Shown here: piece by piece, positions 1 through 64,000 of the stretch | Layout: each line of letters starts with the position of its first letter | How positions within the stretch are numbered: the stretch's first letter is position 1 | Assembly: GCA_026874595.1 (NCBI GenBank) | Contig: CM049313.1 | Span: 65,726,159 to 65,790,158 of the forward strand | Length of the DNA stretch: 64,000 nucleotides | Direction: 5' to 3' | Source: Sipunculus nudus | Lineage: Eukaryota > Annelida > Sipuncula > Golfingiida > Sipunculidae | Made by a program: the position numbers and the translations under genes | Notes under the pieces: model-generated | The model's database searches: none | Told to the model about the DNA's origin: nothing | The model's input: only the letters and a program-made list of their open reading frames with translations

Positions 1-3000
1 AAAACCATGTCTTTGTCAATGCTCTTTACCAATATGAAAGCTATAAATAAGGATAGCTATAATGGCATCATTTTCAAGGTGCCGTAGGCTTTATCCGCAG
101 GTTTCTGGCTTTGCTAAGGTGTAAATTTAAGAAGCAGGCTTCACTCATTTCCTTTTACCCCCGGTTATCTAAAATCGGTTACTGTTTGAATAGTCTGAAC
201 GTAATTTGAGGTTATCCCCCCACCACCTGAGGTTTAAAAGTTAGAATCAATCAATGAAAAATAAAATTGTCGCAAAATATTTATTATATTAGTAATTAAA
301 TTTCTGTAGACTTATAAGCTCCATCAAAGTGCGTGACACATTACATACAAACATGAGATATGCAAAGATTCAGCAGCAGAAATTCCAGGAATATTATGCA
401 AATAATCATAAAGATGAAATGTTTCGAGCCCGTATTCTGAAAACGTAGTGGGTAATCTTGAATCGATTTCGGATGCTCCCCCCCCCCCCCGGGTAATTCG
501 AAGCGGGGATAATCTGAAATTGCTACATCCGGTTGTTTGAATTGCTTATAAATAAAGTGTGATGTATTGAGGCCAATAGCTTTGTTCACATATCCATAAG
601 TAATCCTAATGTTTAATTGCGGCTGTCTGTACGACTGCGTCTGTAATATTCAGTTCCAATTAAAATCATATAAATAACACACAGAGATTAATGGCATATT
701 TAAGGCAGAAAATATGATTAGCGAAATATAATAGGACACCGTAAAGATAAGCAACGAGGATATAACTCATCGGCATTTTAATCTAAAACATATATACTTA
801 CACGTGTGGGTGAAAGCTGTCGCCGAGATTGTAGAAAAACTCCTTTTTCTGTCTTCTGCTCATTAAAATTTATCACCCAAAGCAAGGCATTTGACAAAAC
901 TCATTACTCGTTCAAAATAAAAATATAATGCATTAGTTATATTTAAAAAATAAAACAACTGATGTCTGAAAATCAATGAATGATCTGTTTTCAAATATTT
1001 CATTTAAAAATGGACACTGGGCATTGGAGGTAATACATTACATCAGCCATTACTTATATAATTGTTTTATCTTTATACCTTCCTTGATTCGTGTTTGTTA
1101 TAGGAGTTCTGAACATATATACACAGCTTCTAATGTCTAACTGCTCAGAGAGCTCCTGCTATCCTAAATACAGTCCCATGACAGCCAATTCTCGAACATC
1201 CACCTCCATCATGTACGCAAAGGTCTGTTGCGGTTTTAAGATCAGTAGACCTGCAAAGCCAGAACACCACCGAGAACCTCAAACACTCATAAAAAAGCTT
1301 GTATAAACCCATTCAGTTTCCGTCGCATATGGTTGTCTTTGATAGGCCGTGATGATCTTTCACCGCGAAATTGATCACAATTCATGAAATAGCATCAGAG
1401 CGACCTTGTATAGCAAGGTCAAAATTTTCGAGATGGAATTGCTCACAGCGAGGGATTTTGTTATAGAAGACGCATCATGAAACCTCCCATGATATCATCC
1501 ACCTCATGAACTGACATAGAGAGTGGGTGAAGGATGGGCACGGCGAAAAAAAAGACAATCTTGAATGGCATCGGAAGATATTTTAATGTTATTTTATCTC
1601 CAGGTTTGACTATTTTAAATGATTTGCCCCGACCTGACGGGTTACTTCAAGAACAATGGGGTCACCATTCATGTCAAGCCGGAAATCAAAATATAAGAGT
1701 GAGATCATCTTACACGTTACTTAATACACCTGTGTCTCTGTGACAGTAACAAAAATCGGCTTTATTAAATCGGATTATATAAATATCCCGCGGTACAATG
1801 TATTCTGTTTGAACTGAAAGAGACCGTGGTAAACTTTGTATTGTTAAAAAGAAAAATGATAAGAGGGTGAAGCAGCACCGTCCACATAGTAAAGGTATTC
1901 CTAAAGGGGCGCTCTGTTTGATTAATCATTCCCATAAATTGTTATGTTATTATTAAGAAGACGGGCACCATGGAAGGATACAATAAAAATCCAGCATGAA
2001 AAATTCTTCGTATCATCTTTCTCGGCTTTCATTTCTTTTAAATGTCCCCGGACTCTGCACAAAGTCCAACTTTTTATATGATTTATATAGAGGCATCACT
2101 TAGGCTTGTGACGCTTGCTGCAGAATCAAGAGTCCTTAGTTTATCGACAGAATAAAGAATAAGGATTGACGAGAACTCTGTGAGACCTCCCTACCAATAG
2201 AAACGCTTTTATTTCTTCAACAATGTCAGTGCCATGGGGATGAGAACACTGGGAGAAATGCCCAGGACACAACAAAGGGTTCTAATGGCATGCACATGTC
2301 ACATTAAGTTACCGTTGGTGGTGTTTGGAAAGAGTTTTCTGTGAAAGACCACAAAACATTTCTTTCGTTCAAGAGGAAAAGGCATTCGATGTCACGAAAC
2401 CTCTCGTGGTGTTGTCCTGTTTGAATGAATCCTGAGAGAGACGTATTAATAATGGCGTTTAGATAATTAGAGTATATAACTGCTATAAAAGTATATATAA
2501 ACAGACAAAAATAAATAAATTCACCGAAACATACATCATTTCCCAAAGTTTTCCTGCTATCATTTGTAGAAAAGATCGTTCCTCCGGTTTCTACTCGGAA
2601 GAAACGTGTCTCAAGGCCACCAAACTCTTTCCTCAGATAAACTGCCACTTTAACACTGTTCTTGGTGAGCTTTCATGCCGCATTTACTTGCCCTGATTAG
2701 ACTCTGACCTCACAAAAAATGTCAGAACCGCTCCTGGGCCTGCCATTTTACATACAGAATAAACTCGGATGTCGCAAGTCGCATGTTGAAATGAGACTTC
2801 ATGATACCTCTTCATGAAGTAGCGTGTGCTTTATTTTCTGAATAAATGCTACGGTTCCGGAAGAAGATTTTTTTACGGAAGATTGAAACAAAAATAAAAA
2901 CCTAAGGATAAAGAAAAAAAAAAGAAAAAATATTAAGTATCATTTATGGATTATTCTTTGCATTTTATTTTATTTTTGTTGTATAGAACCAAGCCATTTA

Positions 3001-5320
3001 CAAAAGCACGTTTTGTCTCTTGGTATTCTCTCTCTTTCGCGCGCGCGCCTATTCTGCTCACAGACTGCCAATTCATATCAGTCAGCAACATCTTTGTTTT
3101 GGAAATATCACGATTTATATTTCCTGCATTAAATCTCCGACAGTCTAATATCCCACTGTGTCTTGGAATACGCTAAATTGCGGCCCTTAAACGAGACTAT
3201 TTTATACCCAATTTCTAATAACCTTGGCACTTGACCTAAATTCTGGAATTAATCAAACATTCAACAAAGCCGATAAAAGCTAAAAATACCGAATAGGAAT
3301 AGTAATGATCCACCTAATTAAACACTCGCGAGAATATTGACATTCTTTTTTTATGTTGTGTAAGCTATTGTCGATAGGGAAAATAAATGGGCCCTCCCAG
3401 GTCGGCGTTGTGCATGCGACTGGACATTATAGAGGCCAAGATCCAAGATACGCGATTATTATTATAGGTTTCAGGGTTGTCTTCTCTTATTGCGACTTCA
3501 CGTGTGATCTTTCTCGCTTTTCTTTCCTTGCCGGAAGTTGAGAAACTCGGGCGCAAGTGTACTCGTGACCATGTTTTTGTATGAATTTTCTGTATATCAA
3601 TTGCCTGATTCACAGAGTTTCTAAACATTTCAATGTTTCAATGCGTTTTATCGCGTTTTCTGGACCTGTGCTTTTACGAAATATTCCTAATTATATTTAC
3701 ACATCGCGTCCCTGTCCCCGCTGTCACCCGTTTACTGCGTTCTCAAGCGTTTGGTTGCGGATTTATGCGTTGGCACGCGCTCCGTAAGGTGTTTTGAGGC
3801 AATTACACAATGCGAGCAAAAAAAAAATAAATAAATAATAATAATAAATGAGGCAAAAGGCGAGGAACAACTCTGAAGTGTGGGAACCTCTTTATTTTCT
3901 ACGCACTTAGTGGATTAGTGTTTGTATGATGTCGCAAATTGTCAATGGCGGCAAGGGAATTTAGAATAGGGGGGACTCGACACCTCAACATAGGTATAAA
4001 TAATGGCGTCGTAGTTATAGTTGACCTTATATAGGCCTAAACAACTATAGCATGTAAAAGTTTAGGGAATAAAAAGGTACCGGATGCAAAATCAAGCGCT
4101 GTTTTCTTGGTATTAAGCTTGTAATATTCTATTTCCGTGAATTTTTGGTCGAAATGTTAGGTAGTGAAATAAAGCCAAGATTCCTAGAGTGTGCTTATTT
4201 AATGTGGAGATTTTTGCTCTCAGTAATAATTTTGCTCACAATAAAACATAACGATAACTATGGTACAAAACCATGTTACTGGCGGGCATGGGTTGTAATA
4301 TATTTATTTGTTTTATAGACAACTCTGTATTCCTGAACGTTATAACATGAGCTCTTCGGAAATGGGCCAGTGAAGATTTGATTAGTTGTTAGTGTAGGTC
4401 CGGCTCATGATCTGGATCCAGGAAAGACTTTCAGGAATATTCACAACATTGACATTATATATGCCCGAGTGAGCCTTTGAATATTGGCCAATAAGGGAAA
4501 GAAAAGACGGTACCCCAACCTTAAAAACCGCCCACATGGCGGGGTCCTGCACATCTGGGAATGCATATAATTCTGTTTCAGAGATGTGTTTATATAAAGA
4601 ATAGAAAACGTCAGTCCATATAAGTACATTTAACTAACTTATTCCCAGGAATGGTTAAGTAATGAAGTTTGCATATTCTTTTGAAATGAAACAGGTGATT
4701 GCGTATTCCATCTCTCCTGTGACCAGAGGGGCAAGCCCTGGGATGCTAATAAACGGAAATTACATGTATTGATTTGAACCCAGGAGAGGCCGTGTAACCG
4801 GATCTCAAAAGACGTCATATTCACATAAGATTCAATAGTGACCCTTGCAGGAGAAAGGGCATTTGCTCGGGGGGTTAAGACGTGTCGCGGTTTGCCAGAC
4901 AATGTGTCAAATGCGGGTTTTCCTCATCACAATGAGCCGAGGCAGACGCCGACCAGACATTACCAGCAGGGGCTTCTCTCTTCGGCACAGCTGGGTGTCA
5001 GATTCATCCGCCGTTAAGACGCCGTATCTGGACGACGTATGTCCTCTTAAAGGTCAATGCTAAACTAACAGCAAGTTCTCCGGGGTTCATATTGTAATCT
5101 GGACGTCCCATCATTTGCTGTTTTCATTGGGACACAATTAATGGTTCCGTTTACATATACCGACTGACTAGTTGTTATTGTATATTTTTATATACAGGGA
5201 AATACAAAATTTTGACATTTGATGTGACAAGAACAGAGACATGACCTTTTATATAAAGTTAGGGACTGTATTTCGAGGTCAGGATACAAGAAACAAAGCT
5301 TTGAGTCGTACCAAGTCAGA
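1..5320. other. Gene-free AT-rich intergenic DNA
   Basis: I see no convincing gene on either strand. The open frames here are short (at most 114 codons), overlap one another and carry no recognisable domain. Low-complexity spots are a 13-base C tract at 478-490, a short GC alternation near 3041-3047, and an A-rich AAAT/AAT run near 3820-3848. Confidence 0.6.
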
Positions 5321-5457
5321 AGCGAATCCAGGGGGGTCCGGACACCCCCCCCCCCCTTCCTTTTTTTCAGCCGACAGGTTTTGCGGCCTGGAAATCATTT
5401 TTCCGGATCTGGAGACCTTTTAAGGCTTTGTCATTAGTCCTCCTGGGTTTAACCCGC
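5321..5457. repeat. Fragment of a G/C-tract repeat family
   Basis: The segment begins GCGAATCCAGGGGGG, holds a C12 tract (5345-5356), then GCGGCCTGGA, and ends with CATTAGTCCTCCTGGGTT. The same landmarks recur at 15278-15506, at 54541-54700, and in reverse orientation at 20716-20935, so this is a dispersed family rather than a chance tract. No coding capacity. Boundaries are approximate. Confidence 0.55.
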
Positions 5458-7393
5458 CATTCCTAATTTACCTCTATAAACTCATATTTCAAAGACTACT
5501 TTCATACACGCAAAAAAAAAAACAACGAATACATACGCGTAACTACTGCATTCAGCCCTACAGGTTTAGAGGTTTCCATTTTTGAAACTGCCATTGGGAC
5601 CATTTACCAGCAAAACGAAATACATGTCTATATGGGCATTGAGTTGATTGGATTTCTTGGCTGAATTTGTCTCGAAGATATTTCTGTGATCACTGCATAA
5701 AACCAAGGAATGTTAAACGGACTACATCGAAGAATTTTTGATGGCTTTGTCTCTAAAAAACTTTACTGAGGTTTGTTCGAGGGTGATTGAAAGTCTTCGA
5801 ATAGGCATGTGATGTTTTTTAATACGAAAAGATGAAACATATGTTTATTTTGTGTTTTTTCTTTGAAACACGCTTATAGTTTGCTTATTATGGGTTAATT
5901 CTTGAAATCTCTATTGATACTTCTCGCATCATGTCCACGTTTTAGTAATAAAAAATAATAATATATAATGATAACGGTGATTTTTTAATAACTCCAGGTG
6001 GCACAAACCCATAGGTTCTGGGGTAGATTGAAACCTTTAGCAATAAAGACATTGGAATTTGAAGGAGATGGTTCCCGGTTGGACTCCAATTAAAGCCAAA
6101 GATGCAAACTCGTAGAACCGCGATAGATTATGAGGATATGACCTTTAGCTTGTTCTTAGCTTAAAACATATATAAAAAACTTAAATGACTTCCCTTATCC
6201 GCATTCAACTGACAGTGTCACCTACAGTCCAGGGACCTATCCTTAAGTGGAAATTTAACGGTAAGACCAGCGTCAGTGTTTTATTAAACACAGTGGAAGG
6301 CTGTATGCGTTCCCATCAAGAGCAAAGAAATGCAACATGTTCGGAGCGGTGAGGGGATTCCCAGGTTCTGGGAGTTAATTAAAAAAAAAATGTGTTATTC
6401 TAAATACAGAAATGTAAATTCATTCCATATTCAATTTTACAAAGGGTAGACTTCATAGATTTCTTATGAATAAACATTGTAAACAATAATTAAATTAGGT
6501 CTTATATGACCTGGTATTTGTCACCATGGAATATATGTGTAAAGGTAAAATAACAAATCACAATTCTTTTTTTTTCTTTAGTCTCACGTGGTATTATTTT
6601 AAAATTAACCTCACAAAAACGAATACACATATATTGTAGATAAAAAATCACTCATGCATGCAAATAATCCATTTATTTCACAAATGCACTATAACGGGAC
6701 GAGTGATCAAAAATGATCGTTTGTTTACGTTACAAGTATATATTGATTCACGTCACGCCATGCAGATATTAAGACGCCAGAGTTTACTGCACGGACAGCG
6801 TTGACTTATAGCAACTCCTAGGGAAATCCAAGACGTAAATTCCATAGTGACGTCTGAAATCATGGTTTATGGTGACCTATCCGCCAGTGTATGGCGTCGC
6901 GCCAGTTTAGCGCTAGCTAAGACCGCCGTTACAGTGAGCGTTTAGAGAGAAGAGTGACGTAACACGAACGATAATCATCGGAAGTTGACAGGCGACGACC
7001 TCGTGAAACAACCAGGGCACATTAACGGGTTACTTGATCTATCGCAGATTTTACTACCCGCTATTCACGATCATGTTAAACGGTAAAACATCCAACCACA
7101 ATACAATTTGGAAATGGCGCTATATTAAGCCCGTTAAAATGTCTTGCCACTCAAGCCCCTTATAGACAACGATTTACAGAATCACATACAAAAACAACCG
7201 TAACGCTTCACAGAAAAATAGAAACTCTCACTATTGAGTAAATGGGTTATTATACTCGCAGACCAGTGGCAGAATGACGTAAGATGCTTTAAAGCCATTT
7301 TTAATCCGGCTTCGTCGAGACGAAAAAAACGAAGTCTTCGACTGCAGGTGAAACCCTGGAGATCAGTAAGCTTAACACGCACCCAGTTGGCCA
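5458..7393. other. Intergenic; 3' flank of the GPCR gene
   Basis: No coding signal on either strand. For the minus-strand GPCR this is downstream sequence: a minus-strand AATAAA (TTTATT at 6672-6677) could be a polyadenylation signal about 700 bases past the stop. Two TGACGT motifs lie near 6848 and 6954; their role is unknown. Confidence 0.5.
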
Positions 7394-8518
7394 TCAAATA
7401 TTGGACTCCAATGTGCTGAAGCGAACGCTGTCCTTGAAGTTCCGGCGCCTTGGCTCGGCAACGCAACATGGGAATATACGGTGAAATAACCGTCTGTAGC
7501 CCTCTCGAATTTCCCTCATTCGGATTCCGTAAATAATGGGATCCGTTAGAAATGTTAACATGGGCATAAAGTCGAACAGATAGAACTTCATATCAATCAG
7601 GATCTGTGGAGTTGTGTTGAAGTCCAGATGAGCGGAAATGAAGTGAAACACAAAGTACGGCAGCCAGAACATGACGAGGGTCCCGGAGAGGAGGAGGGTG
7701 GTTATGAACGCTTTATAGTTCTTCTCCGCGTCTGTCTCGCTTCTCCTCACGCTCCGACCGTTTACTAAGCTCACGCACCGCATGGAACTTCCGCCCGATA
7801 GTTTCGGAGTGCGGCGACGATAGAGTACGATTTCACGGTAAATTCGAGCGTATAGACACACGACGAACACGATCATGGCGGCCAAAAAGTAAGAACACAC
7901 CTCAATGGTTTTGTTACTGACCACGCTCGTATACATCACGCAGCCCCCTGACTGCACTTTGACCACCATTGTGATGGCCGGCAAGACGGCTAAGAATAGC
8001 GACACCGCCCAAGTCAGACACACGCAAATTGATACCCTCCTTTTGGTGACTTTAGTGGTGGAAAAGAAAGGTTGGCAGATTGCAAGGTATTGGTTAACAC
8101 CCAGCATGAAAAGCGCTAGCGTGCTGCAGCATAGCGATAAAATGAACGGTGCAAGAACTACCATCAGCACAAATAAACAGTCCAACATGGTGCGTTTCTT
8201 GAAAAGCGGGAATAAAGCAGGACTGTTGTAATACATCCATAATAAAGCTGAGCCGCATATGTCACACGACGCCAAGTTCAGAAGCAGGGTATGGTAGACG
8301 CTCCGGCGTCCCCTGATGTTGGCGATAGCGGCGAGAGAGAGCACGTTAAAGAAGCAACATGATGCTGCTAATATTGAGTACGGGGCTAACCGAAGTCCGA
8401 ACCCCTGTTGTATGGCGGCTTGGTCGCTGGCGTTCATGGCCACTGTCACGTTGGGCACACTCTCGTTAGAATCGTCGACCAACCGTCCACCGGAGTGGAC
8501 GTAGTGTAAAGAAGACAT
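7394..8518 (-). CDS. Orphan class A (rhodopsin-like) G protein-coupled receptor, MECO-like
   Basis: A 374-residue seven-transmembrane receptor predicted at the plasma membrane; the ligand is unknown. The N-terminus has three N-glycosylation sequons (N18, N23, N29). Landmarks: N58 in TM1, LASCD with D86 in TM2, W170 in TM4, FWLP (284-287) in place of CWxP in TM6, DPIIY (326-330) in place of NPxxY in TM7, then an amphipathic helix 8 and a C351-C352 pair suited to palmitoylation. The usual DRY at the end of TM3 reads N142-Q143-Y144. TM5 lacks the canonical proline and TM3 lacks a cysteine at the canonical place. DPxxY plus these absences is known from melanocortin, lysophospholipid and cannabinoid receptors (the MECO group), so I place it near there by inference. 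I chose the ATG at 8518 (AAG before it, A at -3) because further upstream the frame has only GTG codons and then a TAG. The coding part has no intron. Confidence 0.85.
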   Translation of the reverse strand: MSSLHYVHSGGRLVDDSNESVPNVTVAMNASDQAAIQQGFGLRLAPYSILAASCCFFNVLSLAAIANIRGRRSVYHTLLLNLASCDICGSALLWMYYNSPALFPLFKKRTMLDCLFVLMVVLAPFILSLCCSTLALFMLGVNQYLAICQPFFSTTKVTKRRVSICVCLTWAVSLFLAVLPAITMVVKVQSGGCVMYTSVVSNKTIEVCSYFLAAMIVFVVCLYARIYREIVLYRRRTPKLSGGSSMRCVSLVNGRSVRRSETDAEKNYKAFITTLLLSGTLVMFWLPYFVFHFISAHLDFNTTPQILIDMKFYLFDFMPMLTFLTDPIIYGIRMREIREGYRRLFHRIFPCCVAEPRRRNFKDSVRFSTLESNI

Positions 8519-8592
8519 CTTGAAGAAGTCTGCAGGTGGCGCCAGTGACACTCTCAGATAATGCACCACCACCCGCTACTGCGGTCGGGAAA

Positions 8593-8594
8593 CT
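8593..8594 (-). other. Probable splice acceptor upstream of the GPCR start
   Basis: On the minus strand the sequence TATTTCAG follows a T-rich stretch and precedes TTTCCCGACCGCAG, about 75 bases before the ATG. This fits a 3' splice site joining a distant 5' untranslated exon to the coding exon. An in-frame TAG between it and the ATG supports translation starting at 8518. Inferred from consensus only. Confidence 0.4.
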
Positions 8595-8678
8595 GAAATA
8601 CATAAATTAAAGTTTTGGTTATAATGTAAATTTAAATTGAGATGAACATTTAATTAAGTGTATAATTTGCATACAGGG

Positions 8679-8680
<2 letters not shown>

Positions 8681-8732
<52 letters not shown>
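8681..8732. repeat. AT dinucleotide microsatellite
   Basis: An uninterrupted AT repeat of about 26 units, directly upstream of the GPCR gene and probably in its 5' intron or promoter region. Confidence 0.95.
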
Positions 8733-8734
<2 letters not shown>

Positions 8735-10479
8735 GTGACAGGATTGTAATACGTCTAGGGTATATTGTATGTGTGTGTGTGTTTATTTTTGTATTGTATC
8801 CAAATCTTGGCACACTACTCAAACAAAATGTGTACTGTACTTGAAATGTATTAGTATAAAGAGTTAAAAACTTCTCCTTCAGCATGACTGATGACAAATA
8901 AAATATTGAATATAAAATCCACACTTTCAATGTAAAAACCACTTATTTTGCAATTTTGTTATTTTTACGGAAAACTCTGTGCAGAGGTTACATCAGAATC
9001 CATTAAGTCTGATTTGATATTAATATCATTTATAACATGAGTCAAAACTGATAAAAATAGTAATAAGCAACTATAGTTCAATTTAACCACTTAGTGCGAA
9101 ATAAAAAAAGTTCTCATTACCACAGTGCTGAAAATGTTATTTTTAAATGTATACATGTAATATCCCTCGTCCGGGATAAAAAGGATTGCCCGATCTCTCA
9201 AAAGAGTTAATCCTTTAAATCAATAATTTAAAATTTAAACGGGCCAAATCACCTATCTGACCTTTATAAACTAAAGGTAATCCTTTGGAGCTTTTATAAA
9301 AATAGACCAGAAAACGTTGATATCACAGCATAAAGGCTTGTTGTTTTGTATATATCAACGTGTTTATTACATGTGGGGGTCCGCCAAAATATTCAAAACA
9401 TATTCAACAAGGGCATATGACAGCAAGTCATAGAAGCCAGAGCTTTGCAACAAGTGACTTCTCTACCCCCGCATATATGCAAAATACCACCTTAGGTTAA
9501 ATGTTTTTCCCCTTTTGTCAACATTGCTGTGTTAACAAACATGTTGATAAATAAATTCATAAATCATTCACGAAAGCTGAAAAAATAAAATCGTTTCACA
9601 ATTACCTTCAAATCATTAATAAATACACACTGGGAGGCCAGAAATCACATAAATTCTTTTTCAAAAGGTAGTCGAATGGGCACCTTAAATGGACTTTTCC
9701 TTAAAATTTATCCTAGTCCTAAAATAATTATAAAAATCTGTTTTAGCTTTCTGAGAAAAGTTGATATAGAACAGACAAACCATCCACTCAAGTAACTAAT
9801 CAAGAGATTGCCAATATCCTTGTCGACTTGCGAAGTATTATAATCTGAGCTGTTTTGGCCGTTGTACACTCTGATGCTTGGTAAAATTGAACAATTCAAC
9901 TCGCACACTCTGACCTCACTTCTGACCTCAGACATAATAGGAAGGAATTCTGCTGCTGAGAGCGGGACGTGCTGACGTTTAAGAGTGCCTTAATTGCGAC
10001 AGCAGACATGCTGGGTGAATAACGCAGATATCAGAGCTGGCAGGATCAATAGTCAGAACAGTCCATGATGTGATCTGTCAATATCAACCCGTTCTGCCTG
10101 GGAACACGGACTGACGGCTGGTCTTCGGGCTGACAGTGCCCTATCGGTGACTGTATACTTAAAGTGCACGCCTGTCAGCACCCCACCAGACCAACGCCTC
10201 TGTCTGTTGTTTACTGAGCTGTTCTAGCTTACGAAATGTATCCCTCAAACAATAAACATATGATGTTATTAACGTATAATATTTATATATGTAGACCAAG
10301 CAGTCTTTGTACTTGGTACTTAGCATAGGTTACATGGATAAACACACGCATGAACTCTCAAGTCTGTCTGTGTGTGTGAATGTTAAATCTGCCATGTGCT
10401 GATAAAGCAGGTTGCGTATCTGAAAAAAGAAAATCCAGTTTCAATGTTTAAAGTTATATAAATATATAGGTATATACAT

Positions 10480-10512
<33 letters not shown>

Positions 10513-13500
10513 TTGTGTGTATATATGTGTGTGGTAACATAATTATATTAAGTACTGCTTTCTCAACATGTGTTCTTGTAGATACATTTAAGGAATGAGA
10601 GAGAGAGAGGGAGAGAGAGAAAAGAGAGAGCGAGAAAAAAGAGAGATAGAGAAAGGAAGATCGGTATAAACAAATGTCTTCAAGGAAAGTCTGTCTTTCC
10701 CATATAATTAAATATAGTGGCCCTACACATTTAAATCTCACCCAACCACAGTAAAACCATCATTACTACCTGTTCACATCGCTCTAACAGTTTTATTGAA
10801 TGTGTGCCAACTTCAGCAACGCATACCGACACATCCAATTACACGCATAAAAACATACGATATTATTCAACCTGTGGGGCAAGCATGGTCCGTTATCCAG
10901 CAAAATCAAATATTTGTGCACATACGTTATAGGGCACACATTAGTTTACAACATAATCTACATAGCCCAGTTTAATGATTTGTTAAACACTATTAGAAGG
11001 ATCAATATATTAGTCAATAAGTACTCTTATATTTGCTCATGCATGGCTGTTAAGCAGTAAAGTACAATTGTTCCACGTTAGATCGCCAGGAAACACTTCG
11101 GAAATTCGCCTGAAATCGTTTGGCTTGGTATATATGCAAGGCACTTGTAGAGTAGGGTATGCGGATTAAGACAAATAGACACATACTCAATTTTGCTTGG
11201 TACAATGAAAAAAAATGAACGTGTAAGAACTAAACGTTTTATGTTACACCTAACGGAAAGCATATATACATGCAAGTTGTTTGCCCGAATTATGGCACGG
11301 ATCTATAATTCAGTTTACTGTTGCTCAAGTCGTTGTATTCATAAATATACATGATGACCTGCACAAGTATATAAGACTTGGAAAGCAAGCATCTGTCCCT
11401 TCCCAGCAAGCATGTGCCGTTATGTAATTATAATTATTAATGGTAAAGGAAGTGTCATGCTGTTCTCATCTATGTACCAGGAACAAAACGTGATTTATCC
11501 TAAATCTTTTAAAATTAGGTAAATTCTTTCAAAACTTCTCAAATACTCAAAATGTCATCCGAAATTTGGCCAAGAATTATCGGGGACTTTAAACCAACTG
11601 TAAATAACTGAGATCATGATGTACAGCACCCGTCATCATCACAAAGTCAAGAAAAACCCACCCACTTGTAGATGTATCCGGGCCATGAAACCAGTAATAT
11701 GAAAATTGTACCGATTAGTCTATTTTGGACCGACGTTCCGCTAACAGTTTAGTGTGACAGGGATATGTATGTGATCATAAGTCACATTATTTTCTTTAAA
11801 CCATTCTACTTATCACACCATTAAGTTGCAATAAACTGAAACAATGACGACAAGCCTCTCTTCGTTTCTTATGCCCTTAAAAAGGCAGAGGATCCCATAA
11901 AACAATCATGTGACGAAAATGTACCGTGACCAGTTTGTGTTTATAATCTGTATGCGATAAAATAACCAAGGTAAGAAGCTAACAAGCAGACGCCAGAAAC
12001 TTAAGCGTGCTGGGGGAGCTGCTGGACCACAAGAATTATTTTTGTCAGACGACCGCCGCTCACCCTCTTCAAACACACTATTTAGGGCTATGGATAGTCG
12101 GACAGAAAAAATAAAAACACATACCGAGACATCTAAACTGGCATATGCAGAGATGCAATGGGCAATGGGGGGGGGGGGGGGGGTGTTCTACATATTTTCT
12201 GCATTAATACCATCTGAATGTCCATGACCTTAACCCTAACCGCTTTTTTTTGTATTTTTTACGCTCATTTTTTTCCATAGCGTACCAAATACCGTGGGAG
12301 GTAAGTACTACTACAACGAATATCTATACAATATTAAGACGATATAAAGGCAATTAACGTAGATTCACTGTAGAGGTTACGCTCATATATGTTTTATCAT
12401 GTTTATTCTTGGGTTAATGGCTTATTTTACCGTGTGGCTTTCGTTTTCTCTCTGATGAGACTCCAACCTTAAATAGCAATATCATTCGATATAAGGTTCT
12501 AAAGTTGTGATCTCGAGTCGTAGCCATTTTCTTTCTTAGCCATTATTTGTCTAAAATCAAATCTGAAAAAATAACTTAAAGAATTTCAAGGGTGAAATAT
12601 GTTAAGGAATAATTTATACGCTTATTTTTTCATGGCAGATTCGTGGTTAATTTCTCGGGCTTATCTCGTTCCGGACCAAGGAGTTTGCCTAGGTACGCCT
12701 ATGTACTTTTGGTCAGGTGCGTCAAGACAGGGGCGATGCGGGTATATATCCCAACATTTTTAAGCTATTGGGGGGATTGTTAATGTAATCATGATTAATG
12801 ATTAGAATTTTAGACTTGGTTCCATTTTTGAGTCTATCATTAATATTATATATCTTAACCTGTTTTAGATTCAATCTAGACTGGAAACATTATATACCAT
12901 ATAGTTTAATTCTTATTCTTAAAGTTTACACATTTGAAATATATATACATATACAATACATAAATATATATATGTGTGTGTACGGTTGTCCCAGCTATGA
13001 TTATCCACCCCCCCCCCCCGGTCCCTCCACATGCCTGCGAGTCACCTGCGAGTCAAGAAATGAATTCTTGTCTTACTCGTATTGGGAGAAACCTGCATTC
13101 AAATTAGAATGTCAATAAATATTTGGTTCCTTTTTCGGCATATTTAAACGAACTAGCAAGAATGACAAAAAGGAGCTGGTCTATATATCATATGGTAATA
13201 TTTGTCCACGTACATTTTAAAGTTAACAGCTTTATTTCTTCATTTCGGACCAAACGGCGATGTCTTTCAAACATTTGTGAGCTAGACGTGTATAAATCAC
13301 AGTTTTGGTCACGGAAGGAAAATTGGCTCTGTATTTTACTGAGTGTAGTCTAGCCAATAAATCTGATATTTCGATATTTGTTTTGTCAGAAAAGGCTTAT
13401 AAATACTTCAGTTACACCTTTATTTAATGTGACTGTTTCGTTTTGTACTAAAAAGAGTAGACCTTTTAAGAGTTTAAAAGCAAAACTTGGGACCATATAT

Positions 13501-15269
13501 AAACGTCCTCATTACAAAGCTGACGTATCATATTTCAGTTGCCTCGTTTTATTGTTAGAAGTCAGGATTTATGGGTACACTCGGCTTATCTGCACCTAAG
13601 CAGGCGAGATAATGTCAGTTCTTTTATAACTTAACCTTGATGCTAAATCCATTATAGATTCTCTCGTAAATGACATACATTAGCGCAATTGCATGATAGG
13701 GATAGGGGTTTCCCCTTTCTCCAGCCGTGGAGGGTTCCACTCAGTTTTACCATCCCAGTATAATGAATGTATTTTATTCAATAAAATTGGTGATGCTTTG
13801 ATTCCATTGAAAACAAATCAATGATCGAAATAAAGATCCTAATTTGCTACGGATTTTAAGAAGTCAGGATTTTCCAGTAAAAAAAGGATAACAAACTGAT
13901 GAAGTTAAGATAAATGGAAGAAATAATCGGGATCATATCACAATAAGTATAAGTTGTAACATTAATGCAACAGTTCATAAATTGATAAAAAAAAGTCCAA
14001 CCTGTCTCCAAGTCAATACGTCTTTGCTCGTTCCTAACCGTCCTCCGCATTAAAAAGGTAATTGCTAGGCTGCTTGGAGATTACGTAGACGTGTTCCGTA
14101 TAGCATCTGCTTTCAATTACGATTCGCATTTACTTTTTTATTCCGGTATCGTTGATGGGTAGGGCGTGATATCTTAGGCCATAGGTAAATCATTATGGTC
14201 ATAAAGTCTCTTGCAGCCCGCAGTCGATGAAAATTAACTGAACAAAATAAAAAGAAAACACAAGTTCCATTCCTTGGTTAACGTACGGCGTTCATTTTTA
14301 ATTTTCCGGGAGTTTTGTAGTTTTATGCAAAAATATCTGAGACCACACACATTTCTTAGCACTAATGTGCAAAAATTGTGTTTGTCTGGCGCACTTAAAA
14401 ACCTAGAAGGCCACATGTGTAATTCCCTGGTTTACGCAGTGTATGTAGAAACAGTTTGGTGCATGCAACCAAAATTGGTAAAACCTCCCAACATACCTAT
14501 GGCAGTGCCTCCAGTTATAATACGTCATGCAAACCTGGTTCATTGAGCCCGAAGCTTTTCTTCAACTGAGAGTAAACTGAAAACTCGCCTTTTATGGAGC
14601 ACGTTCATAGAAGTTAGGGTGGTTTTGAATATTTTTAATAATTGGCACGACTGAATGTATTTACATTTAAAATGATATTTTGTATGAATGCTTGCATGGG
14701 AAGCATTTTTTAGTTCTGATTTCTAAATAATGTATAAGGTAACGTATTTGTGTCTTTGAAAGGTTCCATTCTCGCAAGTTATATAAACTCAAAGTCGTTT
14801 CAAAACTTATTTTTTTTAACTTTTGATATGTTTGCCAAAAGCACTCGATGATCATTTTTGCTGTTGCAATTATTTATTATCAATAAAAAGAGGTACCTCA
14901 AAGATTTACAAGTAGAACAAATTTGGGTCAGTGTATACAGTTCCTCATTACAAAATGTACCTGTCAAGGCTTTATCGGCCCAGTGTGTTCCCCTGAGCAA
15001 TTTGTCTTCGTAACAATACCTACGTTGATACATATCAGATATCTGAATAGACCCATTTTACGACGGTTTGTGATTTCGGAAATCTTTCCTTGTCCAGTGT
15101 ACGTAAAATTCAGAATGCACACTTATAACATAGCAGACTTATCGTGTGCTAGCTTTTACCTCATTCACAGTAAAGTACCATGTACAGGCAACGGGGTTAT
15201 CCTTAAAAGAGGACATTTGCCATGCAATGTTTGGCTCACCATCGCTATCACTCTGTAGGATGACAACGT
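8733..15269. other. Gene-free AT-rich intergenic DNA
   Basis: No protein-coding gene is recognised. It contains an AT/GA-rich patch at about 10465-10650 (AT run, then GAGAGA-type purine runs), a G17 tract at 12167-12183 and a C12 tract at 13008-13019. A pair of short GGGGGTC and ACCCCCG sequences at about 9375 and 9468 could pair but is too weak to call. Confidence 0.55.
10465..10650. repeat. AT microsatellite followed by GA-rich low-complexity DNA
   Basis: An ATAT stretch at about 10478-10513 is followed after about 80 bases by an imperfect GAGA stretch (about 10597-10650). The same AT-then-GA arrangement recurs near 48.9 and 49.3 kb. Confidence 0.8.
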
Positions 15270-15277
15270 ATGAACAT

Positions 15278-15506
15278 CAGTGGTGGATCCAGAGGGAATA
15301 TGGGGGGGGGGGGGGGTCAAGGGGGCCTGGGAACCCCTATGTTTTAGCCGCAACAACCTTTTTTCAGGTCTTTGATCAATTTCTTCCTGCCTTGACCCCC
15401 GCCCCCTTTCTTGATCATGGGAACATTTTTTTTTATTTTTCTCATTAGTCTTCCTGGGCTGGACCCTCCCTTTTCCAAAATCCGGGATCTGACCCTGTAC
15501 ATCTAC
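15278..15506 (+). mobile_element. Non-autonomous hAT-like element with 8 bp target duplication
   Basis: The left end reads CAGTGGTGGATCCAG; the inverted right end includes CAGGGTCAGATCC, an imperfect terminal inverted repeat. Identical 8-mers ATGAACAT lie immediately left (15270-15277) and right (15507-15514). An 8 bp duplication and CAGTGG-type ends are typical of hAT elements. Nine bases separate the inverted repeat from the right duplication, which may be a small insertion. A G15 tract lies at 15302-15316. No transposase is encoded. Landmarks are shared with copies at 5321, 20716 and 54541. Confidence 0.6.
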
Positions 15507-15514
15507 ATGAACAT

Positions 15515-18500
15515 TTAATGAAGACAATAGTAGAATTATAACTTGGTCACCAACATTCAATTTATATATTATTAAAAAGGCAAGTTTGGTTGTATATGAT
15601 CGGTTACACTGACGCCACACGAGAAATGGGCTTTTCAGTAAATTGCCTCCCAGGCCAAGGAGTGCAGTAAGCTCGGTTAACTGTGAGCTATATGTATATG
15701 TGTGTGAGGGTGTGTTTTACTTAATGATCGTACTTAACAATCATTATTTTTCTACAGTGACATGTATGTCCTATGCTAGCGTATTATATACTTCATCTGA
15801 TAAACTGCCTTTTTCTATCCAACAAGGAAAATTATCCATTGACAAAATAAATTATGAAAAGCTTCCAGTGCCATAAAAAACATGATGAAATTAAAAAAAA
15901 AATATTATAAGTATACGACAGGATAGCAGCATGTGTTTTATCTATGACCGTAAATGGATATCGGGTCGGGTTATTCTTTTATAGAAGGTCTGCACACCTA
16001 TTTGAAGGTCTATACTGGCAATTTGGTAAACATTCGTACAGTGAGCAAATTGACAACCATCCCAACCAAGAATACCCGGTACTAAGGTTTCAATTATTTC
16101 AGAAAAAAAGTCTTCTTTTACAATTTAAAATGAACGGAGCTATTGTTAACATCTTTACCCACTGTCGGTTCTTTTATAAAGACAACGACTCTTTGTCCTG
16201 TTTTTCTTTGTAAAATAATGTATTTATATTACTATATTTACAGCTCTTTTAAAATGTACGCGACCATGATGTACTCAGGACAATTAATAGATGTTATTTC
16301 AGTGTGCTAGATGGACTAACGTGAAAGTATGGTTAAAGTGAATTACAAATATCAATAAATAATTGTACAAACTTTGTGCAGCGTGATATGAAATAGGAAG
16401 CTTTACATGTAATGGTTGTCGGTTAAGGTCCTGTTCATCTGTCATATGCATCCCCCTGCGCTCAATCCACTAGTAGAGCTTGCACAAATACACAAGTGAG
16501 GCAGCAGTCTGTACATAAAAGTATTACTGCAAATGATGTAAGATGTAAAACAAGATATACAGAATAAAATACAACAATGTTATTGTTATTACTTTACTTC
16601 TATAAGTCTAGTGAAATCTCTATGTATGTCTTATAATCGTTTGCTCCACGGATAATAATCTTAGAGTTTCTTCAAATGGTAGATTGTATAGTGGCCTTTT
16701 AGAATTAGATTAAGTTTGTGTTTCTCTTTACGTTTAGCATTCTTGTGATTTGCATTTGTTCCAACATATGTTCCTCCCTTTCTGCAGTGATTTTTGGGCA
16801 TTTGAGGAAGTGATGCTCTGAAACTTATACGGTTGATTATAACAATTATAATTTTGATACTGCCCAATTTTATTAATAAGATATAAATATAAATGATGTC
16901 CGAGATTGCTTATTCCCATTCTTATTCTTGTATGATTTATGGGAGTTGATGTAACCTATTCAGTGAAATTAATGAATGTTTTAAAGCGTTTTTTTAGTCG
17001 CGGGGAGTTGATTAATGTGATCCCCATGTTAGTTAGACTATCTTATAGTCGCCTGCTAACTTGCACTCTTTTGTTTAAAAGCCTAAATAACGGGAGTCCA
17101 TCTCATATGACTGACCTGTTCGCCAAGTGTACCAACAATACACACGCGACAGCATGCCTAATTAATAATATGTACCGAAATATTTAAAGAAAATATTTTT
17201 ATGCAGGAGCGCCTCTTTTATGGAACATATAAAATCACACTAAAATTATCACGTAAGTGGTTTAAAAATCCATTATGTCTGAATGCTACTTTAAATAGCA
17301 CATATAACATTTTATTTTATATTCTGCCTTCCTTGTACTCTCATATTCTCGATTGCACTGAATAATAAAGCTATAAAAATTTTCTGTGTCGTATGTAAGT
17401 CACATGTATCATGTTGTCATTGTAGTTGTACTTTATATGATTTTACATTCTGTAAACCGAATCATATTACATGGCACTATGGCATTTCAGACAATCTTGT
17501 CTGAATCAGTTATCCTGTAAAAATATTATGATCGGCTTCATATTCGCTTAATAAAAAATGCGATTTTTCATTTTTCCGTTTTTTGCGAGGTTTCCATTTT
17601 CGCGGTCCCAGAGTACAAAAGACCTATGCAAAGAGTATATAATCATTATTATGTCCAGTAATCAAAGCAATTATTGTGTGTACTTCATCTTTTAACAAAT
17701 GGGAAGTTCTGATATTATTAAAAGTATCTACATTTGAAATACATGATCTATTTTTATTCGTCATATAAGTCTTTTACTTTTCAGATTTGCCTTCAGCGAA
17801 AGGACGTCTTTTCTACGCAGGTTTTACTTTAGCGATAATTCCCTTCCCAGGATTATCGCGAATTTGAAAACTCGCGAACAAAAAAGGAACCACAGTTTGT
17901 CTTAATAAGTAAATAAATCAAGTGGTAGTACTGTCGATGAAGCGGAAACATCGAGAGAGCGCAACATAACTTATTGTCAATAAGCAAGAAAGTAAAAGAT
18001 GATATACAAACACCCGGAGTACAAACACCCGGGACGTTAATCAATGCTTATTGCTTAAATGTTTTATACTATATGTCACATGTTAGTGACATTTCATTTA
18101 TCTCCACGGGGTTTTTACTTCCCTGCGTGGTGTATCTGTTTTCATTGGTCATTAGGGTCCATTGTGACAACTAGTCATTGGGACAACTAGTCATTGTTCT
18201 TGCACATTTTCAGCATCATTGAACTATATTTTTTTGCGCTCTTGAGAGTCATTTTATCAAAGACCGACATGGAAAGACAGCTTTAAGAGAAACCAATATT
18301 TCTTCGATTAAGTGCTTGGAAACGCCAATAATGTCATTGTAAATGAGTAAGTTAGCAGCAATATATGACTTTGAATATTATATTTTCCATAAAACCACAT
18401 TATTTTGTTCTCGGTTGGTAAGTAAATATCGATCACAATGGAAAAAACTAAGACATTTTTTAGCCGCCGTCCGGGTTAATTAAACAAGTGCAACACGTAC

Positions 18501-18520
18501 ATCTCAAACTGAACATTTAA
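15515..18520. other. Gene-free intergenic DNA
   Basis: No recognisable gene or complete mobile element. Minor features are a duplicated CAAACACCCGG (about 18007-18032) and a duplicated GACAACTAGTCATTG (about 18167-18197). The open frames are short and AT-rich. Confidence 0.5.
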
Positions 18521-18592
18521 TCAGCCAACAGCCTGCCATCCTTGAAAAGTATGCATAATAGTCATTTTTATTCAATGTCCTCCTTGCCAATA
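18521..18592 (+). repeat. Left copy of a 75 bp direct repeat
   Basis: It reads CAGCCTGCCATCCTTGAAAA and ends near TCCTCCTTGCC. The same sequence, with a few changes, recurs at 19697-19776 in the same orientation. The two copies bracket the CCAAT-rich repeat and a SINE. Confidence 0.7.
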
Positions 18593-18614
18593 TATAACCA
18601 CCTCCATTTCAAAG

Positions 18615-19316
18615 TTACGCTCCCGAGGCAGCGGAAATCTTGCGCTTCAAAGAAGCAACTGATTTTCACGCTGCCAGCTTTGACCGTTTATGATATATTT
18701 AGACACCAGATGGCGGTTCGTTGTCCGCTGAAATAAACGTGCGTATGATGTGCCAAGCAGCCAATCAGATGCCAATAAACAAACACTCGATAAGCATCCG
18801 GGCTCCGGCCATTGCTGCGCTTCAAGCGCCGCTTAATGAGTTTCCGGTCGAATTTAAATTACTCCCTTTGCATTCTCGCATCATCGACCGATTCGATTAT
18901 GACATTATGACTGTGTTAGCGTAGCCATGTATCTGTTGTCTGCAGAACTGAAACAAGCCAGCGAGGTGTGCACGCAGCCTTTGTTGTTACGTTTCGTTTG
19001 AATTACAGCTCACCGGCCGAGCATCCTATGTGCCCAGGGCAAGGCCCTAAGCAAACCACGTCAGGGGCAATTCTATCTGAGCCTGTGGCCTGTTCAGACG
19101 GTTACACAGGGCGATGAGCTGTCGCTCAAAACGAAAGAAACATGATTGGCTCCGTGTATTCCTCGCTTGGCTTTGTCTTCCAGCACAAGGTCTCATCTGA
19201 TTGGACAAAAATACAGTGCTCCCCTCTGGTGTAGCAATTCAGGATACGATGTCATAACAAACAGCGCCTTACGATATAGGTATAGTAGCTCTATAGGTAA
19301 TGCGCTGTGTAAAGAG
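18615..19316 (+). repeat. CCAAT-rich 700 bp dispersed repeat, copy 1
   Basis: It begins TTACGCTCCCGAGGCAGCGG and ends GCGCTGTGTAAAGAG. It is closely similar end to end to 25295-25990. It carries CCAAT boxes in both orientations (18761, 18772; reverse ATTGG at 19145 and 19200), all retained in copy 2. It is more GC-rich than its surroundings. Open frames are not conserved between the copies, so it does not look protein-coding. No clear terminal inverted repeats are seen. It may be a non-autonomous DNA element or a mobilised promoter fragment. Confidence 0.7.
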
Positions 19317-19423
19317 CGTATTTAAAAGCTAACTTAAAAATATATATGTAAAAATTAAACATTCAATTCCGGTTTCAGGCCACGTGACAAGGCAATATCA
19401 CATGCTTCCTCTCAATTATATCC

Positions 19424-19686
19424 TGGCTTTAACCAGGCCCGGTGACCTATGCACCTTAGGGGCCTTATCGTCCTTATTGCTGGGTCATAATACCGAGGAA
19501 CCCCCGAACGGCGCACTCGTTTGTGAGTGAAACACGGCCGTAGGGTACAGCCTTCCCATTAACCCGGGAGAGCCCTCACCCTGGTTGGGGACCGACCGTC
19601 AAAAATCATACCGCCTCAGCTGAGATTCGAACTCACGATCTCCCGGCTTCGTGTCCTGTACTCTACCCCTGAGCCACAGAAGCCGG
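19424..19686 (-). mobile_element. tRNA-derived SINE, family A
   Basis: Read on the minus strand it starts GGCTTCTGTGGCTCAGGGG, an exact RNA polymerase III A-box type sequence, followed by a B-box-like GAGTTCGAATCTCAG. The body ends with GGTCACCGGGCCTGGTTAAA. The same head, spacing and tail (TCACCGGGCCTTGCTAA) occur in the three SINEs at 35654, 38876 and 42101, which shows one family with a conserved non-tRNA body. Confidence 0.75.
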
Positions 19687-19696
19687 ACTGTATAAT

Positions 19697-19776
19697 TCAT
19701 CCGCCGACAGCCTGACATCCTTAAAACGTTTATGCAATGTTAGTCATTTTTTATTCAATGTGTCCTCCTTGCCACA
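19697..19776 (+). repeat. Right copy of the 75 bp direct repeat
   Basis: An imperfect direct copy of 18521-18592 (CAGCCTGACATCCTTAAAAC through TCCTCCTTGCC). It abuts the tRNA head of the SINE. It is too long and too diverged for an ordinary target-site duplication. Confidence 0.7.
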
Positions 19777-20715
19777 GACAACGGACAAACGTTCTACACA
19801 GCTCGTATGCCAAAAACACCTGTCTTAAGTAGCTGAAGTGACAAGTTATATCACATCGCACGCTCAAACACTTTCACCTCATACATTTACAATATGTTTT
19901 TGCCGCCCACCAATCTACCAAGTTGTTGTGATAGCAAGACACCTGCCCCATGTGAAATATTTGTTTTCAAATGAGATTTTGAAGCAAATAATGCATGCGC
20001 ATTGCGTGTAACGATCGTTTGCTGTGCGTGGACATAATCTTAAGCGATGAGCTTCACATGGGGCCTCTGTTTTTTTTTATTCTGTGACTGACTCATTGAA
20101 CTATAACGGTTAAGAGAAGCTGCTGATTAAGGGGGGGGGGGGGGCTTTTTTTCGACCTTAAAATCTGACAAATAAAATAATATACATGTACACGTAAAAC
20201 CCAAAATTTTCTTATTATGTTATGTTATTAAATTATTAAATTATGTTAAGACACAAAAATTTTGTTTTTCTTTTTCTATAAGTTAAAAGCGGTTAGCCAC
20301 ACAGGTGCCATAACTGTTAGATAAACCATCAGATTATAGAACACGGATTATTGTAGTTAGCCCACGTAAGCAGATAACGCACGTTTAATTTTAAATATCA
20401 AATGTTTACTTAAAGATATTAATTTTAAATATTTCTTCTTTGGTGCACCTGTTCAAATATGATACTACATTATCAAATACTTTTTAAACCCTTATTGTTT
20501 GGAGAGACACTCGCAATTAACATTAATTAAAAATGATGAAAATACAAAGGGATAATCATGGATTCTTGTAATCACCGTAATTACTCCTGTGAGACCTATT
20601 ATTACATTTTTATGTCGTCGAATGTTAATTAACATCTTTAAGATTAACTACTTGATTATTACTAATCCAGTTCATTATATTAAACCTCTGGGAAAACCAG
20701 AACGATAAGCGATAT
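19777..20715. other. Intergenic DNA
   Basis: No gene is seen. A G14 tract lies at 20131-20144. The rest is AT-rich with TTAATTAA-type stretches. Confidence 0.5.
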
Positions 20716-20935
20716 TGCCCTGGGGCGGATCCAGGATTTATGAAAGGGGGGGGGCAACACAGGAGGACTAATGACAAAGTCTAAAAATAAGGTCATCAGG
20801 TCCGGAAAAGGGGGGATCAAGGTCGCAAAAATTGGGCGGAAACACTTAGAAACGGTTGCGGCCGCTGAAGGGGGGGGGGGGGGGAGGGGGCGGGGGACCC
20901 CCCCCCCCCCCGGGCCCGGACCGGCCTCATGTGTT
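20716..20935 (-). repeat. G/C-tract repeat family, reverse-oriented copy
   Basis: It starts CTGGGGCGGATCCAGG. Its minus strand contains CATTAGTCCTCCTG, as at 5425 and (one base different) at 15447, and the plus strand has GGTTGCGGCCGCTGAAG before a G15 tract (20870-20884) and a C14 tract (20898-20911). It is related to the hAT-like element at 15278. No coding capacity. Confidence 0.55.
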
Positions 20936-21938
20936 GAGAAGCGTTCCTCCTCTTAAACAGCGCATGATAATTTGTTTCAGTATTAAACCGAGTTACTAAA
21001 ACCGCAAACTGCTACGTGCGTTCATTTCAATCCTGGCTTTGTTCTAACTGCGAACTTCTTTCAACAATAATATTAAGCGGAAGAAATCGTAGATATTAAC
21101 AGGTAATGATGACCTCCCACTGTGCGAGTTCCTGCGGCTTTCTGCGATCCTTTAATAAATTCGCAGGATATTTGCTTCATGCGAGAGCATCCCTAATTAA
21201 TTCACCTCGCTGCAAATCGTTGCGTAAGAAATTGCAAACATTGGCACCACGTCGCAGGTGTTATATATTTTAGGAAATCGTAAGGAATAAAGTATCAGAT
21301 TACAGCGTATATTTAATGAGTTCATGTTCTTTGAAACTGAAGAGTCGTCTTTTTTTCAGTGATTCTGTACTGCTACCTTACCATGGTGATGCGGCAGTTT
21401 CTTTACCGGGGTCTGTCCTTCTCCAAAGTAACATATTAAATGCGTGTGCTGCGCCGCATTGGACGACTTCCCGAAATTACTGAACGAAATCACAGACACA
21501 AGGAGAGCACGGGCACGGGGAAATCAACGTATCACGTCATACATGACGTTAAAGCGGAGTTCCTATGCGTTCACCCCATGCGGCAAATGCAGTAGTCCAA
21601 CAGTAGTTGAATGATTCCAAAACTGAGGCATGCTTTTTGATGCTCGCAATCCCGAAATTCTAAAATAGAACCTGATTTATAAGCTTAAAAATTCGTAAAT
21701 GGAAAGACACAGTAGAAAAACATAGTAAATCGTTGCACATCTGAAACAATAGCTCCGCAAAGTATGAGACCTGCATTGTTAATAGAATCCCGATATAAAA
21801 AAAATCGAGATTGGTTAATAAAATGAATGACAGTTAGGACTTCTCTTTCTTAAGCAATATAGCGTACTGCGTGCATTATAGAGGTGCACGTGAAGGTATG
21901 AGCAAGCTTGTGTGTGAGTATGTGTGTCAGTGGTTTTT
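20936..21938. other. Intergenic DNA
   Basis: No gene is recognised. A short GC-richer stretch around 21400-21560 contains a paired TGACGT motif (listed separately). Confidence 0.45.
21534..21549. promoter_or_regulatory. Inverted pair of CRE-type half-sites
   Basis: ACGTCAT and ATGACGT form a 7 bp inverted repeat with a 2-base spacer. TGACGT is the core recognised by CREB/ATF-type bZIP proteins. No gene is evident next to it, so a role is speculative. Confidence 0.25.
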
Positions 21939-22440
21939 TGTTAACAAATAACTATAATTTATTCTTAAAACAACCCAAACATTACAATAGACTAAATCAA
22001 CACAATTACACAGTAGAACAGCAGTATGACAACAAATCAATACAATCACACAGTAAAATAAACAAAATGCACAGTACCTGGACACAACCACTGTCACAGC
22101 GATAAGTCATTTAAAATGTATAAGCCGGACGAACAGTTCACACAAATTGTCTCTCGGAGAATAACAGTCCAATGTAAAGCTCTTGTAACAACGAAAGTAA
22201 ACTGAAGACCAAATAAGATTCGTCATAAATCCAGAAGAAAATCTGAAGAAAATCTATAATTGCCGCACTTATCGGAATAGCTCCCACAAACTGACATACA
22301 CGCTTCTGTGTCGCTGGAATATTCTCTCACCTCTCTTTCTCGGCTTTAAAATACAGCCTCTTTTTATAGCTTCTCATCTCAAGCCGACAACTTTTTATTT
22401 CACGAACAATCTAACGAATCAACATTATACACAGTAAACA
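21939..22440 (-). mobile_element. LTR-like repeat (probable solo LTR), copy 1
   Basis: On the minus strand the repeat runs from TGTTTACTGTG to TTTGTTAACA (TG...CA ends). It has a TATA-like GCTATAAAAAGAGG (22357-22370) and, about 400 bases on, AATAAA (21958-21963), in the order expected for U3, R and U5. It aligns over its whole length with 52475-52934, with matching TATA and AATAAA positions. No primer binding site, coding region or clear target duplication adjoins it. The conserved TTTTTT and CAGTG just outside the right (minus-strand) end are unexplained and may mean the true boundary lies further out. Confidence 0.5.
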
Positions 22441-22658
22441 TGCGTTACAGGAATCATCTAGAAAAACATCGCTGTGTCTCTACATACAAGGGTCCACACG
22501 TGAGCCCGACCCGGCTCGGCCAGGCTAGAAAACCCAAAGCCAGCATGACAACGAGAGTTCAACCAGTACGGATCAAACTGAGAGTGCAACACCCGGCCAG
22601 TCGAGGCCGCTACAACACGAGTTACGCCCGTGTCACACAATAAAAAAAAGACATCTAT

Positions 22659-22662
<4 letters not shown>

Positions 22663-22716
<54 letters not shown>
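22663..22716. repeat. AT dinucleotide microsatellite
   Basis: An uninterrupted AT repeat of about 27 units. Confidence 0.95.
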
Positions 22717-22718
<2 letters not shown>

Positions 22719-25055
22719 TGACTTAATTAGTATGGGCTAATGTCAGTCCGAGATATCCCTTATGATAAGCGGTTTGGAAAAAAGTAAATCATCCTGAACG
22801 TCTGAAGAATTACGACAGAATAGTGCCTGTAAGGCATATAACAGTGTACCAATACTCCAGGGAATGACCTCGTTTCCGATCAGGTGCATGTAATCTGACC
22901 CCGGGTAAGATCGAGTGCCCCGGCAGGGGTTATACGTCATTCAACTGATGTGTAAACTAGATCAAATTATAGAAAGTAAAGATTCTTGATCCCGATGGGA
23001 CGTTCAGTTACGCCAGGTGTGTGAGAGGTTATCATCCAGCTGGCGGCACTGACATTTACATGCTGACAGCCAATCAGGGATATGATAAATGTGCCCGTGT
23101 TTAAAAGATATGGATTGATTCTTATAATAGCCGTTTGTATAGTTTGCTTTTACAAAATTTAAAAAATGTAAATTTAACAAAAAAAAAAAAAATCCATTTA
23201 TACGCATTTTAAAATGCGTTTTATAATTCTGAAAAAAATTGAAATTTGTGATCAATTATCTCATCACACATGCCTATCAAATCCGACGTTGTAGTAATTG
23301 ATTTTACAAAATTATTAAATAATATAATATCTTATTATTATTAAATTGATAATTAAATAGTGGGTCTTAATCCGCTATTATTATGTTCCAATTCATCGTT
23401 GGAGCGAACGAAGGGGTCGAACATCAACATTTACATCTATTTGCTTAAACGGAAGCCAGCTTGGTTGGTTGAAATAACGGCTATTACACACTGTGAACTG
23501 CTGTATTAACAAAATTGTATATTATATCTTTATCAAAATATTAATATTCCTTTGGAAAAAGAGATAAATAGTCTTACACTTTTTTAATATATTAATTAAT
23601 AATAATGTTTTAAAATAAACATTGCATTACACGTGCCTTGAAAGCAACAGTAATACGGGAGGGTTTATAGAACCTATTGAGAAACATATTTTTAATGGGA
23701 AGCTGATGGCATGTTTTATTATCAAGTATAAACTGTACAAAATTATAAACAGATTCGAATCCATTAGTCATACCGTGTTCTTATACTGCATGGTCAGATT
23801 ATAGATTTACGTTACAAGTGCATTGTTGCAACTAGTTAAATGTACCGAATTATCAGGGATATGACACCATTAATTTACCTGAGTCACCATAGCGTAGTAT
23901 ATAGTAAGAAAGACAAGTAAAACCTACTTACGCATAATAAAATGAACCTTCACACGTTCATAGAACTGGAATCAATTTCTAGGATTACCTCCACAGTGCC
24001 TAGCGTCGGGTAATGCCGGTTCGAATAGCGACCTGCCCACTGGGGTCAGGGTTTCTTGCGAGCCTACACGGTTGTGTAGAGTTGTGTGTATTGGGAGGGT
24101 TCAATCACAATAGCCCTGAGACAGCCTCAGTGGGCCAGCGATACTTCTGGGGATAGTCTTGACAGATGTGGTCCCCTTGTTTATAATTCCCATCAATAAA
24201 TACTATCGGATAAGGCGCGCACCTGCTCTCGCCAGAAGTCTAACGCATGTACTAACGCCCGCCTTGTTTATACAGCTAATTTCATTGGACAGCAACGGCT
24301 AATTCTGGAGTGCCCAATCAGCACTGGCTATTGTTGACATGTGACCGGCACCGCCCACCCACTGACAAGCAAGCAACTGGTCCAGTCAGATACTTGTTAT
24401 TTATTCCACTCAATAAATAAATGGGTCTGTTTCGTGTCCAATGCAGGACTTTATCAGCTGTCTGTCTCACAGAGGTCCAGGTGGCAATTGCCCATTTGGT
24501 GAATTTCTGTCATAATCTGTCACATGTATAGAATAACGAATAGCTCACTTGGAGGAATGAAATATGAAAGGGAAAGTAGTTGTAAGTCTCTTTTTTTCAT
24601 ATGCCAGTAGAGGTTCGTGAGAGCTAAGAATAAAACACGATAGAGTCTTTGGAAACTTCCATGTTTGTTCCGATAAGTTTTAAGATAGAAATCAACTGTG
24701 GCTGCGAGTATAACATTGTACATTACCGCCTCCATTTTTCTCTCTATGAAGGCGAACTTTTGATTCAAAGCAACTGACGTCGTTCTCAAAATATTCAGTA
24801 TTTTGCCTTTTACAAATAATGCTCAATGACACATGATCAATAATCAAATGTTTTGACAGGGTAATTAGACCGATAGGTAAGAAAGATATGTACGTAAATA
24901 GATTTTTTTTCGGAATCTTTAGATCAGACGAGCTCATTGTAATCAAGTATAACGAAGTAACTGAATATTATTTCATCAAACACCTTTCCCTCCCTCGCGA
25001 CCTCTTTCGGCAGAGTGTGTCCGCATTCGATGTAAGACAAACTGTGGTGAGAAAG
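22717..25055. other. Intergenic DNA with a promoter-like patch
   Basis: No gene is recognised. A GC-richer patch at about 24210-24375 contains ATTGGACAG, CCCAATCAGC and CACCGCCCACCC, which resemble CCAAT and GC boxes. A tRNA-B-box-like CCGGTTCGAATAGC at about 24019 may mark a decayed SINE. Near 25012 a pyrimidine-rich tract ends in CAG, and GTAAGA follows about 18 bases later; a tiny exon there is possible but unsupported. Confidence 0.4.
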
Positions 25056-25294
25056 TTATTTTCAGTACGTCATGAGTGCCATTTTTGTTTGCTTGGTGTT
25101 ATTTTCAGTACGTCATGGGTGCCATTTTGTTTGCTTGATGTTATTTTCAGTACGTCATGAGTGCCATTTTTGTTGCTTGATGTTATTTTCAGTACGTCAT
25201 GAGTGCCATTTTTGTTTGTTTGATGTTATTTTCAGTACGTCATGAGTGCCATTTTTATTTGCTTGATGTAATTTTCAGTACGTCATGAGTGCCA
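25056..25294 (+). repeat. 43 bp minisatellite, left part
   Basis: About five and a half units of 42-43 bp start at 25056, 25099, 25141, 25183, 25226 and 25269. Each contains TTATTTTCAGTACGTCATGA followed by GTGCCATTTTTGTTTGCTTG. The array breaks off inside a unit where the CCAAT-rich repeat begins and resumes after it. Each unit carries a splice-acceptor-like TTATTTTCAG. Confidence 0.9.
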
Positions 25295-25990
25295 TTACGC
25301 TCCCGAGGCAGCGGAAATCTTGCGCTTCTAAAGAAGCAACTGATTTTCACGCTGCCAGCTTTGACCGTTTATGATATATTTAAACACAAGATGGCGGTTT
25401 GTTGTCCACTGAAATAAACGTGCGTACGATGTGACAAGCAGCCAATCAGATGCCAATAAACAAACACTCGACAGGCATCCTGGCTCCGCCCATACCCGCG
25501 CTTCAAGCGCCGCTTGATGAGTTTCCGGTCGAATTTAAATTGCTCCCTCTGCATTCTCGCATCATCGACCGATTCGATTATGACATTATGACTGTGTTAG
25601 CGTAGCCATGTATCTGTTGTCTGCAGAACTGAAACCAGCCAGCGAGGTGTGCACGCAGCCTTTTTTTGTTACGTTTCGTTTGAATTACAGCTCACCGGCC
25701 GAGCATCCTATGTGCAAAAGGCCCTAAGCAAACCACGTCAGGGGCAATTCTCTCTGAGCCTGTGGCCTGTTCAGACGGTTACGCTGGGGGATGAGCTGTC
25801 ACTCAAAAAGAAATGAATATGATTGGCTCCGTGTATTCCTCGCTTGGCTTTGTCTTCCAGCACAAGGTCTCATCTGATTGGACAAAAATACAGTGCTCCC
25901 CTCTGGTGTTGCAATTCAGGATACGAGGTCATAACAAACAGCGCCTTACGATAAAGGGAGTAGCCCTATAGGTAAAGCGCTGTGTAAAAA
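25295..25990 (+). mobile_element. CCAAT-rich 700 bp repeat, copy 2, inserted in the minisatellite
   Basis: It is closely similar to 18615-19316. It interrupts a 43 bp unit: GAGTGCCA lies directly before it (25287-25294) and again directly after (25991-25998). Because the array would otherwise have continued with TTTTTG, the repeated 8-mer behaves as a target-site duplication. This is the best evidence that the family is mobile. An 8 bp duplication fits hAT or P-type elements, but the ends (TTACGCTCCC and TGTGTAAAAA) form only a poor inverted repeat. No transposase is present. Confidence 0.65.
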
Positions 25991-26089
25991 GAGTGCCATT
26001 TTTGTTTGTTTGATGTTATTTTCAGTACGTCATGAGTGCCATTTTTGTTTGCTTGATGTTATTTTCAGTACGTCATGAGTGCCATTTTT
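25991..26089 (+). repeat. 43 bp minisatellite, right part
   Basis: The array resumes at GAGTGCCATTTTTG with units beginning at 26016 and 26059. It is cut again inside a unit after GCCATTTTT, where the next mobile element starts. The missing end of that unit (TTGTTTGTTTGATG) reappears at about 28418, on the far side of the elements. Confidence 0.85.
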
Positions 26090-27100
26090 AGCTCAGCTGA
26101 CTTTCAGTCATGCTGGGCTATACGGTGGGTCTTTGTCCGTCGTCCTTCCGTCTGTCCGTCCGGCCGGCCGTCCGGCCGTTATCAGGGCACAAATCGTAAC
26201 CGTAGGGGCTAGGGCCATAAACCCTATGCAGTCTTAGAGGTTCTAAAAAGATCTCCTTGCAAACCTGAAATTAGGTCACTGCGACCTATATTCTCGAAGT
26301 TATGGGCTGTGTTTGCACCCCGCAGAAATAATTCTTTTAGCCAAAATTTTCATCCCAAACCTTCCATCTTTCACATACAGCTCACCTACCAAGAGGGGAA
26401 GAACCATAATTATTTTGAGGTCACAAGGTCAAAGGTCAAGGTCACAGAACCAACTTCTTTGAAAAGCCTGTGGATGCATTTTAAGCCAAACCTTTCATCC
26501 CAATTCTTTGATCTTTCACATATAGCTCACCTACTCAGTGGGAGAAGAATCCTATAGATGTTGAGGTCACAAGGTCAAAGGTCAGGGTCACAGGATCCAC
26601 TTCTTTGAAAAGGTTGTGGACACATTTCAAGCTAAACTTTTCATTCCAAACCTTTCACCACTGATATCGCTTCTCTGCCAACAGGGGAAAAGACCTGTTG
26701 ATTTTGAGGTCAAAGGTCAAGTTCAAAGTACCCTATTCATGCGTGGAGTCATTTTCAGGCAAACTTTTCAATCTATACTTTCCATCTGTCATATATGGCT
26801 TACCTAACAATAGGGGAAGAAGCTTATTGATGTTGAGTTCAAAAGGTCAAAGGTCAAGGTCATAATATTGTTCTAAATGTTTGTGAACATATTTCAATTG
26901 AAACTGTTCAACCGAAACCTTCTATTTTTCTAATATGCCACGGCTATGCATCCCTGAATGTGATTCAAACTTCATATTTATGGGTCTTTTTGCATGAAGA
27001 AATAACTAATTGATTTTGAGGTCAGCTGCTCAGGAGGTTAAAGGTTGCAGGTCTAAGTTATTCACTCATTGGTTGAAAAGTAATTACACCCGGCCAGATG
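26090..27100 (+). mobile_element. AGCTCAGCTGA-type element with multiplied nuclear-receptor half-sites
   Basis: It starts AGCTCAGCTGACTTTCAGTC, then a GTCCGTC-rich stretch (26137-26180). About 250 bases of its 5' part match 27932 onward. It contains an internal repeat of about 140-146 bp, each copy ending in a run of AGGTCA half-sites: clusters at 26418-26444, 26564-26590, 26707-26719 and 26844-26862. AGGTCACTGCGACCT lies at 26273-26287. Elements with such ends and a GTCCGTC stretch are, to my recollection, common in mollusc genomes. No coding frame is seen. The 3' end is unclear; no matching 3' terminus is seen before 27932. Confidence 0.6.
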
Positions 27101-27931
27101 TAAGTGGTTAGTAGTTACCCATCATTTAGGAAGAATCCAGTTGATATGCGGGCAAAAGGCTAAGGTCATAGGTCAGGGATGTTCACAATAACTTATTTTG
27201 TAGACCATCTCTATTTTTCTTGTACATATAACCATTGGTTATGGTACATCTCACTGTGTGGCTGTAATGGTGAGTGATGCTGGTGACATATGACTCTTTT
27301 GTATCAGCCTGTTAAGTGATAAGGCTGAGTGATAAATACCTCGTTACTGCATAACAAAAACATTGTTGCCAGAATGCTTCAGCCAGGCATTAAGACTGTG
27401 AGAGTATAGTATTAAGGTTTAGCTACTGATTTATAAGATGGAGGGAACATTTTGAAGTTTATTTTATGGAATCATAGCAATAAACTTAGTTTCCTAGATA
27501 TCTGAATATTTTTATATAAATCACCAGATATAAAAGCAAATGTTTGTTCTCATAATATGTGGATGTTTACCTGGATTTAGGATGGCTTTTTTTATTACAA
27601 GATCTTTAGTCATGCTTTCTGCATTTCTTTTCTTTCAGGTTTTGCATTTAACCTACCCTGCTGATCCCATTGAAAAGCAGAGTGATAATAAAAAATATTG
27701 GACTTTCACTTTTTACATTTGCATATCTATAAATCTAATATGAGGGCCTGAAAATGCATTTTGAATTGTTTTGGACATTCATTACTGTAACATCCTTTGG
27801 AGAATTTGCTACAAGTTTGGTCTCTTATTGGAGGATGTGTGATATCAAATGTCAGACTTGTCAGAAATCCATTATGTCTGCCAGTTAGCCACCTTAGAAA
27901 TTCTTTTGTCAGTGCGGTTTCAGTGATTTTT
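27101..27931. other. Sequence between the two AGCTCAGCTGA-type element starts
   Basis: AT-rich with no recognised gene. A strong splice-acceptor-like TTTCTTTTCTTTCAG ends at 27638, followed by an open frame of about 34 codons; there is no donor or homology to support an exon. It may be decayed tail of the first element. Confidence 0.35.
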
Positions 27932-28416
27932 AGCTCAGCTGACTTTTAGTCATGCTGTGCTATTGCGATGGGTCTTTGTCCGTGATCCTTCCGTCTGTCC
28001 GTCCGGCCGTTAGCAGGGCACAAATTGTAACTGTAAGGGCTAGATACATGAATCCTATGCAGTCTTAGAGGTTCTAAAAAGATCTCCTTGCAGATCTGAA
28101 ATTAGGTCACTGTGACCTATATTCTCTGAGTTACGGGGTATGTTTGCACCTCCCAGAATTAATTCTTATAGCCAAAATAATCATCCCAAACCTTACATGT
28201 CAATAGAGGAACAAACCTTTTGATATTTAGGTCTTAGGGTCAAAGGTCAATGTCACAGGACCAGCTTCTTGAAAAAAGTTGCGGATGCATTTAAAGTCAG
28301 ACTTTTCATCCCAAACCTTCCATCTTCCAAGTATGGTCAGATACCATATGGTATACCATCAGGCTTTTAATACAGGTCATGCTGTCAGCTGAGCGTCATG
28401 ACCCATGGGTCACTTG
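27932..28416 (+). mobile_element. Second AGCTCAGCTGA-type element with a perfect palindromic ERE
   Basis: The 5' end AGCTCAGCTGACTTTTAGTC matches 26090. The 3' end contains GTCAGCTGAGCGTCATGACC (28384-28403), giving short inverted termini (AGCTCAGCTGAC against GTCAGCTGAGC). It has a single half-site run (GGGTCA A AGGTCA at about 28237-28249) and AGGTCACTGTGACCT at 28104-28118. It is non-coding. The minisatellite unit interrupted at 26089 resumes just after it, so the two elements together occupy what was one insertion point. Confidence 0.65.
28104..28118. promoter_or_regulatory. Perfect palindromic estrogen response element (IR3)
   Basis: AGGTCA CTG TGACCT is a perfect inverted repeat with a 3-base spacer, the consensus for steroid/estrogen-type nuclear receptors and the reverse complement of the classical vitellogenin site AGGTCACAGTGACCT. 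The related element has the same site with one change (26273-26287). Binding in this organism is untested. Confidence 0.5.
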
Positions 28417-28440
28417 TTGTTTGTTTGATGTTATTTTCAG

Positions 28441-28597
28441 GTTTAATCTTTCGGATCCTCTGGCAATGGAGAGAAATGTTGGTTTTGTCAATCCCAGGTC
28501 TGGTTCACTGTTGGAGTTTCATTTAAATAGACGCAGCCATTTTATTTTATGCCAGGGTTACGTTGTTCGAGTTTCTGACTTGAAGCAGATTGAATAG
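28441..28597 (+). CDS. Candidate terminal coding exon of an unrecognised gene
   Basis: TTATTTTCAG (28431-28440) is a good splice acceptor. It is followed by an open frame of about 51 codons ending in TAG (28595-28597). The frame enters with one base completing a codon, then reads FNLSDPLAMERNVGF and ends VRVSDLKQIE. The DPxxxxxNVG pattern faintly recalls the C-terminal nucleotide-recognition segment of non-canonical poly(A) or terminal uridylyl transferases; this is a weak impression, not an identification. No upstream exon was found in this window with confidence. The acceptor is part of the last, partial minisatellite unit, so the array may have grown from the end of this intron. It could also be a chance frame. 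Confidence 0.25.
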
Positions 28598-31061
28598 ACA
28601 GTTTTATGTATATATACCACCGCTGGCTTCTGTTCATGTTCTTTATGAAGTTAAGAGAACCCTTTTTTGGCGAATAAAGACCTACGTGTATTCTATAACA
28701 GACTCATCGGGGGAATTTAAAAGCCCCATTTCACATTCTAGCTAAAATTCTTCCTCTGGCAATTCTTCCTCTGGAACTGCTTCTGTTTTCCCATACCAAA
28801 ACAGGTGCCCGCGCCACATTTTGCGGAGCGCAAATGATCAAAAGGACATACGGCTAACACTTAACACCTTTAGTAGGATATCAAACGTGTATTCGTGATT
28901 TGATACCTTCCTTAGACGGTCTGATGATCAATCCAAAGGGAAAAATGGTCACTGTACACACCTGCTGCTTCAAACATATAAAAAATCCACCTGAGATACC
29001 TTCCTACCAGGGGTTTAGGATCATTCATTAAAATATGCACATATAATTATTTCATTTAATTAAAACAAACCGATCACAACAAAATACACTGAACATCCTT
29101 CATGCTTTTATCTCTACAGATCAAGACAACTGGGTTAAATTCTTGTAAGTTTTGTTAAATGTCACACTAACACACACACATAATAAACGTACAACGATAT
29201 AATTATAGCAACGTTATGTCAACTTGCGTTTATATAACCTTAAACGTGTATATACAAAGTGTTATATATATATATATATATACTTACTTTACCTACTTTC
29301 TCAAGACACAGACATACACAATAAAGTAGGCTTTACATAAAAAATATAAATTTTTCTTTGCAGGCAAATCCATTTAATACTGTCACCCATGATGTTGAAA
29401 AACACGCCAATACAAATACGCAGATACATTCACGCAGGGATTTATATATATATCCACACAAAACTTTAACTCGGTCCTACGTTCTCAAAATATTATCCCT
29501 TTCACCTGCGCATCGTCCCGCAGTTTGTCAGAAATAAATTCGATTAAGTTTCATAGGCGGTACTTGTTATGTATTTTTTTTTAGGAATTCAGTTAGTTAA
29601 ATAAGTAATTTAACAAAGAGACACTGGACAAAGTAGTGGTCAGTCGGTATGAATCCCATAGGTCTGTTAAATCTGGGTGTAACCTGAAGCTCGATGTGCA
29701 ATTTACTGGTTTGGCACTTGGCCCTTTGCTTCATGAAACACGAACGTTTGGAGATATGGGATGCCAAATTACCGACCAACTCTCTCGGTTGGCTATTTGA
29801 CAAATTTAAGTGAACCTATGCAAGAACGCTTCAGCTACAGAATTAAATGTATAAGCAGGAAAGCAAACAGTACTTCGTCACGAATATTGGTAAGGACAGT
29901 CAGAACTGGCAACCTGTGTACTAAACAGGCAGCTGTCACAACAAGCCTACTCGATGATTTACCTGTATAAGAGTCCGCACAACCCACATGTCATTTCTTG
30001 TACCCTGGGCATTAGAATACCTATTGTTGGTCTGTGTACAATGGCAGAGATCAGAATATCCCATATCTTTTGGTATTATTAATATTCAATCCGCATCATA
30101 TGTAACAAAAGCTTATTGATTCCCGTTGTTGATACATGCTCTGTATACCCCTATACCTACTCTCAAGCTCTCCGGATCAACGTTTATATATAGCACTAAT
30201 CTGGCACATCCATCCAGACTAAATTTATCGTCGATTTTTGTGGCCAGTGAGTGGATCTACCAACCGTCACAGATAATGCGACGGTAAAGGTTACTTTCAC
30301 GCACTCAGTGACCTCCTAGTATTATGCACGTGCACCTGCTGTTGGTTTATGGTTGTGTTTTGCCTGCAGGTTCACCACAGTTGTTCACGATTTGATTGTT
30401 TATATAGACTATTCATGATTTTTAGCCATTCTATTTATATTGTTTTCGTTATAATGTAAAATTCTTGTATAACAAATATGCAGACGAATCCAGTTTATCA
30501 ATTTTTTTGTTTGTTTTTGACATGTTTTAATTTTCAGACAAATGCCTCATGGCGTACAAGTTTCCTATCACTTGGCATACACAAGCCGAATCGTAAGCTT
30601 CTTTAGAACACTTTCTAAAAGATCCTAAAATAAGTGTGAAAAATTCCGTTTTAAATCACCATATTTGTGAATCCCTCTGCATGTTTGTTGAATTTCAAAC
30701 CGCATAATTATACATGAATGGCTCACACGAGTTGCTGGACGACCGCCAACTTGTTCACGGCACAGGAATTGATTTCCATCGAGACATATATTCAGTTTGG
30801 TTTGGGAATTTACATAGTGGATGACTGTTGCAGTACATTCCATCGTAAGGCTTGTATCATGACTCAAGTTAGGCATACTATCCAAATTTAAATGCCTATT
30901 GAGTCTTGTATTTACGGCTAGCATCAAACAATACCGATATGATATCTGATTTTGTATCGCGAAATATCAGTGCACGGGTGATTCGCTACAGCCCTACTTA
31001 GTAAAACCATGGCTTAGGTGTTATATACACTTAGTAAGATCGTGGGCTCTTATTGTTGTAA
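28598..31061. other. Intergenic DNA
   Basis: No recognised gene. A short AT run lies at about 29264-29282. The open frames of up to 100 codons (for example minus strand 30625-30927) have no recognisable motif. Confidence 0.5.
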
Positions 31062-31877
31062 TAGGGCTGGGTATTGCCTACAATTTTCGTATTGCAGTAT
31101 ATTGCGATTTGTGGTAGCGTATACGTATCACGATATTTGTCATTGTATGCATTTTGAAGAAAATAAATGAATTTTCTGGTATATAAAATACATTAAAAAT
31201 GCTAATCTTTTATTTTACCAAATATAATGTCTCATGGAACGTATATGCAGACCAGTTTATTGCACATTGTAAATATGGCAAAATTATACAACCAAATATT
31301 TATAATACTGATTGTTGTTAGAACATGAAGAAAAAAACTCAGGATAAGTGTTTTTTGTGTTTTAATTTTGACTTGCATATGCAAGTACCTTGGCAATCAA
31401 GGCTCTCTGGACTGTGGTTTCCCACGGATAGACATGATTTGCACAATCACGGTCATGTACCACATATTAAGGCTACTGTTTTTGATAAACAATACTGTTC
31501 AACTGACACTTGATCTTCCTGCAGTTACACAAGATGTACAGACGGAATATTAATGTATAATTAATATGACTTCTTTTGACACTGTTCGGCTCTTTCTTCT
31601 CTTTCTGTGGCATTTCTTTCTTTTTAGGTAAAAAATCAAATTCTGTGAGACGGACCTTTGATCATATGGTCCATCAAGCCTAATTTAACATTTTATAATA
31701 GGCTTTAATCGGCGAAAGGATCGATTTGACTGGTTGACAGTTTTCATTTTCAGCGTTACTCTAAACAAACCCTTATACAATATATCAGTTTCGGTCACGT
31801 TTGAAAAACATTGATAAATGAAAACCATATCACGATACAGGAATTACCGTATATCAATAATATCGCACACCCAGAGT
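31062..31877 (+). mobile_element. Probable hAT-type non-autonomous element
   Basis: The left end TAGGGCTGGGTATTGCC and the right end AATATCGCACACCCAGAG are imperfect inverted repeats. Inside both ends lie complementary TATCACGATA-type stretches (TATCACGATATT near 31127, ATATCACGATACAGG near 31828). GGGCTGGG...ATATCG termini are, from memory, common on hAT-type elements in animals. No clear target duplication was found and there is no transposase, so boundaries and class are tentative. Confidence 0.45.
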
Positions 31878-32164
31878 TAAAAGTCATGGTGATAATAAAT
31901 AAAATGTTGACTGTATTCATAAGGATATATACCTATTAACCTAGATATCGTCATAGCAAACCTAACAAGTAATCTTGAATGTAATAATACGGATAAATAC
32001 CCAGTTACTGTGTTATCGTCATAGTAAATCCAACATTCAATGATATCCTTACATGGCCATTGTTAAAAAAAGGTTATTATTGAATCGATCAGAGAAGCAC
32101 AAACCTGAGACAAAACTGTGAACAATTTATCTTCTGAGATAAACACTAAACGATTTATATCTGA

Positions 32165-32508
32165 TAAAAACTATATATATATTGGTACACAATACATTTT
32201 CCTTATGAAATCTTATTTAGGAAATGTTTAAAATAAACAATGATTCGGACAAAACGAGTCTGATATACAGGGGTTTCTTTGTTATCAATACCTGAACTAG
32301 GTTCAACATCGCAGACCTACAATAAAGGTAACGTTGATAAACTATATATACACTAGTACACAAACAATTTACTTATGAAATTTCTATTTAGGAAATGTTC
32401 AAAATTAACGTTTTGGATAAACCGTTGTCGGATATACGGGGTTCCTTGTAATCAAAAAATGTACTAGATTCAAGATCGCAGACCAACAATGAAAAGAGAA
32501 CGTTGATA
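32165..32508 (+). repeat. Diverged tandem duplication, about 172 bp period
   Basis: Two successive segments share ACTATATATA, CTTATGAAAT, TATTTAGGAAATGTT, GATATAC, GGGGTT and CGCAGACC in the same order, each ending AACGTTGAT. The copies are clearly diverged, so the duplication is old. No coding content. Confidence 0.7.
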
Positions 32509-34122
32509 TTGATCAGACATGACAGTGCGTCAGAATTGCCATCTGATTTGAGATTGCTATTGACTGTCAATTCCTTTCTTCTCATTTCAGTGACATTTGG
32601 CCGTGGAAAAACACCACAAAGCAGTGATCAAATCAAACAACAATAGTTTTATCAAGCAATGAAAGGAAGCGACGATGGATCTGCCCAAGATCAATGTATT
32701 TGCCATGTGTCTGGCAAAATGGTGACATAAAAAGATCCAAACCTTTCATCAGAACCGTTTCAAAGGAACCCGCCTAAATTTGTGCAATCGCAGACATATG
32801 AGCTTTTGTACGCTCTTGGACATGAGGCCGACTTTTCCGCACGCGAACTTTGAAAATCGCTACAAGTCTTCTCTCGTAAAACGTAAGTTTTCTTCTGGAG
32901 TTGTCTTTTCATGTGTTGAAACATTTAAAATATAAAAACAGATCCGTAAAGGGCCAGTTTACAATGGGGTCATAACTTATATAATTTGTAGCTATTGCAC
33001 GATTATTCAGGACATATAGTGCCCGGCGCCGCCGCCAGCCTAGTTACGTTTGAGCCGAGCAGAGTTTACCAGCAGGCGCCGTCGATATTTCATTAACTGG
33101 AAGTGAGCCGATTTGGTGCAGCACACTTTGGCTAAAAAAGTTAATACAAAAAGATATTTTTTGCAATAAATAATGTCAGAAACATATATTCCTTCTTTAA
33201 TTATTTTTTTTTTTGTTTCTTGTCATCGAAAGAAAACGTTGTGATTGGATAAGTATGGAAGTGTTAGCTTATGAAACCACCAGGATGAACTGCACTCGTT
33301 ATTCTCTCACAAACTAGTTAAAGTGAAGGCAATATTTCACACCTAATATAGAAAACGTGCATAAATAAATCAGGTACTTCATAACATCTTCAAATGAATA
33401 GGCTTTCAGGTAAGTTTAAGCCAGCCGGCATTTTGTAAGTCGGATCGAGCCACGAAACTTGTCTTACTTGTTGAGTCAGCTGCCTTTTTGTCCAAGCCAG
33501 CCGCATTTGTGTGGCTAACACGGTTCCGAGTTCTCAGCGAAGGACAAATGCACAGACTACAGAGAACTACCGCCCAGCGAGATGTCAATCACAAATTAGA
33601 AGATAAAAACAAAGTATTCGAAAGAGGTGGGCATATAATCTAATCTTTATTTATTGATTATGTTGACTTATTATTACTATTCTTATTATTATCATACTTT
33701 ATACTTCCTTGCTCCCTCTTATTCTTTTCTTCTTATTATTATTATGGATGGGCATGCAAATACACAATGATATTTGCCATAAAACATATGTCAGCTAATG
33801 TGTACACCAGATGACCGTTAACAGTTATATACTATAGTTTATTATCAATGCGTGTACTAGCAGTTCAAAGACAAATTTTGTAAGCCTTACCAAACTGACA
33901 AGCCTACTGAAACAAAAATGTAATGATGTTATTGTGTAAACGTCTAAAACTACCTAATCCATGTACATGGCGTCTTTTACAAATGTATGAATTGTCTGAC
34001 ACACCCTCAAATAAGACAACCATATAAACAGGTGGCAGATACCTAAGCGGCTGTGTTTGACCAGTCTGACACAAATTTATAATTAATATAACTGGATTAG
34101 AAGAGAAAGATTGTTACATGAA

Positions 34123-34164
<42 letters not shown>

Positions 34165-35628
34165 GCACGAAGTATCACTCAGAAGTTATAACCTATGTTA
34201 GAATATGAAAGCAGATCTCTCAAAGGGATCTTTCAAGCAGCTGACGTCTATTAACTTAAGATAATCCCTTGAAACTTTGAGAAGAGGCCAAAAGACACTC
34301 ATTCTACCGCACACACTTGTGAGGAGCTTTCCAAAAATAATCCAAGCATATTCAACAAGGACGTCTGGTGGCAAGCCGAATTTGCAAAGGGCGTTTTGAA
34401 ATAGTGACCTTTCCAACTTTCAGACAAATACAACCAACAGCTTCAGGTTACATGGTTTAACCATTTCTCCACATTGCCATGTTTACTAACAGTTTGTGGA
34501 AAAGCAAGCTCATGAATTCGTCACAGAGGCATTGAGGAACTTGTTTTGACAGGTATTACCTAGTTTCATTGATATGTACGAAGGGAAAGCCAGGAATCGC
34601 AATCATGCTACAGAAAAGGCTCGCTTTAATATTGGGCCATTTTTGCCAATTCCAAGACCTTAACCACAAAGCTACGGCTTGCCCCGTTTCCATCTAATTC
34701 ATACGTAAATCATAAATCCTAACGTCTTATTTCCATGTGTCAATTTGTCAATATGTATAGGTTAATCAGTGCAATCAAGGACGCGGCGTAACAATAGTGT
34801 CCCGCGAATTACAGAGGTTCCATTAAGTCGACCGACACTTACAAACGGACGATGTGCTAAAACCAATAATCTACGGATTCTGACGTCGAGACCACGGGGA
34901 AGGAAACAGACGGTCATTTCGTGCAACAAAAAGGGACGGAGGTCAGAATAAGTGAGTCCGTAGCAAATGGAAGCGACCTGTTTACACATCCCACTTGTTG
35001 AAGGCTGCCCCCATAGTAAACATAATAATTGCGTCCCTGGGCTTGTGGAGAACAGAAGGGCGACTCCACGTCATGATGGCTTGCTGCACCTACTTAGAGG
35101 GCGCGCTCGGGTTAAAAGTGGTTGCCTGTTCAGGCGATCAATGTTTAACACTAATCGCTGCTCCTATCACCTTCACTCCAAATCACTTGGCAGAACAACT
35201 ACGTTATATACAAATAGCCTTCGGAAACCCAAACAACCCCACCCCAGTCAAGAGCAATCCTATAGTAAACGACGTACCGTTTGGACTATAGATTCCTTAA
35301 AACTAATATAAAATTGTTTGCTGTTCAAAGAGCTGCGCAGCCATTTGAACAGAAAGGGCAAATCGTTCCCTTTAGCGCCAACCCTTTTGCAAACAATGGT
35401 AAATTTTAAGAAGACTTTCCTGTATAGATTCTATGAAATTTGATAAATCGATCGATTAAGCTAAATAGTTAATTATAAAAAAAAATCCTTTTTTTTCAAC
35501 TACGGTTACTAAAATCAGCAGGTGTTTAGCCTAGGAATATTCGATATATTGGCTTTTCAGATATATTTGAGAATAGACCATGATATAAAATACAAAGAGA
35601 ACCAGTTAGGCCTATTTGAATGTATACA
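32509..35628. other. Intergenic DNA
   Basis: No recognised gene. It includes a GCCGCCGCC-rich patch near 33030, an AT microsatellite at 34129-34162, and a stretch at 34760-35300 with overlapping open frames in several phases (longest about 114 codons) but no recognisable domain. Confidence 0.45.
34129..34162. repeat. AT dinucleotide microsatellite
   Basis: A short AT run of about 17 units. Confidence 0.9.
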
Positions 35629-35653
35629 GTTGAAGGAAGATACCCGGCTAATT

Positions 35654-35886
35654 GGCTTCTGTGGCTCAGAGGTAGGGCACAGGATTCAAAACCGGGAGAT
35701 CGTGAATTCGAATCTCACAAGAGGCCGTCGGATTTTTCACGGTCAACCTGCACCAGTGTGAGCGCTTTTCAGGGTAAAATAGCCCAACGGCTATGTTTCA
35801 ATGGAAAACGGGTGCGCCTTTAGGGAGTTCCTCGGTTGTATGGCCCGCAGGTGAGTTGTCACCGGGCCTTGCTAACACAAGGAAAT
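35654..35886 (+). mobile_element. tRNA-derived SINE A, unit 1 copy
   Basis: The head GGCTTCTGTGGCTCAGAGG has an A-box-type sequence, followed by the B-box-like GAATTCGAATCTCAC and a body ending TCACCGGGCCTTGCTAACAC. The first seven bases can pair with AGAGGCC about 65 bases later, like an acceptor stem. It matches the independent minus-strand copy at 19424-19686 in head and tail. It marks the left edge of the array. Confidence 0.75.
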
Positions 35887-36653
35887 AAAATGAGGTGAAG
35901 CGTGTGATAATGCCTTGCAACGTAGTCCAAAACCGCAATTGGATTCTGCTGATGTACATATATTTAGAGATAAGCTAGCTTTAAAGAAATAGAGGCGGTT
36001 ACATCAAAAAACAAAGTATTAAAAAAGATACCACGCTAGCACAACCTGGGAGTTTTTTTCTGTTTTGTTTCAATAATGTACACAATCGGGGCCTGGACTA
36101 ACCGGACGGTTGGCAATGATAATTAGGCTGATTAGCCTGCTGGAGTCGGGATAAAAGCAATATCGAGGAATGCAACGCAGTGGTCTTCCATCATGTTGCA
36201 TTCATAAGTGGTAAACAGACCGTGATCTAAATATTATGCTAGGCATGATGAATTAACACAAGAGAACACATGTGAACTCACAACCCAAACCGAAACTCCG
36301 TCTCTATTGTAACGAGTAATTTCCTTTATGTGTATAAGTTGGCTGCCGTCCAGTTAACCGTCAGAGCCATGCCTGTATTCATGCGGTTAAAATTTAAAAA
36401 AAACATGCGGAGGGGTTTACCAATATGCTGAGTTAAAACAAACTTTTCTTGCCGATGTTAAATGTTGTAAGAGAGTATTCTAAATATGATAAAGATAAGT
36501 AAGGTTTATTTTAATTGAGGTGTACATATAGGTCATAAGGCGTTGTAAAAATTTACGAAAATATTTGCTTCCTCATGGGGCCTTATAATGCGTTCCTCAT
36601 ACTTGGATGTAAAGGCACTCTGGCAGCCAGTAATCTGGTCGTATTGTCAGAGG

Positions 36654-36830
36654 ACCGATATGGCGCTAGGCCTGGACAGTCGAGGGGTAAAACGCTTGGC
36701 TCTCTCCACTGGCGACCCGGGTTCGATTCCAGCATTGTTTTGAGAGTGGGATGTAGCTGTCCTTCCAAGTCAGGTGGTTTTCTCCGGGGTCTCTGGTTTC
36801 CTCCATCACTACAGACTACCGAACGCCATC
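36654..36830 (+). mobile_element. tRNA-derived SINE B, unit 1 copy
   Basis: It has a perfect polymerase III B box GGGTTCGATTCC (36719-36730), a weak A box in GGACAGTCGAGGGG, and a downstream core GTGGTTTTCTCCGGGG then TCTGGTTTCCTCCATCAC. The TTTTCTCCGGG...GGTTTCCTCC core recalls the conserved central domain of a widespread animal SINE superfamily (Meta-SINE type, from memory). It is distinct from SINE A. Confidence 0.6.
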
Positions 36831-38090
36831 ATCTGATTCATGAAGAGTGCCTTTATTAGTTGTTATTATAACTATTTTACAATGCATGTTAAATAAATAA
36901 GTTTATATTTTTTCACGTTGTTATGCTGTGCCGGCAAGGTATACTCGCAAAGGGTCAGACGAATCGATAACATTAGCTTCTACGTGACTGATATAAAAGT
37001 GACCTTTGTTGGTAACACTGTCATATTGTGTTGGATGTACCAATGCCTGCCGAATAGCTTTATAAAAGCTGTTAACAGCCCTTGGCAAGAGCAGGCAATC
37101 GTGTTAACTGCGGCACAAATAAACTTTAATGTGTCTCCAGTGTCTGACACAATCATTATTATCCGAAAGCATTATTAGCGGATATGTGGGTATGGATAAT
37201 TTGTTATTTTACATAAATTAATTTTTCATGTAAATACAAACATTTGCTACTCAGACTTTGTCAGTAGTCTTTGATAACGCATTTCTTTTATCTCTGTTGC
37301 AGTAGGTTTAATAATAATATTAAAAATCATAAAAGTAATACACCCATTTAAATGCAAATAACGAGCAGAAGACAGTGATAAGAATGTGAATCCAGTACGT
37401 AAAGTAATAGGCCTAAACTGTTAACAATAGATGACAATTTAGAGCTCTTAAAGAAAATACCAAAAAGGGACAAAGCTTTCAGCGACACCATTTGCGGTAA
37501 GGTTACACCGTCAATTTGCTTATTTGGATATCAACATTGCGACATTGTTAGGGGAATAATGCTAGAACAGCCTTATAGGATAAAAACCTGAAATACTAAC
37601 GCAGAAGAAATACCTCGACTCTCGAGAGAAAACAGCAGACCATTGTTAAGAAATTGGTGCAGCTGCGCAGAAGCTGAGTGTTTTAGGATTGAACGCTACG
37701 TTAATCTACTTCCACTGCAATTTAATGGACCATTTTCCTACGCATGCGCAGAAAAGCAGGATGCCTCGGCCTCGGTACAGCGATTGCTTGCTGAAGGTTT
37801 GTTTAAATTTCAAACTGTCGAATAAAGCGCATTATTCCATTGTCATTTTAGCAACATCTTTTTTGTCTGAATACAATGAAAACAAGATTTAAAGCAATTA
37901 AAAGACACCGCATCATATCCTGCAATACTTGGTAATTGCTATGGAACATGCATTATTTGCCATACAACAGAAACAGAATATTTTGAACATGGCAAGCTGC
38001 GCTGAGATAACACGAAGTTGAACCGTTTTACCATCTGCAAGAAGCCATTACGGACTGAAAGTAAAGTTTCATTTTCTTATATGATGATTT

Positions 38091-38110
38091 CAACTAACTA
38101 AGGTTAGTTG
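38091..38110. repeat. 8 bp inverted repeat (hairpin) in unit 1
   Basis: CAACTAAC and GTTAGTTG are perfect inverted arms with a TAAG spacer. The same hairpin is at 41316-41335 in unit 2. In unit 3 similarity ends inside its right arm. Confidence 0.8.
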
Positions 38111-38289
38111 GGCCTCCCTGCATGTCAAGAGAGAAGATTCTAGGTGTAGTCGTTACGATTTGTGCCCTGTTAACAGATGGCCGCATCTTAAGAGGTCTCA
38201 AAAATAGAGAAAAATATTGGTAACTAGATGTGTCGGAACGACACGAATGCCCCCGCCTTGGGCAAATTAGAAACATTTGTAAAATTTGG

Positions 38290-38850
38290 AAAATTTTTTA
38301 AGTTCAGGAGGTGTCATATGGTCAAAAGTAGGTCAACAAGGGCAAAATGCAAACTCGATCTGTAACGGGTCATTATCAAGCAACACACCAAAAATCATGC
38401 CAGTATATGCAGGCATTGTGAAAAAAAGTCCATACATGTGCATTTTCCATAAAAATTTCTGTCTTTCATGAAATTTTCTATGTTTAGGATCCGTAAAACA
38501 ATCAAAAGTAGGTCAACCAGGATGAAACGCAAACTCGATCTGTAACTGTCATTATCTGCCCACACAAAAAAAATCAGGGTGGTATCTGCAGGCATTGAGG
38601 AAAAAAAGTCAGTACATATGCATTTGTTATGAAAATTTATATTTTTCATGAAACTTTCTATGTTCAGGAGCAGTCAAATGGTCAAAAGTAGATCAACTGA
38701 GACGAAACAGGAACTCGATCTGTAACTGGTCATTATCTGCCTACACACCAAAAATCAGGCCCATATCTGCAGGCACTGCGAAAAAAAGTCCATACATGTG
38801 CACTTTTTTATGAAATTTTCTATGTGAGAGCACCGCCAAACGGTCAACAA
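38290..38850 (+). repeat. 180 bp sub-repeat block in unit 1
   Basis: Three diverged monomers of 180 bp (marker TCAAAAGTA at 38322, 38502 and 38682), plus a partial fourth that runs into the SINE at the unit junction. Shared landmarks are AACTCGATCTGTAAC, TATCTGCAGGCA and AAAAAAAGTC. The exact 180-base spacing despite sequence divergence suggests an older, satellite-like array. Confidence 0.85.
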
Positions 38851-38875
38851 GTTGAAGGAAGATACCCGGCTAATT

Positions 38876-39108
38876 GGCTTCTGTGGCTCAGAGGTAGGGC
38901 ACAGGATTCAAAACCGGGAGATCGTGAATTCGAATCTCACAAGAGGCCGTCGGATTTTTCACGGTCAACCTGCACCAGTGTGAGCGCTTTTCAGGGTAAA
39001 ATAGCCCAACGGCTATGTTTCAATGGAAAACGGGTGCGCCTTTAGGGAGTTCCTCGGTTGTATGGCCCGCAGGTGAGTTGTCACCGGGCCTTGCTAACAC
39101 AAGGAAAT
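38876..39108 (+). mobile_element. tRNA-derived SINE A, unit 2 copy
   Basis: The same element as at 35654, carried along by duplication of the 3.2 kb unit rather than by a separate insertion, since its flanks are identical on the right side. Confidence 0.75.
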
Positions 39109-39875
39109 TAAATGAGGTGAAGCGTGTGATAATGCCTTGCAACGTAGTCCAAAACCGCAATTGGATTCTGCTGATGTACATATATTTAGAGATAAGCTAG
39201 CTTTAAAGAAATAGAGGCGGTTACATCAAAAAACAAAGTATTAAAAAAGATACCACGCTAGCACAACCTGGGAGTTTTTTTCTGTTTTGTTTCAATAATG
39301 TACACAATCGGGGCCTGGACTAACCGGACGGTTGGCAATGATAATTAGGCTGATTAGCCTGCTGGAGTCGGGATAAAAGCAATATCGAGGAATGCAACGC
39401 AGTGGTCTTCCATCATGTTGCATTCATAAGTGGTAAACAGACCGTGATCTAAATATTATGCTAGGCATGATGAATTAACACAAGAGAACACATGTGGACT
39501 CACAACCCAAACCGAAACTCCGTCTCTATTGTAACGAGTAATTTCCTTTATGTGTATAAGTTGGCTGCCGTCCAGTTAACCGTCAGAGCCATGCCTGTAT
39601 TCATGCGGTTAAAATTTAAAAAAAACATGCGGAGGGGTTTACCAATATGCTGAGTTAAAACAAACTTTTCTTGCCCATGTTAAATGTTGTAAGAGAGTAT
39701 TCTAAATATGATAAAGATTAGTAAGGTTTATTTTAATTGAGGTGTACATATAGGTCATAAGGCGTTGTAAAAATTTACGAAAATATTTGCTTCCTCATGG
39801 GGCCTTATAATGCGTTCCTCATACTTGGATGTAAAGGCACTCTGGCAGCCAGTAATCTGGTCGTATTGTCAGAGG

Positions 39876-40052
39876 ACAGATATGGCGCTAGGCCTGGACA
39901 GTCGAGGGGTTAAACGCTTGGCTCTCTCCACTGGCGACCCGGGTTCGATTCCAGCATTGTTTTGAGAGTGGGATGTAGCTGTCCTTCCAAGTCAGGTGGT
40001 TTTCTCCGGGGTCTCTGGTTTCCTCCATCACTACAGACTACCGAACGCCATC
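39876..40052 (+). mobile_element. tRNA-derived SINE B, unit 2 copy
   Basis: The unit 2 equivalent of 36654-36830. The B box lies at 39941-39952. It differs by GGACAGAT for GGACCGAT and TTAAACG for AAAACG. Confidence 0.6.
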
Positions 40053-41514
40053 ATCTGATTCATGAAGAGTGCCTTTATTAGTTGTTATTATAACTATTTT
40101 ACAATGCATGTTAAATAAATAAGTTTATATTTTTTCACGTTGTTATGCTGTGCCGGCAAGGTATACTCGCAAAGGGTCAGACGAATCGATAACATTAGCT
40201 TCTACGTGACTGATATAAAAGTGACCTTTGTTGGTAACACTGTCATATTGTGTTGGATGTACCAATGCCTGCCGAATAGCTTTATAAAAGCTGTTAACAG
40301 CCCTTGGCAAGAGCAGGCAATCGTGTTAACTGCGGCACAAATAAACTTTAATGTGTCTCCAGTGTCTGACACAATCATTATTATCCGAAAGCATTATTAG
40401 CGGATATGTGGGTATGGATAATTTGTTATTTTACATAAATTAATTTTTCATGTAAATACAAACATTTGCTACTCAGACTTTGTCAGTAGTCTTTGATAAC
40501 GCATTTCTTTTATCTCTGTTGCAGTAGGTTTAATAATAATAATATTAAAAATCATAAAAGTAATACACCCATTTAAATGCAAATAACGAGCAGAAGACAG
40601 TGATAAGAATGTGTCTCCAGTACGTAAAGTAATAGGCCTAAACTGTTAACAATAGATGACAATTTAGAGCTCTTAAAGAAAATACCAAAAAGGGACAAAG
40701 CTTTCAGCGACACCATTTGCGGTAAGGTTACACCGTCAATTTGCTTATTTGGATATCAACATTGCGACATTGTTAGGGGAATAATGCTAGAACAGCTTTA
40801 TAGGATAAAAACCTGAAATACTAACGCAGAAGAAATACCTCGACTCTCGAGAGAAAACAGCAGACCATTGTTAAGAAATTGGTGCAGCTGCGCAGAAGCT
40901 GAGTGTTTTAGGATTGAACGCTACGTTAATCTACTTCCACTGCAATTTAATGGACCATTTTCCTACGCATGCGCAGAAAAGCAGGATGCCTCGGCCTCGG
41001 TACAGCGATTGCTTGCTGAAGGTTTGTTTAAATTTCAAACTGTCGAATAAAGCGCATTATTCCATTGTCATTTTTGCAACATCTTTTTTGTCTGAATACA
41101 ATGAAAACAAGATTTAAAGCAATTAAAAGACACCGCATCATATCCTGCAATACTTGGTAATTGCTATGGAACATGCATTATTTGCCATACAACAGAAACA
41201 GAATATTTTGAACATGGCAAGCTGCGCTGAGATAACACGAAGTTGAACCGTTTTACCATCTGCAAGAAGCCATTACGGACTGAAAGTAAAGTTTCATTTT
41301 CTTATATGATGATTTCAACTAACTAAGGTTAGTTGGGCCTCCCTGCATGTCAAGAGAGAAGATTCTAGGTGTAGTCGTTACGATTTGTGCCCTGTTAACA
41401 GATGGCCGCATCTTAAGAGGTCTCAAAAATAGAGAAAAATATTGGTAACTAGATGTGTCGGAACGACACGAATGCCCCCGCCTTGGGCAAATTAGAAACA
41501 TTTGTAAAATTTGG

Positions 41515-42075
41515 AAAATTTTTTAAGTTCAGGAGGTGTCATATGGTCAAAAGTAGGTCAACAAGGGCAAAATGCAAACTCGATCTGTAACGGGTCATTA
41601 TCAAGCAACACACCAAAAATCATGCCAGTATATGCAGGCATTGTGAAAAAAAGTCCATACATGTGCATTTTCCATAAAAATTTCTGTCTTTCATGAAATT
41701 TTCTATGTTTAGGATCCGTAAAACAATCAAAAGTAGGTCAACCAGGATGAAACGCAAACTCGATCTGTAACTGTCATTATCTGCCCACACAAAAAAAATC
41801 AGGGTGGTATCTGCAGGCATTGAGGAAAAAAAGTCAGTACATATGCATTTGTTATGAAAATTTATATTTTTCATGAAACTTTCTATGTTCAGGAGCAGTC
41901 AAATGGTCAAAAGTAGGTCAACTGAGACGAAACAGGAACTCGATCTGTAACTGGTCATTATCTGCCTACACGACAAAAATCAGGCCCATATCTGCAGGCA
42001 CTGCGAAAAAAAGTCCATACATGTGCACTTTTTTATGAAATTTTCTATGTGAGAGCACCGCCAAACGGTCAACAA
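41515..42075 (+). repeat. 180 bp sub-repeat block in unit 2
   Basis: The equivalent block in unit 2, with only a few base changes. It is absent from unit 3. Confidence 0.85.
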
Positions 42076-42100
42076 GTTGAAGGAAGATACCCGGCTAATT

Positions 42101-42333
42101 GGCTTCTGTGGCTCAGAGGTAGGGCACAGGATTCAAAACCGGGAGATCGTGAATTCGAATCTCACAAGAGGCCGTCGGATTTTTCACGGTCAACCTGCAC
42201 CAGTGTGAGCGCTTTTCAGGGTAAAATAGCCAAACGGCTATGTTTCAATGGAAAACGGGTGCGCCTTTAGGGAGTTCCTCGGTTGTATGGCCCGCAGGTG
42301 AGTTGTCACCGGGCCTTGCTAACACAAGGAAAT
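42101..42333 (+). mobile_element. tRNA-derived SINE A, unit 3 copy
   Basis: Third copy through array duplication. One base differs near 42232 (GCCAAACGG instead of GCCCAACGG). Confidence 0.75.
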
Positions 42334-43101
42334 AAAATGAGGTGAAGCGTGTGATAATGCCTTGCAACGTAGTCCAAAACCGCAATTGGATTCTGCTGAT
42401 GTACATATATTTAGAGATAAGCTAGCTTTAAAGAAATAGAGGCGGTTACATCAAAAAACAAAGTATTAAAAAAGATACCACGCTAGCACAACCTGGGAGT
42501 TTTTTTCTGTTTTGTTTCAATAATGTACACAATCGGGGCCTGGACTAACCGGACGGTTGGCAATGATAATTAGGCTGATTAGCCTGCTGGAGTCGGGATA
42601 AAAGCAATATCGAGGAATGCAACGCAGTGGTCTTCCATCATGTTGCATTCATAAGTGGTAAACAGACCGTGATCTAAATATTATGCTAGGCATGATGAAT
42701 TAACACAAGAGAACACATGTGGACTCACAACCCAAACCGAAACTCCGTCTCTATTGTAACGAGTAATTTCCTTTATGTGTATAAGTTGGCTGCCGTCCAG
42801 TTAACCGTCAGAGCCATGCCTGTATTCATGCGGTTAAAATTTAAAAAAAAACATGCGGAGGGGTTTACCAATATGCTGAGTTAAAACAAACTTTTCTTGC
42901 CCATGTTAAATGTTGTAAGAGAGTATTCTAAATATGATAAAGATTAGTAAGGTTTATTTTAATTGAGGTGTACATATAGGTCATAAGGCGTTGTAAAAAT
43001 TTACGAAAATATTTGCTTCCTCATGGGGCCTTATAATGCGTTCCTCATACTTGGATGTAAAGGCACTCTGGCAGCCAGTAATCTGGTCGTATTGTCAGAG
43101 G

Positions 43102-43278
43102 ACCGATATGGCGCTAGGCCTGGACAGTCGAGGGGTAAAACGCTTGGCTCTCTCCACTGGCGACCCGGGTTCGATTCCAGCATTGTTTGAGAGTGGGATG
43201 TAGCTGTCCTTCCAAGTCAGGTGGTTTTCTCCGGGGTCTCTGGTTTCCTCCATCACTACAGACTACCGAACGCCATCA
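43102..43278 (+). mobile_element. tRNA-derived SINE B, unit 3 copy
   Basis: The unit 3 equivalent, with its B box at 43167-43178 and one T deleted just after it (GTTTGAG for GTTTTGAG). Confidence 0.6.
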
Positions 43279-46200
43279 TCTGATTCATGAAGAGTGCCTT
43301 TATTAGTTGTTATTATAACTATTTTACAATGCATGTTAAATAAATAAGTTTATATTTTTTCACGTTGTTATGCTGTGCCGGCAAGGTATACTTACAAAGG
43401 GTCAGACGAATCGATAACATTAGCTTCTACGTGACTGATATAAAAGTGACCTTTGTTGGTAACACTGTCATATTGTGTTGGATGTACCAATGCCTGCCGA
43501 ATAGCTTTATAAAAGCTGTTAACAGCCCTTGGCAAGAGCAGGCAATCGTGTTAACTGCGGCACAAATAAACTTTAATGTGTCTCCAGTGTCTGACACAAT
43601 CATTATTATCCGAAAGCATTATTAGCGGATATGTGGGTATGGATAATTTGTTATTTTACATAAATTAATTTTTCATGTAAATACAAACATTTGCTACTCA
43701 GACTTTGTCAGTAGTCTTTGATAACGCATTTCTTTTATCTCTGTTGCAGTAGGTTTAATAATAATAATATTAAAAATCATAAAAGTAATACACCCATTTA
43801 AATGCAAATAACGAGCAGAAGACAGTGATAAGAATGTGTCTCCAGTACGTAAAGTAATAGGCCTAAACTGTTAACAATAGATGACAATTTAGAGCTCTTA
43901 AAGAAAATACCAAAAAGGGACAAAGCTTTCAGCGACACCATTTGCGGTAAGGTTACACCGTCAATTTGCTTATTTGGATATCAACATTGCGACATTGTTA
44001 GGGGAATAATGCTAGAACAGCTTAATAGGATAAAAACCTGAAATACTAACGCAGAAGAAATACCTCGACTCTCGAGAGAAAACAGCAGACCATTGTTAAG
44101 AAATTGGTGCAGCTGCGCAGAAGCTGAGTGTTTTAGGATTGAACGCTACGTTAATCTACTTCCACTGCAATTTAATGGACCATTTTCCTACGCATGCGCA
44201 GAAAAGCAGGATGCCTCGGCCTCGGTACAGCGATTGCTTGCTGAAGGTTTGTTTAAATTTCAAACTGTCGAATAAAGCGCATTATTCCATTGTCATTTTA
44301 GCAACATCTTTTTTGTCTGAATACAATGAAAACAAGATTTAAAGCAATTAAAAGACACCGCATCATATCCTGCAATACTTGGTAATTGCTATGGAACATG
44401 CATTATTTGCCATACAACAGAAACAGAATATTTTGAACATGGCAAGCTGCGCTGAGATAACACGAAGTTGAACCGTTTTACCATCTGCAAGAAGCCATTA
44501 CGGACTGAAAGTAAAGTTTCATTTTCTTATATGATGATTTCAACTAACTAAGGTTTTCTATTCTATTAATAGGAAATAAAACACGTCTTATACAAAAGTT
44601 TAATGTACTCTTATACAAAAGTTACTACATTTTTTTCCAGCGATTGCAAAACATAAGCAATACCAAATAATGTGAGAGTGAATCTCCTTTATATAATAAA
44701 ATGACTACATCTGCCGACAGTTGCGGCGTATCCATTTCCATTGAAAACTACGTCATATAACCCCCCCCCCCCCAAATGCGAGAACATTAATCCTGTACCG
44801 TACGAAAAATCGTATAAAATCAAATTTTGTGTGTCAATTCGGGTTCAGAGAGAGTATAAATAAATTCGAATGATCAAGAAATTTCGCTGCAATTCCTGCT
44901 CTAGTGCCTAAACCGTACACACTTTAAAAGTTTAGCTTCCCTGGCCCTGACCCTTTTTCCTGAAGCTGCAACAGTCACCAGGTGGCGCGTATGAAGCATC
45001 ATACTGGATACAGAATATTTATCATGGATGTCAAGGATAAACACAACAGATCCTGACCCTGCGCCGTAGGTTGATGGCGGGTATGACGTTTGACGTGAGG
45101 GAAACCCTGGGAAATCCCCACGAGTCATGTTTAGTTTTTACCGCTTGAGATGGAATGCTGCCTGATTCGTTATTGTTGAAGGGACATACCGATGTTAAAG
45201 AATTGTGTTATGCTACCATATGATAAATAAATGTTTGTTTTCTGGTATCTGACACATTTGTAGCCAGGGTATTGTAGTTTTGATGTCCACTGGAATGTCT
45301 CCAGTATTCAAACACTCTACTATACTATGGCTCTCTCATAGCGGAGAGCAACGAATCTAGGGTTGTAGTTTTCAGATGCCTCTAATTAATTTATTTAGGT
45401 ATATTTGTTTCCTAGTTAAAGTCCTTTTTCTGTGTGTTTCAAAAGACCATTTTTTTGGTGACGTTTAGGGCATACCGGCATCGTAACATAAATTGGGACA
45501 CGGCGTCGGCCAGTAAAGGAGACATTCGGTTGGCGGGAGGAATAAAAACGTACCAAAAGCGACCCCGAAATGATCATGAACGAAAAAGGTTCGAGATAGC
45601 CCTGGGAAGATAGGGGATCAGAACGGAAAATGACCCTTTTTCACTTTTTTAGGGGTTAGAACAAAGTGGCTTTTGTCCTATTTATATTTTAGGGATGAAT
45701 AAATCGCATTATTTGAACATTTCAAGAAAATTCCGTCATGATGTTTATAATCTCTTCATATTCGCCTTAATAATCTTTTATTTGTGCATTTATCACTGCG
45801 GAAATTTAGAATATAGGACAGACTTCCGTGACCTTCTTTATTCGTTGTTATAAATGTTAGCCTATAATATATAAGAAATGTAATATATTAAATGTAAAAT
45901 ATAGCAAAGAAATGTATTTTTTTTTTGCCGGTTACCAAAATATATATCCCATAATATGTAATGAGCATGAAGGAAATGGTGAGTGGAAGAGGGGGCTTTT
46001 GCCCTCTTTGCAGGGAGAGCGGGTGTAGTCACTTTTACTTTAAAAGTCATTTAATGAACACAGTATACAATTGTCCACAATGATGCGAATTAGAGTCACA
46101 CGTTACAGTATATATATATATACTAAACACCTATCCATATTCAATTTTCTGGACTACAATAAGAAAATATCCATATTAAATTTTCGTCAATACAAAATAT

Positions 46201-48855
46201 CTATCCATTTTTTTTCAGCAAACAAAGATAATGGATCGAGCGGAATTGGGAAACTCTACCTGGTTGGCGGTACCTAATAGACATTTAATCAAGAGACAGT
46301 CTAGGTAAGGCCGAAGGGCAACGGTGGACTCTGGCAAAGTGCCCTAAAAATAATAAACTACAAACTGCAAAGCCTGGTACATTGTATTTTAGTTAACCAT
46401 TGGAGAGGTTCTTCATTGTACGTCATTATCAAATTTATGTATTTTATAATAGGTTGTGTTTAGTAAATATAACTGCGTTGAAATACGCACTCATTAAGCT
46501 CACAACTGAGTTTTACATGATTTTTTTTATTTTAGCAGATGTTTACCTCAAATTCGCGATGATATTTAAAGAGGACCTTCAGCCAAGAATAAGAGCGAGT
46601 GAGCCATAAATACAGCCCACCAGGCCCCCAATTTATTAAGGCGCAAGTGTCGACACCATGTGGGCAATGATAAAGTTGGCGCAGTATAAATCTCATTTTA
46701 ATCTGAAGCAGGTGCGCGCGTTTTTATCAGGCCCTCAAGTCCATGCATGTGAAAACCCAATCGGTCATGCAACCTGCTGATCTGATGTATTATGACCGTT
46801 AGAAGTAAAAGCAATCAGGGTAATCTAGTTCTTTTAACCCAAGTAACCTTTCACATTTTAAAGAACTTAAATACACCGCGGAGTAATGAATATGCATGTA
46901 ATTTGTTTTTATAGAATATTGAACCGAGGCCTTGATATTACCTAAAAGAATTATATTCGATTACTGTTAGCACTGTAACACAAAATACAAAATTCATGTT
47001 TCAAATTTTAGTCACATGCGTAGATATGTTCACATGATTTGTTCGTAAAGATTATTCAAAGAGATTATAAACAAAAGTCTAAAATAAATAATATCAGAAT
47101 AAATCATGAATTCAAATTCTAATGCATTGATGTCTATACTGAATAGGGAATCTTAAACCATTCATCATTGCCATAAATCAAGAAAATGTATCGGGTGAAA
47201 AGTAATATAATTCGATTAATGTGAATGAAATAATGAAAAAGTTTGCCTTACATAAATAAGACTAAAAACTACACAATCAAATGTTAACGTACCGAATGTG
47301 ACCGCCCATTTCCCCGGAGGCAAAGGTCCCAAGGGTCAGATGACAAGCACATGCTGCTACAGGTGTTTCACGTGTTTATATTTCGAGAGCAAAGTGAAGT
47401 CAAATGCAGTATCAAAACCATAAAATATTTAATACTTGATCACAAAAATTACACATTTTATGAGTAATTAAACAAACAAAAAACGTTTTCAGAATGAAAC
47501 TGTATTCCATACTGAAACATTTCCCTGCATAAAACACTCATAAAATATAAAAAAAAAATAAAATATAAAAAGACTAAAACATGACCTAAAGGATATTAGC
47601 GTTTTCATTTTCCTCGTTGTATGAAGCCGCATGTAATACGATAGAATCCAATTGTCTGATTTGGCCGACTTTTACGTCCGATATCCGTTGCATCGAAGAA
47701 ATAATGTGACAAGTATGTCCTACAACTGAGCCATAATCATTGTTGTTTAGACTTGGATTTTCTCCTAACCTGTCCCTGCAGGAAAGTGCACCTAATCTAT
47801 TTTCCCATGTGGGCAAGGAACCTGTAGACACTGAAAAGCAGAAGTACAAGAAGACAAAAAACGAAGCACATTTAAAGAATGGAAAATCACATGACTGAAA
47901 GAAGAGGACAATTAATTATCCCGTACACTTGTATTACGTACGCGATGCTCTAGATAAGGACATCGTGACAATAGAACTAAGACACAAAATCTACAGATAA
48001 AGGTAAAAACAACAAACCAGCAACTGCTTCGTCTCAATAAAGAAACGTTTTTCTGTGGATGTTTTCAATTATGCTAATTGCAAGACCAGGTATATTTGGC
48101 TTGAAAAATTAGGCTTCAGCTGAATAATTTTATAAATAAAAAATGATATAAAGTGATAACTCTATTCTTATTCAAAGTATTTCGATTAAATCCAGTTTAA
48201 CTGTGTTCATAATAATCATAGATTAGGGCGATATATATGTTATATTTCTGAAAACAAATGTTTTATAATAATCATGTGCGTACAGGAATAAAACTTAAAG
48301 TAAACTTTCTTGGTATGAATTGTACAAGTCTTGTACTCTCAGTATAGGTATATTATTTATTATTATGTTAATAAGAAAAAAAAGTTTTAAAGATATCTTA
48401 ATAATAGAAAACAAATCATTTTCTTTATGCATTAATAACTCCTATTGATTACGTATTGTATATATATATATTTAGCCAATGGATAATTAACACACATATA
48501 CACCTGATACAGCACTATATTTACGCCTTTGAAACATGACTCTCGCTAAAAGCTAGATGTTACACCATCATTATGCGGCTCGTCCGGCAATGTTTATTGA
48601 CTTTTCGGATTATCATACAAGATTCGTGTCGAAGTCGTGTGCCAGTCTACTGTAAAATAAAATACCTGAATAATTCACCTTGAAACATTTAATGGATTAA
48701 AGAATCAAAATACAAAAAAAACTATATAAAATACATGTTTTATTATCGTAACTTCGGTAGTCACATGACTATTATTGATCACAAACACTTATTACTTATT
48801 ACTCTCCCAACTTGTGCTTATCTTCTTCGATATTTGTATTGGTGCATGCTATAGC

Positions 48856-48923
<68 letters not shown>
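48856..48923. repeat. Compound microsatellite, AT then GA
   Basis: An AT run (48856-48892) joined by TAT to a GA run (48896-48923). Confidence 0.95.
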
Positions 48924-48925
<2 letters not shown>

Positions 48926-49230
48926 ACAGACAGACAAACGCATATATGGAGAGACAAACAGACTAACATACTCACATATATAAATAACTCTGAAGAAAAA
49001 CAACTGTTAATTTACAACAATCTGTTTCACGGGATGCGACCCGATCATCAGGTGAATTTGGTTAGATTGAAGCTAACAGCGTTTTAAAGAATAGTCGAAA
49101 TTAGCTTTGTTTATTCTGTAGATGTTATAAGTTGAATTTCGGGATATGGTGGGTTAACAAAAGTGATTGACAGCGTACCTGTCGCTGGAGCTGGAGTAGA
49201 AGGTGGTGTTACCCTCCGGTGTAAAGTGCT

Positions 49231-49248
49231 ATATATATATATATACAC

Positions 49249-49331
<83 letters not shown>

Positions 49332-49332
49332 T
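49231..49332. repeat. Compound microsatellite, AT then AG
   Basis: A short AT run, an ACACATAA break, a long AT run (49252-49293), then an AG run (49295-49332). It has the same AT-purine architecture as the tract 340 bases upstream. Confidence 0.95.
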
Positions 49333-50289
49333 ATTTGCCCTGTCGTTGATATTAATATACCTCTTTCACCATGTAATAAATAACAAAAAGTATAAAGTCT
49401 AGCGACTGCCACCCCGGATAAAGTTATCCGTAACAAAGAGAGGAAAGGGTAAACTTAACGGACGGCTTTGCTGCTAGTACTGGATTACGTCTGGCTGCCC
49501 CAGTATCAACAGTAATTCAACAATGCTGTGGCTGCACCAACCATCCAGTCAGCCTGACCGCTTCCTTCAAAGCTTCGAGTTGGAATCAATTGATTGTAAT
49601 GGCGGGCCTGCCAGGCCTCATGTAGGTTGAGACTGAATCAGCCATTCCCAGGCTCAGGATATTGGCACAAATTCAATGCCACCGGCATTTGTTTAATCCG
49701 AGGTAGCGGACTTGATGGACTGAGTTAAGGCTCGGAAATAGAGAACATATTGTGCTGACTGTCGCCACCGCTCGGCGCTGCGGTCTGCCCTCGTTACCTT
49801 CATATATAACGAGATCTTTTATTGACGTAGATTACTCTTGAAAAGCTACCGTTCAGCGGTTTATAGCCCCAAGTCTGATCACATACTGAATCTGCATTTA
49901 TTTTTATTCCCCACAAGAGATGATAAATTCAATTTATTAACCATTGCATTTATTACACATGCTGCCTCAAACCTCACATTGAATGTTGGTAATAAAATCC
50001 GTGAATCGCTTTGTTTAGCTATGCCTTGACGCAGGTTACAGGCGGGGGCGGTCCTGTTTAGCACGACTTGCAAATTTAATAAAATCAGCGAAAATTAAAT
50101 GAAGACATAAAAGGGAGAGTAGAATATATTTAATCCAAAATGCGTTAATGGAGATTGTTTTAAGGGGATATGCGCGAAACTCCCCTTTTTCTGATTTTTA
50201 TCATCAAACATTTCTTTTCATGATCATTACTTCTTAATTTAATATTACAAATTAACCCAGATCTTTCAACGAACATATTAGACAAGCGC

Positions 50290-50293
<4 letters not shown>

Positions 50294-50350
<57 letters not shown>
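50294..50350. repeat. AT dinucleotide microsatellite
   Basis: About 28 AT units, followed by TTTATTTATTTAT and further degenerate ATATAC. Confidence 0.95.
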
Positions 50351-50354
<4 letters not shown>

Positions 50355-52474
50355 TTATTTATTTATATACATATATATGTTTATGTGTATATACATATAC
50401 ATTTTTGATTTGACATATATTAATTATATTTTTCTTTTCCAACATAAAAGACCCGAACACACAGTATCAATCGCCGCTAAAAGATGTCGCTTGTGTAAAG
50501 GAAATGGCCGTGACGTTCAAGCTAGTAAGAATATACAACCAGGCCTAGTTATGAAGCTAGAAGATTTTATCATCTACATTATTGTTTACATTGTTAATTT
50601 TTTTTGTAACACGATATGTGGAAATATAGTAGGACTTCGTGTGCCCAGTTAAATGCAGTTAGTTGATTAGATTTCCTTTGATGTCATGCAGCGATATGAA
50701 AATTATATAATATCAAAATTAAAATAATGGGGAGTATGTGCATGGTCAGCAAAATCCCGCTTCTCCCTGAAGGCAAACTTCAGATCTGATATTTACCGAA
50801 CACAGACTAAGTTTTGCATGAGGCATTTTGGTGAAACTGCATAAATAAATATATATATTTATTTATATTTTCATAGATTTACAACGTAAAGCACCATGTA
50901 CTTCAATGAATTTACGGCTGTTTGATTAATTTTAAGCATGATTTCTGTCAGACAACAGGCGATGGACAAAGAGTGATAGCAATTGGTAAAAATTATTTGA
51001 AGGCAGCTGAGTTAAGCTAGTTATGTGTGTTTTAAGCCGACAATTTCGCAAAGTCTTTAATGATATGCCTGCGGATCCAACGTCCCCGATTTCTGCTAAG
51101 AAAGGATATCTGGCAGTTTCGTACGTCAAGAAACGTCAACTGCATTTCTGGTTCTCAATTACTAATCAGCTCTAATTTACATTTTAACGTTGTGATTAAC
51201 AACAACACAGAACAATTGGTTATGTGTTCACAAAACTAATACATAAAGCTCTCATTTAGAATAATCTAATACTAATTGCATGCTTTGGCTTTTTCGCACA
51301 CAAGAATAGAGGAATGCATAAACATTATTTTCGCTCGTTTATAAACATTTTCTCCTACGTCGTTAATTGTAACCGGGAAATAGGTTGATGATAATGAGGC
51401 CAACCATTATTCCCTAACAATGAGTCTTATAATAATCAACAAAAGTATAAAACGTATTAAGAGCTTTCCAAGACAGATAATCGTGCAGTCCGAGCCCCCG
51501 ACTGACACAGGCTTGAGTGTGATGAAAGAGGCACAATGACTCGCATAGCCCGACCAGCTCTTTTGAGTACCCGCGTGTGACACGTTTCCAAGGCAACCGA
51601 ACAGGTAAACCATATCAGGGTTATTTCAATTAAAGTAGAAAAAAAATCATGTTGGAAGCACGGACGGACAAAGCAAATGTTATTGAACCCTTAAATACTT
51701 GAGTGCATCCAGGTTATCGCTCAGGGAAGCTTTTTGATCTTACTCATGTAAAATCGGTAAATCACATCTGTTTGGTATTGTGGCTTTTGCGCCCTCGCAT
51801 GTGTGTAACGTCATACGGATATGGATCCTTTATATCATTCTGTCAGTAAAACCCATTAAAGACTTCAAAAGGAAACCGATGTTCCCATGAAAAGCAATTA
51901 TCTCCTAAGGAGAGTGATTTTACATTGCTTGCGAGCCACGTTGTGAAACAAACCACCACAGTATCAAGTCAATACTCAAATTATCAGAACACATACTTTA
52001 GCACAAAAGATCGTAGATTTGATAATAGAAAGCAGAGAAACGCTGTTAAATGGGTATATTGAGAAAAATTTAGATGATTGAGACAAAGCTGATTGAGTTT
52101 AGAATAAATACAACGATGACGTCCTGTACGATTGTGGAACTTTTTTCGGAGCGCCATGTTACTTTCACGTTTAGGAGTGTCCCTGTGCGCGCGTCTGTGT
52201 CTATGTGTGGGGGCGGGGGGATATATTACTTGAAGGATTTTTTTCGAATTAAAGCTTTATATATAAAAGGCGTTTTTTGTAACGTATCTGGCACTGTATA
52301 AACAATCCTTTTTCTAGCCAAAACCTTATGTACCATGTGTTACGAAACCTAATATAAACAGATCACGAATGCGTGATGAACACAAATATTGAAATGGAGA
52401 TAAAAAAATCAGATTCTGCAACACTAGGCGGCGTGAAATGTCTAGGGGAATGAATAAAGAAGTCAGTGTTTTTT

Positions 52475-52934
52475 TGTTAACAAATAACTATAATTTATTC
52501 TTAAAACAACCCTAACATTACAATACACTAAATCAATACAATTATACAGTAAAACAGCGGTATAACAACAAATCAATACAATCACACAGAAAAATAATGT
52601 GCATAGTACCTGGATACCAACACCGTCACAACGATGAGCTCTTTCAATGTATACTCTCGGAGAATGACAGTCCAGTGTAAAGCTCTTGTAACAATCCAGA
52701 AAGTAAACTTAAGTCAAAATGCACAAAATCCAGGAGAAACTCTAAAGAAAATCTATAATTGCCCACACGTCGAAAAGGTCCCAGAACTGACACACGCTTC
52801 TGCGTCCGCTGGAAAATCTTCTCTGCTCTCTGCCCTCGGCTCTAACACACAGCTCCTTTATATACTCTTCACCCCAAGCCGAGAATTTTCCACTTCTCGA
52901 ACATTCTATAAGATCTAACACAACACAGTAAACA
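52475..52934 (-). mobile_element. LTR-like repeat (probable solo LTR), copy 2
   Basis: It is the same family and orientation as 21939-22440. On the minus strand it runs from TGTTTACTGTGTTG to TTTGTTAACA, with TATATAAAGG (52855-52864) upstream and AATAAA (52494-52499) about 360 bases further on. It is 42 bases shorter than copy 1. No polypurine tract precedes it and no primer binding site follows it. CAGTGTTTTTTTGTTA occurs at its right (minus-strand) edge (52464) and again at 53054. Confidence 0.5.
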
Positions 52935-53079
52935 CGAGCGGGATGCTTAATAGTTTTCAAATTTATTAGGCCTTGACCTGGACACATTGTTTTATCATAA
53001 ATTGTTTACAAGATTACATATTGTTTACAGTACATTGTTTACAGGATTTATCTCAGTGTTTTTTTGTTATTGTTTTGAC

Positions 53080-53240
53080 ATTTTAACATGGCACATTTCA
53101 AACCTGAGACATTTGTTGACGATCTCGGACGAGCTCCCATTTTGTTACGAAGACAAATAAATGAGTTGGAAAATCCTGGGCCGATCCGGGATTCGAACCC
53201 ATAACGGTGGCGCACATGTCCGGCGTCCCAACCACTTCGT
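53080..53240 (-). mobile_element. tRNA-like element, probable SINE or retroelement 5' region
   Basis: On the minus strand a tRNA-like stretch (CTAACGAAGTGGTTGGGACG, then GGGTTCGAATCCCGGATCGG) has a perfect B-box core at about 53168-53179. It is followed by TTCGTAACAAAATGGGAGCT. The plus-strand segment 53121-53139 matches the 3' end of a typical proline tRNA in 17 of 19 bases by my recollection, so on the minus strand it could be a primer binding site. A SINE with a tRNA head, or a decayed LTR retroelement edge, are both possible. Confidence 0.4.
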
Positions 53241-53699
53241 TAGAAAAACAAGCTTCACTAGCGAGACAGTTCGGCCCGCTTTTATGTCAGCCAGTAACAC
53301 ATGAAATTGAATAATTTTATAAAGAAAAATTGCTCAAATACGTTGAAATTGCGAAATAAAGCAGTAATTGTAATTGTTAACTGAAAACATTTGTTAAAAA
53401 TGATGTTGCACTTTTGAGGTAATAAATTACGAAGTATCCAAGTCACACCACACCAGCTTATAATCTAGTAAATTGCACATTTAAAGTGAACTAACCAGTT
53501 CGCTTCAATCTTAAAAAAAATTCTTAAACATCTGAAGAATCTCCGGATAAAAACTTTCTTTGGTGCAAACAGGTAGCTCCTACGGTAACATGTCTGGCAT
53601 ACCATCAAGGGTTGAGTGCTCTCTTTAATTGTTAGAACCTTTAAAGTGTTTTTACCAATCCCAATAAGATCAACAGTTTCACGTTTTATTTAAAAGAAC

Positions 53700-54960
53700 C
53701 TCTCAGATCTATCGATTGGCATTTGAGATTCTATATACACGTCAAATTATCACGGAATGGGATCCTGATTTCATCTGGGCGGACGGGCCATTTGTGTTTG
53801 ACACATTTCTTTGACTATTTGCATAACCGTCTGCCTCGTCAACTTCAAAGCTCTACCAATGTACCATTGGCTGGAATTTTTAGCTGCGACGTGGTCATCG
53901 ACCTCGGGCGTTTTGTTTGCTTCACTATAGGAACCATGTTGACGCTCTCAGGGCTTTCTGAAGTTTCAGATGTCTTTTTTTTAATACCCGTTCAATCCAA
54001 CCAGCACATCTGTCTGATGCCTTAATTTTAGGCATTTTTTACGGTAACAGAGGTCACTGTTACTCATTGTAAGGAGATGACACTGGTCAACCGGTACAAG
54101 TGCGTACACTTTCATCGTACCGGGAATTGGATGGACCTTAATTCGAAAAATTACCTCTGAAGCTTTGTCATAATCAGCTTCAGTGTGAAATACAAAGAAG
54201 CAGTCTTTTTGATTGGAAACAGCCCATTCTCTCTACTCTATAAACTGAAAAGGAACACCACCGCATTCCTGTGATTTAATTCAGTGTATTAATGCATCGA
54301 TATTTCTTGAGAATTCATCCGCCTATCAAATTTTTGAACGCCCTGCGCTTATCCCGTTGAATGACGGACCTCGTTGGTAGACTGTTGAATTTGATTAGAT
54401 CATTGGCAAATTGCAATTATTTTCTATTGCAATTGGCAGCTTTGACTCAATGAGTCTGACATCTTTTATTTCGGCAGATGTTTTGCTACGAAGCGTCATT
54501 TCTGCCAAGGAGTTCCCGCATTTCTGTTCTGAATGAGTAGCGGATCGAGCGGGGATGTCGAGACCCCCCCCCCCCCCCCCTCTTTTGTTTCATCCGAAGC
54601 AACCTTTTTAAGGGTTTCAGTCAAAATTTTGCGGCCTGGACCCCCTCCCCCCCCCCCTTTTCCGGACGTGGGGACCTGTGAATTTGTCCTGTAACGGAGT
54701 CTTTCATATCGTTTCTGCTACTCGTTTATCTCTTGGTGAAGATTGTTTTTCTCAGCAATGACTTATTTTAATTTGGAGTAGGCAGCTTGTGATGCCTTTG
54801 AACGTGTCTTACTTGAAGTATTTTTCTTTGTGGAAATTTAAACTTCACCAACATTTTGGATAAAATTGAGTCACTTGGCTGATGGGTTGACGTACTTGAA
54901 CCTACAGGGTGTGATGAGCAGCTGACTTCCTGTGACTGATAAGGGGGAAATTTACCTCAG
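53700..54960 (-). pseudogene. Decayed protein-coding gene, unrecognised family
   Basis: Minus-strand translation gives coding-like stretches broken by stops and frame changes. In reading order they are: a basic, coiled-coil-like stretch with KASQAAYSKLK and VIAEKNNLHQEINE (about 54.85-54.72 kb); a gap filled by a G/C-tract element (54541-54700); EQKCGNSLAEMTLRS; an open stretch of 40-odd codons containing HPIPGTMKVYALVP (about 54.15 kb); and, past several stops, HVAAKNSSQWYIGRALKL. The basic coiled coil followed by an IPGT-type motif resembles a multicopy uncharacterised protein family I associate with invertebrate genomes; the family name is unknown to me. The insertion and stops mean it is not functional here. 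Confidence 0.4.
54541..54700 (-). repeat. G/C-tract repeat inserted in the decayed gene
   Basis: GCGGATCGAGCGGGG, C17 (54564-54580), GCGGCCTGGACC, C11 (54647-54657), then TTTTCCGGACGTGGGGACC. It is related to the elements at 5321 and 15278. Decayed coding sequence continues on both sides, so it inserted into that gene. Confidence 0.5.
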
Positions 54961-56138
54961 TATCTGATCTCTATTGTACAGTAAGTTTCTTTTTCTCATC
55001 TCTTTATTTTTTGCAGTTGAGTTTGTCTTTTTCCCGGCGTTTTTTTTTCAATTTTCATTCTCACTCAGCTGTGCGGCTGGGACATGGTATACGGTGCTTG
55101 TCATTTTCTTTCTCCAGAAATTACGGGTCTTTCCTCTTTTTTCTCTCTCTATGTTTCTTCTGTATTTCGGAAGGGGACTTGGCTATTGTACCAACAAATT
55201 AACTTATACGAATATCCCTTATTACCAAGACCAACACAAGGGTCATGCGTTGTGTTTTCAAATCTTAGGTGACAATTAGCTTACATAAAAAAAGATGATT
55301 GTGTTTCAGTTAACGAGTTGTTGGATCTGTAGCATTAGATCAGATGCGTTACCGCCTTAGGCAGATAAGTTACTACTCTGAACTTGATGCACTATTGTTT
55401 ATAAAATAAAAATAATTCAACGTGAGCCCAAAAAGAAGTAACACAAAAAAAGACAATTGCTTTGGCCGGTAAAACTATGTTATGTGCATTCCTGACAACG
55501 TTATATAAAAGCCTCGGAAAGAGACTTACCTCTTAAAATGTTAACATATCAGCAGACTTGCAGAAATATTTCTATATACTTAATATGGAGTTGGGTATTT
55601 TTTCTAGACCACGGTTTACCTGCCCCCGTTCTGATTTGACTCTCCAAATTCGGTAGAAGTATTGGTGGTGTGCTCTTCTAGCACAAGTTTGTTTTGTTTT
55701 GCCGGATTATGCCATGTTAAGCTTAATAATTAATAATTTTATAATTTCCCAATTAGGTGCCCCAATATCTTTTGTGCTGCAAGGTCCTCGACGCTTGTGA
55801 CGCTTTTTCAGGAGGCGCCTTGGGCATTTTCACTGGCCTGTTAAGACCGTGGCCAGAGCGCATGTCCTGCCCAAAACGCATTTTCGTGCATTACGCAGTC
55901 ACGCGGGTCAAATATATATCCCATTGATCTCCCATATCCATTGTAACGCCTCTAAAGGAATTTTCTCTCTCAAAAGAAAGTAAAGGTTTTATATCCAAAG
56001 ACCACATGACTCCGCTTTCAATGCGAGGGCTTTTCAGTTTGGTCAACACTGGGCACTGAGTCCAGTGATGTGACTACCGTTTGACAATTTTTTTTTATGG
56101 ACTACAGGTATGTTGATATTTATACATTCAAAAATACC

Positions 56139-56264
56139 TTTCCATGATAACCATGGTTTCAAAAGTACGGCCGAGTCATGTGTTTTTTTATTTTTTTTTA
56201 CAAAAAGAAGCACCCCAATTTTATCATCATTCGGTATGGGGAGGTGGAAGGGGGGGGGGGGGGG
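56139..56264 (+). repeat. Short dispersed repeat ending in a G tract, copy a
   Basis: It starts TTTCCATGATAACCATGGTT, then GGCCGA, a T/A-rich stretch, AAAGAAGC, and ends in G15 (56250-56264). It pairs with 56679-56772. Confidence 0.65.
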
Positions 56265-56678
56265 TCACATATATTTGTTAAGATCTGTTGTCTGTAGGGA
56301 CGGTGAAACATGAAAAGAAATATCACCAGTACATCTTTAAATTGATAACTGATAGTCAGGGCGTACAGACCTCCATAATTATATAATAAGAATCTCCTTT
56401 AATATCAGTAATGTGTTCACGTGTATGCGTTTCTTGTGTGCACGCTGTCATGCTTCAGTAACACGAGTTAACCTTGCGATCGGCAGAACAAATAAAAACG
56501 AATGGATGGCTTCCACACGGGGACAAAGGAATGGTCTTTTATCATAATGTTTTATAAGAAATTATTTATAGTGGTGATTCATATTACCTCCAAAAATGAA
56601 ATGGACTATTGTTAAGGTCTTTACCCTAACCCTCTACAAATGTTCAGCAAAAGGTTTTTCGCCTGTCAGGAAACCATC

Positions 56679-56772
56679 TTTCCATGATAACCATGGTTTT
56701 AATAGTTCGGCCGATTTATAATTTGTTTGAAAAAAAAACTTTTCAAAAGGAAGCTCTGGAGGGGGGGGGGGG
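56679..56772 (+). repeat. Short dispersed repeat ending in a G tract, copy b
   Basis: The same start TTTCCATGATAACCATGGTT, GGCCGA, an A-rich stretch, AAAGGAAGC, ending in G12 (56761-56772). It lies 540 bases from copy a in the same orientation. Confidence 0.65.
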
Positions 56773-57526
56773 AGGATTGAACAGACTTCTTAGAGTCCTC
56801 AATCTCTTGAGGACTTTCAAACCCCCGCCAGAATATATACTAATCCGTCGTTCTTTCATACGTTCTTTTTGTGATTTCTGGGATCGAATATTTTTTTTCT
56901 ATGTTGATATTTTTGGGGAGAGTGTTCTTGGAGAATTCTAGCAGAAGTATTCTTTATATCATATAAGTGAAAACATGAAAAAAATCCTATCAGCTCATTA
57001 CAAAAATATGCATTTGTTAGAGCCTAGGATTTTTAACGGGAGCAGTTAGTAACTTATAATTCGGCAACAGACCGACTTCTTTCAGCCTGAACATATCGTC
57101 TGCTGGTGAACATCAAACATAGATGATTTATTTCACATGTCCTTTGCGCACCGTCATCGCAAGAAAAGACCGGGAATTTATAAAATAAGGTTACGTATAT
57201 GGTTTAATGTATATATCTGGCAGTGCCTTAAGAAATTCGCCTGCACTGCATGTATAAATACTTAGCGACTCCTCGAGAAAATTTGAGGTGTACTACTGGG
57301 TTATGAAAATAACGTGAGTTAATGTTATCAAATGATATTAACAGTCGTGTTGTGAGAGGTAACAAATGTGTTAAAATGTGATCGTAACACATCGTACTTA
57401 ACTAACTGAATGTCTTTTGCCGTTTCTCCAATGAAATTTTGTTTGTTAGGATTATGGAATTATGAAATGAGGAAAGTATCCCTATTTATACAATTGATAA
57501 GCTCTGCAGTCAATGCTTTTCTCTTA

Positions 57527-60297
57527 ATCAGACTGATATTATGGAATGCCTTAAGACATTTTTCATTTCAAAATATTAAAAGAAAAGTAGCCATCATGAA
57601 TATGAACTGAAGAGTTATTTTGAGAGTTTACCATTATGTGATAGTAGGTTAGATGAGTCAGAAGCAGAATTGTGTGGAAAACCTATAACATTGAATGAGG
57701 TTCATGCATGTTTGAAATCAATGAAAAATAATAAAACACCTGGAAATGATGGACTTACTAAAGAATTTTACTTAGCATTGTTTAGTGATCTTGGAGAGTG
57801 CCTCATGGACTGTTTAAATGAAAATTATACTTATGGTTCTCTCACAACAACACAAAAACAAGCACTTATAAAGTTAATACCAAAGCCTGGAAAAGATTTA
57901 AAGTATATCAAATCATGGAGACCTATAAGTTTACTTAATGTTGATGTTAAAGTGATAAGTAAAATTCTTGTTCATAGAATAGGGAGGCATCTCCCTAAAT
58001 TGATAAAGCCTGATCAATATGCCTTTATACAAGGAAGATACATCGGGGATCCTATTAGAATTATATGGGATGTGCTTCATTATACTGATGTTGAAAATAT
58101 ACCTGGTATAATGTTTGCAGCGGATTTAGAAGCTGCATTTGACAGTTTAGACCATGAATTTATGTTTGCAGTTTTGAGATATTTTGGATTTGGTGATTCT
58201 TTTATTAAATGGGTTTTGATATTGCATAATAATATTCAAAGCGCTGTTTTGAATAATGGGTATACAACAGGGTATTTTACGTTAGAAAGGGGAACTCGCC
58301 AAGGAGATCCACTTGCAGCGTACTTATTTATCATGGCAATAGAAATATTAGCAATAAAGGTCAGGAATGATGAAAATATACGTGGAATAGTAATCGGAAA
58401 TACTGCAGTTAAGATGTGTATGTTTGCTGATGACACTACCATATTTGTTCAAAACGCAGAATCACTAGGCCAAGCCCTCTTTGTCATGCAGACATTTGAA
58501 TATTATTCTTCATTAAAATTAAATGTAACAAAATCTGAAGCTACTTATATCGGATCTATGAAAAGTAACAGTGTCATGAGTTTATACAATTTGAAGTGGA
58601 TCGATTTAACAAAGGCAGCCATAAAAAATTCTTGGGATATGGTTTTCTTATAATAAAGATATTATATTCAAGGAGAACTTTCAGAGAGTTGAGAATAATC
58701 TCAGAACTAAATTAACAATTTGGAAAACCAGGAATCTTACAATTTATGGCAGGGCAGAAGTTGCCCGTTCACTTGGGCTTTCAAAGGTTTTGTATGTGAC
58801 TAAGATGCTAATACCCCCGACAAAGACTTTGCAAACCTTAAAGAGACTTCTATGTGATTTTATTTGGAATGCCAGAAAACCAAAAGTTAAATACACCACA
58901 ATAATCGGAAAATATGAGCAGGGGGGGGGGGGGGGGTTAAATGTGCCAGATATAGAGAGCAAAATAAGAACCCAGATGATAATGTGGGCCAAGAGATGTC
59001 TTGAGCCACAAGAATCTGTTGTGAAGGAGATGCTAAATTTTAGACTTAGGAGTATCGGAGGTTTAAGATGTATCCGAGGCAACTTTGATATTAATGTGCT
59101 ACCAAAAATATTGCCAAAATTTTATGTGAAAATGTTAAAAACCTGGGCTGACTATGTATCCGTGGAACCACAAACAGAAGATGAAATAATGTATCAATAT
59201 GTATGGAATAACAAATATGTAAAAGTGAATGGTATGTCATTATATAATAAATCTTTAGAAAATCTGGGAATAAATTATGTGAAAGATTTATTAAATACAG
59301 ATGGATCATGGAAAAGTTGGAGTACTTTTCTACAAAACAATAACAGATGTAAATTATTGAGCCATATGTACTGGTTACAACTGAAACATTCAATTCCACA
59401 AAGATGGAAAAATAATATATTGAATAAAGAGATAACAAATGAAAATGTGGAAAAATATATCATTGTGTCTGTGAATGGGATTGAAATACTTGATAATCTG
59501 AAGTCAAGGCATGTTTACTTTACCTACATAAGTAATAAGTGGAAAGTACCTACGACGCAGAAGAGCTGGAATGACATGAATGAAAAGAATAATATTGAAG
59601 TTGAATGGGAATATGTGTATAAGGGAATCTATATGGTAACACTAGATACCTATCTGAGGGAATTCCAATACAAAATTCTAAACAAGTACATACCTCTTAA
59701 TGAACAGTTATATAAATGGAAGATAAGTGAAACAGACAAATGTATATTGTTTCAACTACCAGGAAAGTATAATTCATTTATTTTTTGAATGTATGGTGAG
59801 TAAGAACTTTTATTATAAAATTCAGGCATGGCTACTCGAGTATGAATTGGACCTGCCTAATATATCACTTTCCATTGTATTGTATGGGATTCTACCTGTT
59901 AATGAAAATAATATCCTTTTTAATCAAATTTTATTGTTGTATAAATGTATACTTTACAAACAAAGAGAGGAGAAGGAATCTTCATTATTTTCAGTGTTTA
60001 AATCAAAATTGAAGTATACAGAGAGAATTGAAAGATATATAGCAAATGGCAGAGGATTACTGAGCAAGCATTATGATAAGTGGAGCAAACTAAGAAGTTT
60101 TTTCGATGAATTTAATTAAAGACAATGTGTTTGTAATGTCCTGTGATCAGTCCTGTATCATTGTATTGTGATAATGTTGCTAGTACATTGTATACCTATG
60201 TTGATGATGTTTGAAAAAAAATCGCCTGTGATGAAACAAAACTGTATCACATGAAAAAATTCTGAGGCGAAAAGAAAAAAAAAAAAATAAAAAAAAA
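57527..60297 (+). mobile_element. 5'-truncated L1/Tx1-like LINE
   Basis: A non-LTR retrotransposon remnant of about 2.8 kb. The flanking near-identical sequences ATGCTTTTCTCTTA (57513-57526) and ATGCTTTCTCTTA (60298-60310) act as a target-site duplication, and an A-rich tail (about 60271-60299) precedes the right one. The 5' truncation removes ORF1 and the endonuclease, as expected for target-primed reverse transcription. The body is a broken reverse transcriptase ORF (next entry) followed by a 3' UTR of about 150 bases. Confidence 0.85.
57580..60119 (+). pseudogene. LINE ORF2 remnant: reverse transcriptase and C-terminal zinc-knuckle-like region
   Basis: Segment 1 (57580-58653; first Met at 57670) carries SWRPISLLN, motif A AADLEAAFDSL (Asp 152 counted from that Met), motif B RGTRQGDPLAAYLF and motif C FADDTTIF (Asp 254-255), so the catalytic aspartates are intact. 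A one-base change in the A run at 58623-58628 shifts the frame. Segment 2 (to 59788) continues with IWKTRNLTIYGRAE, FIWNARKPK and LNVPDIESK, all typical of the L1/Tx1 clade thumb region. A second shift near 59745-59760 leads to segment 3 (to 60119), which has a Cys-Cys-His-Cys-like pattern ending HLFFEC. A G16 run inside segment 2 (58921-58936) makes five glycines where the family usually has two. It is non-functional because of truncation and two frameshifts. Confidence 0.85.
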
Positions 60298-60485
60298 ATG
60301 CTTTCTCTTATTCTCACGGGTGCTAAGAAAATTGATAACTTATCTGTTTCATATATTGGCGACACCATATACATGCTGATAGGGAAAATACTGTAATCTA
60401 AATGATCAAGATTTTTGCTGCAGCATTTAATCCATGTTACTCGATTATACAAACACGCACGATATCCATGACCGGAACGTAAAGA

Positions 60486-60487
<2 letters not shown>

Positions 60488-60542
<55 letters not shown>
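60488..60542. repeat. AT dinucleotide microsatellite
   Basis: About 27 AT units, about 190 bases beyond the LINE tail. Confidence 0.95.
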
Positions 60543-60544
<2 letters not shown>

Positions 60545-63500
60545 GTCTTATACGTCATTGGCGACGTGGGAAAAAGCTGTAAATTGGGTTTTCGTCCTAG
60601 TTCTAGTTCAGTTTCATTAGCCTATGAGGTATTTTTACAAAAAGGAACAAGTGAATTATAGAATGCCCATAGTCATGGCCACTGAAACGTTTTATAGATG
60701 GGTTTATATAAAACACTGCCAGGCGACAAGAAAAGGGCAGCTTAGAATACTTTTTACGGAGAATGGCCCGTCCATTTACTTGAGTAATATTTGGGCAATT
60801 TTATGAAGAATTTTATTATAAATTATCATTGCATGAAGATATATATGTTTACCAGACATGTGAAATTTTTTAGACCTTGATACGGGATACAGTATTGTGA
60901 AAACAGCTATTTGACAGACTGAAAAACCTGGCGGAGTACGGTTAAAAGCGGTGTGTACTCATCGGAGAATTGATCCAAACCCTATATAGCTTGTACTGCC
61001 TACCGAACGTCCCAAAAATTGAATATCGACGTTCGGATGGCAGGTTGCCGCTAACTGGCTAACGTAGAAAGATTAATATAATGCTACCTTTTATAGCATG
61101 GTGTATGCTACCAAGGAAACCAAGTAAAGTTACATGAAAGAACAGACCCGAAGACCAGGAAGACAAAGTGTAAAGTCGAATGAGACTAGCATCGTCGGTG
61201 ATATCAGATTGTAAACCAAAACCGAACTTTTTTTTATGAAATGCATCGATTACCTTAAATGATGTTTGCTTATAAATGTTGTAATTTGAGGTAAATTTGA
61301 TAAAATTTAACCGGATTAGTAAACAATCCAGTATATATCTAGTATTAGCTTTTCGTTTTATGATCTGTCATACAATAATAAATGCACCCCTGCTTGATCG
61401 TACGTGGTAATGCTTATTTTGTCAGATACTATCCGCTTATATTAATGTACGTAGGGTATCATACAGTTTCCCTTGCATCCGATAAAATAGTTTATATTTT
61501 TCATTTTGTTACTCGAAAGCCCGCAAAACCAATACATTTAGGTGCAGGTCTGGATAAAGATTCAAATAATACAGATATAGAATCATGTTTTTTCGAAGAA
61601 CGCCTCGCTCTATCCCATTTTCTCGCTTCGAAGCCACACCGGGATGATATTTATATGGTATCTGATCAGTCACGTTTCCGATATCTTGCCCAGTATGACA
61701 ACAACCTTATTTTAAAAAAAGTCCCTTTCATCTTTAACCAAAAAGGGAGTGTATGCGATAAACCACACGCCCTAAGATTTAAAAGTCGCCGCGCCTCTGT
61801 CATAATATGCTGCATAGAACTCGTAAGGCTTCCATGTGGATGATGTTGCTTTCATTATTTTTTGGCGCGAAACCAATTTACCAGATAAGCTTGATTTTCA
61901 CATCATCAATTTATAAATAACAATTTTCTAAAGTCATTTTCTCCCTGGTCGTGCAGGTTTGATTAAAAGCACTCCAGTCGGAGTACCTGGATGCACCCCA
62001 AGCAGAAAGTTCGCAATATGTTTATAATGAAACGCATATAGGCAGCAGTTAGATCTGGCAGACACGCGCTTCAGAAGGCCTTTGGTAGTCCATGACATGG
62101 TGCGGCTTTTACATGGGCTTGATAGAATACAAGATTGAATCACGGACCTGAGCGGTGCCGTGTCAGGAATAGAGAGAGACCGGGACTTCCCTGACGGATC
62201 TGGGGCCAGCTTCCAATCTCCATACCAGATTGGTTGTTCAGATTCAATGTGAGTCAAAATCTGTGCTTCATGCACCTTGTTGCAACCCACAACCCTCTCA
62301 AAATCTACTTCTTTACCGAAATTCGCCGCACTTTTCGCTCTTGGCTAATATATGCCTGTATCCAGGGGGCGTCCATATAGGAAAGATGGGAGCGGTATAA
62401 ACCCCACCATTTAGCCAGGATCTATGTAACCATCCCCTTGATATTCAGAGAATACGATATACATATTGAAAATAAAATAAATTAATAATAAAAATAAATA
62501 TTTTGATTCTATTTGAGATTTGTTTATCCCAAACTGGAAACATAATAACCTTATTTATTAAAACCAAATATTTCATACACAGGGAATATAAATATATCAT
62601 AAAGTTGTCGCTACTTATGATTAACGGCCCTGCCACGCCTGCGAGTCATCCCAGACCCTTGAAAACAAATCAACGCCAATGTGTTCTTCTGCTTCAGGTT
62701 ACGTTGAGTAAAACATCTACGTTGTGTATATCACCAGAACCACCTGAACATAAATCACTGGTCAGGGAGAGTTTATTTTGTTTTTAATTATCCCCAAATA
62801 TCATATCATTTTTGTAATCTACGGGCTTGCCTTTTTTTTTGTGCCAGACTGTGTGACAACTAAATTAGATTTGCGGCTGATACGCTAAGAGATAATCCCC
62901 CAGCCGTTGCTGGCTAACGAATGTAACCTGTGAAGTTGGGAGCACTATCGAGGATTTTATCATTATGATTATCAGTGGAACACAATTTAACAAACACTTA
63001 ATTCAACGTAGATAAAAAAGGTGATCGATATTTACTATTTACATAGTCTAACGTCCACAGCCCGCTGGATGGCTACATGACAATCTAAGGCCTATCTGAC
63101 AGGACTCGGCCATACATAGAGATTCTCATCATCGAAACTTTTACCCAGAAGGCATGCCGTGAAATCTCCTAATGCAGACATCGGCTTTCCTGAGATAGTT
63201 TTGCCTCAAAACATTCATGTGATTAATAAACCCAATCTGACCGTAGGCTTTTCATGCCAAACACTTTACCAGGTACTTTTTTTTGTCATGTGCCGAAAAG
63301 AAAAAGCAGAAATACTGAAATGTATATATATTATATGTATACATATGTGTATTTTTGTGTTTGTGTGTCTTCTTCAGAAACTCTGATAACCACACAGTCC
63401 ACACTATACTGACTGGACACTGCCTTCTGCGGACCGGTATTTATGGAAATTATTTCACGTAATCATCAGGTGAATTAACAGAATGGTTCATGCCTTTAGT

Positions 63501-64000
63501 GTGGCAGGTCCTTAAATGTGAACTGGCTTACATGATATGTCCAATTACTCTGGTTTTAAGAATCAATGGAAAACCTTGTTTTAATTCATTACCTGTTATA
63601 GTACATTAAGACCTTTTTATAGTGTAGATAGATACATCAAATGATAAGTATACAATAGTATACTTTTATATTTATTTATATCGTAGGTGGAGCGTTTTAG
63701 AACATTCTGTGGATTACACCTAACCAAAATGAATAAATAAATAATAATTAATAATAATAATTATTATCATAATAATAATAAAATGATAGTTATGATTATG
63801 ATAATGGTTATTATAATTATTTTATAACCTATTTTATGCTTTGCTTTTCTGTTTAATATTTATATACCTGGAACTCTCAATGTTTAGGGAGGCTTTAGTT
63901 TTTAGAGTCAGTTTAGCGTCCTCTGTCATTTAACATACCTAAACAAAAGAAAGCAGTTCGTGCTTTGAATAGGTGTGCGCCATGGGTGGATAATGAAATC
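60543..64000. other. Gene-free intergenic DNA
   Basis: No recognised gene. The longest frames (61382-61843 plus, 153 codons; 61934-62290 minus, 118 codons) have no recognisable domain and no flanking splice or initiation evidence. An AAT/ATT-rich low-complexity stretch lies at about 63727-63825. Confidence 0.5.

Follow-up and report, generated by a model that had tools for sequence, protein, structure and literature searches.

Non-autonomous Helentrons, known as HINEs, are an already known class of mobile element, described in detail for Cg_HINE of Crassostrea gigas and for Pearl (PMC7492417, PMC4067079, PMC5139131). In the available parts of these descriptions, HINEs have subterminal inverted repeats, a left microsatellite of the GTCC type, short arrays of 140–180-bp repeats, a palindrome near the right end and a T-rich target that is not duplicated, and the element studied here resembles them in each of these respects. 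A separate literature concerns the receptors that could read a palindromic motif in such an element. According to the portions of these papers available to us, three mollusc estrogen receptors (ERs) bind estrogen response elements (EREs; PMC2529310), mollusc ESRs are not activated by estrogens (PMC12965858), and ERR, although it binds IR3 sites in vitro with high affinity, favours extended half-sites in vivo (PMC5476932).

Here we analyse a perfect IR3 palindrome in a stretch of 64,000 nucleotides from Sipunculus nudus (the window), its carrier and its relatives across the host genome. We find that the carrier is a HINE, and that the 15-mer is probably an inherited part of the tandem unit of that element, spread by rolling-circle transposition and not by local chance.

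The palindrome and its HINE carrier

A preliminary description of this DNA reported a flawless IR3 site and a related site nearby that differs by one base. Both are present: the exact 15-mer AGGTCACTGTGACCT lies in one HINE copy, termed copy B, and AGGTCACTGCGACCT, one base different, lies in a second, copy A (Table 1). The description also took the palindrome for the reverse complement of the classical vitellogenin ERE, and AGGTCACTGTGACCT does match the core of the ERE probe in the accessible part of PMC2529310, which contains its reverse complement, AGGTCACAGTGACCT. With up to two mismatches to the 15-mer allowed, the window holds four matches (two places, each read on both strands), whereas 100 shuffles average 0.07. 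Throughout the host genome (G000; 1,426,538,692 bases, or 1.43 Gb, in 153 contigs), the exact word was found 5,403 times (2,643 + 2,760) and its reversed control 25 times (13 + 12), and the perfect-arm IR3 AGGTCANNNTGACCT was present at 13,608 places, its reversed control at 93. By an order-2 Markov model derived from 200 kb, about 4 exact words and about 127 perfect-arm IR3 sites would be expected. The genome-wide surplus of IR3 is thus real and more than hundredfold; a chance origin is ruled out by the window shuffles, the reversed-word controls and the Markov expectation. Prokaryote genomes, scanned for contaminating host DNA, yielded a single match, in a bacterial assembly, which we take as chance, the expectation there being about two matches by a rough estimate only.

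The carrier of AGGTCACTGTGACCT is a HINE, that is, a non-autonomous Helentron. We make this assignment because its anatomy agrees with the descriptions in the available parts of PMC7492417 and PMC4067079; every structural feature that we tested for was found. Copy B is complete: it aligns with the copy at L002 over 505 positions at 94.7% identity with corresponding ends, and 35 of 41 copies cover at least 480 of its 492 columns. In copy A the left end and the repeats were recognised but a right end was not, and six copies match it at 91–96% over about 512 bp. Subterminal inverted repeats, GCTCAGCTGA and TCAGCTGAGC, stand at the two ends of copy B. The inverted repeat complementary to the left one forms a strong stem in the left end of copy A (z −7.1); in copy B this complement was judged by eye only. 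The left-module microsatellite, of the GTCY type, is degenerate in the window and forms clear GTCC runs in L011 and L015. Near the right end, the TGACCCATGGGTCA-type palindrome is intact in copy B and broken in L002, and a single-strand fold of its region is no better than those of shuffled sequences (66 of 200 as good). A short tandem array between the modules is represented by 11 unit-1 matches each in L017 and L014 and by the four unit-2 repeats of copy A. No open reading frame of at least 110 amino acids overlaps positions 26085–28418.

Table 1 Features of the two HINE copies and their insertion site (positions in the window)
Feature	Position	Strand	Remark
Uninterrupted 43-bp host units (two)	25991..26076	.	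Target before insertion
HINE copy A, left end and repeats	26085..26894	+	Repeats reach 26894
Left subterminal inverted repeat GCTCAGCTGA, copy A	26091..26100	+	
Unit 1, copy A	26198..26356	+	
One-base (CpG) variant AGGTCACTGCGACCT	26273..26287	+	In unit 1 of HINE copy A; usual form of its subfamily
Four unit-2 repeats, copy A	26338..26894	+	AGGTCA direct repeats abundant
HINE copy B, complete	27927..28418	+	Leading T run may be host or element
Left subterminal inverted repeat GCTCAGCTGA, copy B	27933..27942	+	
Degenerate GTCC/GTCY-type stretch	27974..28009	+	Left module
Unit 1, copy B	28029..28187	+	Repeat of about 156 bp with the IR3 box
Perfect IR3 palindrome AGGTCACTGTGACCT	28104..28118	+	In unit 1 of HINE copy B; subfamily consensus
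Unit 2, copy B	28170..28292	+	
Right subterminal inverted repeat TCAGCTGAGC	28385..28394	+	Copy B
14-bp palindrome TGACCCATGGGTCA	28399..28412	+	Near right end of copy B

A T-rich target without duplication was found in the one insertion examined, read against a 43-bp host repeat. Two uninterrupted units of that repeat, at 25991–26033 and 26034–26076, give the target as it was before insertion; the element interrupts a further unit at 26089/28419, between a T and a G, and no target duplication is present. It seems that the two copies arrived together as a single block, or else one within the other. The host repeat recurs around the insertion (25129, 25214, 25991–26076 and 28419) and itself contains the HINE target T-run.

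Elsewhere in the window, two short, weak unit-1 matches of equal score (38109–38145 and 41334–41370, both on the minus strand; E 6.2e-6) lie 3.2 kb apart, as if within a duplicated stretch. The window also contains a reverse transcriptase of a non-LTR-type element (57670–58653, plus strand; RVT_1, E 2.3e-30) with further reading frames downstream at 58790–60119, one of them lacking a Pfam match, and a single-exon reading frame for a rhodopsin-type GPCR (7394–8572, minus strand; 7tm_1, E 1.6e-21).

Subfamilies of the repeat units

To place the palindrome within its element, we sampled the genome in twenty 10-kb stretches at fixed intervals on contigs C1–C3, 200 kb in total. A profile seeded with 11 units that had been chosen for the site or its near form (nine from the sample and two from the window) describes a tandem repeat unit of about 156 bp, unit 1, with the IR3 in its conserved box. 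This bears out the proposal that the site lies in a conserved part of a dispersed element. All nine IR3 sites of the sample fall inside unit 1, five of them at the single locus L017, and unit 1 makes up 4,158 of the 200,000 bases.

Searching with the flanks alone (CTGAAATT-N15-ATATTCTC) returned 5,695 places (control 1). Among the 100 matches listed of these 5,695, the intervening 15 bases were the exact palindrome in 7, AGGTCACTGCGACCT in 14 and AGGTCTCTGTTACCC in 13, and GGTCAnnnTGACC was kept in 25, the exact 7 included. The superfamily is mixed at the site, because several forms occur among these listed matches. The flanks of the subfamily to which copy B belongs (GCAGATCTGAAATT-N15-ATATTC) occur at 199 places (control 0), and among the 100 matches listed of these, tallied by eye, 82 carry the perfect palindrome and 2 the CpG form. 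In the majority sequence of 41 fetched B copies the palindrome is likewise perfect; this sequence and the window copy disagree at 8 of 492 positions. The preliminary description expected a family consensus that carries the site; that expectation holds for subfamily B, whereas the A form and the AGGTCTCTGTTACCC form lack the palindrome. Its further suggestion, that transposition seeded receptor sites over the genome, stands for perfect sites, because the B subfamily carries the palindrome and other subfamilies vary: perfect sites number in the thousands, exact and perfect-arm alike, and every one in the sample lies in unit 1.

Copy A belongs elsewhere in the superfamily. Its CpG form, AGGTCACTGCGACCT, occurs at 3,511 places in the genome and in five of six fetched copies of the copy A flank type (L030, L034, L039, L045 and L046; not L047). 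The description of the copy A site as a relative one base away is therefore correct, but the site is not merely a decayed copy, as it belongs to a subfamily of its own in which the CpG form is usual. Might the perfect palindrome of copy B be a CpG decay product of this A form? The CpG form is common and differs from the palindrome by exactly C to T. The window copy, however, has B-type flanks, the listed B matches are TpG-perfect in 82 of 100 and CpG in only 2, and perfect arms also occur in several unrelated units. We consider this origin highly unlikely, and for copy B the tally of the B subfamily rejects it.

Other flank types retain the arms around the spacers CTG, TGG, CCA, TAG and others. 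Because perfect arms occur in just 10 of 33 units, we infer rather than observe an IR3 ancestral to the unit; in our reading one subfamily would have lost it and another would carry the CpG variant. The AGGTCTCTGTTACCC repeat type (L009, L015, L031 and L035–L048) recurs with a spacing of about 335 bp at L009 and L015. At several loci a GGGTCACAGTGACCT type accompanies it at a distance of about 165 bp, a pairing that suggests a two-unit higher-order array.

The second repeat of the element, unit 2, is dense in AGGTCA direct repeats with 0, 1 and 7 bases between them and also contains TCAAGGTCA, which we take to be the extended half-site form of ERR or NR5. In addition to its occurrences in copies A and B, unit 2 was found at L011, L015, L018, L024 and L028. 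In the 200-kb sample, TCAAGGTCA occurs 34 times, against 2 for the reversed word, and 15 of the 34 lie in unit 2. Single AGGTCA half-sites number 367 against 89 reversed; 269 of the 367 fall outside both profiled units, and other, unclassified sequences contribute to them. Comparison of the BIV160/Cg170 satellite with the window, made with two published primers only, gave best matches at chance level, among them one of 15/21 inside unit 1 of copy A.

Host receptors and conservation of the site

The preliminary description presented the palindrome as an estrogen response element, and on this point the host genome does not support it. We recovered 67 exons encoding the zf-C4 (nuclear-receptor DNA-binding) domain and compared the DNA of all 67 with ER; no ER-like DNA-binding domain was among them, the exons that match ER most weakly being covered by a parallel comparison with ERR, although an ER gene might lie in sequence that is missing. 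The ER P-box, sought with a degenerate pattern, gave no match in the host genome. The one NR3 receptor recognised is encoded by an ERR gene (L058 and L070, G000:C3:3600399-3612835), whose best structure match is ERR gamma (E 4.6e-42, against 1.5e-29 for ER). With ERR in the host and no ER found there, the site is better called a 'nuclear-receptor IR3' than an 'estrogen response element'. Further AGGTCA-reading receptors, of the RXR, HNF4, NR2 and NR5 types, are presumably present as well, as judged from our reading of the zf-C4 exons. With none of the 67 exons ER-like, ER may have been lost in the host lineage.

A host receptor, most likely ERR or else another AGGTCA reader, could in principle account for the retention of the IR3, if its binding benefits the element, for example by opening germ-line chromatin, with TCAAGGTCA of unit 2 serving likewise. 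The presence of ERR in the host and its binding to IR3 in vitro (PMC5476932, in the part available) agree with this reading, as does the excess of TCAAGGTCA over its reversed word and its concentration in unit 2. We compared the arms with their surroundings in 33 units, retrieved with a profile in which the site was masked; the 11 site-chosen seeds are among these units, a composition that favours the site. Mean pairwise identity was 0.747 in the arms and 0.499 in the spacer, compared with 0.734 in the other columns of a 57-bp box and 0.548 outside it. The difference between arms and spacer again suits upkeep by a receptor, but the arms are no more conserved than the box around them (P 0.42). 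The same held on a tree of 60 units that was built without the site; loci selected by exact flanks supplied 29 of the 60, a bias towards the box. Changes per column were 0.083 in the arms, 0.147 in the spacer, 0.101 in the box flanks and 0.144 in the rest of the unit, so that the arms are more conserved than the rest of the unit (P 0.0001) but not than the box (P 0.19). Since arms and box behave alike in both tests, it is the box including the palindrome that is conserved, not the palindrome alone, and selection that would keep the palindrome after insertion is not supported by these comparisons.

Substitutions within the B subfamily give figures that point both ways on receptor upkeep. The B copies for this test were picked by the 20 exact bases adjoining the site. 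In the 34 that remained after 7 of the 41 with identity below 0.94 had been dropped, substitutions per base average 0.0059 at the site and 0.0209 in the remaining non-CpG columns (random-column P 0.005); of 344 CpG-free 15-mers, 11 are at least as intact. In all 41 copies the rates are 0.0081 and 0.0355 per base, the site is intact in 37, and 8 of 345 CpG-free 15-mers are as intact. Among the 100 B matches listed, however, the 82 intact sites (36 of 40 fetched copies and 46 of 60 others) represent a level that 78 of 344 CpG-free windows reach, and subfamilies without the palindrome are common, as the frequency of the exact AGGTCTCTGTTACCC form among the listed flank matches attests. Taking these points together, we judge it improbable that a receptor maintains the site.

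Conservation of the whole box would also follow if the segment of about 57 bp served the element itself, in replication, array formation or the binding of an element protein, and its match to a receptor site were coincidental. The lower rates of change in the box flanks and arms than in the rest of the unit point this way, yet the choice of 29 of the 60 units by exact box bases inflates that apparent conservation. HINE descriptions, moreover, assign the signals for transposition to the end modules (PMC4067079, in the part available), and no element protein or origin is known at the box. We regard such a role as possible, if doubtful. Retention of the palindrome for a hairpin in single-stranded transposition intermediates, which Helentrons are thought to use (same paper, same part), appears extremely unlikely: the IR3 strand does fold better than shuffled sequences (z −3.5, 0 of 200), but non-canonical pairs occupy just 2 of 156 complementary cells (7 pairs in 33 units) and compensatory change was not seen. 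A hairpin constraint is thus unsupported, with no sign of paired changes in the 33 units.

A transposon superfamily as a source of candidate receptor sites

The history we favour, that of a palindrome inherited within the HINE unit, would begin with an ancestral unit of about 156 bp whose core contained AGGTCAnnnTGACCT. Multiplication of HINE families and rearrangement of their short arrays would then have dispersed the unit over the genome, and rolling-circle copying, a mode that membership of the family implies, would have spread the palindrome with it. Some subfamilies would thereby have kept the perfect palindrome, one a CpG version a single base off, and one would have lost it. Host receptors that read AGGTCA, ERR first among them, could bind some of the copies, which would make the element a source of ready-made candidate sites. 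The sites are most likely chiefly passengers, open to use by a host receptor. A more far-reaching version, to which we give little credence, is that HINEs built a genome-wide field, with IR3 in unit 1 and half-sites of the ERR/NR5 type in unit 2, that would be retained because ERR or another receptor occupies it in the germ line or embryo to the benefit of the element, some copies having perhaps been co-opted as host enhancers.

If receptors were to bind even a few percent of the 13,608 palindromes, the receptor network of the host would be largely set by one transposon superfamily; a parallel argument has been made for MIR elements and the estrogen receptor in mammals (PMC3478180, in the part available). 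The findings also touch on research into endocrine disruption: scanning this genome for the motif would turn up 'perfect EREs' by the thousand, all of them copies of a transposon sequence rather than evidence of estrogen response. Apparent EREs in an animal in which no estrogen receptor was found are a warning about motif-based ERE claims. At present the locus stands as a well-quantified example of a receptor-type motif within a HINE.

Neither the seeding of IR3 sites by HINEs nor receptor palindromes in HINE repeats were found in the literature searched, which leaves most subscription journals outside it. The available parts of the Cg_HINE and Pearl papers (PMC7492417, PMC4067079, PMC5139131), with which our element was compared by description, make no mention of receptor motifs in the repeats, and in this the Sipunculus element differs from them. 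The ERE probe of PMC2529310 is, in the part available, synthetic, whereas the present palindrome is a transposon copy and a candidate site known from sequence. MIR elements bound by human ER alpha, as far as the accessible part of PMC3478180 describes them, have a half-site in their core and overlap with ER alpha ChIP-seq peaks, whereas the HINE unit has a full palindrome, recognised on sequence grounds alone, in a host in which no ER was found; the two are alike in that a transposon family has spread motifs of the estrogen-receptor type.
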